A stretch of 64,000 nucleotides of DNA from Citrus sinensis. Taxonomy: Eukaryota; Streptophyta; Magnoliopsida; Sapindales; Rutaceae. The stretch spans positions 32,951,001 through 33,015,000 of the forward strand of contig NC_068564.1 in NCBI RefSeq assembly GCF_022201045.2, in the 5' to 3' direction. The translations under genes and the position numbers were made by a program. Shown here one piece after another: positions 1 to 64,000 of this stretch. The stretch's first letter is position 1. Every line of letters starts with the position of its first letter. Below the pieces are notes generated by a model that worked only from the letters and a program-made list of their open reading frames with translations, was not told the DNA's origin and made no database searches.

Positions 1-963
1 TAGCTCGACTAAAAATTGAACCAGTAGAGATTGATAGGGCTCATGAACATCTGTTTTCAAGTGATTCCAATTTCTAATCAATATACCGATTATTCCTTTT
101 TTTATTTATTTATAATAAGTTAAAAATATTTAGTCAATGAAATTCTTGCCAAGTTCAGCCTCCATTAAACTTATTACAGCATAATCACAATGTTCGATTT
201 CATTTTCAGATGTATCTAGTCTCATTCCTCAAAAGTATCCAAAAAAAAAACTACAACTTTAAAGGACTAAATCCCAATAATCATATACTTTTATGTTTTT
301 TTGAGTTTATTTCTCTCTTTATTTCGAATATGGTTTCCATATAAAATGAAAACTATGTAGTATATTTAGGCACTTCCATAGCATTACTCTCATTCTATTG
401 GATTTTTGTGATATGTGCATGAACATTTTTATTATTAATGAAAGATGTAAGAAAAGGAATCAATTCATTGAGACTTGAGAGGAGAGGACCCAATATTTTT
501 TTTCCATTATTAAGTGCAGTTAATGGCTTCTTCGTTTACCAACAAAAGCCTTCTTACTTGTCATTATATGTATTTCTATTGGAAAAAAAAAGAAGCTGTA
601 ATTAAGATTCATAACCACACAAACATTTTAACGATGTCGATCAAAATCACTGCCAAGTGCCTACATAAACCATTTCTAAATTACCCATGTGCAATAATAT
701 TTTTTGTGCTTAGTTATAGAATCTTTTAACAATTCTTTTGCCATGTATATAGTAATTAATCAGTTAGATCTTGACTGAATTTTACAGTGTTCGAGTATCA
801 AAATTCGTTTTTAATACACGTAACAATAAAACCTAAACTTTCTCCCAAATATTTCTCATCTGTCCCAAAATTTCTCTTAAACGAACTTGACTTGGCAATA
901 AGATGGGACAAAGAATTCTTTAAAAACAAAGTGTCTTTTGCTGAAAGTCCACTCTTCACTGGC
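1..963. other. Upstream intergenic region of the tetraspanin gene
   Basis: AT-rich sequence with poly-A/poly-T runs. The short open frames have no family resemblance and no splice-supported extension. It should hold the promoter and 5' leader of the tetraspanin gene, but no convincing TATA box was picked out. Confidence 0.5.
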
Positions 964-2148
964 ATGGCTGAAACTGCTAACAACCCAGCACCAGCACGAG
1001 CACCTGAAGCTGTAACCACAGTGACAATACCTGAAGAAAAAGGCGCTAAGCTAGAAGCACTTCCAGCACCAGCACCAAAAGCAAAGAATATTCCAGAGGA
1101 AAAAGCAATAATAATGACAACAGAAAAAGCAGCACCGGCGTTAAGCATTAATGCCCTTCGGGCAAAATCCTTATCTGGGATATTAGCAATGATATCATTC
1201 ATTGTTTCACTACCAATTCTTGCTTCAGTCATCTGGCTTCTCTACATGAGAGACTATGACTGTGAGAATCTCCTCAGGCTGCCGAGGCTGCAAACGGGGA
1301 TCGGCATTGCCTTGCTTTTCATGTTCATTATAAGCACTGCAGCTCTTTTCTTGCGGCCCAAGTTTCCTATGCCTGGATTTCTCCTTGCTGTAGTGCCATT
1401 GCTTGTGATGCTCACCGTTGGACTTGCACTTCTTGGGGCCTATGACATGGAAAGTAGAAAGATTCTTGCTTCTCCAAGATGGTTTAAATTAAAAGTTGAT
1501 AATCCTAACAACTGGAACAACATCAAATCTTGCATTTACGATACAAAAATATGTGACGATTTGTTTTTGAAATCTTTGACTGTCAAATCTTATGATTTTA
1601 CTATGAAGAAGCTCTCACCCATCGAGGTAATCTATAACCTACTTACTTTATATTTTAAAATTAGCTCTGTTATGCTGCAGTCTAGATAAGGTGGCTTGTT
1701 CCGCAGGCTAGAACCAGCCAGAACAAAAATTATTATGTTAATGATCAACTTAGTATTAACATTTTTTTTTCTTTTTCGGTTTTTCTATTGTGTGACTTTG
1801 AAGTCTGGATGCTGCACGCCGCCAGCAGTGTGTGGGATGAAGTTTGTGAACGCCACCTCTTGGATCAAGGGAGATAATGGTGCTGTAAACAACACTGTGC
1901 CGCTTGATTCAGATTGTGATGATGAAAACAAAGTGCTTGATTCGGATTGTGATACGTGGACAAATGACAGAAACGCTCTCTGCTATGACTGCCAAGCTTG
2001 TAAAGATGGATTTGTCAGAACGTTGGAAAGCAAATGGCGGAAACTGGGTTTGTTCCTGGTTTTAATGTCCTTGTTTCTCTTTGTTTCTCATTTGTTTTTG
2101 TTTCTTGCCACAATGTGGGAGCTTGTGGTAGTTAAGGAAAATATTTGA
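964..2148 (+). CDS. Tetraspanin (two exons, 335 residues, TET15-like)
   Basis: Four-pass membrane protein of the plant tetraspanin family, which organises membrane microdomains at the plasma membrane. Exons are 964-1626 and 1804-2148, joined in phase 0 by a GT-AG intron. The join gives SPIE-SGCCTPPAVCG, the plant version of the family's CCG loop motif (normally GCCKPP). Hydrophobic segments lie near residues 70-94, 111-130, 138-159 and about 297-325. The large extracellular loop carries paired cysteines and CYDCQACKDG. ATG 964 is the first ATG in the frame. The first 60 residues form a Pro/Ala/Glu-rich cytosolic tail, longer than the almost absent tail of TET8/TET9. The TET15-like label rests on that tail and total length, from memory only. 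Family call firm, subgroup uncertain. Converges on the S40-like gene. Confidence 0.9.
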
Positions 2149-2794
2149 AGGCCAGCTTGTTTATTTTATTTTGTAGGTTTAATTTTAAAAAAAATAAATT
2201 TGGTTACTTGGTTAGGATTTCTTTGATTGATGTTCCCTTTTTGACAATAAAAGGCACTTGAATTTTTGGTTAATAGTAGTGTCACATTACGTTTTTTTTT
2301 TAGTTTTCTACTTCCATATTAGCACAAGATTTTAGGATGCATAGCTATTTGTATAAAATTGACATCAAAATGCCTCAGTTCTATACATCCATCTTTCTTT
2401 TATTCAAAAATAGTTACAACTTCATCAATTATTGAACCAACAGCAGAGACATATCCATTAGTTCACCGAAGTTGTACAAAAGAATTGATCCCTGAACTCA
2501 TAATCTAAAGCAGGTCTAGCAAAGACAAATTTCTATTACGTTGAAGTCAACACGATGTTTCCTAGACACAAATATTACCTAAATAGATGAAAGCTCTGGT
2601 AGTTTTAGCATTTTTCATAGTAGCTATTTTGACAAGGCCAAGAATTGCCGAACTACTTTGTCAGCAATTGCAGCTTGGCAACCCTCAGCAACTGAAACTT
2701 TCATTCCGCATAGCAGCACCACAATAATAAATAGGGCATAGTTAAATACATAAGTATGACTGCATGAAGAAACAATGCTGACCAATCTTACAAA
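2149..2794. other. Convergent 3' region between tetraspanin and S40-like genes
   Basis: No coding signal. Probably the two 3' UTRs; an AATAAA-like signal (gacaataaaagg, about 2243-2254) would suit the tetraspanin transcript. Confidence 0.5.
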
Positions 2795-3292
2795 TTATTC
2801 AAGAAATCCAGTCTTTGTTAAAACAGCATCCCTCACTTTGCTCAAATCTCTTCCTTTGAGCGTCCTACCAACTCCTTCAAAAACTGAGAATGAAGAAACT
2901 TGACTCTTTGCTAGCCTCTGAGCAATATATTCGTGTGGAGGAACCTTGCAATCATAGGAATCACCATCATCAGAATCATCCTCGAGAGCTTTCTTCTTTG
3001 ACTTTTTCTTACCAATCTTCGACCAATCAGGAATTTTCATAGGAGCGGATTGCAGCTGCTTCAATACTGCATCATTGCCTTTGTCTCTGTAGTTATTATT
3101 ACTGCTTGTTCTAATTGGGATCATCACTGCAGCAGCAGAAGTGAGATTGAGATTTCTTTCAACAGAAAGATCGGGAGCTTCAATTACAACTTTTGAGTAA
3201 TTTGAGTCTTTTCTTTCTTTGAGAACTTCCCAAACATCTGCTTCTTCAAAATCTCCATCTCTTAATGATCCCGACAAATCAGTGCTCTCCAT
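2795..3292 (-). CDS. S40-like senescence regulator (DUF584), 165 residues
   Basis: Single-exon gene of the S40 family, small nuclear-associated plant proteins linked to senescence and stress; molecular activity unknown. Three family blocks appear in order: an acidic N-terminal motif (DFEEADVWEV, residues 14-23), a central PMKIPDWSKI followed by a basic GKKKSKKK stretch (about 83-101) that could be a nuclear localisation signal, and the diagnostic C-terminus PPHEYIAQRLAKS then VGRTLKGRDLSKVRDAV (about 119-158). The length is typical. The start is the first Met of the frame, just upstream of the acidic motif. A CTTTATAAG sequence on the minus strand near 3461-3469 could be the TATA box. Confidence 0.9.
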   Translation of the reverse strand: MESTDLSGSLRDGDFEEADVWEVLKERKDSNYSKVVIEAPDLSVERNLNLTSAAAVMIPIRTSSNNNYRDKGNDAVLKQLQSAPMKIPDWSKIGKKKSKKKALEDDSDDGDSYDCKVPPHEYIAQRLAKSQVSSFSVFEGVGRTLKGRDLSKVRDAVLTKTGFLE

Positions 3293-3490
3293 TGATCACA
3301 AACTCCTACACATCCAAAATTTGACATCCTTTAAGAAACTAAAAAGTTTCCAATATGAGATTTTTCCAAGTACTCAGAAAAAATAAAGTAAAATAAAATA
3401 GAGATGATTTGTCAACTGGACTCGCATTAACAGCTAACTTATTCAAGTTGTTTTCCTTCTCTTATAAAGCCTCTATTGTACAAATTTTCC

Positions 3491-3600
3491 TGGTGTTCCT
3501 GGAGTGCAATAAACTACCCTTGTAAGCAAAATTCGAACCCTAAATCTTTTGTTGCCGATAATAAAATTTTACTGATTGAACCAACTGGCACCCACATAAA
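3491..3600 (-). mobile_element. Possible tRNA-derived SINE remnant
   Basis: On the minus strand, a box-A-like sequence (TGCCAGTTGG, complement of 3581-3590) is followed about 50 bases later by a box-B-like GGGTTCGAAT (complement of 3531-3540), the spacing of an internal RNA polymerase III promoter. No target-site duplication or clear tail was found. Confidence 0.35.
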
Positions 3601-4349
3601 CTTTCGTATATCTAGTAACTCAAAGGCAAATCATAGGATAACAAGACTCTCTACCTTTGCTTGGATTGAAACAATACTGCAAAGTAAACTACTTTTTCTT
3701 AGATTCTGAGAAGGAATCTGAAACATGTAAAGGAAATTTTCAGTCATAAAAAAAGAAAAAGAAAAAAAAATCAATGAGCTTTCTACAAAAAGAACAATAA
3801 TAATTGCTTTAAAAAATTATGGAAGTCCAGTACTCGAGTTCTTAGTTACTTGCCTGAGATAATTGTCTTGTGCGTATATGAATGAATATTACAGAGAAGA
3901 AAAAAGTGAAAGCAAAGGGAATGGGACAGAAAAGATTTCACTTGTGTCATTAGAGAAAATTGTCCCTTATAAATATAATTTTGGTCCCTGGAAAGTCTGA
4001 AAATAATTAAAAGAGTGAGATTAATTTTGGAAAATTTGCGGAGTTTGCTTGTACAAATCTTTCAAGAAAAGCAAGGATCTTAAAATATGAGTCAGAATTG
4101 AGTCACCTTTTTATATTTATCCATTCGGTAATTGTCAGTAAAATTGAGAATCGAGAGAAATTTGTTGATCATATTCTGCTTTTGCTTTTATAGATGCATT
4201 TTTATATATCAAAACAATTTTTTTAATAAATGGCAAAACGTGTGAAATTTAATATGAAAAAAATTTGGAATAATTCAACAGGGACCTTTTTGCCCTTTTG
4301 TGTTTACTTGTACATGAAAAAATTTTGAGACTAATCTGTAGACTACTTA

Positions 4350-4590
4350 AGTCTTGTTTGAAATTAAAGTATTGTAATTTTTAAATTACAACTGCTGTAA
4401 AAAAAAAATTATAACTATCAAATAAAAATTAATAATATGTAGTAAATATAAATTTTAAATAATAATTTTAAAAAAATTATTAAAGATATATAAATTTTTT
4501 ATTATACAAGTAAAAAATCATATTAATATAGTTTAAAATCTATAGTACTAGTGTTTATCAAATACTTTAACCTCAATCCCAAACGCACCC
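4350..4590. mobile_element. PIF/Harbinger (Tourist-like) MITE
   Basis: An AT-rich 241-bp stretch with related inverted ends: AGTCTTGTTTGAAATTAAAG at the left and the complement of GGGTGCGTTTGGGATTGAGG at the right. Both sides are flanked by TTA (4347-4349 and 4591-4593), the 3-bp target duplication of this superfamily. A relative lies at about 11248-11501. Confidence 0.6.
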
Positions 4591-4928
4591 TTAGTTGTTT
4601 TCGTCTGTTTCAAAATTTTGACAGAACAAAGATTACAAGAAAATGGCGGAAACTGGGTATTCATTTTGACTACTAATTAAATTACAAGAATATGTACAAG
4701 CTTTCAGATGAATAATCTCTTGCAAGAATGACGCTGACCGGATCCTAATTTGCCTGATGCGAGTGAAGCATGATGTAACTTATCAAAATAAGCCATGTCT
4801 AAAGTTATCTGTCAAAGAAATAATATAGTTTTCACAATAACACCAACAGATCTACCAGCAATGCTGGGATATGCAGAAAAACTCAGCAACATAAAGTTTC
4901 AGCTTTTCTGAGTTCATCTTCCAGCAAG

Positions 4929-7049
4929 CTATGGATCATAGGATCCTCCCCAGACAGCACCAACAGTGCTAGCAGGGACAGCAGGCATGCCAACCCCACT
5001 GGCAGCAGCCACCCCATTACTACTACCATATGGAATCATGCCTTCTCCCGTCTGCACAACGCCCATCTGTAGAAGAGGCTGACTGTATCCATCAACATAC
5101 ACACCACCACCTTGTACAGATGGTGGATACGAAGGGATAGGATTTGTGTAGGTCTGACTGTATGGGTTTGGAGCTACATAAGGTAGGAACAGCACGAGCA
5201 TTAAGGCAAGCTAGAAAAAGTAGAATTATAAAGAAATTCAACTAATGAAACCATCTATAGAGGCAAGAAAAGTCACCGTGTCCTCTCATCTCAGCATTCA
5301 CCACCTCAGCATGTAATTTCTCCATTTCTCTTGCCATCCCAACTAGATTCTTCTCCATTGCTTGTAATTGCTCCACGTTGTCTATGTTTAGACCCTTTTC
5401 ATACTCAAACGTAGCACTATTTTCCCCACAACATAGATTAAAACAAATGGTTAGATCCAAGTCAGAAATAAATTGTGCTTTAACTTCTAAACTAATGAAA
5501 GAATGTGACATGTTTAGACCCTTTTCATACTCAAACGTAGCACTATTTTCCCCACCACATAGATTAAAACAAATGGTTAGATCCAAGTCAGAAATAAATT
5601 GTGCTTTAACTTCTAAACTAAAGAAAGAACATGACAATGGAAACCGAAACCCAAGAAATTTGGATGTTGGTACATCAGCAGCATATCTATGTGGCAGTGA
5701 AAACGATCGATCACCATCAATCAGGAACCACAATAGAGATTTATTCTTACAAGAGATGACAACGAATAAGTAATAAATAAAAACATAAAAAGTGGAAGAA
5801 GAAGAAGACGAGGAATAGAGAGTTTCATAGAACTTCAGTTTTTATGCAAAGGTGGTCAATATGACACCTTGCTTTCTAATTGCTTGGTTTACGACTACCT
5901 TTTTTTTTAACCCAGACTCCTGCGGACGCTAAACTGGGGGGTCAGTAAGGCACCCCAACCCCATGAACCATGAGACAACAAAGGGTGGAATTTTAAGCTC
6001 ACTAGAAGGATCGAACCTGAGACCTCGATACAGCCAAGCACCAGATCCCAAGCTCCCAACCAACTGGGCTGCCCCTTGGGGGCTACTTCATTTATGACTA
6101 CATCAAATTATTGAAAATTTAAAATAGCTTCATTATTCCTAACAAAAAGGAGGAAAAAGTATATTATATATCACTCGATATATAATCAAGTGTCAACACA
6201 CATGGAAACATTTTAATGATATAAGAAGACGAAATGAAGTCCTGAAATGTGCATTTATTTATTTATTTATTTTGTGGGGGCGGGGGGGGAGCAAGCATGA
6301 CGGAAGAGAAGGTGTCTCCCCCTTCTCTCCTTTTGGTGCTGCGATTTTCTTTGAGATTACGGACAAATTGTGATACTGTGTTCATTATTAATTATAGTAC
6401 CATAATATAAAAGACAGATTATGCAGAACAAGTTTCAGGTTTGACTCAGCACAAGTTTAAGCATCTCACAAGAGAAAAAATACAATAGAAACTTAAGTCA
6501 TTGCATGACTCACCGCAACCTCCGGTGTTCTTGTCTCAAAGAGTCGAGTTCAGCATGTAAATCAGGCAAATTTTTAACCTCAAGCCGGGCTTTATGCAAT
6601 GCCTCAGAAGCTTGCTGAATTTTAGAAGTCAACTCTTGTCTGGCTCTGGCCAAACTCTGTGCCTCAATGTGCGCCTGTTGAAGATCCTTTTTCAATCTCT
6701 CACCAGCCTTACAATCTGCTTCCATTTTTGCAATCTTATCAAGTAAGACCCTGATGTGAATATCACTTTCAGTATGGATGTTTCTAATGTGTGCCTTAAT
6801 TCTTGGAATCTCCTGTTGAGCAGCAGCCAGGTCCTCCCTCATGGTAATGTGAGAAGCTGCCAATCTATGATTATCCCTTGCAAGTCGTTCAATTTCTGCT
6901 GCCTGAACAGCAATCTTATCCTCTAAAAGAGGAAGTGGCTCCAATAACCGGTGACCAGCAGGAGAACCAGGAAATGGACCATGCCGCAACATTCCTGGAG
7001 CTGGAACAACACGGCCCTCATAATGTGGTTGAATACGTCTTCCAGACAT
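4929..7049 (-). CDS. FLX-like coiled-coil protein (306 residues, three coding exons)
   Basis: Member of the FLOWERING LOCUS C EXPRESSOR (FLX/FLXL) family; FLX works with FRIGIDA to raise FLC transcription, while most FLXL paralogues have less clear roles. Coding exons: 7049-6514, 5416-5277, 5173-4929, with GT-AG introns keeping one frame of 307 codons. The protein starts MSGRR, as in the family. A short Gly/Pro-rich leader precedes a long coiled coil (about residues 45-225) with LLEDKIAVQAAEIERLARDN near its start and EKNLVGMAREMEKLHAEVVN near its end. A Pro/Gly/Tyr-rich tail ends VWGGSYDP. ATG 7049 is preferred over 7103 because a CAG acceptor at about 7096 would remove the upstream ATG. A leader intron probably runs to a GTATGT donor at 8205. 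Exon 2's acceptor is duplicated (5384-5635). Confidence 0.85.
5384..5635 (-). repeat. 126-bp tandem duplication across an exon acceptor in the FLX-like gene
   Basis: Two adjacent near-identical 126-bp copies (5384-5509 and 5510-5635). Each contains intron sequence, the ATAG acceptor and the first residues of the exon (ATFEYEKGLN). Since 126 is divisible by three and the duplicated intron part has no stop, both acceptors (exon starting at 5416 or 5542) keep frame. Use of the upstream one would add 42 residues. Confidence 0.9.
5899..6090 (-). mobile_element. tRNA-derived SINE in the FLX-like first coding intron
   Basis: A 192-bp minus-strand insertion with box A (AGCCCAGTTGG, complement of 6060-6070), box B (GGTTCGATCCT, complement of 6007-6017) and a terminal A-tract (T-run on the plus strand after 5899). 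Flanked by 11-bp near-perfect direct repeats, tttacgactac (5888-5898) and tttatgactac (6091-6101), read as the target-site duplication. Confidence 0.75.
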
Positions 7050-8310
7050 CTGTTGTCTCTCATACATTAACCAACAAATAGCACAATCAAAATCCTGAGA
7101 CATAAATGCTTGCTTTTTTAATCTTGGTAAGCAATCATTGTCATAAGAATAAGAGAATAGGAATAAGTAAGATCATAAGAGTGTATCTTAATCTCTAACC
7201 TTTGGCTTTGTCTGGCGAAAAATCAAAATCAAGTTCAAGTCACTGGAAACAAGTGGATGCACAATAGAAGCACTTTTTCCTTTCAGTTACATTCTTGATT
7301 TCTTCTATTTGATAGACTTTTTGTACTTATGATGCGAATGTCATGACATTGATGGGTTATATCAAAACAGAACCAGGTATTGAATCTTTTTCAAATGGGA
7401 AATAGGTGGAGTAGCATTTAAGGTAAGTTTTGCCATGTTTTCCAAGGACCTCCTCTTGAAAAGTATCGTTTCTTGTTATTAATTTCCATTTTGTCTTTCT
7501 TAACCTCAGTTGACAAGTACACATTCCATAATGAATAATGATTTCCCATTCAACTTGCAATGATCAATAGAATTACCAATAAGTTTGATCTCATACATGC
7601 CAATAGGTTTGAGCTTCTGTCAAATCCGAGATTTTTTACCAAACAAGCTGCTGGGTCAAGAACTTTCAAAAATTTACTGCTATCAAAACTTATCAAATGC
7701 ACTGCTTCCTATAATCCTTCATCTTCCCGACAGCTTCCTGGCATTCCCTTCTTCTAAATAAACAAATTCGCCATCTTAAGCTCAATTTCTAACTGCCTGA
7801 TCTTATGGCCTTCGCACATTTCACATTTCAGAATAATTGATACAAACTTGCACACACAAGCATGCTTATGACATAGGATATCTTCATTTGCTAATTACAC
7901 TCCCCAAAAAAAAAAAAAGGAACTTCAATATTCTTATTTTCAGTGAAATAGAGAATGAGCATTCTAAGAGTTTATTAATACCTACGGATTCGATTATTTT
8001 TTCACACTTAATTAAATAAGCTACAGTGAACCCAGGTATCAAAGAACAAACTTTAACATTCTTATGCATTCATTTTATGACATTAGCAAAGTCTTATAAT
8101 AAATTGAAGCAGAAATCATGATTACAGACAATCCATAAATACATAGCAAATTTTGCAGCAGCAAAAACAAAATAATCATTAAAAGGAGAATCAGAGATTA
8201 CATACGAGATGAGATGGAGGTTTGCTAGAAAACGGAAACGATATCGATGTCCTTTTGCTCAGAGCCCGCTAGCTATGAGTGCTGTTTGCGCCAAATCGGC
8301 GGGTGTGCTT
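7050..8310 (-). other. Inferred 5' leader, leader intron and promoter-proximal region of the FLX-like gene
   Basis: A CAG acceptor about 47 bases upstream of the ATG (near 7096) and a GTATGT donor (complement of 8200-8205) suggest a leader intron of about 1.1 kb and a non-coding first exon at about 8206-8300. No other gene was recognised here. Confidence 0.4.
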
Positions 8311-8459
8311 GACGTAATGAGCCGATGAATAATAATAAAAGAATAAAAATTTATGGGGAATAAAGTTTAAATTGACACAAGTCAGTTGCCCTCTTGTCTT
8401 GCGTTGCGTCTGATGAAAAACACGAACAGGCTGTTAAAATTTATTTTGTAATAATTATA

Positions 8460-9563
8460 GGGTTATTTTTACATTCCTTCCTGAGTTTCACGTGATAACA
8501 TTTTAATAAAAAATAGATAATATTTTTACATTTCTCCCTTATTGTTAGTGTAAAGTTATGTATAGTATTAAGGTTAAAATCGTAAAAACTCATTTAAAAT
8601 TCAAAAAAATTTAAAAAGCTAAATGTACTACTATTGGTAAGCGCAAAATACATGCTGCACAAGTGTAAATCTTATGGTCAAGTCAAATCAGTAGTTTTTA
8701 AGTTTTTATTCACACAAAATTCACCTCTCAGTAGTATAAGTGTAAAAACAAACCTTCTCAAAAAAAAAAAAAAAAGTGTAAAAACAAACAAGTATTATCG
8801 AGCTTGAGGATCAAGATTCATTGCCATTTTGAACTAACCCATAAACAAGACAAACTTAGATGGTGATAGAAGACTACCGACGAGTGAGTATAGACGGTGA
8901 TGTGGTTCCATGACTGATATTAGAGTTGCGAAGAAGTTAGTTAGTTTTTTTTTTAAGGAAAACTATTGTAGTAAATCGTAGCTTTGGTGTTCTTCGTTTT
9001 GGATATATATGTTGGAAAAATTGGTGCTGCTATGTTGTGGATGTTTGTTGTAAAAGATTATGAGTTTCAATGTATGTTGAATTTGTAGACAAATCAATTT
9101 TTATATTAATTGATTTAATTTTATTTCACTGGAATTACCGGACGAAAAGGAAAGAAATACATTTCCCACAAGAATCGATGAAAAGTAAAAGTAATGCACT
9201 TTCAAACAATAATTCATATTTTCCCCAAACAAAAAAGTCCAAGTGGCAAGGTACAACTAACACGTTTACTCCTTGGCTTTTTCACTCTCACTCCCATGCG
9301 CAATGGACAATGAGTGAGAGATTTGGAGAAGAATGGGAATCTCTACCCTTCACATGACCAACAGGAATAATTTTTTTTTTTTTTTGCCTTTTCTAATTAG
9401 GGTTATTTTTTCAGCCATAAAAGAGTATTTTTGTCATTTTATCGGTCCACAAACGGTCAACCGATGAAAATACCAACAATAAGAGAGGGATATAAAAATA
9501 CTGTCATACTTTTTATTAAACTGTTATTACATGAAACCTCATCAGAGGTATGTAAAAATAACC
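8460..9563. mobile_element. Mutator-like (MULE) non-autonomous element, 1,104 bp
   Basis: Ends are about 100-bp inverted repeats. The left begins GGGTTATTTTTACATTCC; the complement of the right end begins GGTTATTTTTACATACC, and similarity continues through the run ending TCCCTTATTGTT on each side. It is bordered by identical 11-bp direct repeats taataattata (8449-8459 and 9564-9574), in the range for MULEs. No transposase domain is visible inside. It lies about 150 bp upstream of the inferred FLX-like transcription start. Confidence 0.8.
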
Positions 9564-10374
9564 TAATAATTATATGTCATCACTGCTCAAGAGTTCCAAA
9601 CTCGAAGGTGGCCTCCAAAGTTGAGTGTTTGAGTAATAGGACTTGGGTCGAGTTTTTCTAGGCCGAAGGCCAACTCCAAATCATTGTTAACAAGTTCAAA
9701 CTTTTAAAATTCCGTCTAAATTTTAAATTGGGGTGGGCCTAGGCGGCACTTAGACGGGCCTGAACTTTCAGTAATTTTAAAATAAATTTTTAATACTAAG
9801 AGTTATCATCATCATCATCATCTCATCATCCCAACATAAAGCTCGCATGTAAAATACAGACTGTACAAATTTGCCTCGTTATAAGATTAATCCAGGATTA
9901 CAGGTGCCGGATGTATGGTTGCAGCCATGTGTGGGTCAACTGAAAGAGAACTTATTGTAGTTGGAAACCCATCAACCTTCAGATGGAAATTTTTATTAAA
10001 GAAGTAAGTCAGACGAAAGACTGTTGTTACATTGCATTCATACTAACTAAATTGTGGAAGGAGGAAATTCTTTACGAAAGTACGAAAGATACCTGACTTC
10101 AATTTATCACATCATTATTCTAATATTATTGGTATCAGATTGCGTCAAAAAACAAGTTAAGACCTTGTTCAGAGTAAATTTTGTGCTCAGTACTCTCTGT
10201 ATTCTGATTTGCAGATTTCAGATTGCTTCCTCCAGAATGTGTATGGCGGATGATAGATTAGATATACTGATATACTTACTGGTATTTTATTTGGACAAAA
10301 TGCTGGCTTCAAAACACTCCTTGTTCTTTCAGGTACACGGATCTTTCTTGATTTTCTAACATGAAAATAAATCA

Positions 10375-10535
10375 GTTCTCTCTCCTTATAAACTAAGTTG
10401 GTGAGATATTTGAAAGATGGATTGTTAAACATTTGGAATCTCTCTCCTTATAAACTAACAAGATATTTGCTCTATGTTTAAGTAGTATATAAGAACTTAT
10501 TAAACATTTGGACGCTCTCTCCTTATAAATTAAGT
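10375..10535. repeat. Three degenerate direct repeats
   Basis: CTCTCTCCTTATAAA followed by CTAA or TTAA occurs near 10379, 10440 and 10517. The last two copies are each preceded by TTAAACATTTGGA. Spacing is irregular, about 61 and 77 bases. Confidence 0.6.
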
Positions 10536-10600
10536 TTTTAAGACTGAGATCCATTCAATGTATGCAACCAAAAAAAATTCAGAATAATATTACACATCGT

Positions 10601-10741
10601 AAATTTTTTATTTTAAATGATGTGACATTCATTAATTAATTGGTGAAATAATACAATTAATTTATTTAAATTTTGTAAATAATTATCAACTAATTAATGA
10701 ATGCTATATTATTTGAGATAATTATTTAGAATAAAAAATTT
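10601..10741. mobile_element. Palindromic MITE-like sequence
   Basis: The two halves are inverted copies. The left begins AAATTTTTTATTTTAAAT and contains CATTCATTAATTA; the complement of the right half begins AAATTTTTTATTCTAAAT and contains the same CATTCATTAATTA. No target duplication was confirmed. Confidence 0.5.
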
Positions 10742-11247
10742 GAGACTTATCCTTACGTAAAAACTAACAAATCTTTAAAAGAAAATACATATCTAACTTA
10801 GACAATCCACTCAGAAACTCAATTGACTCCAATTTTTCAACCTTACTGACCTTGTGACGACGATTGACGCTGAAAGCCATGCCGCACGATACAACGTTGT
10901 CATCTTTTGACTATTTTTCATCATACCTCGATCGGCCGCAAGGTCAGTTGATGCTTTCACATTATACCATAGTCGAAAAACTCCATTCTTGTTGGGTTGG
11001 TGCATGACGGGAAGGTATGACCAAAAAATTAAAAGTTAAAGCATACCTTATTAAAGAACCAGTAATAGTAGTGTACCATATGTCTTTAACAGTTTTCTTT
11101 TACTAAATTAAGCTTAGAAAGGAGATAGGAGTCCGATAACGTGAACTTCAAAATGACCGGTTACATTATTGATGAATTTAGATTCCATCGTCGTCTAGTT
11201 ATGCTAAATTTTAACAAATTTTGTCACATATGTGTATTCATAGTATT

Positions 11248-11501
11248 GTACTTGTTTGGGATTGAGGTTGGATAATTGTAATTTAAAAATAACACTATAG
11301 TATTTGGTAAATACTAATTAATGTAATTGAAAGTGAAGTTGATTTTATTTTACATTTATATGATGAAAAATCTACTATATCTCTATTAATTTTGTCAAAA
11401 TTAGTATTTAAAAATTATATTTACTATAACTATTAATTTTTATTTTATAATTATATATTTTTTAATACTTATAGTATAACACCTCAATATCAAACGAGAC
11501 C
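11248..11501. mobile_element. Second PIF/Harbinger-type MITE
   Basis: Same family as 4350-4590 by its ends (GTACTTGTTTGGGATTGAGG and complement GGTCTCGTTTGATATTGAGG) and AT-rich core. A clean 3-bp target duplication was not seen. Confidence 0.5.
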
Positions 11502-11966
11502 ATAGATTAAGATCAAATTACCTATAAATTTTTATACAATAACCACCTCTATCACACGCAGTCGCATACGTAAGTTCCGATTAACATAAAACTCAAATCC
11601 ATTGGTGAAATGGAAAAAAATTTACACTGCCCACAAAATCGCGTCCATGTGCATGTTCTTGTCTCAGGGAAGCTGCATTACTTCAAAATAATAATAATAA
11701 TGCATCCATCAATTAATGCAGCCATTCATTCTCCACTAATTTTAGTGCGGATCAAATGGGTCGGTAACGTTTTTACAATTGTCAGATTCCTGCAAAATCT
11801 GCAAGAACTGGCCTTACCTCGACCACAAGAATCTCCTCTCTCAAAATCCCATAATACCCACGTCACCACTTGCACTTCCACTTCTCTTTTCTCGGTTTCG
11901 AAATCAACAAATCTTAAGAGTACTCAATACACGTTTTCGCTTGCAACATTGATCAGCTTCAACAAC

Positions 11967-11974
11967 TATAAATA
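11967..11974 (+). promoter_or_regulatory. TATA box of the first glycine-rich protein gene
   Basis: Perfect TATAAATA, 135 bases upstream of the ATG at 12109, leaving a leader of about 100 bases. Confidence 0.65.
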
Positions 11975-12108
11975 GCATACTCTCTTAGTCCTTGTCACAG
12001 CAAGCTTCCAAGCTCACGGTAATATTCATAGATCGAAGTTGATTAGCAATTTCTGAAGCTCTTGCTTTTGCATTATCTCGTCTTACAGTTTAAGTGTTTC
12101 ACAAAAAG

Positions 12109-12576
12109 ATGGCTGCACTAAGCCAGTCTTTAGCTTTTGTTGTTTTGCTTGTAACAACTACAGCAATTGTATCCGAGAGCAGGGTTGCAAGAAAGGACTT
12201 GGGAATTGATCTTGGAGGTATAGGAGTAGGACTTGGAGCAGGAGTCGGCCTTGGCTTGGGGGGTGGAGGAAGTGGCTCAGGATCCGGAGCCGGGGCTGGC
12301 TCAGGCTCAGGTTCCGGGTCAAGTTCATATTCCTCATCTTCATCTCATTCCAGTGCTAGCTCTACCGGTGGTTCAGGCGCTGGCTCTGAAGCGGGCTCCT
12401 ATGCCGGCTCTCGTGCTGGGTTAGGCTCCGGGGGAGGTCGAGGAAATGGTGGTGGATATGGCCGTGGTGGTGGGTACGGTCAGGGTTCTGGAAGGGGAGG
12501 TGGGTCAGGCAATGGTGAAGGCTATGGCGAGGGCGGAGGCTATGGTGAAGGTTATGGCGGCGGGGGCTACAACTGA
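12109..12576 (+). CDS. Secreted glycine-rich protein, 155 residues
   Basis: Probable cell-wall or extracellular glycine-rich protein, single exon. Residues 1 to about 24 are a hydrophobic signal peptide ending TAIVSES. The mature part opens with RVARKDLGIDLGGIGVGLG, a block shared almost exactly with the downstream paralogue at 15096. GSGSGAGAG repeats, a serine-rich stretch (about residues 73-90), a GSEAGSYAGSRAG block and a Gly/Tyr-rich tail with GEGYGEGGGYGEG-type repeats follow. No catalytic domain is present. ATG 12109 is chosen because it places the signal peptide at the N-terminus. From memory the Arabidopsis neighbours of GAE1 (At4g30450, At4g30460) are also glycine-rich proteins, so these two genes are probably their counterparts. 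Confidence 0.85.
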   Translation: MAALSQSLAFVVLLVTTTAIVSESRVARKDLGIDLGGIGVGLGAGVGLGLGGGGSGSGSGAGAGSGSGSGSSSYSSSSSHSSASSTGGSGAGSEAGSYAGSRAGLGSGGGRGNGGGYGRGGGYGQGSGRGGGSGNGEGYGEGGGYGEGYGGGGYN

Positions 12577-15095
12577 AATTAACTTGTCATCATATATAGC
12601 AGCAGTTCAAATTTAAGAATGATTTTGTTGAGTGTATGATATGAATAAGTAGACACATTATATTGTCTACAAGATTATGTGAATGGTTTGCGATTTTCGA
12701 AGTGTTGTTTGTGTTTTGTGTTTTGTATTGTGTTTTTTCTACTCTTTGTGATATTATGACATATTATAATATTTAATCTGCCTACTAATTAAAAGATATA
12801 GTCTTTTTTAATTATGCATCCACCTGTTAACTTCCCACAATATATTAATTGCAATACATGCAACATTCGGCTAGAAAATTATTACCCATTTTAAGCATTA
12901 TATATAAGAATTGAACATTAAGAGAATTGATACATTAATGAAACAGAAGAAATTCAACCTATAGGTTTCTTAGCACTTAAGCTTTTTTTAATTTGGGTTA
13001 ATTAACTGTGTATCAATTATCACAGATCCACACATATCCTAGTTCCTTCGGACGTTTTAGTCGAGTGGTTTCCCTAGTTAATAACATAAATTGCAATCTT
13101 CAAAACCCACTAAGCAGGAGATCCGATATATACAAGCAATAAATTTATGCATGGGGGGATCCTCTTTGTTTCAGAATTTTGAGTGAGAGTGAGACCAATC
13201 TTTTTCGGAACACATAAATATTGATTCTATAACTTGAAGCATGCGCTAAAATCTGCGCAAGCCAGCAATGATTACTCATTCAATATATTCTCCAACTTTC
13301 AGTACGTGGCTGAAATTTCTGACTTCTTTGCATGCTTGAGGGAACTGGACTATTAACGCTGAATTCGTAACACTAACACACACATATATAATTAATAAAA
13401 TGAAAGAGACTAGTAAGCTATCTAGAGGACAATATTGACAGAAATATTAACCAAAAAAATAAAATAAAAAGAAAAAATAATATATACTAATTCTTGTGGA
13501 AGTTCTCATATGTCCAAAAAAATTAATATTGTAAAAAAATTAGATTAGTGGTTTTTTTGGACATTAATAGAAAAATTAATATATTAACTCCTCAGAAGAG
13601 TGTTCCACACAAAAATTTATATATATATTTTTGTTTCTATTTTATTTTTTGGGAATAAAATAGAAACGTAACTTAATTTTTTTTCTATCTATTATTGTCT
13701 AAAAATAAATAAATATTGGGATGTTTTGAGGTATTTTTAAAAAATACATGGACTAAACTAACATTATCCCCAAAATACAAAAATTAAACGAATTTTTACC
13801 CATATTATTAAATATTTTCTAAGGCACGCCTTCTAGAAGATCATTATCCATATTAATTTCTGACGTTGTAGTTGATTTCATCATTCCAATTATACTTATG
13901 TTCTTGTGAATCTGTGATAACATATCTTATCCAAATATGGAGATGAGAGTCAATTGAAGGCACTAAGATTACTTAATTAGAACCATTCAAATACTGCTAG
14001 ATGGTAGATAGATAGTGGAAAAATTCATTACGTTGAGTATCAGGATCTCCTTCTGTATTGCATTGCTTTTTTTTTTTCAATTTTGTTAATCATAACAAAG
14101 CTTCAATAATGAAAATTATTAGTGAGTGAGTCATTTAGTGCCCCAAAATCGATCCTGCATAGAGACCTATTTCTGCCCTATCATGGACTCCACTAAGATT
14201 TCTAATCTTTTAAGTTTTGCGATCCTTATCCATTTAATTCTAAAGTTGAAAATCCCATTCTATGCTAAATTGAGGTACTAGCTTGTAGCTTTCTCCGTGA
14301 AATTTGTGAAAAAGCTGAAGTTCTTCTAAACAATTAACCTTTTAAGTCACAAACTTCTTAAATTTCGAGCTGCTGTAGCTTTACTTCACGATGTAATTCC
14401 ATGCGTTGATATATCAATCTATGTAACCTACGTACCATATTCATTATAGTAATAGAATGAATTTTTCTAAAAGGCAACACTTGATCTGTTGATCAAACGT
14501 TGAACCTCGACATAAAAATACGATTGGAGTGTTAATCCGCCCCCACTATCGTGAACTTTCTAGCATATTCTTTCCCTGTAATTTTGTCGTTAAATAATTG
14601 TATTCAGTGCATCTCTGATCCTCTGCAATTCACTAAGAAGTCTCAGCTTTGTGGGATGATCATAAATAATATCATATAGATAACGCCTAATAATCCAAGC
14701 AATTAAACATACATATATATACTCCACTATAGTGAGTGGAGAATTCTTCATAGGTCGGCAACATACTCATTATTAAAAACGTGTCCTAACTCTCAGTCTC
14801 CCACTTCAATTCTCAGCCTTTCAGAGACCACAGGCTTTTCTCTCTCAAAAGCTTTTTTCATAAAATGGCACATGTCCCTCCACTTTCTCTTACTCTTCGT
14901 GCTGCACTCTGCACGCTCACAACTTTTTTCATGGCACTAATTTCACCAACTTCACTACCTATTATTAGAATAAATAGAGCCCAGTCTCTCGTTTCCTTTC
15001 TCGCAAAAACTTGCACCTTTGTTGAGTTACCCTAGTATTTCTCTTGTTTGATACATTTTCTTGGACGTTCGCTTCATTCTTTTTCCAAAAAAGGA
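12577..15095. other. Intergenic region between the two glycine-rich genes
   Basis: AT-rich with no coding signal. A 14-bp perfect-stem hairpin (13633-13667) and a loose inverted repeat (about 13491-13610, TCTTGTGGAA against the complement of TTCCACAC) hint at MITE debris. The last 150 bases contain a weak AATAAATAG box near 14970 that may serve the second gene. Confidence 0.45.
13633..13667. repeat. Perfect inverted repeat (hairpin)
   Basis: GTTTCTATTTTATT and AATAAAATAGAAAC form a 14-bp stem around a 7-base loop. No gene end is adjacent, so it is unlikely to be a functional 3' signal. Confidence 0.6.
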
Positions 15096-15452
15096 ATGGC
15101 CAAATCGATGAAGCGCTTGGTTCTTTTGGGCTTGCTTGTGTTTTCAAGCTTGGCTGCGGTGACGCAAGCCCGTGTGGCTAGAAAGGACCTGGGTATTGAC
15201 CTGGGTGGGATTGGAGTTGGGCTTGGTGTTGGGGTAGGTCTCGGGTTGGGAGGGAATGGATCGGGCTCCGGGGCGGGTGCCGGGTCGGGATCTGGTGGTG
15301 GTGGGTCTAGCTCCAGTTCAAGCTCAGCTTCTTCATCTAGCTCCACTTCCTCTGGATCAGGCGGTGGAGCCGGGTCTGAGGCAGGTTCATCTGCTGGATC
15401 CTATGCCGGGTCTAGGGCTGGCTCAGGTTGGGGTGGCAACCGCGGACACTGA
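15096..15452 (+). CDS. Secreted glycine-rich protein, 118 residues (tandem paralogue)
   Basis: Paralogue of the gene at 12109. A signal peptide (residues 1 to about 26, ending AAVTQA) is followed by the same RVARKDLGIDLGGIGVGLG block, then GSGSGAGAGSGSGGGG, a long serine run (about residues 71-86), and GSEAGSSAGSYAGSRAG. It ends GWGGNRGH and lacks the Gly/Tyr-rich tail of its sister. Single exon; ATG 15096 was chosen because it places the signal peptide at the N-terminus. The G/S-rich middle makes length polymorphism likely. Function unknown beyond probable secretion. Confidence 0.85.
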   Translation: MAKSMKRLVLLGLLVFSSLAAVTQARVARKDLGIDLGGIGVGLGVGVGLGLGGNGSGSGAGAGSGSGGGGSSSSSSSASSSSSTSSGSGGGAGSEAGSSAGSYAGSRAGSGWGGNRGH

Positions 15453-16783
15453 AGGAAAGTGACATGCATAATTTTTATAATTAAGCAGTTGCAATTGCGT
15501 AATTTTTCCAGAAAAAATTGGAGTAGCTTTTAAGGGATATGATGATCACTATTATGAAAAATGAATAATTTGATGGTTAAGCAGCCGAGTCATGGTATTG
15601 TGTTTGAAATTTTGTGTTACGTCTTAAAAAATGTTGTTCGAAAATGTTAATTGAGTATTTGTGTTGTTTGTTTTCATTTACTTCTTGGTATCTACTATTA
15701 ATGTTAATGTTGTCCATGAAGATGTCCTTTCTATATATATGTCAATTCCAATAAATTTATACAATTGCAGGTTATATTATTTAATATTTAAGCACATCTA
15801 TTCAGATTCTTTCTTTCTTTCTTTTTTTTCCTATAAAGTGATAAGCAAACACATTAGGAAATGATCTGTAGTTGATTAGTAGTAGAGTTATGGTGCTTAG
15901 TCATTTGATCTTGCGTGTAGCATACATGCATGCTTCATGTTTTCCACCATGCAGTCTCATCTTAAATGTTCAGTATATTTACGGATGGTTGATCCATTAA
16001 TTGCTGACCGTATTTACTTATTTGATCCTTTTGCAAGCCACCAGTGACTGTTCTTTTTGATTGAGTGACAAACAAGGCTTCACAAATTTTTATTTGGTGG
16101 AGTTACGGCCTTGACCCAAAAAAAAAAGAAGCTTTTTAATTCTCTCTGCACAAAAAGGATACTAAAGCAACCTCTACTTCCGATTGCAGATTCAGAAAAG
16201 CACATGTTCTTGCTGTATGTATATAAAAATATATATAGGCTAAACTCAACAACTCCTCCAGTTTCTTCTATGAAAAGCAAGCAGTTCAAGTTAGGTATAT
16301 ATCCAAATACCAAACAGAGCTAGAACTTAATGCTTGGCTTCGCCTCAAGGCCACGAAAGGTAGTGTATAAACCTTGGCTAGCTTACCAGCTAGTCCCACT
16401 GCAGAATCCTAACTCTTTTAATTTGATAACTTCTTGAGTGCGGAGCCGAGAAACTTCAACGCATGATGAAGAAATTTCATCTAAAGTAATGGGTCATCCA
16501 TCCACTAGATGAAGAAATTACATTATTCATATTTCACAATTTTTTCTTTTTCCTAAGAGATTTTAAGAGCATGTTAGAAGAGTGGCGATTGCACGATACA
16601 CTCACACACTCTTTCATAATTTTCAAAGTGATAATTTTCAAGTATACATTTTTTTTTTTTGTAGATGACTGCAATTTATACACCAAACACCAAATTTTCA
16701 TAATTATAAACTTACTTATTACGGGCTCCCGTTATATATGGAACCAAAAAATAAAAAATAAAAATAAAAAACGCTAAAAGTGC

Positions 16784-16864
16784 AGTATAATTTTGATAGT
16801 GACGTTAAAAAGCTCCTAAATAATATTACCTGGACAATGGCGTAGTATAATTTTGATAGTGACG
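16784..16864. repeat. 21-bp direct repeat spaced 60 bp
   Basis: AGTATAATTTTGATAGTGAC plus one G occurs identically at 16784-16804 and 16844-16864. Confidence 0.8.
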
Positions 16865-18958
16865 GTGAACTTATGCTGTATGAGTATAAACAAAGCTACA
16901 CATTACGTTCAAAGTAATTTTTTTGTATTGAATGGGACAGGCTCGTTCCATTGTCTATGCGTGTGTGATGATCACATTAATTCAACGCCATAATCAAAGA
17001 CATTTCATAGGTACATATATATATATTCAGTCGAGTGAAATAAATTTTATTTTGCATTGATTTTGTTCGTTGAGACTATAATTAATTGAGTAAAAAGAAA
17101 CAAAAAAGAATGTTTGATGTCAAAACTTAATTAACCACATATAATACGATCTAATTAGCTAATAAAATCGTCCTTGATGGAATGTATGTCGTGCGTATGA
17201 ATTTAGAACAGTCATAACTTTATGATGAGACGTCGACATTAGAACTAACTTGGAAGATTAATGTCGTTTAACCTAACACAATTTTAATGGAACGAAAATG
17301 GTTGAAACCATTGGAAGTGAAGTGATTAACATTAGATGATGTGTAATTGACTGCAGGTGTAAGATAATGACATAATCTCCAGTATGATGTTTGAGAGAAC
17401 GATGGGAAGTAGTTTAAATGGAGCCTTATTACGTTTATTGAAAATAAAATAATTATATAAATTAAAAGTCAAGCTGAAGATAAATTTTTTAAATGTAAAA
17501 ATGTAATTGTTTGTCGGTAGCAAGAACATTCCTAAGGTTCAATGAATAATAAAAATATAGACGGGCAAGAGAGTGGCTGAGCACCACAATTTATATCTAA
17601 ATAAAAATAATGCCAAGCAACAATTTCCTATTCATTAACCTAAAAAAAAAAAAACAGAGAGAGAGAATAAAATAAAATAGCACAATTCTAAAACATTAAA
17701 AAATATAAGAATAATTGGAATAGAATTTTGACTTTGAAAAACATAAAAATAAAAATTTTCTTCAACTAACAAAAGTATAATGTATAGATTAGCAAAATGT
17801 TTAATAATATAGAAAATTTGTGAAGTCCCTATAGAATTGGAATGATTTTACAAGTTGTTGCAAGATTCTAAAGCAAGTTGTTGATTATTAAGCACTGGAG
17901 AGTGAAGTGGGATGCTCCACGTTTTAAATCTTTATTTTTTTTTTCTGCTTTACGTAGCAAATAACAAGAGATTGATGTTCAAGCTATGACGATTAAAATT
18001 TACAATAGAAATTAAATGGAAAGTCTCTATGCCATCTCTTAAAGTTATCCTCTCTCTTGCTTCCATGTAATGCAAAACCTTTTTTTTATAAAAAAAAAAA
18101 ATGTAAACTAAATTGAAATTCAATATTGATACGAGCGAGATTCAAATCTATAGTTCAATAATTGTGTAATTGAAGCTTCAAGTGATAATAAAAAACAAAT
18201 AAAGAAAGAGCACTAGGGCTATCGAGTATTGATCAAAATTTGATTGGAATTATGCGGTTTGAAAATTTCAAGCAACTAAACCAATTAAAAAAAAAAATGG
18301 GATGTCATATTCTAAAAATTAAGCCACAAGACCTAAAATCTACCGCATGAAAATTAAAAAATATATATATTTTGTTTGCAATTCAAGAAACTAAATAAAA
18401 CTTACATAAACTGATTGAAATTATTGAGTCCATTTAATTTGTCATCGAATGAACGGATACAACAATTATTTAATTCCTCATACTTATAATTAGCGAGTGT
18501 ATATAAGCCTTGTAAATCTAATATTTCGGATTAAGTTACGGTACCTTATCATCTCAATACATCAAATTAAAATACTTCTTCAAATATAACACGAGGACAA
18601 TTAAACTCCAATTCATATGTGTATGGTTACACTCAGCTACTGATTTTTTTGAATCTTAAAAAATCGCGATACTTGTGCATAATGGATTAATAAAGATTTT
18701 TTTTTTACCTCTATTAATTATAGATCATGAATTTGACACGTGACGGACGGTCTACATTCAACCCATTTCCTTGGTTCAGTTTACAAGATGGGTACCGAGT
18801 TAAATGAAAAAACGTGACAATAACTCATTAATAAAATAAAACAATAATCGCAGCCGTAATTGATGAAATTATGAAAATAAATAAATAAATAAATGCTTTA
18901 TCCTCGAAGCTTCCACGAGGCACAACATCTGCCAGCCAACCAATTTGCCGAAATATAG

Positions 18959-18981
18959 CTCTCTCTCTCTCTCTCTCTCTC
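18959..18981. repeat. CT microsatellite
   Basis: Uninterrupted CT dinucleotides over 23 bases. Confidence 0.95.
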
Positions 18982-20842
18982 AGTCTCTCTGTCATCAAAG
19001 TAAATAAATTCACTTTCATATGGTCCCCACTGCTGGTGGCTAACTGGCATTACCTTTTTTTATTATTATTATTACATAAAGAATCTCAACAAAATTATAA
19101 ATTAAAATAAAATTACAGTATATATAGGGCTAAGAAATATAAGAGACGTACAAAGAGAGGAAAAGGATAAAACACAAAATTACTAATTTCTGTTTTTGTA
19201 CACGTGTAGGTGTTCTATTTATTATGCGCCCTAATTATTTGGATGAATAACAGTGAGCCGATTCCACCGGGAGCGCCGTTGTTTCCCGTTTCGGCATTCT
19301 CTAGTGGCAAAAACTAACAGCTCAATCCAAAATAAAATATAATAAAAACAACAGCTTGTCACTCGGTGAGTTAATGTGCATCAGTGTCCAGTCACGACCG
19401 GTTCTTCCGGTGGGCCAGTAACTCAGCCCGAGTCACTTGGTAACTTCTTCCGAGTACAGCTAATGAATGGTATGAGCGTGGCCTCTGGCTCTACTCCTCA
19501 TCAATTTAAACCAATGTTATTTATTTAATTTTCTCACTAAAATGTTCCTTCAATTTTCTTCATACCGCGTCATTTAGCATAAGAAAATAACCAAATGTTA
19601 TCAAAAGTTATTTAATTGAGACTATTAGGTTTAAGTGAATGGTTAGTTAATTACACGGAGTATAAAAACAAGAGAAGTGCATTGTCTCGCTCTACTGAAA
19701 TTTATGGTATGTAACGAATTACATTTTTATAAAGTCTTATTGGTGGTTATTGAAATTATGTCTTGTCAAAACTCAAATGATTTTTATTCAATCAACTAGC
19801 CCCGCATGGCTCTCACGTTCTCATTATTAATTACAACTCAAAATAATTTATTCAAATATCATTCCCACTAGTTTATATATAATTGTGTATCAAAATTTTG
19901 CTTACAAGCTTGCCTACTACGAAAGTAAAGGAATAATTAATAATTAAAGTAAAAAAAAAAACACGATTTTCTCCGCACAATCATAGTGTAAAACCTTACT
20001 TCAAAATTGCTAAGCACAAAGTTCCTTACTTTTTTTCCAACGAAGCGCGTAGCGTTTTAAATGTGGAAAAAAAAAGTCACACGGTCAAACTGTACCCTAC
20101 TTTCACTAATCTGATACTCTTTTTTAAGAGTGCAATTCCAAAAAAATAATAATAATAATAGAAGAAAAAATGCAATACCAAATTGATGGATAAGTTTTGA
20201 ATAAATTACAAGTAAATATATAGTTTTTAAAAGTTTTTCACATTGGTCCTTACCATACATTTTAATTAAATAATATTTTCCCTCGAAATCAATGATTTCT
20301 CTGTTATATTCCGTCAATAAGCTAATCCAAGCACTTTTTTTTTAAAAAAAAAATATTAACTATACTACAATTAAAATTTAAAAGTTTATTGGTATTTATA
20401 CTCAATTATAACACGACCAAAATTTTTTATCAATTTTATTGTATAAATATACCACAGTAATGTTAAGAGAGACAAATCTGCTCACCCGCAAATATAAATT
20501 AAAAGCAGGAGTCCTAGAGACTCTCTCACTTGCTCTACGATAAACTATTAAACGGATTCATAATAGAATTTGGTGGTATGTACTCCTGTAAAAATTTATA
20601 AACTGTATGACTGCGTGTGATTTTTCAGCGACTCAGGGACCCTATTGTCATTATCCAAAATAAAGAGTAATTTAAAATCCAATTGATAATCCTCAGTAAT
20701 TATCTGTCCTCATAACTACAAACAAAATACCATAAGTAGTGAACAGTTGTTTTGGTGATTATATTCTCTTTCCTCCAATCTGGCCGTCCCTCTCGAACGC
20801 GTTCACTCACGCGTAGGCCTGTCGCCTTCTCTTTCCCCATTC

Positions 20843-20850
20843 TATATTTA
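20843..20850 (+). promoter_or_regulatory. Likely TATA box of the GAE1-like gene
   Basis: TATATTTA about 190 bases before the ATG at 21035, in a pyrimidine-rich stretch typical of plant core promoters and leaders. Confidence 0.5.
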
Positions 20851-21034
20851 ACCTTCACATGCCCCTTCTCTTTCTCTTAGGTGCAGCCCCCTCAATTTGC
20901 TCTGCATCTATAACTGTCACACCATTTCAATCCAATCCAAAACCAAATCCAACCCGGTTTCACCTTTCCTTCTAAACAAACAAACCAACCCCGAAAAGGG
21001 AAAATAATAAAAGATTCGAAGATTCTAGAGAAAA

Positions 21035-22330
21035 ATGCCGTCTTTAGAAGAGGAGCTGTTCCCGTCGACGCCGGGGAAATTCAAGATTGAAAGATCCAAC
21101 ACTATGAACCGCCAGTTTCACCGGTGTTTCACCTCAACGAGTACCATGTTCTTGTGGGCTCTTTTCTTGGTTGCTTTAACGGCGTCGTATTTGAGTTTTC
21201 AGTCTTTTGTCGATTCCGGTAGCCGGTACTTTTCCGCTTCTTGGGGAGGTATCCAGTGGGAGAAACATGTCAGGAGTTCCGCTCAGATCCATCGGTCTGG
21301 TGGGATGTCGGTGCTGGTTACCGGTGCAGCCGGTTTCGTTGGGACCCACGTGTCTTTGGCTTTAAAGAAACGCGGAGACGGCGTCGTTGGACTCGACAAT
21401 TTCAATAACTACTACGATCCCTCATTGAAGAAGGCGAGGAAGGCTTTGTTGAACAACCATGGCGTTTTCGTAATTGAAGGTGATATCAATGACGCGAAAT
21501 TATTAGCCAAGCTCTTTGACGCTGTGGCTTTTACGCACGTGATGCATTTAGCGGCTCAAGCCGGTGTTAGATACGCGATGCAGAATCCCCACTCGTACGT
21601 GCACAGCAATATCGCTGGCCTCGTCACGCTCCTTGAGGCTTGCAAATCAGCCAATCCTCAGCCGTCGATTGTGTGGGCCTCGTCGAGCTCAGTCTACGGC
21701 TTAAACGAGAACGTCCCATTCTCCGAGGCTGATCGGACGGACCAGCCAGCTAGTCTTTACGCGGCTACCAAAAAGGCCGGTGAAGAAATTGCTCACACCT
21801 ACAATCACATTTACGGCCTCTCAATTACCGGGCTGAGGTTTTTCACCGTGTACGGACCCTGGGGCCGACCCGATATGGCTTACTTCTCGTTCACGAGAAA
21901 TATTCTCCAAGGCAAACCAATCACGGTTTATCGTGGGAAGAATCACGTCGACTTGGCACGAGATTTTACTTACATTGACGATATCGTGAAGGGTTGTTTA
22001 GGTTCGCTGGATACCTCGGGTAAGAGTACCGGGTCGGGCGGAAAGAAGCGGGGTCCAGCACCGTACCGGATCTTTAATTTGGGGAACACGTCACCGGTCA
22101 CGGTACCTAAGCTGGTGAATATATTGGAGAGACACCTGAAGGTAAAAGCCAAGAAGAATGTAATCGAAATGCCTGGAAACGGCGACGTCCCGTTCACGCA
22201 TGCGAATATCAGTTCGGCCCAGAAGGAGTTTGGGTACAGGCCCACGACGGATTTGCAAACCGGCTTGAAAAAATTTGTTAGGTGGTATCTCTCATATTAC
22301 GGCTATAATCGTGGCAAACGTGTAAATTAA
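21035..22330 (+). CDS. GAE1: UDP-glucuronate 4-epimerase, 431 residues, intronless
   Basis: Interconverts UDP-glucuronate and UDP-galacturonate, the activated sugar for pectin, in the Golgi. It is a type II membrane protein: a cytosolic tail (MPSLEEELFPSTPGKFKIER), a membrane anchor at about residues 37-57, then an extended-SDR domain. Visible parts are the NAD-binding Rossmann loop VTGAAGFVG (95-103), the serine cluster ASSSSVYG (215-222), and the catalytic YAATK (Tyr242, Lys246). The GLRFFTVYGPWGRPDMAYF segment is typical of GAE. Length matches the roughly 430-residue family. The tail and C-terminus (RWYLSYYGYN) resemble Arabidopsis GAE1 (At4g30440) more than GAE6, from memory. Intronless as in the family. 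No disrupted residues were seen. Confidence 0.95.
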   Translation: MPSLEEELFPSTPGKFKIERSNTMNRQFHRCFTSTSTMFLWALFLVALTASYLSFQSFVDSGSRYFSASWGGIQWEKHVRSSAQIHRSGGMSVLVTGAAGFVGTHVSLALKKRGDGVVGLDNFNNYYDPSLKKARKALLNNHGVFVIEGDINDAKLLAKLFDAVAFTHVMHLAAQAGVRYAMQNPHSYVHSNIAGLVTLLEACKSANPQPSIVWASSSSVYGLNENVPFSEADRTDQPASLYAATKKAGEEIAHTYNHIYGLSITGLRFFTVYGPWGRPDMAYFSFTRNILQGKPITVYRGKNHVDLARDFTYIDDIVKGCLGSLDTSGKSTGSGGKKRGPAPYRIFNLGNTSPVTVPKLVNILERHLKVKAKKNVIEMPGNGDVPFTHANISSAQKEFGYRPTTDLQTGLKKFVRWYLSYYGYNRGKRVN

Positions 22331-25300
22331 TTTTTTTTTCCTTTTATGTTTTTTGCGTTTTACCTTCTTTTTTTTCTTTGTTTTTTTGGGTTTTCGCGCC
22401 GGGGGAGGTGGGGGATTAGAGGGGTTTTTTTTTTTTTTTTTTTTCCTTAAAAAAAAAAACGAAAGGAAAAGAAAACGTTGTAAGGTGAAAAAAAAAAGAA
22501 GAAAAAAAGTGACACAATTATTCTTTTCTTTGGGGGAATGGTAAAATGTGGTTCATCCCTCTGTAGTTTCTTTGTTTTTGTTTTCTTCACTTTGTTCCAT
22601 TTCTTTTGTGTAAGTAAAGGAAAAAAGAAAGCTTCAGATTTCATAGTCGGACACTAACTCTTTGATTTGATTTTTTGCCTTTATTCTTTTTCTTATGATT
22701 TATTATTGCATTTTCTTTCTGTCAAGCATGAAGTAGCTATGGATACAAATGCGAATCAAATCCAATCTACTACTTCAATCAGATTGTACAGTTCAATTCA
22801 GTGGTTGAAATTAGCATATTTAGGGTCGATTTTACCCGACAATTTGTTAATTATTTCTTGTACGGATTACAAAATTTTGAGCTCATCCGTTTATATATTA
22901 CATAGAAATTGATCACTGGAGAGTATATTGAACCGAGATAGTGCAAATTGGATTAATGTTAAATCTAATACGGCTTGAATAGAGTGTGCATTTCCAAGTT
23001 ATTTTGAATAAATGTAGAGAAATTATAAAATTGAGTTGCATTTTTTTTATTTTAATCGTAATTTCATATTTCAATAAAATTGCAGCATGGATGTTTATTT
23101 TATTTTATTTTTCTTTTAATTTTTTGGATTTATTGATTAGCAATTAGAATGAGATAGGAGAGCCTCTTTAACAATGAAGGGATAAGTAACTGGAGACAGC
23201 TAAGGGAGAAAAGGACAGCGAAGGATACCGTGACATACGGTTGGTACAGGGTCCCACTAATTGTATCCGAAGCGTAAATTCGTACGGTAACCGTTCGATT
23301 CGACGAAAAACTTTTGGTCAAACCTGATCTTGTGATCCAGACTGAGATCTAAGCTTTGCTTGCCGACAATGAATGAGGTTCTCTAAATGGGCCACTTTGA
23401 TTGTAGTGGCTTTGGCCCACTGATGTATTGTTTCTCTGTGCCACCTTTACCCCTTTTCTTTCCTCTCATCTTTGGCGTTTGTCGTGGTGTGACTGGCGTC
23501 GGCATGTCGTTTTCTGCAATTGTTTGTTTGCTAAGTCTACCCCCAACCACGGCCGTAACAGCGGCTTAAGATAATGTAAATGAAAATGGGAATGGAGTAA
23601 TGACATCTGGATCCTTGATTTTTAACATAATCTTAACCAAGGAATTTTTTTTTTTTTTTTTTGTGTGCCTTGTGTTGGTCCCTGCTCACGTAGCATTCAA
23701 ATGATTGATTTTATTAGTAAATTCATATGGTCAAGACGGAACTAAGGCCTTATGCCCAACTTAAATTTTAGAGAAAAATAGATTAAATTGAAATTTTACT
23801 TCTGGCATACTCAAGTATATATAGTTTCTTAGTTTTAGTTCTCATATTTAGCCTCGCCGTCTTATTGATTTTATGATATAGTTTACTAAAAATTTATCAT
23901 TTCTATAGTATAACTTTTGTTGAACCAAAATTCAAATTCTACCATTGCATACGATAATTTTTTACAAGATCCATTTCGTTTATATTAGGACTTAAAGCTT
24001 ATTGTTGTGTTCTTAAAAATCAAATAGGTTGGTAATTGGACTTTCTAACTTTTTTATTTATTTTTCAAGTTGAGCTTGGGATGCCTTATTTTCTTTCATT
24101 GTCATCCTTATAATTAGATATGACAAAAATCTCTACAGATTGGGATTAAAGTTTTGTTTTTTTCCTAATTTCTCTTCAGATTCAAGCTTCAAAGATGACA
24201 ATTTCATCCCAAACTTGCTCAATCCTATCCTTAGATAGGTACATGTTTGAAAAAAAATACATACCATGTCTTTGTTTGTGATTTTAGTGAATGCATGATG
24301 AAGACATGTGTTATTATCTCAATTTTTTTTTTTAAAAAAAAAAGTGGTGATATGTCAGATCCCTATTTGTGTTAACACGCTCGACTTCAAAAATTAATTA
24401 CAAGGCTGGTGTTAAGTTGCATAATTATATAACAAACACTATGCGAATAAGGGTAAGGGCCATTAGATTTGAAGAGTAAAACTCGAACGGATGAAAATGA
24501 AATGAACGATAAAAGAGAAGTGATCAGAAATCGGGGAAATTGGTTAAGAAAACTGCTTGACTAGGTTCACCTCTAATGCCCTGATTTATGATCAAACATT
24601 GCAGCTTCGATTATTTAATTTAAACTAATTTTCAGGGGGAAGGGACCATGAAACGTCCTTGGAGCTTGCATCAATGGAGTAAAAGATTGATGCATTGTTG
24701 GTGACTACTTTCAATGTTGCACAAGCAGTGAAGTAGCCTCTGCTTTAGCAAAAACGTTCTCTACATCTTCATCATGTTTTTTTTTTTTTTCAAAAAACCA
24801 CACCGTTTCTTGGTCCCCAATTAGTCCACATCAAAAATTATAAGGGATTCTTTCTTGCGCTGGTTGATGAAGAGGCAACATAATGTGTTCCAGTCATTTA
24901 ATCTAATTTCTCAGCAAAAAAAAATTAGAATGAATCTAATAATTTTTTTTTTTTTTTTTTTTGCAGAGCAGGATCTCAAACTGCATCTTTCACAGGCTTC
25001 AAATGGACAACAAAACTCTCTTGTTTGAGCATTTGGCAGCAAATCAGATACAGCTCTCCATAAAAAATAACAAAACGTTAAAAAGGGCAAATGAAATTAC
25101 ATTGCTTTTTGGGTGACACCGGCAATAAGATAAATTATTCCTCTTTTGACTTATTTTTTTCAACCGGATACAAACCGCTCCAATTGGTAAAATTAGAATT
25201 ATAAGCAATTGATTTGTTTATCAATTTCTTTAATATTTTTTAATGCTACGTAAAGTAACAAGATCCAGAAGAGAAAGTACACATGATTTTGAGGGAATAT

Positions 25301-25886
25301 ATCACCATCCTAAAAAATAAAAATTGACGTATTTGTTTATTTTCTTTACTTCTTAATTTATTTATGAAAAAGGCAGGTTACTGTTTACATCCGCCGACAG
25401 TCGGTGGGGGCCACGTGCAATTGGGGAACATGTGGACCTTGTTTGGCAGGCGATAAACAAAGGAAAGGATAATCAAAATCTATATAATTGGGGGTGAACG
25501 AATTTTAGGATCATAAAAATTTATATACCATAATTGTCAAAACTATTCTTAAAATATTTCAATCACCGACATATTTTTGGCTCAAACTTTGATAATATCT
25601 ACATGTGAATTTGTTTTCTGGATTGTCGTTCAATTTCTCATGATTAAAGTTGATCAAAGTCGGTGGGCATTTATTTTTTCTTTTAAAAGAAAATGAAATT
25701 TCATAACCAATTGAGTGCAAAAAAATGTTCAATAATTCAAAAAGAAAAAATAGCTCGTTTTTATTTTTTTTTTTATTGTCAAAGAATTGAAATTCTATGA
25801 GTATCTAATCAATCAAATTATATACATTTATAATTCTTTTTTAAATGAAACATTTTCATTTTATTAAAACAACGATATCAATAATA

Positions 25887-26026
25887 GGGTCTAGCTATGT
25901 TACAACTGCGGTACGGTACCACAGTTGCTTTCAGTCATTGAATTCAACTAATGCAATTGTACAATTGTGCATCCAATAGTTGGTTGCAACTGTGGTACCA
26001 TACCATAGTTATAACATATTTTACCC
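25887..26026. mobile_element. Mutator-type MITE, 140 bp
   Basis: Long imperfect inverted ends, about 41 bp: the left begins GGGTCTAGCTATGTTACAAC, the complement of the right begins GGGTAAAATATGTTATAAC, and both reach GGTACCACAGTTGC. Flanked by 9-bp direct repeats with one mismatch, tcaataata (25878-25886) and tcaataaga (26027-26035). Confidence 0.75.
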
Positions 26027-26188
26027 TCAATAAGATACAAAACAACACATATTTTAATACATTAGAAATCATAATTTTTTAATTTGTTAACATACATAAA
26101 TATGTAATTTTAATTTTTTATATTTTACTGATATCCATATTTTAATAAACTAAATATGTCTTCACTAAAAGATGATACACACGGAGTG

Positions 26189-26228
26189 TTATATATATAT
26201 GTGTGTGTGTATGTGTGTGTAGTGTGTC
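26189..26228. repeat. TA/TG microsatellite
   Basis: TA repeats pass directly into TG repeats with one interruption. Confidence 0.9.
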
Positions 26229-27486
26229 AGTAAAGTAATTTTAGAGGTAAGAGGCTGTGGCATCCATTGTGAGGCCAGCTCCATCGGGTTAGCATTGAGC
26301 TGGTTTTATGCCTCTTGCTTTTCAGTTGCATGGATGAGACGGTGTTAGGATTTTTTTTTTTTTTTTACTTTTATTTTATTGCCATTTAAATGCATTAGAA
26401 AGTATACAAAGCAATTAGTGATTCTGTTGTCTCATTTGATTGATTATGGGATTTGCAGTCCTTTATCGTGCTTGATATAATGCTTTGGTAATTTAGAAGA
26501 GAGTAGAGCTACCGGCACCCCATTAATTTCCTTAAAAAAACAATTTATTTTCTGAGTACACCCTATAACCACTTTTCAAAAACCTCTAGTTAATTTCAAA
26601 ATTTCCCTCATATCTTTATTTTTTTATTTCAACTACTCCTTTTTAATCTTAACCTTTTCATTTTCCAATTTTAAAGGAAAAAGAAAAAACATAGTTGCAA
26701 TCGCTCCTGACAATATTATCTAACAATCAATGTTTCTTGTTGAGAAATGAGAACCTAAGTATAATTGATCCATGCCCAAAAAGAGAAGATTGGTGGGCTG
26801 TCCTCCCACTTAAGAGCTATTGATATAGATCCTAATTAAAATAATTGTACAGTGAGAAATTCTTATTATTTAAATTATTTAACCCCTTTTGATATCATAC
26901 TGATCTACCAACGATTTGCTCAATTTGAGCTTAGGTATAATTGATTCGTTACCGCTCAACCTAGGTTTATGCACTATCTTATTATATATAAAGAAGAAAG
27001 AAAGATCATAAAATAGATAAGCGAGATAAAAGATCACGACCCAAAAAAAAATCGAGGTAATAGACAGAGAGAGTGGTACTTGGAAAAGAAGAAGAATGAG
27101 GTTAGTTTTGAAATAAAAATTGGAGTCCAAAATTACTTTGAAATTACAATTTATTTTAGGGTGTGACGAGAAAAAGAATTATTTGAGGAAATTAGAGGCG
27201 TGCCAATAGCACCACTCTTGAGATCCAATTGGACCAAGAGAAATATATATATATGATTATATAATTCGGTATAATTTCTTAAATAACAATGATGCAATTA
27301 CAGAGTTGTGGTCATATTAGCAAAGAGCAATTGGTTCAACAGAAACCACATTGAGAAACCAAAAATCAAGTCCAACAGAAGAAACATACCACATTAATTA
27401 AGTTCAACCATGGATTAACTTGTAAACTAAATTCGCAAAAATAATATCCATGAAACGTTCTGAAACATCCATTTATTATATCACCA

Positions 27487-27494
27487 TATAAAAA
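27487..27494 (+). promoter_or_regulatory. TATA box of the ECA1-like gene
   Basis: TATAAAAA lies 82-89 bases before the ATG at 27576, suggesting that the frameshifted gene still has a normal core promoter. Confidence 0.55.
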
Positions 27495-27575
27495 CTTTAA
27501 CTTCAACATTCGAACCGCCAAAATTAAAAACATCCTTTTCTGGCAAATCACGAAAAAAACTTGCAAGTCAAAACC

Positions 27576-28020
27576 ATGGCTAAGATCAACAACTTCTGCT
27601 TCATGGCAACATTATTGTTCTTAGCCATCATTATGATATCGAATACTTACGCATACAAAGAAGAAATCATTGAAATAGACATCAACCCGGCACTTGAACC
27701 CGAGGGCTCTTACATAATTGATGTTGAATCCAATGAATTCTCATTTCCGCCGGAGGCAGCTAACATCGATTTTTTACAAAAAATGTACCAAGAAAATGAC
27801 GAGCGATTGCAGCGAAAACATTTTTGTGTACATGTTTGATGATGTCGAAGTGAACAGAACTTGCTGCCTGGAGCTTGTGCAAATGGGAGAAGCTTGTCAC
27901 TTTGCATTGGTTGAAAATGTTTTCTCATCGCCTGTGTACAAAGCAAATGCAAATTCAGGTCTTCTGAGGAGCAGAAATTTGTGGAATCAATGTGCAATTC
28001 TTGCAGATGAGTATGACTAA
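27576..28020 (+). pseudogene. ECA1/prolamin-like secreted cysteine-rich protein, frameshifted
   Basis: A small secreted protein of the ECA1 gametogenesis-related (prolamin-like) family, often expressed in reproductive tissue. The first frame gives a signal peptide (about residues 1-26, FMATLLFLAIIMISNTYAY) and an acidic stretch, then runs off-frame after residue 66 and stops at 27839. The second frame, one base shifted, carries the family core: KKCTKKMTSDC, then NRTCCLELVQMGEAC and a last cysteine in NQCAILAD. That is six cysteines including a CC pair, ending at 28020. The break falls in or beside the run of six A's near 27778-27783, where one base too many would explain it. It may be a real inactivating indel or a sequencing or assembly error. 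An intact version would be about 147 residues. Confidence 0.75.
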
Positions 28021-28993
28021 GGTTAGGGTCTTTTGTTATCAATAATGTTATTTTGATTAGATCACATAAATTTTAGAAGACTTGTGATGTTTGATCCACA
28101 TATTTTATCTTACCTGTCCTCCTTTATCAATTAACCCCTCTAGAATTTTTATAATAATATTTATTTTTCAGTGTACCCCATCTAATCTCTCAATAGACTT
28201 ATTATTTTTCTCACATTATAAAATTGTCTACTTATAAAGAAATTAATTTCCTTTAATTTCCTTATATAAGTTGTAGTATTTCTCGTTGAATAAGTTAAGC
28301 TCCAAATAAGAAATTATTCATTCTTTAACTACAAATCCTCTAAAATAAAAAAAAAAAATCTAATTTTTATTGGAAATGAAGACATATTTCCTAACACGTC
28401 ATTCGTAAAGAACACGAAGATGGCCAATTGAACACTTGAAAGAAGATCATAATGTAAGAAGATCTGGCACCCTTACTGCTTTTTAGTGACAAACTCATTT
28501 GAAAGAAGATCCACTCTCACTAGAGCATTATAATTGATCTCATTAGAATATTGAATAGAGTAAACCCAACTAATTTTTATCTTTTAGTTTGAGTCCATCA
28601 TGAATGGAACGGGCCAAACAAGGAATTCACTTTAGTTCTCTCTAGGCTCTAGTTATCCCCACTGGGCTTCAGTGGCATGGTTTCGGGCTTCAAAACCGCA
28701 TAAGTGCCTAAACGGCTATAGAAGGTTTCCAGTATTGACTGCGCGATACTCATCTAGCGCAAAATCATCAGCGAAACAAGAACATCGAACTTAACTGGGG
28801 CCCAAATGGGATGCCCTTAACTTTGACGTGGACGGTTGGGATCTAACTCGTAGACCATTCACTGCCAACTAGCATATACCGAATCTTCTCCACCCTTTTT
28901 CAAATCCAATTATTTCTTGAAAAAAAAAATGAATATCCAAAAGCTTAACAGCACGTACAAAAATGAAATGATAAAAAAGATAAAGCCGAAGAA
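28021..28993. other. Intergenic region before the HD-domain gene
   Basis: No coding signal. Contains the 3' flank of the ECA1-like gene and the promoter of the HD-domain gene; no clear TATA box. Confidence 0.45.
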
Positions 28994-31900
28994 ATGGGAA
29001 GCGGAAGCCGTGGACTGTTGCTCTGTAAATCATCGTCGTCACTCGTGTTCTTAATACCTTCATTCACTTGCAATAATCTCAGATTCAACAAAACAATCGC
29101 CAGTTCCAGAGCTCATCGAATGGCCACGGAAGCTTCGTCGTCATCCTCATCCGTCACCGGCGGTGACAGCATCAATCCTCTCGCTTCCTCATCTGTTAAC
29201 GGCGCTGCTTTCTCTTCTTCCTCTTCGTCCGTGATCGACTTCCTCTCCCTCTGCCACCGCCTCAAAGTATTGTTTATACTATTTTTTTTGCTATTTCTTT
29301 GTATATTTTATAATATGATTTGAAGAACACTCAATATTACGTATTGAATACAGGATTCGATGTTTCATTTCTGGGAGCTGAAGTTTCAAGTTTTGTTTTA
29401 TTAGCAATTAAATGCTGCATTATTTATTTGTTTATTTTTTAAATTCTCGTTTTTTTGTGATTCGTCTTTTATTAGACAACGAAGAGAGCAGGATGGGTAA
29501 AGAGAAATGTTAACAATCCAGAATCGATAGCTGATCATATGTACAGAATGGGATTGATGGGTCTCATTATGGCTGACATTCCTGGCATTGACCGAGACAA
29601 GTTACGGAATCTATTCCTTTTGCTTTTGTCCATTTTCCTTCTCACTTGAACTATTCGATAAAAAGGGGTACCGAATAGTTTTTTTGACATTCTTTGGTTT
29701 TGTAATTTTCAGGTGCATTAAGATGGCAATTGTTCATGACATTGCGGAAGGTGATTAAATCTCTCTCACTCCCACTACATTCCCTTCTTCCCTCTTTTTT
29801 TAACATGGTTAGGAACTGCTCCACTCAAGGAAATATCTGGTTTCATAATGGCATTATGAGACCCTAATCATTTTCATTGAAAGTGATGTGAGATCGTTAG
29901 AGTGCATGCCACTTTAGAACTTTTGGTAGCTCCTATTACTACAACTCATGGTTTTCTGACTTATTGTACTTAGAATTTTAAATAGGAGAATTTGAGGCCT
30001 TGTAGAAAGTACATGTTACACCGTTAATATCCTAGAAGCTTTTGATTTGGTTTTGGTTGTAGTGCAAATGGTTTGGATTTATGATTTAGAAATACTTTTG
30101 TTCTAATTTAACCTGTTTACTGGTTTAGCTATACTAACCCAATTTTTGGGTGTAATGAGTACTTGTTAAAATCCATGATTTGCATCGGTGATGACGCAGA
30201 CTTTGGTTATTGTGTGTGTTGTTCTTTAATTTTTTTTCTCAACTTGAGTTTTGAGTTGGTTTCTGACATTCTTATTTGCATAAATAGCTATTGTTGGGGA
30301 CATTACCCCTTCAGATGGAATTCCAAAGGAAGAAAAGAGTCAACGAGAGCGAGAAGCTATAACCTACATGTGCAAACTATTAGGAGAAGGGGCAAGAGGT
30401 ACGTCTCTCTCTCTCTCTCTCTAACATTCGCAGACTTACCTTATGTTCGTTTGCCCTAAAATGGATTACTGTTTCACATTGCGTAACTGGTGAATTTGAT
30501 ATGCAAATTGCAGCCAAGGAAATAGATGAGTTGTGGATGGAGTATGAAGAAAATTCTACTGCAGAGGCCAAAATAGTCAAGGACTTTGACAAGGTATAGT
30601 AGGCTTTTCTATTCCCTTTGTTTAGTGATTTAACTATGGCATTATATTTGATTTCAAGTTCATTTCTTTTAAAGCTAATAAATATAACACTTACTATTGT
30701 TCTTGCTAACTAGTTAAGAATTTGATTGCTGTGTCATAATCTGATTTCCAGCAAAATGACAGTTTTTTCATTAATTATTTCATAACCCATGGCTGTTGCG
30801 ATGGTTTTCATTACAGTTGAGGTTAAGCTGTCCTCCCTCAATTTCATTCATGCTGAGATAGCTGATAGATTATGTTTGTTCTTCATTGGTAGTTTGTTTC
30901 TACTGGTTACTGGATAATCCGATTTGGTCATATCATTTTTTTTCTCTTTTACTAGGCGGAGATGATACTTCAAGCGGTAGAGTACGAAAATGGTGAGGCT
31001 CCTGTCTTGACTTTTAGTTCACTGCTTAATACTTCTTTTGAGGACAGGAATTATCGACATATTCTTGTAACAATTAAGATATTCACTTCTTCCACCCTTC
31101 CTGCATGAAAGAAATAAGAAAGACATGAATCTTTTCACTTTTAAGTGATCTATTGCATTAGATAATCGACAGAATTGAGCCAGTGCAGAGGACAGTTGGA
31201 ATCAACATCCTCAGACAACATGCGGATTTATTGTATACTGTTCTAGTTTTAGCATTATATGGAACTGATCAAGAAAGTTGATTGCCCTCTTTGCTTGTTA
31301 CTTTTATTTGATAACAGATTATTATGAATTGAAATTAGTATGGTTTACTTGTATTGCTATTTACTTGACATGGAATCTAAATTTGATCCTGTCTTCATGC
31401 AGAGCAAGGGAAGGATTTGGAGGAGTTTTTCCAGTCAACTGCTGGTATAAATTTCTGAACTGCTTTATTACTTCTTCTCTAATTGGTTATAAAATTTTGT
31501 TATCTTTGTTTTGAATTTAAAGGCTAGTGTAGCCCATTTGGAGGAGTAAAACAAAAATATGCACTCACCATGTAATTCCAAACTGACCCATTTAATTTGC
31601 CATGTTACTTTAATAAACTGAATTAGCATATGGTGTGAATTTGAGACATGGCATTGCATCTAGCTATATGATCTCACTAGATTTCTTGGGGACAAAAAAC
31701 TTTTTGATAGAGACCAAGTGTAATTTCCATGTGAAGTTGCATTGTCAGTAGCGCTGAAGATTATCATAATGTAATACTAGAGTTAGATTTGCTGTTGAAC
31801 TGTTTACAAGATTAAATATAATAAGATAAAGTGTTAAAATATTAGTCAGCAAGCCTTAATGCTTTTTATGTTAAATAATTATTGGGCTTTGAGAGTATTT

Positions 31901-32041
31901 AGAATTCCAAGCAAAGCCTACACATCTGCATGTCAATTCACCTCTTACTCTTACAAATGTGTGCGGATTTTTGCAGGAAAGTTTCAGACTGAATTGGGGA
32001 AAGCTTGGGCTGCAGAAATTGTTTCAAGGAGAAAAAAGTGA
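28994..32041 (+). CDS. HD-domain metal-dependent phosphohydrolase (HDDC2/YfbR-like), eight exons, 256 residues
   Basis: Resembles eukaryotic HDDC2 and bacterial YfbR 5'-deoxynucleotidases, which dephosphorylate dNMPs; the plant substrate is inferred. Exons: 28994-29266, 29476-29600, 29713-29750, 30288-30398, 30514-30593, 30956-30992, 31403-31444, 31977-32041. All introns are GT-AG and the frame is continuous. Metal ligands appear as ESIADHMYRM (His112), the HD pair in IVHDIAE (His141-Asp142) and KDFDKAEM (Asp208), followed by the family's ILQAVEYE. The first 42 residues are Ser/Arg-rich with few acids, like an organellar transit peptide. A second Met at 43 (MATEASSSS) would give a cytosolic form. 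From memory, its Arabidopsis counterpart is At2g23820. No key residue is missing. Confidence 0.92.
30404..30422. repeat. CT microsatellite in intron 4 of the HD-domain gene
   Basis: CT repeats begin a few bases after the exon-4 donor (GT at 30399). Confidence 0.9.
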
Positions 32042-33295
32042 ACTAATTTTCATAAGAAGGCCTTAGTTGAAATTTTCAGATAGTTTTTGACTTGTTCATG
32101 TTACTCGAGGGCCAATCCCTGTCCTGAATTATTGCCTCGATCTAATTGTTAATTTCATTATAAGCAAAATTTTGCAGCAGCTAGTTTGTAAGCCTCTATT
32201 CCTTTTACCTCTCCTGTATGGATATTGTGTTTTATTATTATTATTATTTTTTTGGTAATATAACGATCAGCCAGAAAAAATGATGTTCCATTTCAGAGTT
32301 ATTGTAGCAATTTGAAGAAATTGGCATTGTCGAAGTGACAGGAATTCTCTATCCCCATCTCTCTCTATCACTCTATGTTATTTTAAAGCCTAATAACACC
32401 CTACTTTCTAGCTAATGGCAGATGGTTATGAATTATTATATTTAATACATTATGCATCTGGTCGTAGTCAGTGGTGGCGCCAGAATTTCAATCTAATAGG
32501 AGTTACATTCTGCCAGTAATATGCTGTAATCAGGGAAGTATTCAAGAATTCCGTCTGGGCAAATTTAATATATAATACAATTTTAAGAGTTTAGTTAATC
32601 GCATTATTTAGAAAAATAATGATATTTGTCGATATAGGGCTCGTGACAGCACTAGAAATGCACTATATAATGTCATTTTAGCTAATGAAACAATCAAATA
32701 ATGTGAAAGCAGCTAGGCATTAAATAGTCCAATAAAATACATTAATAAGCTTTAATTAAATTTCCCTTTACTCGTTAAAAAAATTTATGAAATTTCTTCG
32801 AATTAACACAGTTTGATAAGTAACGAGATAGGAAAAAGCCTCAAAGTTTGATTGAAATAATAAATTGACTGAACAATAGAACGAATAGAAATTTACCTGT
32901 GTATGTGAAAGCCTGAAGAAGTGGGAAATTTACGAAAATAATCATAAAATTTTTGCTATTTTCATAATTAACCCTCTCAACTTTTTCCTATCAACATTAG
33001 CCAAACACACGTTTTTCTCCCCAAATTACCCTTCTTTACAAACCAAAAATAACTTTCTTTCTCCCCTTTCGTCAAACCAAAGCCAGCTTTCCACTCTTGA
33101 ATCATCAACCAACGGCGACGGTACAAGGCAACGATAAAAGTGAAATCCGATCATAATCTATCAGGATCCAACACTAATCGGCATCACATAGTGGTATGAG
33201 TTATTTTCTGAACTTGCTCGAGAGTTTCAGTGAACTGCGAGTCGGGGTGAATTTGGCGACAGGCTGCCTGTCGCACCAAAACTTAGTGCGACAGG

Positions 33296-34017
33296 TAGAG
33301 CTGGCAAAATTTGACACGACCCGATTACCCGACACGAACACGACATAAATAAATGGGTATGGGTCGTTAAATTTAACACGATTATTAAATGGGTCGGGTC
33401 CGGGTCAACACGATTTTTTTCCGTGTCGGGTTTGGGTTAAAATTCTTGACCCATTTACCCGATCAATGACCCGATTATATTTTCTATTTTAAAATAATTT
33501 ACATATTCTTATAATTAAAACTCAAATATTAGAGATGATTTTCTTTTTTTTTATTCTTTAAAAGGATGAATATAAACACAATGTTTTATTTATAAAATTT
33601 TACATACATTTAGAGCTTCAATAGTGTAAATGTGTAAAAATTGATAGACATGTATATTTCATAATATTGATATATAATATTATATATATATATATATATA
33701 TAAAATTAAAACCTCAATAGTGTACATGTGTAATATATTGGTAGATATGTATATTTTATAATATCGATAAATTATGTATGTATGTATTTATGTACATACG
33801 TATATATGATAGTGTGTAAATATTTGATGTAACTTTTGTTCAATATATAGATATTAAACGGGTTATTGGGTAACCCGATTATTTTTCCGTGTCGGGTTTG
33901 GGTCTCAATATTTTGACACGATTATTAAATGGGTCGGGTTTGGGTCGACCTAAATTTGACACGACACGAAACTGACACGACACGAACACGACCCGATGAC
34001 CCATTTTGCCAGCTCTA
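33296..34017. mobile_element. Non-autonomous hAT element, 722 bp
   Basis: Perfect inverted ends TAGAGCTGGCAAAAT / ATTTTGCCAGCTCTA with an exact 8-bp target duplication gcgacagg (33288-33295 and 34018-34025). Subterminal regions are rich in GGGTCG/CGACCC and ACACGAC motifs; the core is AT-rich with a TA microsatellite (33680-33702). No coding capacity. It interrupts the 31-bp repeat array. Confidence 0.88.
33680..33702. repeat. TA microsatellite
   Basis: TA dinucleotide run inside the hAT element. Confidence 0.9.
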
Positions 34018-34023
34018 GCGACA

Positions 34024-34217
34024 GGCACCTGTCGCACCAAGCCTTAGTGCGACAGGCACCTGTCGCACCAAAACTTGGTGCGACATGCACCTGTCGCACC
34101 AAAACTTGGTGCGACATGCACCTGTCGCACCAAAACTTGGTGCGACAGGCACCTGTCGCACCAAGCCTTGGTGCGACAGGCACTTGTCGCACCAAGCCTT
34201 GGTGCGACAAGCACTTG
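34024..34217. repeat. Array of 31-bp palindromic repeats
   Basis: Six consecutive units start at 34024, 34055, 34086, 34117, 34148 and 34179, with a partial seventh at 34210. One further unit (about 33263-33293) lies left of the hAT insertion, so the array was once continuous. Most units contain TGTCGCACCAA and its complement TTGGTGCGACA separated by 3 bases (AAC or GCC), so each can fold into an 11-bp stem. Long open frames across it (minus 33950-34315, plus 33996-34220) are by-products of the repeat. Confidence 0.92.
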
Positions 34218-34429
34218 TAATTTGGTGACCATTGTATTCGGCTTTTGTAATAATGAAGCTCGAAATATGACGAAAAAAAGGGCGGGATGGGGGGAAAAAT
34301 ATAAAAAGAATGCATTCACATTTTGATGATTGAACCTGAAGAAAAGAACGTGATTGAATTATAAAGTGGTTGGACAGAGATATGCCAGCAAACGAAATCG
34401 TCTATTCCAAACTTCAATAATTTCTTTCC

Positions 34430-34642
34430 TCCATGCTTCTCAGACCAACAGGAGCCACCTTTGTTATCGTACTCAATCTGGATGGAGTCGATGCCAGCTC
34501 CATGAGCTATCACCAGCTGCCTCACTGTCATGTGAACTCCATCATCCCAACGAGTACCGTTCTGACCTCCCCATGGTCCGACTGCTATTGGTTTGAGCTG
34601 GGGATGATACATTCTCAACATTGCCGCCGACGCCGCTGACAA
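34430..34642 (-). pseudogene. Captured jacalin-related lectin fragment
   Basis: The minus strand reads KPIAVGPWGGQNGTRWDDG, then VRQLVIAHGAGIDSIQIEYD and WSEKHGG, unmistakably the first half of a jacalin (mannose/glucose-binding lectin) domain. After HGG similarity stops and the frame runs into unrelated sequence. Only about 60 residues of a roughly 140-residue domain are present and the carbohydrate-binding C-terminal loop is missing, so it cannot be a functional lectin alone. It sits inside the inverted ends of the Pack-MULE-like element, and the reading frame is undamaged. In-frame ATGs lie at 34642, 34621 and 34612. Confidence 0.8.
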
Positions 34643-34824
34643 TGAGAGGTTCTTCGGTTTGGGAGAGATGGGAGAAAGAGAGATTGTTGGGGGAGAGATG
34701 AGAGAGAGGGGTATTTTGGTCTGAAATGCTTTTTTATGGCTAATGTTGATAGAAGTTTGTTTAGAGGGTTAAGATAGAAAAAGCCAAAATTTTTATGGCT
34801 ATTGGTGTAAATTTCCCAAGAAGT

Positions 34825-35578
34825 AGAGAGGGAGGACTGGATGATAGGAATGAGTAATTTGAACTAATTAAAAATTTGATGATATTTACTTTTTTTTTTA
34901 TCATTTAAACATGAAAAGCCCCAAAACAAATAAAGCCATAAAGCATTAATATATGATGTTTTTGATATTTTTAAAATTTAGAAGGGATTTTTTTTTTTTT
35001 GTGTTTCAAATTAATAATAGGCTAAATTTAAAAATGCATTTAAAATTTTTCAAAAAGCCCCGCAAGAGCCCCTTGCTGGGTAAAACGTGGCGCCAGCCAT
35101 GGTCGCAGCAACTCGTATAACAGTATCATGCATCAATTGCAATCAAGGCTGAGGCTAACGCCACTTTTTAGGTGGGCTAAAATTGTTTTAATTACTGTTC
35201 ACACGAGCCATGCAAACCACGAATTGTTCACTACACAATTGAGATAAATAAACAATTCATCCTGATTAAGATGATTTTCTTCAATTACAGAGACTTGCTT
35301 GAAATTTTCAAATCAAATATCTAAATTAAGAAATTTGTGTAATTAACTAAAAAATTATTTTTAAAAATCTTACCCGGGCTACCGCCCGGATTAGCCTCCC
35401 TTTAGTTCACCCCTGGTTGCAATACAAAATGAACATCCCAAGACCATTATTTTCTAAAATTTAATCTACACTTGTTTTTAAGTGAAAAACCATGTGAGGC
35501 CTCTAGTAATGATAACCTTTTATTTATATTAAATGCACGAGTGAAAATAGTGACACTCTTATATTTTATGATTTCATA
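34825..35578. other. Intergenic transposon debris
   Basis: No gene. Much of it may be the right part of the putative old hAT-like element; GGCGCCAG recurs near 35091 as at its left end. Confidence 0.35.
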
Positions 35579-36475
35579 TAAGGACGTCAATTTAACTCAG
35601 ATTCGGACCCAGACTAATTTGGAAAATCCAGATCCGGTTCTACCCGCACCAGAATCATTTAAATTTGATATCCGGATTCAATATTATCAACCCAGATATT
35701 TCCAAGTTCGAATCCAGATTTGGGTAAATAGAAAAATAAAAAAAATCAACCCTATTACTCATATTCACAGCCAATGCCATGGCCGCCAAACCAAATCCAA
35801 ACATTTCCTCTCTCTTCAGCCCTTCCTTTCATCAAATCGTGGTCGTCACTCATCATCGTTTCACCACCTTCACTGTGTTTGTATTCATCGTCATCATCAG
35901 CCATCGTTCGTCCAGCCATGTCATGGGTTTTGGCCTCCGTTTGTCCACCTTCGCAAATCAGGATCTCGGTTTTGGTAGCTGCACTTCTAACCCCAGTTGT
36001 TTTGCATCTAGAAACCTAAATTTTGTTGTGATTTACTCTCAGATGTTCATTTGCTATTTGGAAAAAAGAACTTCAGCCGCCATTTCTGCTCTCCCCTTTT
36101 CTTGACCTAACGCCACAAAGCCCAATTTGTCATCATCATCATCAAGACATCATGATTATATTTGATAATTGAATTTAAGTGCTCTGATATCTTGGGTTTT
36201 ATTTATTTATTTTTTAATTTTCCATTATTGGTGTTAATAGATTAGGGATTAGAAAGGAGTTCATTGAAGAAAGAGATGGAAAGCTGCATCTCTTCAACAA
36301 TCATCCGAATTATAAACTCGGAATTCGGAAACCCAAATTTTTTCGGGTTTAACTCGGATCGAACTCAGAAGAAAAATATTTGGGTTTACATCCAAGTCCA
36401 ATATTAAAAATTATCATCCGAATCGGAGATCGAGAAGACAAAACTCTGACCCAGACCCAGATTTTACCATCCCTA
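35579..36475. mobile_element. hAT-like non-autonomous element, about 0.9 kb
   Basis: Related ends TAAGGACGTCAATTTAAC and, complemented, TAGGGATGGTAAAATCTGGG, with flanking octamers gatttcat (35570-35577) and aatttcat (36475-36482) that match at seven of eight positions. The subterminal regions carry many CCAGA/CGGAT-type motifs. Open frames within (35472-36105) match no family. Confidence 0.5.
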
Positions 36476-36666
36476 ATTTCATCGCAGGCATAGATGGACC
36501 TTAATGACAATTATAGGGCTCGTTTTACCAAACTTTTAGGAATATTGGGGGTAAATGATAATTACCCTAATGATGACTGATTACGTGCGTCACTTAAAAG
36601 AATATTCATACGACCAACACGTGTGTTGTTTTTATTAACCGAATTGAATAAAAAAATGGCGGCTAC

Positions 36667-36673
36667 TATAAAA
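36667..36673 (+). promoter_or_regulatory. TATA box of the 5'-nucleotidase gene
   Basis: TATAAAA, 133 bases before the ATG at 36800. Confidence 0.55.
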
Positions 36674-36799
36674 CGAGTTTCTCCGGTTCAATTTTCAATT
36701 GGAGGCTTGGAGCCCGAAGTCAAAACCCTAACGAACTGTTTCGAGCCCAATCTCTGCGTCAAAAAAGTTCCAATGAGGAGCTGAATTTAACTCTCAACC

Positions 36800-39700
36800 A
36801 TGGCCTTCCATCGACGCCTTCTTCATTTTCGCTCTTCCTTTAACGTATACATCTCTCTTTCTGTCTTCCTCCGTATATTTAAATACTTCCGTACGTATTT
36901 GACTACGTATATTTTTACATATATTTTACTTTCTAATCATGTTCTTAATGCATTGGCCTTTGTTGCAGAGACGGAGCTTTTCTCCTGGAGCTCGAGAAGG
37001 TAAGTGTTTTAGATTTTAATTTTGCCTTCTCTTCCAAACATTTTCAAGTAGTAAAAGGTAAAAAAATGGTGGTGTTTGATCATAGTTCTCAAAGGCACTT
37101 TAGGATAAAAGAAGTAATTCAGTTGTTTTCTTCGAGAAACATTTGAAAATCACTTTTCTAGAAAGCACTTTTTGAGTTTCTAGCCAGAAAAGCATTTGAA
37201 GTGCGACAAAAGTGCTTTTAACCGCTAGCATTCTTTAGAAAGCACTTTCAAATTCATTCCCTGAGCTTTTGTATATAAATCACTTTTTTTAAAAAAAAAA
37301 AAATTCTGACTATGATATTTACTTCGACTTTCAGGTTTTAATGGAAGCCTCCGAAGTTACAATGCAACTTTAACCCCTGAGCAAACATTATTACAGATTG
37401 TAAAAGAAGTTAAACAAGATGGAGCTGATAATTCGGTTATGGATGATGAAATAGCCAAAATTCGGCAGGAATTTAATGCTGCAAAACAGAGTTTTCTCAA
37501 GATTCCTGAGGCGTTAAAGGAAATGCCAAAGATGAATCCTGAAGGTAAATTAGTGCTTTCTTATGCTTCAGTTAAATCTAAAACTATCAAGTTTGCTCTT
37601 GAATTAATGTTATTATTACTTTTGTTGAGTGGTGTTTTTGTGTTCTGCTAGGTATATATGTTAATAAGAATCTGAGGTTGGATAATATACAAGTGTATGG
37701 ATTTGACTATGATTATACTTTGGCGCATTATTCTTCCAACTTGCAGAGTTTGATATATGATCTTGCAAAGGAGCATATGGTTAATGAGGTTAGTGTGGGG
37801 CTGTTGATTTGGCGATGTCATGCTGATGCTATTCTTCATCACATACTTTATTATGATGTGCTGTTTAATGCTATTTTGGCGGTGATTTGCAGTTTAGGTA
37901 TCCTGAGGTCTGCATAAGTTTTAAATATGATCCAAATTTCCCAATTAGAGGCCTATACTACGATAAGCAAAAAGGTTGTCTCCTGAAACTGGATTTTTTT
38001 GGTTCAATTGAGCCAGATGGATGCTACTTTGGTCGTCGCAAGGTAAGTTGACTATTGATCAGATCTCTGCTAATTTTGAGAGTGTTTGGGGATGTTCTTT
38101 ATGATTAGGTTGAGAAATTGAAAATGGTTGACGCACCCACCAAAATGTTTTACTATTTTATGTGTCACTTTTAGGTCTTGTCAATTGAAACTCCTTTGTG
38201 AACCATCAATGAGCAGAAGAGAACTGCATGCTCATGTCTATTGGTATTTTTATCCAAAACCAGTACAGATCTTCTGGAGCATGTGTCCATGTATTTTTAA
38301 TATTGAGATTGCATTCTTTGTCTATGTGAACAATATATATGTCTATATATATATGTGTGTGTGTGTGTGAAATTGAGATTGCATTCTATGTCTATGCAAA
38401 TAATTTATTAATTTCAATGAATTTGAGATTTATTTTCTGTCTATACAAAGACTGTATTGATTTCAATGAAAAAGAACTATTCCTGATAAAACATTTTTCT
38501 CTGCAGCTTAGTAGGAAGGAGATAGCGGAGATATATGGTACAAGACATATTGGGCGCGATCAAGCGCGGGGCCTTGTTGGGCTGATGGATTTCTTCTGCT
38601 TTAGTGAGGTTAGTTTAATTATAAATGCGTTTTTGCATTGCTCTGAAAATCAGGTCTGCCACTTCAAGTTGTTGTAGGAATGTTTGGGTTAGACATGGTT
38701 ATAACATGTGAACATGATTTGTGAGTGAACTGTGTGTTCGCATATTTGGGTGGCTACGAGCTAATTATCTCTATGCACTCTAGGATTCAAAAAAAAAAAA
38801 GAAAAAAAAAACTCGTGCGTCCATGTGAATGCTGTGTCAAATCATGTCCATGATTTGCCCTCAATGCACTTATCCTCGAATTGTGAGATGTGAGAGAGTT
38901 TTGTGGTTAATATAATTGTAAGATTTGAAGAGAAACAAATCTGATACACTTTTTGCAAATGGCATTTTGGCAATTCTTACTTCAGCCAATCAATTCCTTC
39001 GCTCCTTTTCTAACTGTTTAGGGTCTATGAATCACACAGAATTTTCTTTGAGAAGAGAGGGAGAGAATTTTCTGGTCAATGTAAATATGGTTTGAAGAAA
39101 AATCTTATTCACCTTTTGCCATTGGTAATTGGTGATTCTTACTAAAGACAAAGCATCCCTTCTTTCCATCTGCATGGGTCCTATGCATCACTCAAATTTT
39201 CCTTTTCCTTGTTTTCTTTTAAATTATTATATCCTGTGACATTTTGTTTTATCTTTGCCATGTACTGTAAAGGCTTGCCTTATTGCGGATATTGTGCAAT
39301 ATTTTGTTGATGCTAAGCTGGAATTTGATGCATCTTACATCTATGAAGATGTAAATCGCGCAATTCAGCATGTCCATCGAAGAGGCTTGGTTCATAGAGG
39401 AATTCTTTCTGACCCTAATAGATATTTAGTTAAAAATGTAAGTTTCTAACTGTTTTTTCTTATTTTTGGCTTATGTAATTAGTTGAAGTAATCCAGAGCC
39501 TGATTGTATTGTGATTTGGAGGATTACATATTCTAGCAAATTATCATATCATCAAGCTTAAAGTGTAGTTTCAACCTGGAATTTCATATCTGTTCCCATG
39601 CGTTTTATTTTCAGGGTCAGGTGCTTCAGTTAGTCAAGATGCTGAGGGAGAAAGGAAAGAAACTTTTCTTGCTGACTAACTCTCCTTACTATTTTGTTGA

Positions 39701-40175
39701 TGGAGGAATGCGTTTTATGTTGGAGGTAGTTAGGGACGTCATAACCTTTGTTATGATATCTTAATAACATTGATGCGTTTTTTGCTTCTATGACTTTCAA
39801 TAATAGAATTGAACCACTGTTAACTGATTGGTAATTAATGATAATCTGATACTTTTGCTCTAGTTGCTTCCTCTCCCCCCTCCTCCCCCCCCTTCTCTTT
39901 CCTTAAGGCATCAATTTGATGCAATGTGGTTACTGAGTTTATCATTCAAGTGTATAAGTTCTGATTGTTGATTGTGTATGTATCTGAAGTATCTTAATTC
40001 TTTAGAGCATCTTTCTTATTTACAGTTGTCGTCTAAGATTAAATCTTGTGGCAACTTCAGATTTAATAGTTCAGTTTCTTGTATCATATGATCACATATC
40101 TGCCATACCTCCCAATTTCATATGTTTGGAAGAAGAAGACATAAATACAATACATGCAAAGGTCAAACATTTAAG

Positions 40176-40211
<36 letters not shown>

Positions 40212-43200
40212 GTGCGTATGTGTATGTGGCATTTGATGTTGATTTGTGGAATTGTGTGTATTATTGTATTTTAGTATTTCAATTACCTTCATGTCCTTTT
40301 TTAAAAAGATTTTTGCCGCTAAAGGAATTTAAATTGAAAATCCTAATCTTGATTTCGATGGTAAAACTATATAGTTTTAAATTAGTCTGTTACAAGTCTT
40401 CTGATCCTATCTCTTCTGCTAGAACCTAGACAAGATGTGGGAATTTTCATATGAAGTAATTTGAGACGAATTGTCTGTTTTTTTGGGGATGTATTCCGGT
40501 CTTATTAACAGATTGCATTTAATACTTCGAATATCACTAAGTTTAGAAGGCAAGAGAAATATGACTCACTGCTTACCCCTTTTCCACTCCATTGAGAGTA
40601 AGGGACAAATTTTTGTTTGAGATGGTTTAGGCAGTTATACTAATAGTTTTGCCATTTGCTTGTTCAGTTATTAATTATTATTATTTGTTTTATTTTTTCT
40701 TGTCTTTATGCATTTAATGTTTACAAAGCCAGCTAATCTTTTCATGATCACTAGGATTCCACAGGTTACACAGACTCATGGAGGGAGCTTTTTGATGTGG
40801 TGATTGCGCAAGCTAATAAGCCAGACTTTTACACATCTGACCATCCTTTCCGGTCTCCTTCTTCAACTTGTTTAACTACTTTTCTTACTACTGCATCGTT
40901 AGAACATTCTTTATTGTTTTATACCATTTTCTTCTTTGATGTTTGATGAAAGTCAAAATATGTAAAATTTGCAGTAAGATTGTCGTCAACTAATCTATAT
41001 GCTTTCTAATTTCTTAAAAAAAAAAAAGGTTAAACTGTTCTAGTAAATATTCATGCTGAGGTTCGCTGTGCAGTTATTTCAGGAAGGAATACTGTATGTA
41101 GGAAGTAAAACTCCAATGATTGCCATTTCAAAAACATTATTAGAATTTTGATATCTAACAACTTGTGGGTTTTGATATTCTGTTTCTGCTGAATAGCATG
41201 AATTAATTGCCTTTCCAAATTAGTCATCTGTTTTGAAATTGTGAAAAATTTTTATCAGTCTTGTTCAGTTTACCAAACTAAAACTTCTTAGTCTTCCTTG
41301 CTTTTTCTGTGTTTCATGGTTTATTAATTAGCAACATCCAAAAGTAACATCTTTTTTCTTGATCTGTTTTCTGGAACTTTGATATAGCTGCTATGACACA
41401 GAGAAGGACACTTTAGCTTTTACAAAGGTGGATGCGTTTATTCCAAATAAAATCTATTACCATGGATGCCTTAAATCATTTCTTCAAATTACTAAGTGGA
41501 ATGGCCCAGAGGTAGGCAATTAATTACTTGCTTTTCTTAGTAATCGAATAATTTGATATCCAAATGGCTTCAGTCAACTTGAAAACTCTTCTTCTTGGCA
41601 TTTGATGGTTTCCTAACTGTTTGAACACTTGATAATTCCTTTTACTTTGGTAGGTGATATACTTTGGTGATCACCTATTTAGTGACCTAAGAGGGCCTTC
41701 GAAGGCTGGTTGGCGCACTGCTGCCATCATCCATGAACTGGAAGTATGTCTCTTCTTGTATTTCGTTTTACTTGCTTCTTTTTTGCTTGTAACCCTGTAT
41801 TAGTATAAAGAGTTGATTGTTTGTGGCCTGAATTTTGTTTTTGGTTATTTAGCAAGATTGAGCAGTGTTTGCACTTAATATCTAACTATCTATGCCATGC
41901 AGCGTATGCTGGACAAGTCTCATCAAAATATTGACTGCCTTTTATACGCTTTCTTATTATTTATTTCTAAATCATGATGCTGTATCTAAATTTATTTGAT
42001 TTTAAGCTACTGCCGGGATCTTTGTCAACTAAATTTATATTCTATTACTGTTGTTTTTCTCTACAGTTTGATTCTGATAAGACCTAACTAGTAACCGTCA
42101 TATCACTTTGACCAATGTTAAGGCTTATATTTTGTTGGGATCTCTATCAATGATGGTTTGTGCCTGTCAAAAATGCCTGCGAAGTGCATATTAACAGTTT
42201 TGAGACTTTCTCTTCAAATATATGAGTATTACAACAATGCAGGCTCCTTATAGTGCTCTGTTTAGATATTTTATATCTTTAATATTAATAGCATTATTTT
42301 GAAGCTTCTTATAAAGATTTCTTGGTTGCCCATTAATTGATGCAGAGTGAAATACGTATACAAAATGATGAAACTTATCGTTTTGAGCAGGTACAGTTCA
42401 GCCCCTTTTTCACCTTACTGTATTTTCTGGCAATGTTAGTGTATTTATTTCTCATTAATCTTTGCAACAAAATTTATATAGCCTACAATACACAGTTTGC
42501 ATTAAAACTTGATAGTCTAGGTGGATCTCTATTGACATTGGTAACTAATTTTCCTGTGTTCTTCCTTTTCCGTTTCCTTTTCCTTTTGAGATTTTTAGCT
42601 GGCTATAATCTAAATATTGGTACATCCAACTTTTAGTCCTTGCTAGTATATTTGCAATAAAAGAGAAATGATATCTTTTTCTCTGTTTTAAGTAGGAAAA
42701 AATAAGAAGGAACATATTGAAGGATGAGTGGATGACAACATGAATTAAAATTTTCAGAAAAGCACATACATTTCCTTGTTTGACAGAGAGTTATTGATTT
42801 GCTGGAGAAATATCTGTAATGTAGTTCACCCAAAATGGTATAGAGGCTACTATATTTTCCTTGGGGCTACTCCATGTTTACAAGTTTATTCCACAATCAT
42901 ACCATTCTTTACCAAAAGGCTCCAAGTCCATTTCTCAGTTCAATAATAAATTTTGTAAGATTTCGGAAGAAGCTGCTATGTTGTTAAAATGCTTACAGAA
43001 GATTTCTGTAAGCATGTTGTTGTTAAAATGTTCATCACAACCTTTTAATGTCACTGTCATTGATTTGCCTTCTTTCTCTGTCTCCTTCTTTCTTTACATT
43101 TTATTGTAGAATTCTTTTGAATACTTTGCTTAGTCTTTTTAGCTCATTCTTGATTTGAAGAATCTGCAGTGAGAATTGAATTTTGGTTGCTGACTCACTA

Positions 43201-44187
43201 ATGTAAGAAAATTTTTATATACATGATAGATTGCATCTTGAATTAAAAAGGTTTGTTTTGATGCTCATTGACACAGGCAAAATTTCATATAATACAAGAA
43301 TTGCTTGGTAAATTGCATGCGACTGTAGCTAATAGTCAAAGGACTGAAGCATGCCAGTTACTTTTGGCTGAGCTTAATGAGGAAAGGCAGAAGGCACGCC
43401 GGATGATGAAGAAAATGTTCAATAAATCATTTGGAGCCACATTCCTGACCGACACTGGTCAAGAATCTGCTTTTGCATATCATATTCATCGATATGCAGA
43501 TGTTTATACCAGTAAGGCAGAGAACTTTTTGCTGTACCCACCAGAAGCATGGCTTCATGTTCCATTTGATATCAAAATCATGCCACATCATGTGAAGGTA
43601 GGCCAGGCATTTTCCTGAAGAAAGTCCTTTGCCTCTTGTTGACCACTGCTAATACTGTAAATAGTAAGTAATAAATTTTGTAAATTTTCATGTTCAAATT
43701 GCCAGCTTGTTAACTGCCTTGATTCTAGTCTTTCTAGAGTCCTTACTGTATCTTTACTGTCATGGTCTCTGCTTATGTGTGTTTACGCACTGCTGCATGT
43801 GTCTTTATTAATGCTTTGTGATATCCAACAGATGACAGATTGGTTATAGTCACCATTGAGCCATAGGGGTTCAAAATGTGTGCTCCCTGCTTGTTTCTCA
43901 CTCTTTAACTTTTTTTTTTTTTTGTATATATTTAGGTTTCTAGATGCCTGAATCTGAGTACAGGTTGGGTTTAGATGTGGCAACTGCATACTCGGTTTAC
44001 ACTAAAAATGTTGAATTATGATACATCTGACCATGCTAGAGTTTCAAAATTAAGGGCATCTTTTGAGTTGTTAAGATGGTAGATTCTATATCAAATTTAT
44101 GTTTTTTCATCAACTGTCCATCTGCATTTCTTTTGATGGTATGTTCCTTTCTTTCAGGTCCCCTCAAGCTTGTTCAGAAATCAATAG
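36800..44187 (+). CDS. HAD-family cytosolic-type 5'-nucleotidase (NT5DC-like), 14 exons, 552 residues
   Basis: Member of the IMP/GMP-specific 5'-nucleotidase family; substrate inferred from family. Exons: 36800-36844, 36969-36999, 37335-37544, 37652-37788, 37893-38042, 38507-38608, 39273-39437, 39615-39725, 40755-40852, 41388-41511, 41654-41743, 42346-42390, 43277-43597, 44158-44187. All introns are GT-AG and the frame closes exactly at 553 codons. HAD motif I is GFDYDYTLAHY (nucleophile Asp114, acid Asp116); motif II is LFLLTNSPYY (Thr301, Asn302); motif IV is YFGDHLFSDL (Asp397, Asp402). The N-terminus MAFHRRLLHFRSSFN then RRSF is basic and lacks acids, suggesting mitochondrial targeting. 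From memory its Arabidopsis counterpart is At2g23890. No defects seen. Confidence 0.93.
38301..38470. repeat. Degenerate intronic repeats and TA/TG microsatellite
   Basis: Three loose copies of a block with TTGAGATTGCATTCT and TGTCTATG (near 38302, 38373 and 38421) surround a TA/TG microsatellite at 38344-38369, all in intron 5 of the 5'-nucleotidase gene. Confidence 0.6.
38885..39210. repeat. Diverged tandem duplication in intron 6 of the 5'-nucleotidase gene
   Basis: Two successive segments of about 165 bp share an ordered series of matches: GAGAGAGTTTTGTGGT/GAGAGAATTTTCTGGT, TTTGAAGA, AATCT.AT.CACTTTT, GG.AATTCTTACT and GGGTC.TATG.ATCAC. They are well diverged, so old. Confidence 0.55.
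40179..40209. repeat. CT microsatellite in intron 8 of the 5'-nucleotidase gene
   Basis: About 31 bases of uninterrupted CT. Confidence 0.95.
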
Positions 44188-46925
44188 TTGGTAGTAGTCC
44201 AGCAATTCTTGATTGAGGTGAAAATTTTTTCATATTTCGCCATTATTAGATTTACTGTTTATTCATCTATAGTTCAACAATAAGAAGGGCAACAATAGCA
44301 CGCTCATGTTCCATGATTATGTGGAAACGTGAAGATTGGCTGGGAAGATAACTTGCATAGAAATTGTAAGTAACACTAATATTCTTTTTGAAACCTCGAT
44401 TCCTTTATAGTTTAATTGTATTATTTGAAAATAAAGTGAGTCCATTGAATCAAAGTCCTATATGCAATAATTTTACGCATATGTTATGAGATTTTGGTTT
44501 TTGTAAAGCAAGTAACGTCCTTCCTTATGGGTCGTTTACCTTGTGATCCTCAAATCAGATTTTAATCATTAAGTGGAGCGGGGAGGAGTCCTGCCAATAG
44601 CAGATTGCCTACTCAAAACAAATGCATTAAAAATGAAACATTGAAACAATCTTCAACCGTTAGATTTTTGGTAACCTGAACACCCAAAAGGGCTATCAAT
44701 ATCATTTACTGGCAGAATTCAGACGCTTTTCCTAGCTCGTTTTAGTATTTTAATTTCTTGGGTTTGAACAAAAGCCAAATCCAATCAAGCTCGGATAGAA
44801 TAACTTCAGCGAGTTGCTATGTGGTGGCAATGTTGACGGCAAGCTCTACTGAATTACTTCCACGTAAGAGAAAGCTGAAAGGCTGTTTCACTTTTTTTGT
44901 TTGCCTGGGAGTTCTTTGACTAACGACCGTGGACTGAAGGAATGGTGCATACACCTGTACAATACAGTCCACCAACTGTGCTGTGCCAGCAAATAAATGA
45001 CATAGGCTCATTACCCTCTTTTTTTGTTTTTTTTTTTAATGTTGTGAACTCAAACGCTTATTAAAGCTTAAATCTAGAACATGAGGTTTTGAAAGATTAT
45101 TCTTTTATCACTGGAGTTAAAGACCTTGGCTTTGATTTATTTTGGGCTGAGTTTTAAAATTTTTTAAATTTATCAAAATTTCTAAAAATAAATTACTAGT
45201 TTAATTAATTAATTAATCATTAACTAAAATTCTCTTCTAATTTGAGTTTTTGCAGAGTTTTAAAAAATGTTATGCTTCCGTAATTTGTTTCCCAATTTTT
45301 TTTTGTGCCGTGTCCACTGTCAAGCTGGTCAGGCTTATTGTAATAGGATAGTTGAGACGTTATTCTGGCTTGATTGTAATAGGATTTGACAATAACAAAC
45401 GAAACTGGGAGCGGCAAATTGAAGATCCTTTGGTATTGGCTATTATTAATGAAAAGTTGAAAACTAATGTTGACTGGGCCCCTTCGAAATAAAATAAATG
45501 CTAAACTGATCTGGAGTCCTCGCCTGCCATGTTTTACTTTTCATGAAGAAACCATGCTTACGTTGTTTGCTATTTAATTTCTCTCAAGTTTATCACAATC
45601 TTTGTATATTTAGGAGATGAAGAGCTCCTTTCGTTTCCTCTTTTTTTGCCCCCAAACCATTTTCATTGCTTGATTTTTTTTTTTTATGTGTGTTTAGAAT
45701 TTTTTTTTTCAATTATCTAAAGATATTACATAAATGCTAAACGGTAAACCAAATGCTCTAACTGAGATGTTACCAAGAAAATAAGAAATCTAGGTAAATT
45801 TCTCTCTCCCCCGAACAAGAGCATTAAAAAATATTATTGCATTTTTGCGTTTTTCCCATCTTTAGAGATAAATTATACATTAGCTAATCTTTTTGTTTAT
45901 CATCTTTTCATAATTATCTCATCTTTTCATCATCTTGCATCATGATAGGGTCATTTTTATTCAGCAAACGCCGTTTCAACTTCGTAGTCCACGACCATGA
46001 CAGCTGCAAAAAATAAAAATATAAAGTTTCACAAATTGAGATTAAAAAAAAAAAAAAAGAGTAATCATTAGTAGAATTATATTATGTTAAAGTAAACTGA
46101 AAACAATTATGACAACTTGATGCGCCTAAATGACTAAATGTTTATATACTTATCATAGATATCGTGACACACTTGATATTTTGTAAATTATATCTCAATT
46201 ACAAAGTCAGAATCAAATTGTTTAGCTAGCATGTCCAAGTCATATTTGAAGACAAGAAGTTTTGTCCCCACTCGCAAGCTACTGTTGCCAATCTCGCATC
46301 ATCTTCTTTACAAGGCCACGCTCCTTACCTACTTTAACAGTAATCAATCTTAACAAACTGTTCTCAAAGTTTTGTCTACAAAAAATATGTAGGCCTAAGG
46401 GTAACTTTTTAAGTAAACTAACTAAATCTCTAGTAGGGCCGCTCATCTTCTTTGAACTTTTTCTTGACTTAGGAATCTTTTACCATCACAGTACTTTAAT
46501 GATAAAAATTTTAAAAATATATATCAGTAATAATAATTATTTTTTCCTAATCTTTGGTCATGTGTGTCTTTGTTCAACATAATAATACTTCAAGATAAAA
46601 TATTCGGATTACTTAATGCACTCCGATTAAAGTATGTTTGTACGTTTAAAATTGTACAACACACTCTTTGACACACGCATTGTAAATTTCTTCCTTATTT
46701 GTTTAATTTTGTATAAACAAGTAATAATAGTTATAATGATAAATAATAATAGTCTTAGAAAAGGCCAAAAAACTTCTTTCAATCTCAAGAAGGTGAATAA
46801 ATGAGCGAGTAGATGATAACGTGTAACAAAAATAGCTCACCAAATCATCTTCAATTACTTGATTAATACTATACCACATCTCTCAGCCTTCATATCTCCT
46901 CTCACGCAGCACGGCTTCTAATTTC
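44188..46925. other. Intergenic region between 5'-nucleotidase and CCR-like genes
   Basis: Begins with the nucleotidase 3' UTR. The remainder is AT-rich with long T and A runs. A 64-codon minus-strand frame at 44817-45011 has no recognisable domain. No transposon ends were identified. Confidence 0.45.
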
Positions 46926-46933
46926 TATATAAA
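46926..46933 (+). promoter_or_regulatory. TATA box of the CCR-like gene
   Basis: TATATAAA, 63-70 bases before the ATG at 46996; implies a short leader of about 35-40 bases. Confidence 0.65.
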
Positions 46934-46995
46934 GAAACTATCCAGTGACTAACCAAACATAAGAAAGACACAAGGGGTTGACCAACGCAAGAAGA

Positions 46996-48913
46996 ATGGC
47001 TCATGAAGAAAAACCAACGACAGTTTGTGTTCTTGATGCTTCAACTTATGTTGGTTTTTGGATTCTCAAAAGACTCCTCAACAAAGGCTACTTTGTTCAC
47101 GCAGCTATCCAAAAAAATGGCAAGACATCTCTTCTTTCGTTTTCTTTTTTTGTTTTGGACTTTCCTGGTACATCAGTGAATACCCTTTTGGCTGAACAAA
47201 TATTAAATTGTTACAGGAGAGAAGGCGATAGAGAAGCAGATTAAGGAAATGGAGAAAGTGGAGGAGAAACTGGTGTTGTTTAATGTCGATGTTTTGGACT
47301 ACCAAAGCATTCTTGTTGCTTTAAAGGACTGTTGTGCTTTGTTCTGCTGTTTAGATAGCCCAGATGGCTATGATGTAAGCTAATTCCTACATACATGTAT
47401 ATAAGATTTCTGCTTGAAAATCTATAATTATTCCAATCTTTATTTCTTTCTTTGGTGGGTTAATTCATAGGATAAAATGGTGGATTTGGAAGTGAGAGGA
47501 GCAATCAATGTGGTGGAAGCATGTGCACAAACTGATAGTATACAGAAGCTAGTCTTCAGTTCTTCTTTAACTGCAGCCATCTGGAGAGAGGACATTTGTT
47601 CAGAGAAGGATGTTGATGAGAGGTCTTGGAGTAATCAAGATTTTTGTAGAAAATTGAAGGTTTGGGTCCCAATTCTTCTTATTTTTAATTTTGCATTTCT
47701 TTGTTTATCCATCTTCTGTGGCCATGCATATATATGATTTTTTTTTTTTTTTTTGGGCCACCAGTCAATAAGCTTTTATTAACCAAAGCATCATCCACTG
47801 GGTTTTAGTGAGTTGTATGTGGACTGATGCTTGATCTTTCACCATCTGCTTTTCTTGTTAGTTGAGGTTCATTATTGGTAAATAGAGAGAAAGAAAATTG
47901 CGTAACAAATCAATTTAAAATTGCAATCCCACAAAAAACTAATCCTAAAATCAAATCAAGCACCAATGTTTTTTTTTTTTGCCCCCGCGGAATTGATTGT
48001 ATTCCATAACCTGTCTGCCAGGATCATGTGTGTTTGTCACCTTTTTCAAAAAAAATTTCATGTGGAAAATTCTTGTCATTTTCTTTCTTGATTAGCTTTG
48101 AGAAATCAGAAGCACATGTTTCTTTTGGCCTGCAGTTTTGTTCTTTGGTATGCCAAGTCATTCAGTTCTTAACTTTAACCCTCTGCTAAGGAAATCATAT
48201 GAGTTGCAGCACTTTGATTGATTTCACAGTCATTGATATTTTGAATTCTCTTATGCAATAATACAGTTATGGTATGCCCTTGCAAAGACACTATCTGAAC
48301 AAGCTGCCTGGGCTCTAGCCATGGATCGGCTGCTGTGCATGGTTTCCATAAATGCCGGTCTAGTTCTCGGGCCAGCTGTCACTCAACAGAACCCTCAATC
48401 AACAATGTTTTATCTCAAAGGTAGAAATGCTCACACAAGCCATAGAATTGTGACTCTTAAGTTGCACAAAATTCATGTGTACTTGTTGCTTAACATTCAT
48501 TATATGCTGATTTACTGCAATTTTCGACAGGGGCAGCTCAAATGTACGAAAACGGGGTCCTGGCATTTGTCGATGTAAACTTCTTAGCTGATGTCCATAT
48601 TCGAGTATTTGAGGATCGATCAACAAGTGGTCGATATTTCTGCTTCAATCAGATTGTGAATACTGAGGAAGAAGCTTTCAAGCTTGCACAAAGCTTGAGT
48701 CCTTTGATACCTTTACCACCAAGGTAGCTTAAAATTCCCAAAACATGACAAATTTATAAATATTGAGAGCTTCAATTACTTCACTTGTGGCTGAATTGGA
48801 TACTTTGATGAATGTGCAGGCATGAATGCCAGGGAAGTGAAGTGTACGCGGAGAGATTGAAAGCCAAGAAATTGAGCAAGCTTGTTGAGGCATTGCCTGT
48901 TAGTTTAATTTGA
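46996..48913 (+). CDS. Cinnamoyl-CoA reductase-like SDR protein, six exons, 303 residues
   Basis: Extended short-chain dehydrogenase/reductase related to cinnamoyl-CoA reductases; true substrate unknown. Exons: 46996-47119, 47217-47374, 47471-47659, 48267-48420, 48531-48723, 48820-48913. The first intron begins GC (47120-47121) and ends AG; no GT nearby keeps the frame, and the GC join restores KNGEKAIEKQ. The other introns are GT-AG. The N-terminal nucleotide-binding strand-turn-helix reads VCVLDASTYVGFWILKRLL, with Asp-Ala-Ser in place of the first glycines of the usual GxxGxxG. The catalytic Tyr/Lys pair is present in LWYALAKTLSEQAAW (YxxxK), but the CCR signature NWYCYGK is not conserved. 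That argues against a classical monolignol CCR. Similar to Arabidopsis At2g23910/At4g30470 and possibly rice SNL6, from memory. Confidence 0.88.
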
Positions 48914-48995
48914 GTAGGGTCTTTGTTATGTGTGCCTTTTCATCTTAATATTAGCGATTGTATTATAGTATGTGTTATAATAATCTATTGAAATT

Positions 48996-49212
48996 ACCAA
49001 CAAATTGTGGGCTCCACTGGTAATGGGGTCCCTTTAAGTGGCTTGACTGGGTTTGCTCCCCAGTTTGAGTCGCAGGGAAGTCGTCTTTGTTGGGAGAACC
49101 TGTGCCTCTCGGTTCGAGCGGGGACTTCTAGTCTGGATTGTGGTACGAGCTTAAAGGTGCTTCCCACAGTTGGGGCCTTCCCCAGGATACTTCGTGGTTA
49201 AGACAAAAAAAA
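48996..49212 (+). mobile_element. tRNA-derived SINE, about 217 bp
   Basis: A box-A-like GTGGGCTCCACTGG near 49006, a box-B-like AGTTTGAGTCGC near 49062, and a terminal A-run (49205-49214). Bordered by a 17-bp direct repeat, aataatctattgaaatt (48979-48995 and 49213-49229), an excellent target-site duplication. It lies just downstream of the CCR-like stop codon. Confidence 0.8.
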
Positions 49213-49719
49213 AATAATCTATTGAAATTTGAGAATAAAATTCTTGACTTCTTGCGTTTGGTAATTTCTAATCATTTCAAAAATAAGTAGTTGTTGTTAT
49301 TGTTTCTATCATCATTGAATTTTTAAAAATATGACTTTTTTCAATCTTGTCCTTCATCAAAAGGACTCATTTTATGAACAAAGGAAAAAAAAATTGAGAT
49401 AAAAAATAAAATTTGACTTGTACCTATGAGTTTACTGCAGCATATCCCTATCTATTTAACGAATAGAGTTAGATATCTAATTTCATTTCTAATAATGTGA
49501 TATTTTCCACGTGGATGAGATAATATGATTTATTTTTTTAATTTAGCTTAACGGCACATTCTCCATGCTCCAGACCTCTTCTTCTAATACAAAATTTCAT
49601 CAATTTAACTTGTTGGCATTCACAAATGAGATATTTATAAAAAGCTACCAGTTATTTGATGAATAATATATTATCTATCACATCAGTCAATGATAAAATT
49701 TTCAATGTTTATCGTTACT

Positions 49720-50024
49720 CTTGTTCAATTATTAGCTTTCATTGTTTCACCTCCAACTTGGAGGGCAGCAGTTCGAACCCCCACAAAAGTATTGTGGGGG
49801 TCTTTCCTTCTTCAATTAATTTGAGTGAAAGTAGTCTTCTCCCTTACCCATGAGTGAGGAGTAGACATTCCTCGAATATTTGTGAGGGTTAAAAATCTGG
49901 GCAGAGCTCCATTAGTATTGATGTAAGTTGGTCCCAGTCATAGTCTGATTTGTACATATCAGTTAAAGTCTCATGTATATGAGTTATAATCTGAGCAATA
50001 GTCTCATGTAATTAAAAAAAAAAA
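49720..50024 (+). mobile_element. SINE-like sequence with poly-A tail
   Basis: A box-B-like CAGTTCGAACCCCC (49769-49782) is followed by about 230 bases and a 17-base A-run (50008-50024). No target duplication or convincing box A, so the left edge is approximate. Confidence 0.35.
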
Positions 50025-50464
50025 AAAAACTAGGCAACTACAGACATGCCATGATAATGAATAGGTTTTCAATTCTTGCCTTCAATGAAAAATGATCATC
50101 CCCACTTAATGGGCTATGTGCAAGATCCACAGATGTCAAATGGGTTGGGGTCCTGCCCATATAAAGCATTAATAATAAGCCCAGATTTGACTTTGGGCTA
50201 TGGATAGACTAGACGGGCCTAACAGCGTCTCTTCTCGTTTGTTTGGCGCTTATGGCGTTTCTATTTATTTAATTTTATTTTTTATTTTCATCATTTTGTT
50301 GCTTAGTGTACAAGTACAACGAGGAAAGGGGAGAGTGGTTTCTGGAAATCAGGAGTGAAATTAAATAATTTGTTGAGTTTCTTCATATCATTCGTAGGAG
50401 AGCCAGACCCCTGAAGGCTAAACGCTAATAAATCCTATCTCCAACTCTTCAGTCAACTGAAAAA

Positions 50465-53402
50465 ATGGTGCTGATAGAACAAGAGCCAGAAGACGCAAAA
50501 GAGACTGTCGCAGCAAATCCTCCAAAAGCAGCATCGACAGCAAACGAAAACGGCGATGTATCCGACGGATTCGAAACCGCCAGTGAACGCGACGTCAGCG
50601 ACGACGACGACGACGACGAGGAGCCGAAACAAGAAGAACAGCCTGTTGCTCTAAACGACGACGAATTGAGCCAGGTTTTTCATTTCCGCCTTTTGTTATT
50701 ATCATTTCAGTTTTACAAGTTTTGGTAAATTCAGCTAGTGAAGCAAATGATTGATGAATTAATGATTGATTTTATGTAGAAAGCGTTAAATGAAGCGAAT
50801 GAGGCGAAACTTGAAGGGAATAAGTTGTTTGCTGAAGGAAAATATGAGGAGGCGTTGTTACAGTATGAGGTAGCTTTGCGAGTGGCATCGGTGCCGGAGA
50901 GAGCGGAATCAGCTTCGGCGCCGGAGGCGAAGGAAGGGCAGTCGGCATCGGAGAAGAAGGAAGTGGCGCCGGCGCCGGAAATGGCAGAGCTGCGTTCCAT
51001 ATGCCATTCGAATCGTGGAATATGCTTTTTGAAGCTTGTATGTTACTCTTTTATCCACATTGCATTCTTTTATCCACATTGCATTCAATAACAACACTTT
51101 GTTTTGTTTGTGCATCCTAAAGTATTAAAGGATTTAGAAAATGTGAATTGCTAGATGTGACATTGTTGTTGCTAAAGAAGAAATTAGTAAAGCATGAGGC
51201 ATTTGATGTTTTTGAGTTCTGTCAGTCTGTCTGTTTGTTTATTTTCTGATTTCATCCCGGTTTGTTTAGCATTGTTTATAATGCTTTTTTTTTGTTTTAT
51301 TAGATTCCGAAAACCTTATTCTCTATAGTAGTTCATTTTACTATTACCTTTGGAGTTTACTTTGAGTGGATCTGATCCTTTCTCCTTCTGATTTGCTGTA
51401 TTGTTATCAAATAGACATGATGATGTTCAAGTTCAGATGGTAAATGGAGATAGAAATTTATGGATAAGTACTTCATATTTTAAAGTCTGCCAAAATGCTG
51501 TTTGTTTTGCATCCAAGATTCCTATAGACTTTCTAACTCTAGATTGGTGATAATTTACGTTAGGGAAAATTCGAGGAGTCTATCAAGGAATGCACAAAGG
51601 CGTTGGAGCTTAATCCTACATATATGAAAGCTCTGATCAGAAGAGCAGAGGCGCATGAAAAGCTTGAACACTTTGAAGAGGCTATTGCTGGTATTCAGGA
51701 TTTGATGATTGTTGTCATTTACGTAACAAATACATTTTAGTTTCTTGTTCATTCTATGTTGGATTATGTAGTTTGGTTTTGAACCCTGAGTCTTGTGGCA
51801 GTTTCATAACCACTTCTAATTTCAAATGTCATTTTCTTTGAACTTTTCTTCATTTTTGTTATCACAGATATGAAGAAAATCTTGGAATTTGATCCTTCAA
51901 ATAATCAAGCCAAGAGAACCATTCTTCGTTTGGAACCACTGGCAGAAGAAAAACGCGAAAAGATGAAGGAAGAGATGATTGGTAAGCTTGGCAATGATTT
52001 TCTTCTGTGATTTCATTTCCTCCTCATTAAGAAACTGTGAAACATTAGTACGTATCAAAGAATGATATAAATGGCAGTAAAGAAAGCCGTCGATACAGAA
52101 TAGGAATTTACAATCATATAAGGATTGAAGATCTCTTGGTGAAATAAGGTTCCATCAAGACCTTTAACCCAAATTGAGTGTACGCTGATGGAACTCTCTT
52201 GCTTCTCATTAGCAAGTCCACTTATTTCCACCCAAATACATGTGCATTCTGCATCACGGAGATACATCTCTGCCTGCAGAATTGGTTGTTGGAAGACGTT
52301 GAAACAAAAATTTAAGACTCTTTCTGAGGCACACCATTCTCCATCTTCATCAATTGGAGCAAATGAATGAGGCATCTAGACTTTGTTTTTTCATTACTTT
52401 TTAACCAGTTCACCCTTATTATTAGTGCCTTCATAGTATATTTGTTGTTATATTGTTCATAGCCATATGCAATTTCATGTCTTTGCAAACTGTGTTTTAT
52501 GATGGTCCGATAATACCTCTGAGTAAGAAGTAGATGAATTCTTACATGCAGCTAGAAGGTGGAACAGATAATGGAAAGAGAAGATTAATTAATTAAAATT
52601 GTAGGTTGGACTATGTGAAGTTATTGTTGTCAATGAGATTTTGGGCATGCTTCCTTGAGATAGTCTGTAAGGACTAGGGGTTTGATGATCGAAAGAATTA
52701 ATTGGTTTTGGAACATAACATGCATGGGAAGTGATAGTTGTTACTTGTTTATAGAATCTGCTTTACCCCCAACATCTTTCAATTAAATGTGAGGATTAAG
52801 CAGAAGTTTTCGGAGGGTGTAGAAAATTCAATTTGAGTGTGGAGGAAGTATTTCAAAGTTTGAAGTTTAATACCGACTGCACTATTGCAAATAGCTATTT
52901 TATATGATCCTCAATGGTTGTTTGGTCCTGTTTGATGTCTTCTTTTTTCTCTTTTTTATATAATTTTTTGGGTATGACACACCTTTGACAAACAAGGATT
53001 CTATACCTGTGCTCATGCTTTGGTATGTGCAGAGCCATGTCCTTCTAGTCATACAGTGAAGTCATTTTATTTGAAGGGTTATCGTCGGTACACACAGAGA
53101 GTGGGGGAGTTGTGTTGTCAGAAAAGGATTTGTATTAGAATAATGATTATATATAATTAGATTACCTAATTCTTCTTCTTGACAAACATCTAGGCTACAA
53201 TTTTCATGCGACATTTCTTATGCTTTTGTGTGCATGCCTCATCAGTTATTCATTAACCAAAATGTGAAATTGTTTCCTTTGAGCAGGAAAGCTAAAAGAA
53301 ATGGGTAACTCTATCCTGGGCCGTTTTGGGATGAGCACTGACAACTTCAAAGCTGTTAAAGATCCGAACACTGGCGCCTACTCAATATCATTCCAGAAAT
53401 AG
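50465..53402 (+). CDS. TPR protein, TTC1/TPR1-like, five exons, 274 residues
   Basis: Small tetratricopeptide adaptor like animal TTC1 and Arabidopsis At4g30480 (from memory); TPR domains of this kind bind partner C-termini, often chaperones. Exons: 50465-50674, 50780-51037, 51564-51690, 51868-51981, 53287-53402, all GT-AG. The N-terminus is acidic and low-complexity, with a run of six aspartates (residues 46-51). TPR units follow: ANEAKLEGNKLFAEGKYEEA (from about 75), then a roughly 40-residue Ala/Glu/Pro-rich insert that splits the first and second units, then CHSNRGICFLKLGKFEESI and ALIRRAEAHEKLEHFEEAI. The conserved tail is KLKEMGNSILGRFGMSTDNF. Start is the first ATG of the frame. The last intron is 1.3 kb and contains an antisense open frame. 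Frame intact throughout. Confidence 0.93.
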
Positions 53403-54489
53403 GTTGGTTCAATATAACTTTAATTTTTTATTGGAACATAGTGTGAGAAGACTGCACTCAGGCCATATAGTGAAACAGGAATCCTCCCTTGGGCATCACA
53501 CTGTAAATGTGATTTAAGTCTTACAAGCTGAGCAAACAGTTTAAACGTCGTGTTAGAGTTTTGAAGTGATGCAGTTTCCTAGTTTGTTTGGTGTCTTGTA
53601 AGTTGACAGTCAAGATGTTGTTCTTGCCTGTTTTGAAGACAATATTATCAGTGTCTTTTTACTGCCATTTTTATCCGAGTACAGCTTTAATGAGCTAATA
53701 ATTATCCAATATTAAACATCTGTCCTAAGAATAAGGTTCTAATACTAACCAAGTGATGGTTCCTCTATTGGTGTTTGATTACAATTTTCTTTGTAGTGTT
53801 TCAGATGACGACGTTGGGCTTGAAATTGATGTATTATTATTTTTTAATTGAGTTTTGACCTGTGTTGTTCGGTAAGTTCACATTGCAATCACCAATCATA
53901 GAGTTTTAAGTTAAAAAATTATTATTGCGGATGGTTTTATATGTTTCAATGAGAGATTGCCTTTAATGTCTTAACACTCTGCTTTGGAGAGACAAAAACT
54001 CTTACTGAAAAATTTGACTAAGTTTGTGTTTTCAAGTTTTCTTGTTTTGTTGAATAAAGAACAAAGTTATATATAATTTGTACATTTTTACTGAAAATAG
54101 ATTTTGTATCATAGTTGCATTAGATCATAACGATACAAAAGTTGTTTCAGTTATATTTTAGCAGGGATTATGGGCATATTTGAGAAATAGAAAAAGAAAA
54201 TGTAATTTTTTTAATAAGAGGCAGAAACTTAGGGGCCTCGATGCTATCCCATGAGCTAACAGAATTTTCTTGTCTGTCCAGTCCAACATTGTGAACGATG
54301 CCTGGGATACGCTTTTGTATGATCATCCATTCCCCAATTCTCAGTATTAGCAGCTCTCTATATTCAATGCATTCAAGCAGTTCATTAATCATTTCAAAAG
54401 GACAAAAGGGGGTTCATTATTACAAACATATCAGCAAATAATAAGATCGTAAGAATCAACACAACACCCAAAGATATTACATCGTGGGA
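53403..54489. other. 3' flank of TPR gene and of first BAHD gene
   Basis: No coding signal. The segmentally duplicated block shared with 57870 onwards begins at about 54360. Confidence 0.5.
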
Positions 54490-55919
54490 TTACGGAAAGA
54501 TATCATAAAAAAACTTGTTGAAGTGCTGCAAGTGACTAGTTTCCATGCCTACAGCCACCGACCAGCTCCCATCATTGGTTGGACCGGGTAAAATGAAAAC
54601 CTCTCCGTCCACGCCGGACACAGGCATCGTAAACACCGGCCGACCCCATCCAAGATCCACCTCGTACATAGGCATGTCTGCCAATTTGGTTGTCAGCAGG
54701 TTTGGACAATTACTAATTTTGGCGTCTCGCCTGATAACTGTTAAATCAGGTTGTTGCTTTAGGTAAGCATGCCCTGACTTCATATACTTGTCATCCGTCA
54801 TTTTAAGTGCTTCATGAATTCTCTCTGTTGTACAATTTAACGATTCCGATTGAATATCACCTGACAAGGCCATTGGTGTGGTGCTGAAGCCTACATTGCC
54901 ACAATACCCAAATGGAATTTTAGGATTCAATTTAAATCGCCCAGATGTAGGAATATCTAACTTGGTAGCTTGATCAACAGACAACCCTCGTGCTTTACAT
55001 GCGCAGCGCCATATATGTGCTGCTACAATCTCAAATCTAGTATACTTGACGGTGGATCCGTGATCTCCCTTAGATTTTTCTTTAAGGATGTTCATTTGAT
55101 CAGGTGATAATTTCAGGATTGCAGTGGAAATGGCTTGAGGATTTTGAGTAGGACTATTCATGAAAGGAGGGGGATCGTGTTCGATGTGGTGAAATGATGG
55201 AGAAGTTGGGACTCCAACATCTAGTATAGTTCGATCAAAGATTGGTGGAACGCTAATAGGAATGCCACGCGACATCTCAGCCCATGAGTTCATGAAGTGA
55301 TATGCCGTAGTTCCGTCCATTGGCAGATGATGCATCATAAGTCCAAGAGAAACTCCTCCACACTTAAAATGAGTTACCTATAAAGAAATAAAGTGACTAA
55401 GTTTGAGTGAGTATTATGAATAATTCTTTTGATGGAGTAGCTCTCAATTTCATTTTAATAAAATGAGGAAACACACGAGCTCTCTTTTTATTCTTATTCT
55501 TCTACCTGTGCCATAATAAGTGGATGAAAATATGCATCTTTCGTGCGATCAACAGGTGGAACAAGTTGCACGAGCTTCAAGCATGATTCAAAGTCACCAA
55601 AATCATCAGTGACACAACTCGTTTCAGCTTCAATAAATAAAACTCCCTTTCCGTTACATTTTATTTCAATTCTGCCATTTTCATCTTTACCCAATCTTCC
55701 GGCCAATGGGTGAAACGGGACAAGAACTTTACTCAAAGCCTCCTTCAGTAAACCACCTTCAAACAAATTGGAAGGGTAATTTGGCCGTCGGTAGAAATAC
55801 ACACTGGGGATGTGACTTGCCGGCATCAGCAGGTCTAAATCACTCAACCGTAGGCAATGTCTGGGGGTTTCTTGAGCAGGCCGTATTATTGTTGACTCTT
55901 TTACGTGAATTGTTTCCAT
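54490..55919 (-). CDS. BAHD acyltransferase A (HCT-like), two exons, 433 residues
   Basis: Acyl-CoA-dependent transferase of the BAHD family, most like hydroxycinnamoyl-CoA:shikimate/quinate or spermidine transferases; acceptor not predictable here. Exons 55919-55506 and 55377-54490, GT-AG, phase 0, with the intron at the family's usual site (LIMAQ-VTHFKCGG). The catalytic motif is HHLPMD (His155, Asp159). The structural motif DFGWG is DLGWG here (379-383), a conservative change found in some active BAHDs. Start METIHVKES fits the family; an upstream in-frame Met exists. About 41 residues differ from copy B (roughly 90% identity by eye). The reading frame is intact, so probably functional. 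Confidence 0.92.
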
Positions 55920-56009
55920 TGTGTCACCACCTGCATGCATCCGATGGCCACGAAAAATAAGAATATACAGGATAATAGATATAGTTAACTCTGATACTAT
56001 GCACAACAC

Positions 56010-56757
56010 AAATCAAATTATGCCTTAATTAGCAAGAAAAGAAAGTACCCATATACCTGGGGGTTGGGAGCTCTAAGACTTCAGAATTCTTATGGTAAAT
56101 GAAAAATGAGTTCATTTCGGACATATGTATACCGATGAACTTGCGTTTAAAGCCAATATTTTGAGATAAGTTTTTTTTATTCCACACGCGGAATCAATTA
56201 CCTTATCCAAGTTGTTTGATTTTCTAAAATTTCAAAGTAACATTCACGCTGCGCTACATTTAAATATGGTTATTGAATAATTTAGCCACCTAATCAATAT
56301 GTACACTTTAATTATAAAACGGGCTCGAAAAAGAAATAAAGCCACTCGTTGCGTTTCGTTCACTTATCATTTTCTCTTCATGGGCCCATAGTTACTTTAA
56401 AAAAAAAATAAATATTAATAAAAAAATAAAAGAGAAGTCTGAAAAGGATATCAGATCAAACCTTATTTCTTCTCAACCGTCTCTACTTTATCTCTAATTG
56501 TCTTTCACAAAATCAATTTTACGATTTTTTTATCTCTTCTCTACCATCACAGAACCGGCTAACCAACCTTATCTCTTCTCTACCGTGACCATGCCAACCA
56601 ACCTTGTAGATTTTCCTTTGCCGTCGATGCAGCACAAAGCCAATAGATCTACAAATTTTGCAGACTTTCTTTTGCAAATTTCTTTTGCCGTCACCTCTCA
56701 TTTGTATATACTCTCTCCCTCTCACTTTCCTTCCATAGAGGAACTATTTTAGTTCGT
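56010..56757. other. Promoter region of BAHD gene A and adjacent flank
   Basis: No coding signal beyond chance frames (56498-56752). Sequence is shared with 59987-60330 and 61085-61500 of copy B, including an ATGGACC-rich leader and a CTCTCTCCCTCTCAC block. Confidence 0.45.
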
Positions 56758-57190
56758 TAATTTGTTTGATTTTGTGTAATACCTAGCTTTGTCTGGACTC
56801 AATCCATGGTTGTGTTGAAGATTTAAAGTTCGAAGGACCCATTTTCCTTCTTCATTTAGACAACCTCCAATTTTTGCATCACAACCATTTTTCACATTAG
56901 GTTTCGGCTTCAATGCATTAACAGATTTCCTTTCTAACTTGTCGCTACGACCACATGCAAATGTCGCATATTTTACAATTTCATCAGTCACTTTCTTAGT
57001 AGTTCGAACCTTTACAGGAACCCTTCTTATTTATCATAGACTTTGTAAAATGCAAACATTTTTTCATGACTATTAAATAATATCCCAAGAGTTGGGTCAT
57101 ATTTTTTCGGTTGCATAATTTTATCTACATTGTTGGCTCTTGTTTCTTGCAACTCTTCAAATGCATGCTCATTTTCCAAATTCTCCATTT
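56758..57190 (-). pseudogene. FAR1-related DNA-binding domain fragment (copy A)
   Basis: Minus-strand reading gives the FAR1/FHY3 N-terminal zinc-finger domain in pieces. First comes PTLGILFNSHEKMFAFYKVY with a stop soon after, then after a frame break YATFACGRSDKLERKS, GCDAKIGGCLNEEGKWVLR and TLNLQHNHGLSPDKARYY. The Cys and HNH metal ligands survive, but frame breaks and the lack of a downstream transposase-like core mark it as a fragment. FAR1-type proteins derive from MULE transposases. Confidence 0.7.
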
Positions 57191-57956
57191 CTACAAAATA
57201 ATTAACATTTGTATTAAGAATAAGTAATTAGAAACTTTTATAACATTTTGTCCATTAACATAACAATTTAAATATATAAAACACACCCACAAATTTTTAT
57301 AATTTATTCCATTATCTCCAACAATTTAAATTAGAAAAATCCTAACATACATAAAACACATCCAGAAATTGCTATAAATTTAATCCATTACTTTCTAACA
57401 ATTTAAATTAAAAAAATCCTAACAATTTAAATATATAAAACACATCCGTCAGTTTTATTCAACAAAGTCACGTGAAAGATTGAATTAAATTCAAAATATT
57501 ATGATTCAATTCCTTAAAATAATTTAAATTACAAGAACTAATAATTTTGTGGAATTACAATGAACTATAAATTATTTGTGAGTGTTAAACTTTAGGTTAA
57601 ATTACTATGGAATTTCAATTGAATTAAAATTAATATAAACAAATAATATTTAATTGGCCCGGTGGACTTAATTGAGTGATTTGTAAGAATTATTATTTAA
57701 AGTCATCATCGTTCGAACATAAAGAGATAATTAAATAATTTTTTAACAAATGGATTCAATTGACAATCTGAATTAAAAAATAAGAAATAAAAAATTAATT
57801 TAAATTTTACCTGCTTTTTTATTTTTAAAAAATAAGTAAATGTCAAATCTTTATGTGTACTTTTAAAATAACTTCAATGCACTCAAGCACTTCATTAATC
57901 ATTTCAAAAGGACAAAAGGGGGTTCATTATTAGAAACATATCAGCAAATAATAAGA

Positions 57957-58438
57957 GGGTCAATTGTCCAAACCTGCTGATAACCAAAGTAGCAGACATG
58001 CCTATGTACGAGGTAGATTTTGCATGGGGTCGGCCGGTGTTTACGGGTTAAAAAATATTATTAATTATTGTTAATAGATTAATTAATTATAATATCTTTT
58101 ATTCTTATTATTAATAATAATAATAATTTATTTAAAAAATATTTATGATTATAATAAAATAATAATTATAATTATAATTCATTTAACAATAATTATATTT
58201 TTTAATTAAATAAAAATTATTTTGAGAGTTTAAAATTATAGAGGCGAATTCATACTCTAAGATTTCAATAAAATAAAATTGAGTATAAGGGGTTAAACGA
58301 AATTTGACATTTCAAAAAGTTTATAATATTCATGAATAAAATATAAATTACATAGAACATAGGAGATTAGATGAAACTTCACAGACTCACCGTAAGTTAC
58401 ATTAAGTGTAACGAAGGCGGACCCAATCGTAAGTATCC
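57957..58438. other. Insertion in copy B with inverted BAHD scrap and AT-rich filler
   Basis: Copy A passes directly from AATAATAAGA to ACCCAAAGA. Copy B has about 480 extra bases, starting with an inverted BAHD fragment, followed by very AT-rich sequence. No terminal repeats or gene were recognised. Confidence 0.6.
57959..58050 (+). pseudogene. Inverted fragment of the BAHD gene
   Basis: The plus strand reads NCPNLLITKVADMPMYEVDF then AWGRPVFTG and a stop. This matches residues of about 361-388 in the BAHD B protein, but in the opposite orientation to both full genes. The LLITKV wording matches copy B rather than copy A (LLTTKL). DFGWG is altered to DFAWG. Confidence 0.88.
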
Positions 58439-58465
58439 ACCCAAAGACATTATTACATCGTGGGA

Positions 58466-59896
58466 TTACGGAAAGATATCATAAAAATACTTGTTGAAGT
58501 GCTGCAAGTGGTTAGTTTCCATGTCTACAACCACCAACCAGCTCCCATCATTGGTTGGACCAGGTAAAATGAAAATCTCTCCGTCCACGGCGGCCCAAGG
58601 CGTCGTAAACACCGGCCGACCCCATCCAAAATCTACCTCGTACATAGGCATGTCTGCTACTTTGGTTATCAGCAGGTTTGGACAATTAATAATTTTGGGG
58701 TCTCGCCTGATAACTGTTAAATCAGGTTGTTGCTTTAGGTAGGCAAGCCCTGACTTCATATACTTGTCATCCCTCAATTTAATTGCTTCATGAATTCTCT
58801 CTGTTGTACAATTTAATGATTCCGATTGAATATCACCTGACAAGGCCATTGGTGTGGCGCTGAAGTTTACATTGCCACAATACCCAAGTGGAATTTTAGG
58901 ATTCAATTTAAATCGCCCAGATGTGGGAATCTCTAACTTGGTAGCTTGATCAATAGACAACCCTCGTGCTTTACATGCGCAGCGCCATATATGTGCTGCT
59001 ACAATCTCAAATCTAGTATACTTGACGGTGGATCCGTGATCTCCCTTAGATTTTTCTTTAAGGATGTTCATTTGATCAGGTGATAATTTCAGGATTGCAG
59101 TGGAAATGGCTTGAGGATTTTGAGTAGGAGTATTCATGGAAGGAGGGGGATCGTATTCGATGTGGTGAAATGATGGAGAAGTTGAGACTCCAACATCTAG
59201 TATAGTTCGATCAAAGATTGGTGGAACGCTAATAGGAATGCCACGCGTCATCTCAGCCCATGAGTTCATGAAGTGGTATGCCGTAGTTCCGTCCATTGAC
59301 GTATGATGCATCATAAGTCCAAGAGAAACTCCTCCACACTTAAAATGAGTTACCTATAAAGAAATAAAGTGACTAAGTTTGAGTGAGTATTATGAATAAT
59401 TCTTTTGATGGAATAGCTCCTAATTTCATTTTTAATAAAATGAGGAAATACACGAGCTCTCTTTTTATTCTTATTCTTCTACCTGTGCCATAATAAGTGG
59501 ATGAAAACATGCATCTTTCGTGCGATCAACAGGTGGAACAAGTTGCACGAGCTTCGAGCTTGATTCAAAGTCACCAAAATCATCAGTGACATAACTCGTT
59601 TCAGCTTCAATAAATAAAACTCCCTCTCCTTTGCATTTTATTTCAATTCTGCCATTTTCATCTTTACCCAATCTTCCGGCCAAGGGGTAAAACGGGACAA
59701 GAACTTTACTCAAAGCCTCCTTCAGTAAACCACCTTCAAAGAAATTGCAAGGGTAATTTGGCCCTCGGTAGAAATACACACTGGGGATGTGACTTGCCGG
59801 CATCAGCAGGTCTAAATCACTCAACCGTAGGCAATGTCTGGGGGTTTCTTGAGCAGGCCGTATTATTGTTGACTCTTTTACGTGAATTGTTTCCAT
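58466..59896 (-). CDS. BAHD acyltransferase B (HCT-like), two exons, 433 residues
   Basis: Tandem paralogue of gene A with identical structure: exons 59896-59483 and 59353-58466, same intron position. The catalytic motif is HHTSMD (His155, Asp159) and the structural motif is the canonical DFGWG (379-383). Differences from A cluster in the second half, including residues next to DFGWG (FTTPWAAVDGEIF versus FTMPVSGVDGEVF), which could alter acceptor or solvent-channel properties. The frame is intact. Its 3' flank holds the inverted fragment at 57959-58050. Confidence 0.92.
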
Positions 59897-59986
59897 TGTG
59901 TCACCACCTGCATGCATCCGATGGCCACAAAAAATAAGAATATACAGGATAATAGATATAGTTATCTCTGATACTGTGCACAACAC

Positions 59987-61500
59987 AAAGCTAGCAAATC
60001 AAATCATGCCTTAATTAACAAGAAAAGAAAGTACCCATATACCTTGGGGTTGGGGGCTCTAAGACTTCAGAATTCTTGTGGTAAAAGAAAAATGAGTTCA
60101 TTTCGGACATATGTATACCGATGAGCTTGCGTTTAAAGTCAGTGTTTTGAGATAAGTTTCTTTTATTCCACACACGGAATCAACTACCTTATCCAAGTTG
60201 TTTGGTTTTCTAAAATTTCAAAGTCACATTCACGCTCAATGCAAATATGGCTATTGAATAATTTAGGTACCGGATCAATATGTACACTAGAATTATAAAG
60301 ATGGGCTTGGAAAAGAAATAAAGCACCTTTTGGAAAAGAAATAAAGCACCTTTTTTTTTGTTATATTTAATTCTCCACATAATCATTACATTTATAGTGC
60401 TTTACAAGAAACACGATAAGCCATCACAATAGTTATCTTTATCTTGATCTTGATAAATGTAAAAGTAAAAAACTTGAATTAATCATAAGATAAGAGATAA
60501 GGCTGACCACTTTAAACTTTCGGAACACTAATAAATGCTAAGTATGCTGCCCTGTCATCTAACATATTTGAATTTGTATTACTCAAGTTTGGTAGCTCTG
60601 CTACAATTTTTTCATCAAAGTATTGATCTCGAATGGGGTAGAGTTGATGCAACAGCCACGAGTCTCTTTAGCCTTTGTCTTAGTCTTAGAGTTGGACAAT
60701 GACCCTCTCCTGATCTAAGCTCTCATGGGTTTTTAAAGATCTTATGTCATGTGTCTTTAAGTAATAGTGTATAAATATGATTTAATTTCTTTATTTTTTT
60801 TATTCATTAACTATCAATCACCACATATATTTTTAATCAGGAGGAGATCAGATCAGGAGAGAATCTTGATCCCTTAGAGTTAGATTGAAACTGATGATGA
60901 GGACTTGAGGTTGATTTGGTTTAATTGTCAACAATTTTGTGGTCTTTGACAAATAGAGTTGAGAAGATTATCGTGTTGAGAGTAATTATTGGACTAATGA
61001 CATGAACTTACGATGACTCTCAATCCTTGAGATAATTTTTTATTATGAGTTAGACTTGTACTTGTAGCTTGAATTTTGTTTGAAGCCACTTGCTATCATT
61101 TCATTCATTTATCATTTCCTTTTTGTGGGCCTACATTTACTTTAAAAAAGTAAATATATAAAAAAAAAAGAGAAGTCCAAAAATGATATCAGAGCAAACC
61201 TTATCTTTTCTTTACCTTATCTCTAATTGTCTTTCACAAAATAAATTTTGTGATTTTTCATCTCTTCTCTATCATCACAGAACCGGCTAACCAACCTTAT
61301 CTCTTCTCTACTGTGACCACGCCAACTAACCTTGCAGATTTTTATTTGTCGTTGATGCAGCACAGAGCTAATAAATCTACGAATTTTGTAGACTTTTTTT
61401 TGCAAATTTCTTTTGTCGTCACCTCTCACTCGTACATACTCTCTCCCTCTCACTTTCCTTCCATAGAGGAACTATTTTTGTTCGTTAATTTGTTTGATTT
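59987..61500. other. Upstream region of BAHD gene B with a 0.75-kb insertion
   Basis: Aligns with copy A up to about 60330 and again from about 61085. The intervening roughly 750 bases are absent from copy A; they begin at a duplicated GGAAAAGAAATAAAGCACCT (60309 and 60331). No coding signal or terminal repeats recognised in the insertion. Confidence 0.5.
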
Positions 61501-61925
61501 TGTTTAATACCTAAATTTGTCTACACTCAATTCATGGTTGTATTGAAGATTTAAAGTTCGAAGAACCCATTTTCCATCTTCATTTAGACAACCTCCAATT
61601 TATGCATCACAACCATTTTTCACATCAAGTTTCTGCTTCAATACATTAGTAGATTTCCATTCTGATTTTCCGCTGCGGCCACATGCAAATGTCGCATACT
61701 TTACAATTCTATCAGTCCCTTTTCTTAGGAGTTCAAACCTTTACATGAAACTCTTTTTGTTTTACCATAAACTTTGTAAAATGCAAACATTTCTTCATGA
61801 CTATTAAATAATATTCCAAGAGTTGGCTCATATTTTTTCGGTTGCACAATTTCATCTACATTGTTGACTCATGTTTCTTGCAACTCTTCAAATGCATGCT
61901 CATTTTCCAAATTCTCAATTTCTAC
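61501..61925 (-). pseudogene. FAR1-related DNA-binding domain fragment (copy B)
   Basis: Counterpart of 56758-57190, further decayed. The copy A segment CDAKIGGCLNE here has an in-frame stop after CDA, and the HNH ligand motif has become YNH. KWVLRTLNL and YATFACGRS remain readable. Confidence 0.65.
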
Positions 61926-62207
61926 AAAATAATTAACATTTGTATTAAGAATAAGTAATTAGAAACTTTTACAATATTCTTGTCCAGTAACAAAAAATCC
62001 TAACAATTTAAATATAAAACACATCCACAAATTTTTATAATTTATTCCATTATCTCCAACAATTTAAATTAAAAAATCCTAACAATTTAAATATATAAAA
62101 CACATCCATAAATTGTTATAATTTATTCTATTATTTCCAGTAATTTAAATTAAAAAAATCCTAACATATATAAAACACATCCAGAAAATTGCTATAAATT
62201 TAATCCA

Positions 62208-63007
62208 TTACTTCTTATCAATTCAAAGTAAAAAAAAAAATCATAACAATTTAAATATATAAAAAGCACAAATCTACGAATTTTTACAATTTAAATTAAA
62301 AACATTCTAACAATTTAAATATACAGAACACAACAAAAACTTTATTTGAATGTATGAGAGAGACCAACTTACCAATCAATTAACAACAATTTTATGAAGT
62401 TGCCTCTGTTTGCAGATCTATTACCATTGGTTTTGTTTTACTTTTTTTTTTCTGTTATTGAAAAAATCCGGATCTAACTTCTCTCTCTTCTTCCTTATGG
62501 CTGCTTTTTTTTATGTTATTGAAATCAAGCAAAAGCAGAGCTGGAAATGCAGATATTAGTTGTGTGATAAACAACTAAAAGAGATGCATATGAAGTTATG
62601 GCCTTCCACTTCCTAACAATTGAAAGTAAAAAAAAAAATCCATAACAATTTAAATATATAAAAAGCACAAATCTATGAATTTTTACAATTTAAATTAAAA
62701 TTTTTCTAACCATTTAAATATACAGAACACAACAAAAACTTTATTTGAATGTATGAGAGAGACCAACTTATCAATCAATTATCAACAATTTTATCAAGCT
62801 GCCTTTGTTTGCAGATCTATTGCCATTGATTTTGTTTCACTTTTTTTTCCCACTATTGAATAAATCAAGATCTAACTTCTCTCTCTTCTTCCTTATGACC
62901 CTTTTTTATGTTATTGAAATCGAGCAAATATAGAGCTGGAAATACAGATATCAGTTGTGTGATAAACAACTAAAAGAGATGCATATAAAGTTATGGCCTT
63001 CCACTTT
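62208..63007. repeat. Tandem duplication with 399-bp period
   Basis: Two copies (about 62208-62607 and 62608-63007) share long identical stretches such as AACAAAAACTTTATTTGAAT and TATTGTGTGATAAACAACT-like blocks. For example, AACAAAAAC starts at 62332 and 62731. The AT-rich start of each copy resembles the short repeat units at 57240-57470 and 61985-62210. No gene. Confidence 0.8.
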
Positions 63008-63260
63008 AATAATCATGTTAAAACTCTTATCCAATAGCCAAAAAAAAAGTTTTCACTTTATTCACACATGTGCACTATTATATATTATTTTTTTAAACTT
63101 ATTATGGGCCCTTAATAGAAGAGAGGGAGGATAGGAAATGCTGTCGTGTCTTCCCTTTATTGTGGTATTGTCTAAGTAGCAGCACTAATGGGGCTAAACG
63201 AACAAAGGGACAACAGAAACGGCAGCGCCTGTTGCCATTTCTGTGGGTCTTACTTCTATC
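63008..63260. other. Flank of the terminal hAT element
   Basis: No coding or repeat signal supported. Confidence 0.4.
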
Positions 63261-64000
63261 TAGGGATGGCAAAAATCCCCACGGGGACGGGTACCCTCGG
63301 GGATTTTCCCCATTCGGGGAGGGTACGGGGATAATTTTATACCCAATTTTTTTTTCGGGGAGGGGACGGGGAAAATTTTTTACCCAATTTTTTATTCGGG
63401 GAGGGGACGGGGATGAGGTGGAATCCCCATCCCCTACCCATTTCCCCATTTTAATTTTTAATTTTATTTTTATTTTTAAAATTACTAATAAATAAATAAC
63501 AAAATTATAAATATTGTTAAAAATAATAAATATCAAAATAGTTGTATGTTGGGAAAGTGGTCACCTTTTGCCGGGAATTAGTTGAAGAGTATTAATTGAA
63601 GTTTTCACCAACTGTTTATTGCTTTGATTATACTGGTAGTAGTTCTTCTACTAGATCTACAGGGGATTCTTATAAGAAAGCAACCAAATGGATGATAGGT
63701 TTTGATGATTATGTAAACAATGGAGATTGTGCAGTTGTTGCAGATGAATTAGATTCATATTTGGATGAGAAAGTTATACCTCGGATGGAAGATTTTAATA
63801 TTTTGAGTTGGTGGAAGACAAATGCTAATAGGTATCCTACATTAGCTCGAATTGCTAGAGATATTTTGGCAATTCCAATTACAACAGTTGCTTATGAATC
63901 AGCTTTTAACACTAGTGGTAGAGTTGTGAGCCCATACCATAACAGACTTCATCCAAGCACATTGGAGGCCTTAATGTGCTGTCAAAGTTGGTTACGAGCT
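63261..64000 (+). mobile_element. Left end of a hAT element (runs off the window)
   Basis: Starts TAGGGATGGCAAAAATCCCC, a common plant hAT terminus, followed by subterminal GGGGACGGGG/CGGGGAGGGG repeats, then by the C-terminal part of a hAT transposase only 280 bases from the tip. The right end is outside the window, so target duplication could not be checked. Confidence 0.7.
63542..64000 (+). pseudogene. hAT transposase C-terminal region, partial and broken
   Basis: One reading frame gives LYVGKVVTFCRELVEEY, an in-frame TAA at 63593-63595, then FSPTVYCFDYTGSSS and the hAT dimerisation domain. Within that domain are ELDSYLDEKVIPR, ILSWWKTNANRYPTLARIA, DILAIPITTVAYESAFNTSG and RLHPSTLEALMCCQSWL. 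The final motif order (WW, RYP, A-x-D, S-x-E/AFS-like, LxP) is typical. The N-terminal BED finger and catalytic core are absent, so this is an internally deleted, inactive copy unless they lie elsewhere. Confidence 0.85.

Follow-up and report, generated by a model that had tools for sequence, protein, structure and literature searches.

The 64-kb window, as we call the whole stretch of Citrus sinensis DNA analysed here, carries on C9 a Mutator-like element (MULE) with a fragment of a jacalin-related lectin exon in its interior (Table 1). Elsewhere in the window we found a single-frame NAD-dependent epimerase (21029-22327; PF01370, E 2.5e-51), presumably a UDP-glucuronate 4-epimerase, and an apparent tandem acyltransferase pair (54490-56012 and 58466-59998; PF02458 in the three of four frames that were scanned), which we take to belong to the BAHD family. 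Two 126-bp tandem copies, 96% alike and with a period that is a multiple of three, lie in an open frame at 5384-5636. Rfam gave nothing at gathering score in the 64-kb window.

The terminal inverted repeats of the element pair 32922-33035 with 34705-34818 (114 nt, 74% complementary), and taking the element as 32923-34817 gives ends of 113 bp that start with GGGAAATTT, long inverted repeats as are typical of MULEs. The preliminary description of this DNA had put the inverted ends at about 80 bp; they are real, and longer than was thought. The 7-bp flanking repeat AAGAAGT that it reported is indeed exact on both sides. The interior is made up of a palindromic tandem array, a nested MITE and donor pieces, i.e. 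host-gene cargo and no transposase, as is characteristic of Pack-MULEs; here, the Pfam scan of the window interior covered the jacalin frame only. The MITE, the array and three further captured sources are additions to the preliminary description.

Table 1. Positions, within the 64-kb window, of the element, its parts and its flanking duplications.
Feature	Position	Strand	Remarks
Left target-site duplication AAGAAGT	32916..32922	.	7 bp exact; the original length was probably 9 bp, AAGAAGTGG
Left terminal inverted repeat of the MULE	32923..33035	+	Complementary to the right end; recurs in the genome
Left subterminal region	33036..33255	+	Common to one family subgroup; blastn 82-98% over the left end among sharing copies
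31-bp palindromic tandem array, start, interrupted by the MITE	33256..33295	.	
Nested hAT-like MITE	33296..34017	.	15-bp perfect inverted ends TAGAGCTGGCAAAAT; 8-bp duplication GCGACAGG (33288-33295 / 34018-34025)
31-bp palindromic tandem array, 6.5 copies	34018..34218	.	Tandem repeat and fold energy
Two fragments from a single C3 locus that precedes glycosyl hydrolase family 3 exons	34224..34360	+	2-bp overlap at 34259-34260
Filler bases, 5 (TTTAT), at a junction	34361..34365	.	
Fragment of C5:36152765-36152825	34366..34426	-	Donor site precedes the ATG of an RPW8/NB-ARC gene by about 380 bp
Jacalin-related lectin exon fragment	34425..34594	-	Donor C5:37058253-37058422, 164/170 (96%) identical
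C4-derived piece, source around 29379184-29379212	34588..34623	-	Exact 36-bp match
Chimeric open frame, 101 codons and stop	34316..34621	-	Jacalin match at residues 14-67
Right end: CT-rich leader (one subgroup has it) and right terminal inverted repeat (34705-34817)	34621..34817	-	
Right target-site duplication AAGAAGT	34818..34824	.	

The nested insertion has the 8-bp duplication, the short, perfect inverted ends and the lack of a transposase that mark hAT MITEs, and on these duplication and end features alone we class it as putatively hAT-like. Its duplication lies in the tandem array, which itself contains that word. The first 125 bases of the MITE gave 40 scored genome matches (of 477 candidates), all at least 98% identical, which indicates a recently amplified family.

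A family of copies with 9-bp target duplications

The ends of the element recur elsewhere in the genome, an outcome that the preliminary description had named as a test of its proposal. The first 101 bases of the left end gave 40 scored matches (of 505 candidates), each at least 93% identical. From the loci matched by the ends we drew 31 copies which, with the window copy and a second one on C4, form a set of 33; L013 (single end), L025 (coincides with L014), L028 (has one end outside the locus) and L003-L008 (coincide with L038-L043) were left out of this paired set. Exact 9-bp duplications, of the size known for MULEs, lie directly outside the ends in 28 of the 33 copies. The remaining five are the window copy, with 7 bp, and L020, L022, L043 and L050, with none in exact register. 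When left and right 9-mers of different copies were paired with each other, 0 of 1056 cross-pairings agreed; together with the recurring left end, this rules out chance as the source of the ends and repeats.

The family falls into subgroups: some copies share the left end to about 33255 as well as the right leader, and others only the outer 110-127 bases (L038-L042, for example, have only about the first 127 bases of the left end in common). The interiors of L047, L048, L051, L052 and L054 are 98.8-100% alike over the compared stretches, three of them being identical there, from which we conclude that the family moved recently. A Pfam scan of 19 frames from other copies gave one hit above the curated cut-off, DBD_Tnp_Mut in L046, the others being empty or below it; with 18 of 19 scanned frames thus lacking such a hit, no protein of origin can be named here for most cargo types.

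Empty sites and a second copy of the cargo

Since the right flank of the window element is repetitive, we queried the genome with the two flanks joined. Four loci are continuous across the joined flanks (C6 over 2-263, C7 over 1-263, C5 over 1-263 and C7 over 1-262) at 76-78% identity, with a single word at the insertion point: AAGAAATGG in C6 and C5, AGGAAATGG in C7a and AAGAAACGG in C7b. The preliminary description had suggested looking for an empty site in relatives; the four sites found here are continuous across the insertion point, and they are paralogous loci of the same genome, not orthologues. At the window copy the right flank reads AAGAAGTAG and the left flank AAGAAGTGGG. The simplest history would be an original 9-bp duplication, AAGAAGTGG, after which the G-run at the left junction lost two Gs and a single G was replaced by A on the right. 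The window duplication can accordingly be read as 7 exact bases or, assuming a shortened left G-run, as 8 of 9, and the 7-bp repeat, exact as it is, probably does not represent the full original target duplication. The insertion site itself (34818-35066) is a low-copy dispersed repeat with five relatives that are 74-83% identical over about 200-250 bases and two shorter ones.

The second copy, at C4:17738963-17740035, has the same ends and cargo without the MITE. Compared with the window copy, it is identical at 329/333 positions of the left end, 145/145 of the C3 pieces with the filler, 59/59 of the piece from upstream of the C5 gene, 168/170 of the jacalin piece, 26/26 of the C4-derived piece and 195/197 of the right end; the array lengths differ. 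On both sides it is flanked by its own exact 9-bp duplication, CAAATTCTG, which, along with the empty sites for the window copy, demonstrates mobility of the element with its cargo. Because both copies have the same cargo, the patchwork was assembled before they parted, and because the MITE is absent from the C4 copy, it inserted afterwards. These two are the only copies with the jacalin cargo known in this genome. We conclude that the window element is a genuine Pack-MULE, a non-autonomous Mutator-like element of a citrus family.

Five fragments from four loci make up the cargo

A half jacalin domain is present as previously described: frame residues 14-67 match positions 1-56 of the 136 of PF01419 (E 1.1e-14). 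The span formerly assigned to it, 34430-34642, does contain lectin sequence; the captured stretch is that given in Table 1, and the rest of the span consists of the 36-bp foreign piece and the family right end. The jacalin parent, which was to be sought in the genome, was found on C5. Among the 14 jacalin-domain stretches scored in the genome, ten lie on C5 at 37.056-37.074 Mb, two lie on C7 and two are the element copies. The donor exon encodes PF01419 positions 1-64, the first half of the domain, and both ends of the captured 170 bp fall within this exon. The proposal that a lectin exon had been duplicated into a mobile element therefore holds for capture and mobility, and the captured part is a stretch from inside one exon, not the whole.

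Nor is the lectin the sole cargo: it is one of five fragments from four loci that together occupy about 400 bp. Beside it lie the 61 bases from upstream of the RPW8/NB-ARC gene. Between the two C3 pieces 724 bp of the donor are skipped, and the second piece has a short insertion inside. The 29-base pattern of the C4-derived piece occurs three times in the genome at up to 3 mismatches, namely in both element copies and in the C4 source, and an inspection of open frames alone found no gene at the latter. This match to C4, although exact, is short at 36 bp, which speaks somewhat against its weight as a source.

Seams between the captured pieces

Read from the right end inward, the pieces overlap by 3 (CAA), 7 (AAACCAA) and 2 bases (AA), then meet with no overlap and 5 filler bases (TTTAT), and finally overlap by 2 at the join between the two C3 pieces. 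Overlaps of 2-7 bp are thus present at three of the four joins between donor pieces, and one of 3 bp where the cargo meets the right end. In a simple random-joining model that covers the joins from the right end to the two C3 pieces, a total overlap of 14 bp has a P of 7e-5 to 8e-4 over the four overlapping joins and of 3e-4 to 3e-3 when the filler join is counted as a fifth, the ranges following from the assumed chance of a base match.

We searched for the sources of four cargo types (window copy, L057, L012 and L044), two of which draw on several loci and the other two chiefly on one locus each. The pieces of L057 (C2:28889800-28895800) match, judging from match positions alone, C5, C8, C5 or C7, and C7; its match at C7:13984321 lies about 1 kb from a right-end match and may represent another element instead of a donor. 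One part of L057 is matched at 98% by C7:12503007, and the many relatives that this part has at 70-74% on C7 lie for the most part at 11.9-12.6 Mb. In L012 there are three pieces from a single C6 locus. The pieces in L044 come from a single C9 locus; they overlap by 8 and 3 bp, and one of them is out of order. We rejected splicing-based (cDNA) capture: the edges of the skipped C3 stretch and of the L044 pieces lack GT-AG, and the overlaps there are 2, 8 and 3 bp.

The seams are consistent with template switching during repair synthesis, a mechanism put forward for animal Pack-TIRs, and we infer this step from them. Those of the window copy come from one event, and stepwise changes could mimic them.

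A palindromic array adjoins the cargo

The array that adjoins the cargo consists of 6.5 repeats of a 31-bp palindromic unit. Its computed fold as single-stranded DNA has an energy of -94.1 kcal/mol, the mean for shuffled sequences being -36.9 (z -18.3). Half-units (10 bases, at most 1 mismatch) are present in 33 of 33 copies, with 303 in 45,480 bp, as compared to 14 in 118,665 bp of flanks, some of which contain neighbouring family ends. Within the blastn limits, donor sequence starts about 5, 20, 11 and 0 bases from the array in the window copy, L057, L012 and L044, respectively. As a separate observation, L047, L048 and L054, 2.2-2.4 kb copies on C9 and C4 whose interiors are identical over the compared stretches, have 35, 27 and 29 half-units, which shows that array length changes fast.

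The array may simply be required for transposition. It is also conceivable, if rather improbable, that it acts as a capture machine, which by extruding hairpins and stalling replication or repair beside the interior would lead to repeated template switching into unlinked loci. If true, the MULEs described here would be a lineage specialised for cargo exchange, with the array on one side and the right-end leader on the other remaining fixed.

Transposase-coding relatives

Family members do encode MULE transposase. L046 (3053 bp, both ends, 9-bp duplication) contains a 378-aa frame with DBD_Tnp_Mut (E 3.4e-9), and this frame has 111 genome matches (744 candidates, 109 scored), many of them at 88-92% identity inside frames of 880-900 aa and many others containing stops. 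One such match, interrupted by two stops, is found at C4:5101900, about 0.9 kb into a copy that has the start of its left end at C4:5101014. L064, a relative of L046 with one stop in the matched stretch, has both family ends.

L065 and L066 combine a left end at 85% identity with the array and an 892-aa frame, and the one of the two frames that we scanned, that of L066, has the full set of MuDR/MULE transposase domains (PF10551, PF03108, PF00872 and SWIM). On the right side of both, the outer 113 bp were matched only as an inverted left end. An L066-type transposase may act on the ends of the window element and is our candidate partner in trans. L061 and L062, the top hits of a general MULE domain search (150 scored of 899), showed no match to these ends.

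The chimeric frame and alternative readings

The reading frame is open, as the preliminary description stated: it runs for 150 aa from stop to stop (34316-34768), and that of the C4 copy is likewise open. The ATG at 34621 was formed at a junction, its A being the last base shared with the family right end and its TG coming from the C4-derived piece. About 57 of the 101 codons that follow are jacalin-derived, and the tail comes from sequence upstream of other genes. Five of the six single changes between donor and window copy are synonymous (P 0.003-0.012), and one further difference, at codon 66, sits at a seam. Four of the five silent changes are common to both element copies, and the two changes that are private to the window copy are one silent change and T31M. 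Since the four shared changes may have arisen in the donor gene or in a donor allele, they are no evidence of selection. Selection on the frame is thus unsupported, with just two changes private to one element copy.

We regard the frame as most likely a neutral by-product of capture. It is possible, though on balance we doubt it, that the captured exon works mainly via small RNAs that would silence or modulate the donors, the C5 lectin gene among them: excerpts from the literature report maize elements with gene fragments as reservoirs of siRNAs for their donor genes (PMC13317346, PMC12030055), the captured 170 bp is close to its donor in sequence, and the neighbouring array folds strongly, in a computation for single-stranded DNA, not RNA; however, the array lies outside the jacalin piece. 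Far less probable, in our analysis of the sequence, is a functional gene in which the right end would provide promoter and leader and the new ATG would start a truncated jacalin-like protein. The frame is open in both copies, the CT-rich leader reaches the ATG, and the substitutions between donor and window copy are mostly synonymous, but the shared silent changes may have arisen on the donor side, the lectin domain ends after 56 of its 136 positions, the tail consists of stretches from upstream of other genes, and there are two copies only, in this genome. An old local jacalin pseudogene, later flanked by chance repeats with neither capture nor transposition, would agree with a fragment that is partial and alone in the window, but we dismiss it almost entirely in the face of four continuous empty sites, the C4 copy, the recurring ends and duplications and the donors elsewhere in the genome.

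Discussion

In this study we have dissected an element of a known and ordinary kind whose sources, seams and empty site are resolved to unusual depth. We are highly confident of the overall account, namely that of a Pack-MULE whose patchwork was built by repair template switching, which later moved and which afterwards received a MITE. In this account, a parental element would have broken or stalled between the palindromic array of the left end and the right end, and repair synthesis would have jumped among four loci, mostly, to judge from the seams, at short matching sequences. The resulting patchwork would have filled the interior and brought in, in frame, 170 bp of a jacalin lectin exon. 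The cargo-bearing element then moved, as is shown by the C4 and C9 copies, which lie within different target duplications; transposase was probably supplied in trans by related MuDR-type elements. The hAT-like MITE entered the C9 copy later, as its absence from C4 shows. The chimeric frame itself would most likely be a by-product and perhaps a source of small RNAs.

Pack-MULEs are known from rice, maize and Arabidopsis and were reportedly described by Jiang et al. in 2004. In excerpts of later papers they are defined as non-autonomous MULEs with host gene fragments, sometimes from several donors fused into a new frame (PMC12030055, PMC4858842), and about a fifth of those of rice are stated to contain several loci (PMC12030055). 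As far as these excerpts go, the window element resembles them in being non-autonomous and in carrying multi-donor fragments fused in frame. It differs in the 31-bp palindromic array by the cargo, with half-units in all 33 copies examined, and in that four donor loci are resolved within about 400 bp and their seams can be read base by base.

Similarities are also found in animals. Muta1 of Aedes aegypti and related MULEs have long ends and subterminal tandem repeats of variable copy number, and their derivatives have heterogeneous interiors that include host gene fragments (PMC5225508). The Muta1 repeats are 9-15 bp long and lie within the inverted ends (excerpts of PMC5225508), whereas the 31-bp palindromic unit of the citrus family is situated interior to the inverted repeat and predominantly at the left, with further arrays inside some copies. 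For animal Pack-TIRs, the gap-filling and FoSTeST models, as excerpted, entail capture seams with microhomology (median 2 bp), fillers and later transposition of multicopy elements (PMC8277862); the window element is like these in its seams with microhomology and filler and in being multicopy and having later moved.

Two kinds of citrus element call for comparison. CitMule is, in extracts from its description, a Mutator-like element of 6.9 kb with 9-bp duplications in three of four copies, a FAR1 DNA-binding domain and short degenerate inverted ends (PMC4334395); unlike it, relatives of our family combine PF03108 with long ends, a distinction drawn by description and not by sequence comparison. 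Citrus Mutator MITEs, e.g. DTM63, are non-autonomous, have 9-10 bp duplications and include one possibly active family, in a catalogue from which sequences of more than 800 bp were removed (excerpts of PMC6466647). On a comparison of descriptions alone, these MITEs could include a smaller member of the family studied here. Extracts of the literature on Pack-MULEs and Mutator-like elements, citrus, jacalin and template switching, a source that is not searchable by sequence, make no mention of the window element.

Taken together, a fragment of a jacalin lectin gene and scraps from three other places have been carried to at least two sites of the genome. Fragment acquisition by Pack-MULEs is called perplexing in the Pack-TIR paper, which also deems the applicability of its models to plant Pack-MULEs worth exploring (PMC8277862). 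In the window element a single event can be followed over nearly its whole course, with four source loci, five joins that overlap by 0-7 bp, a second copy, four empty sites and a candidate lineage for the transposase. Furthermore, several cargo types lie between constant ends, which makes the family suitable for a comparison of array length, of the position of the seams and of the length of their overlaps. Such a comparison could test whether template switching, proposed for animal elements, builds plant ones too.
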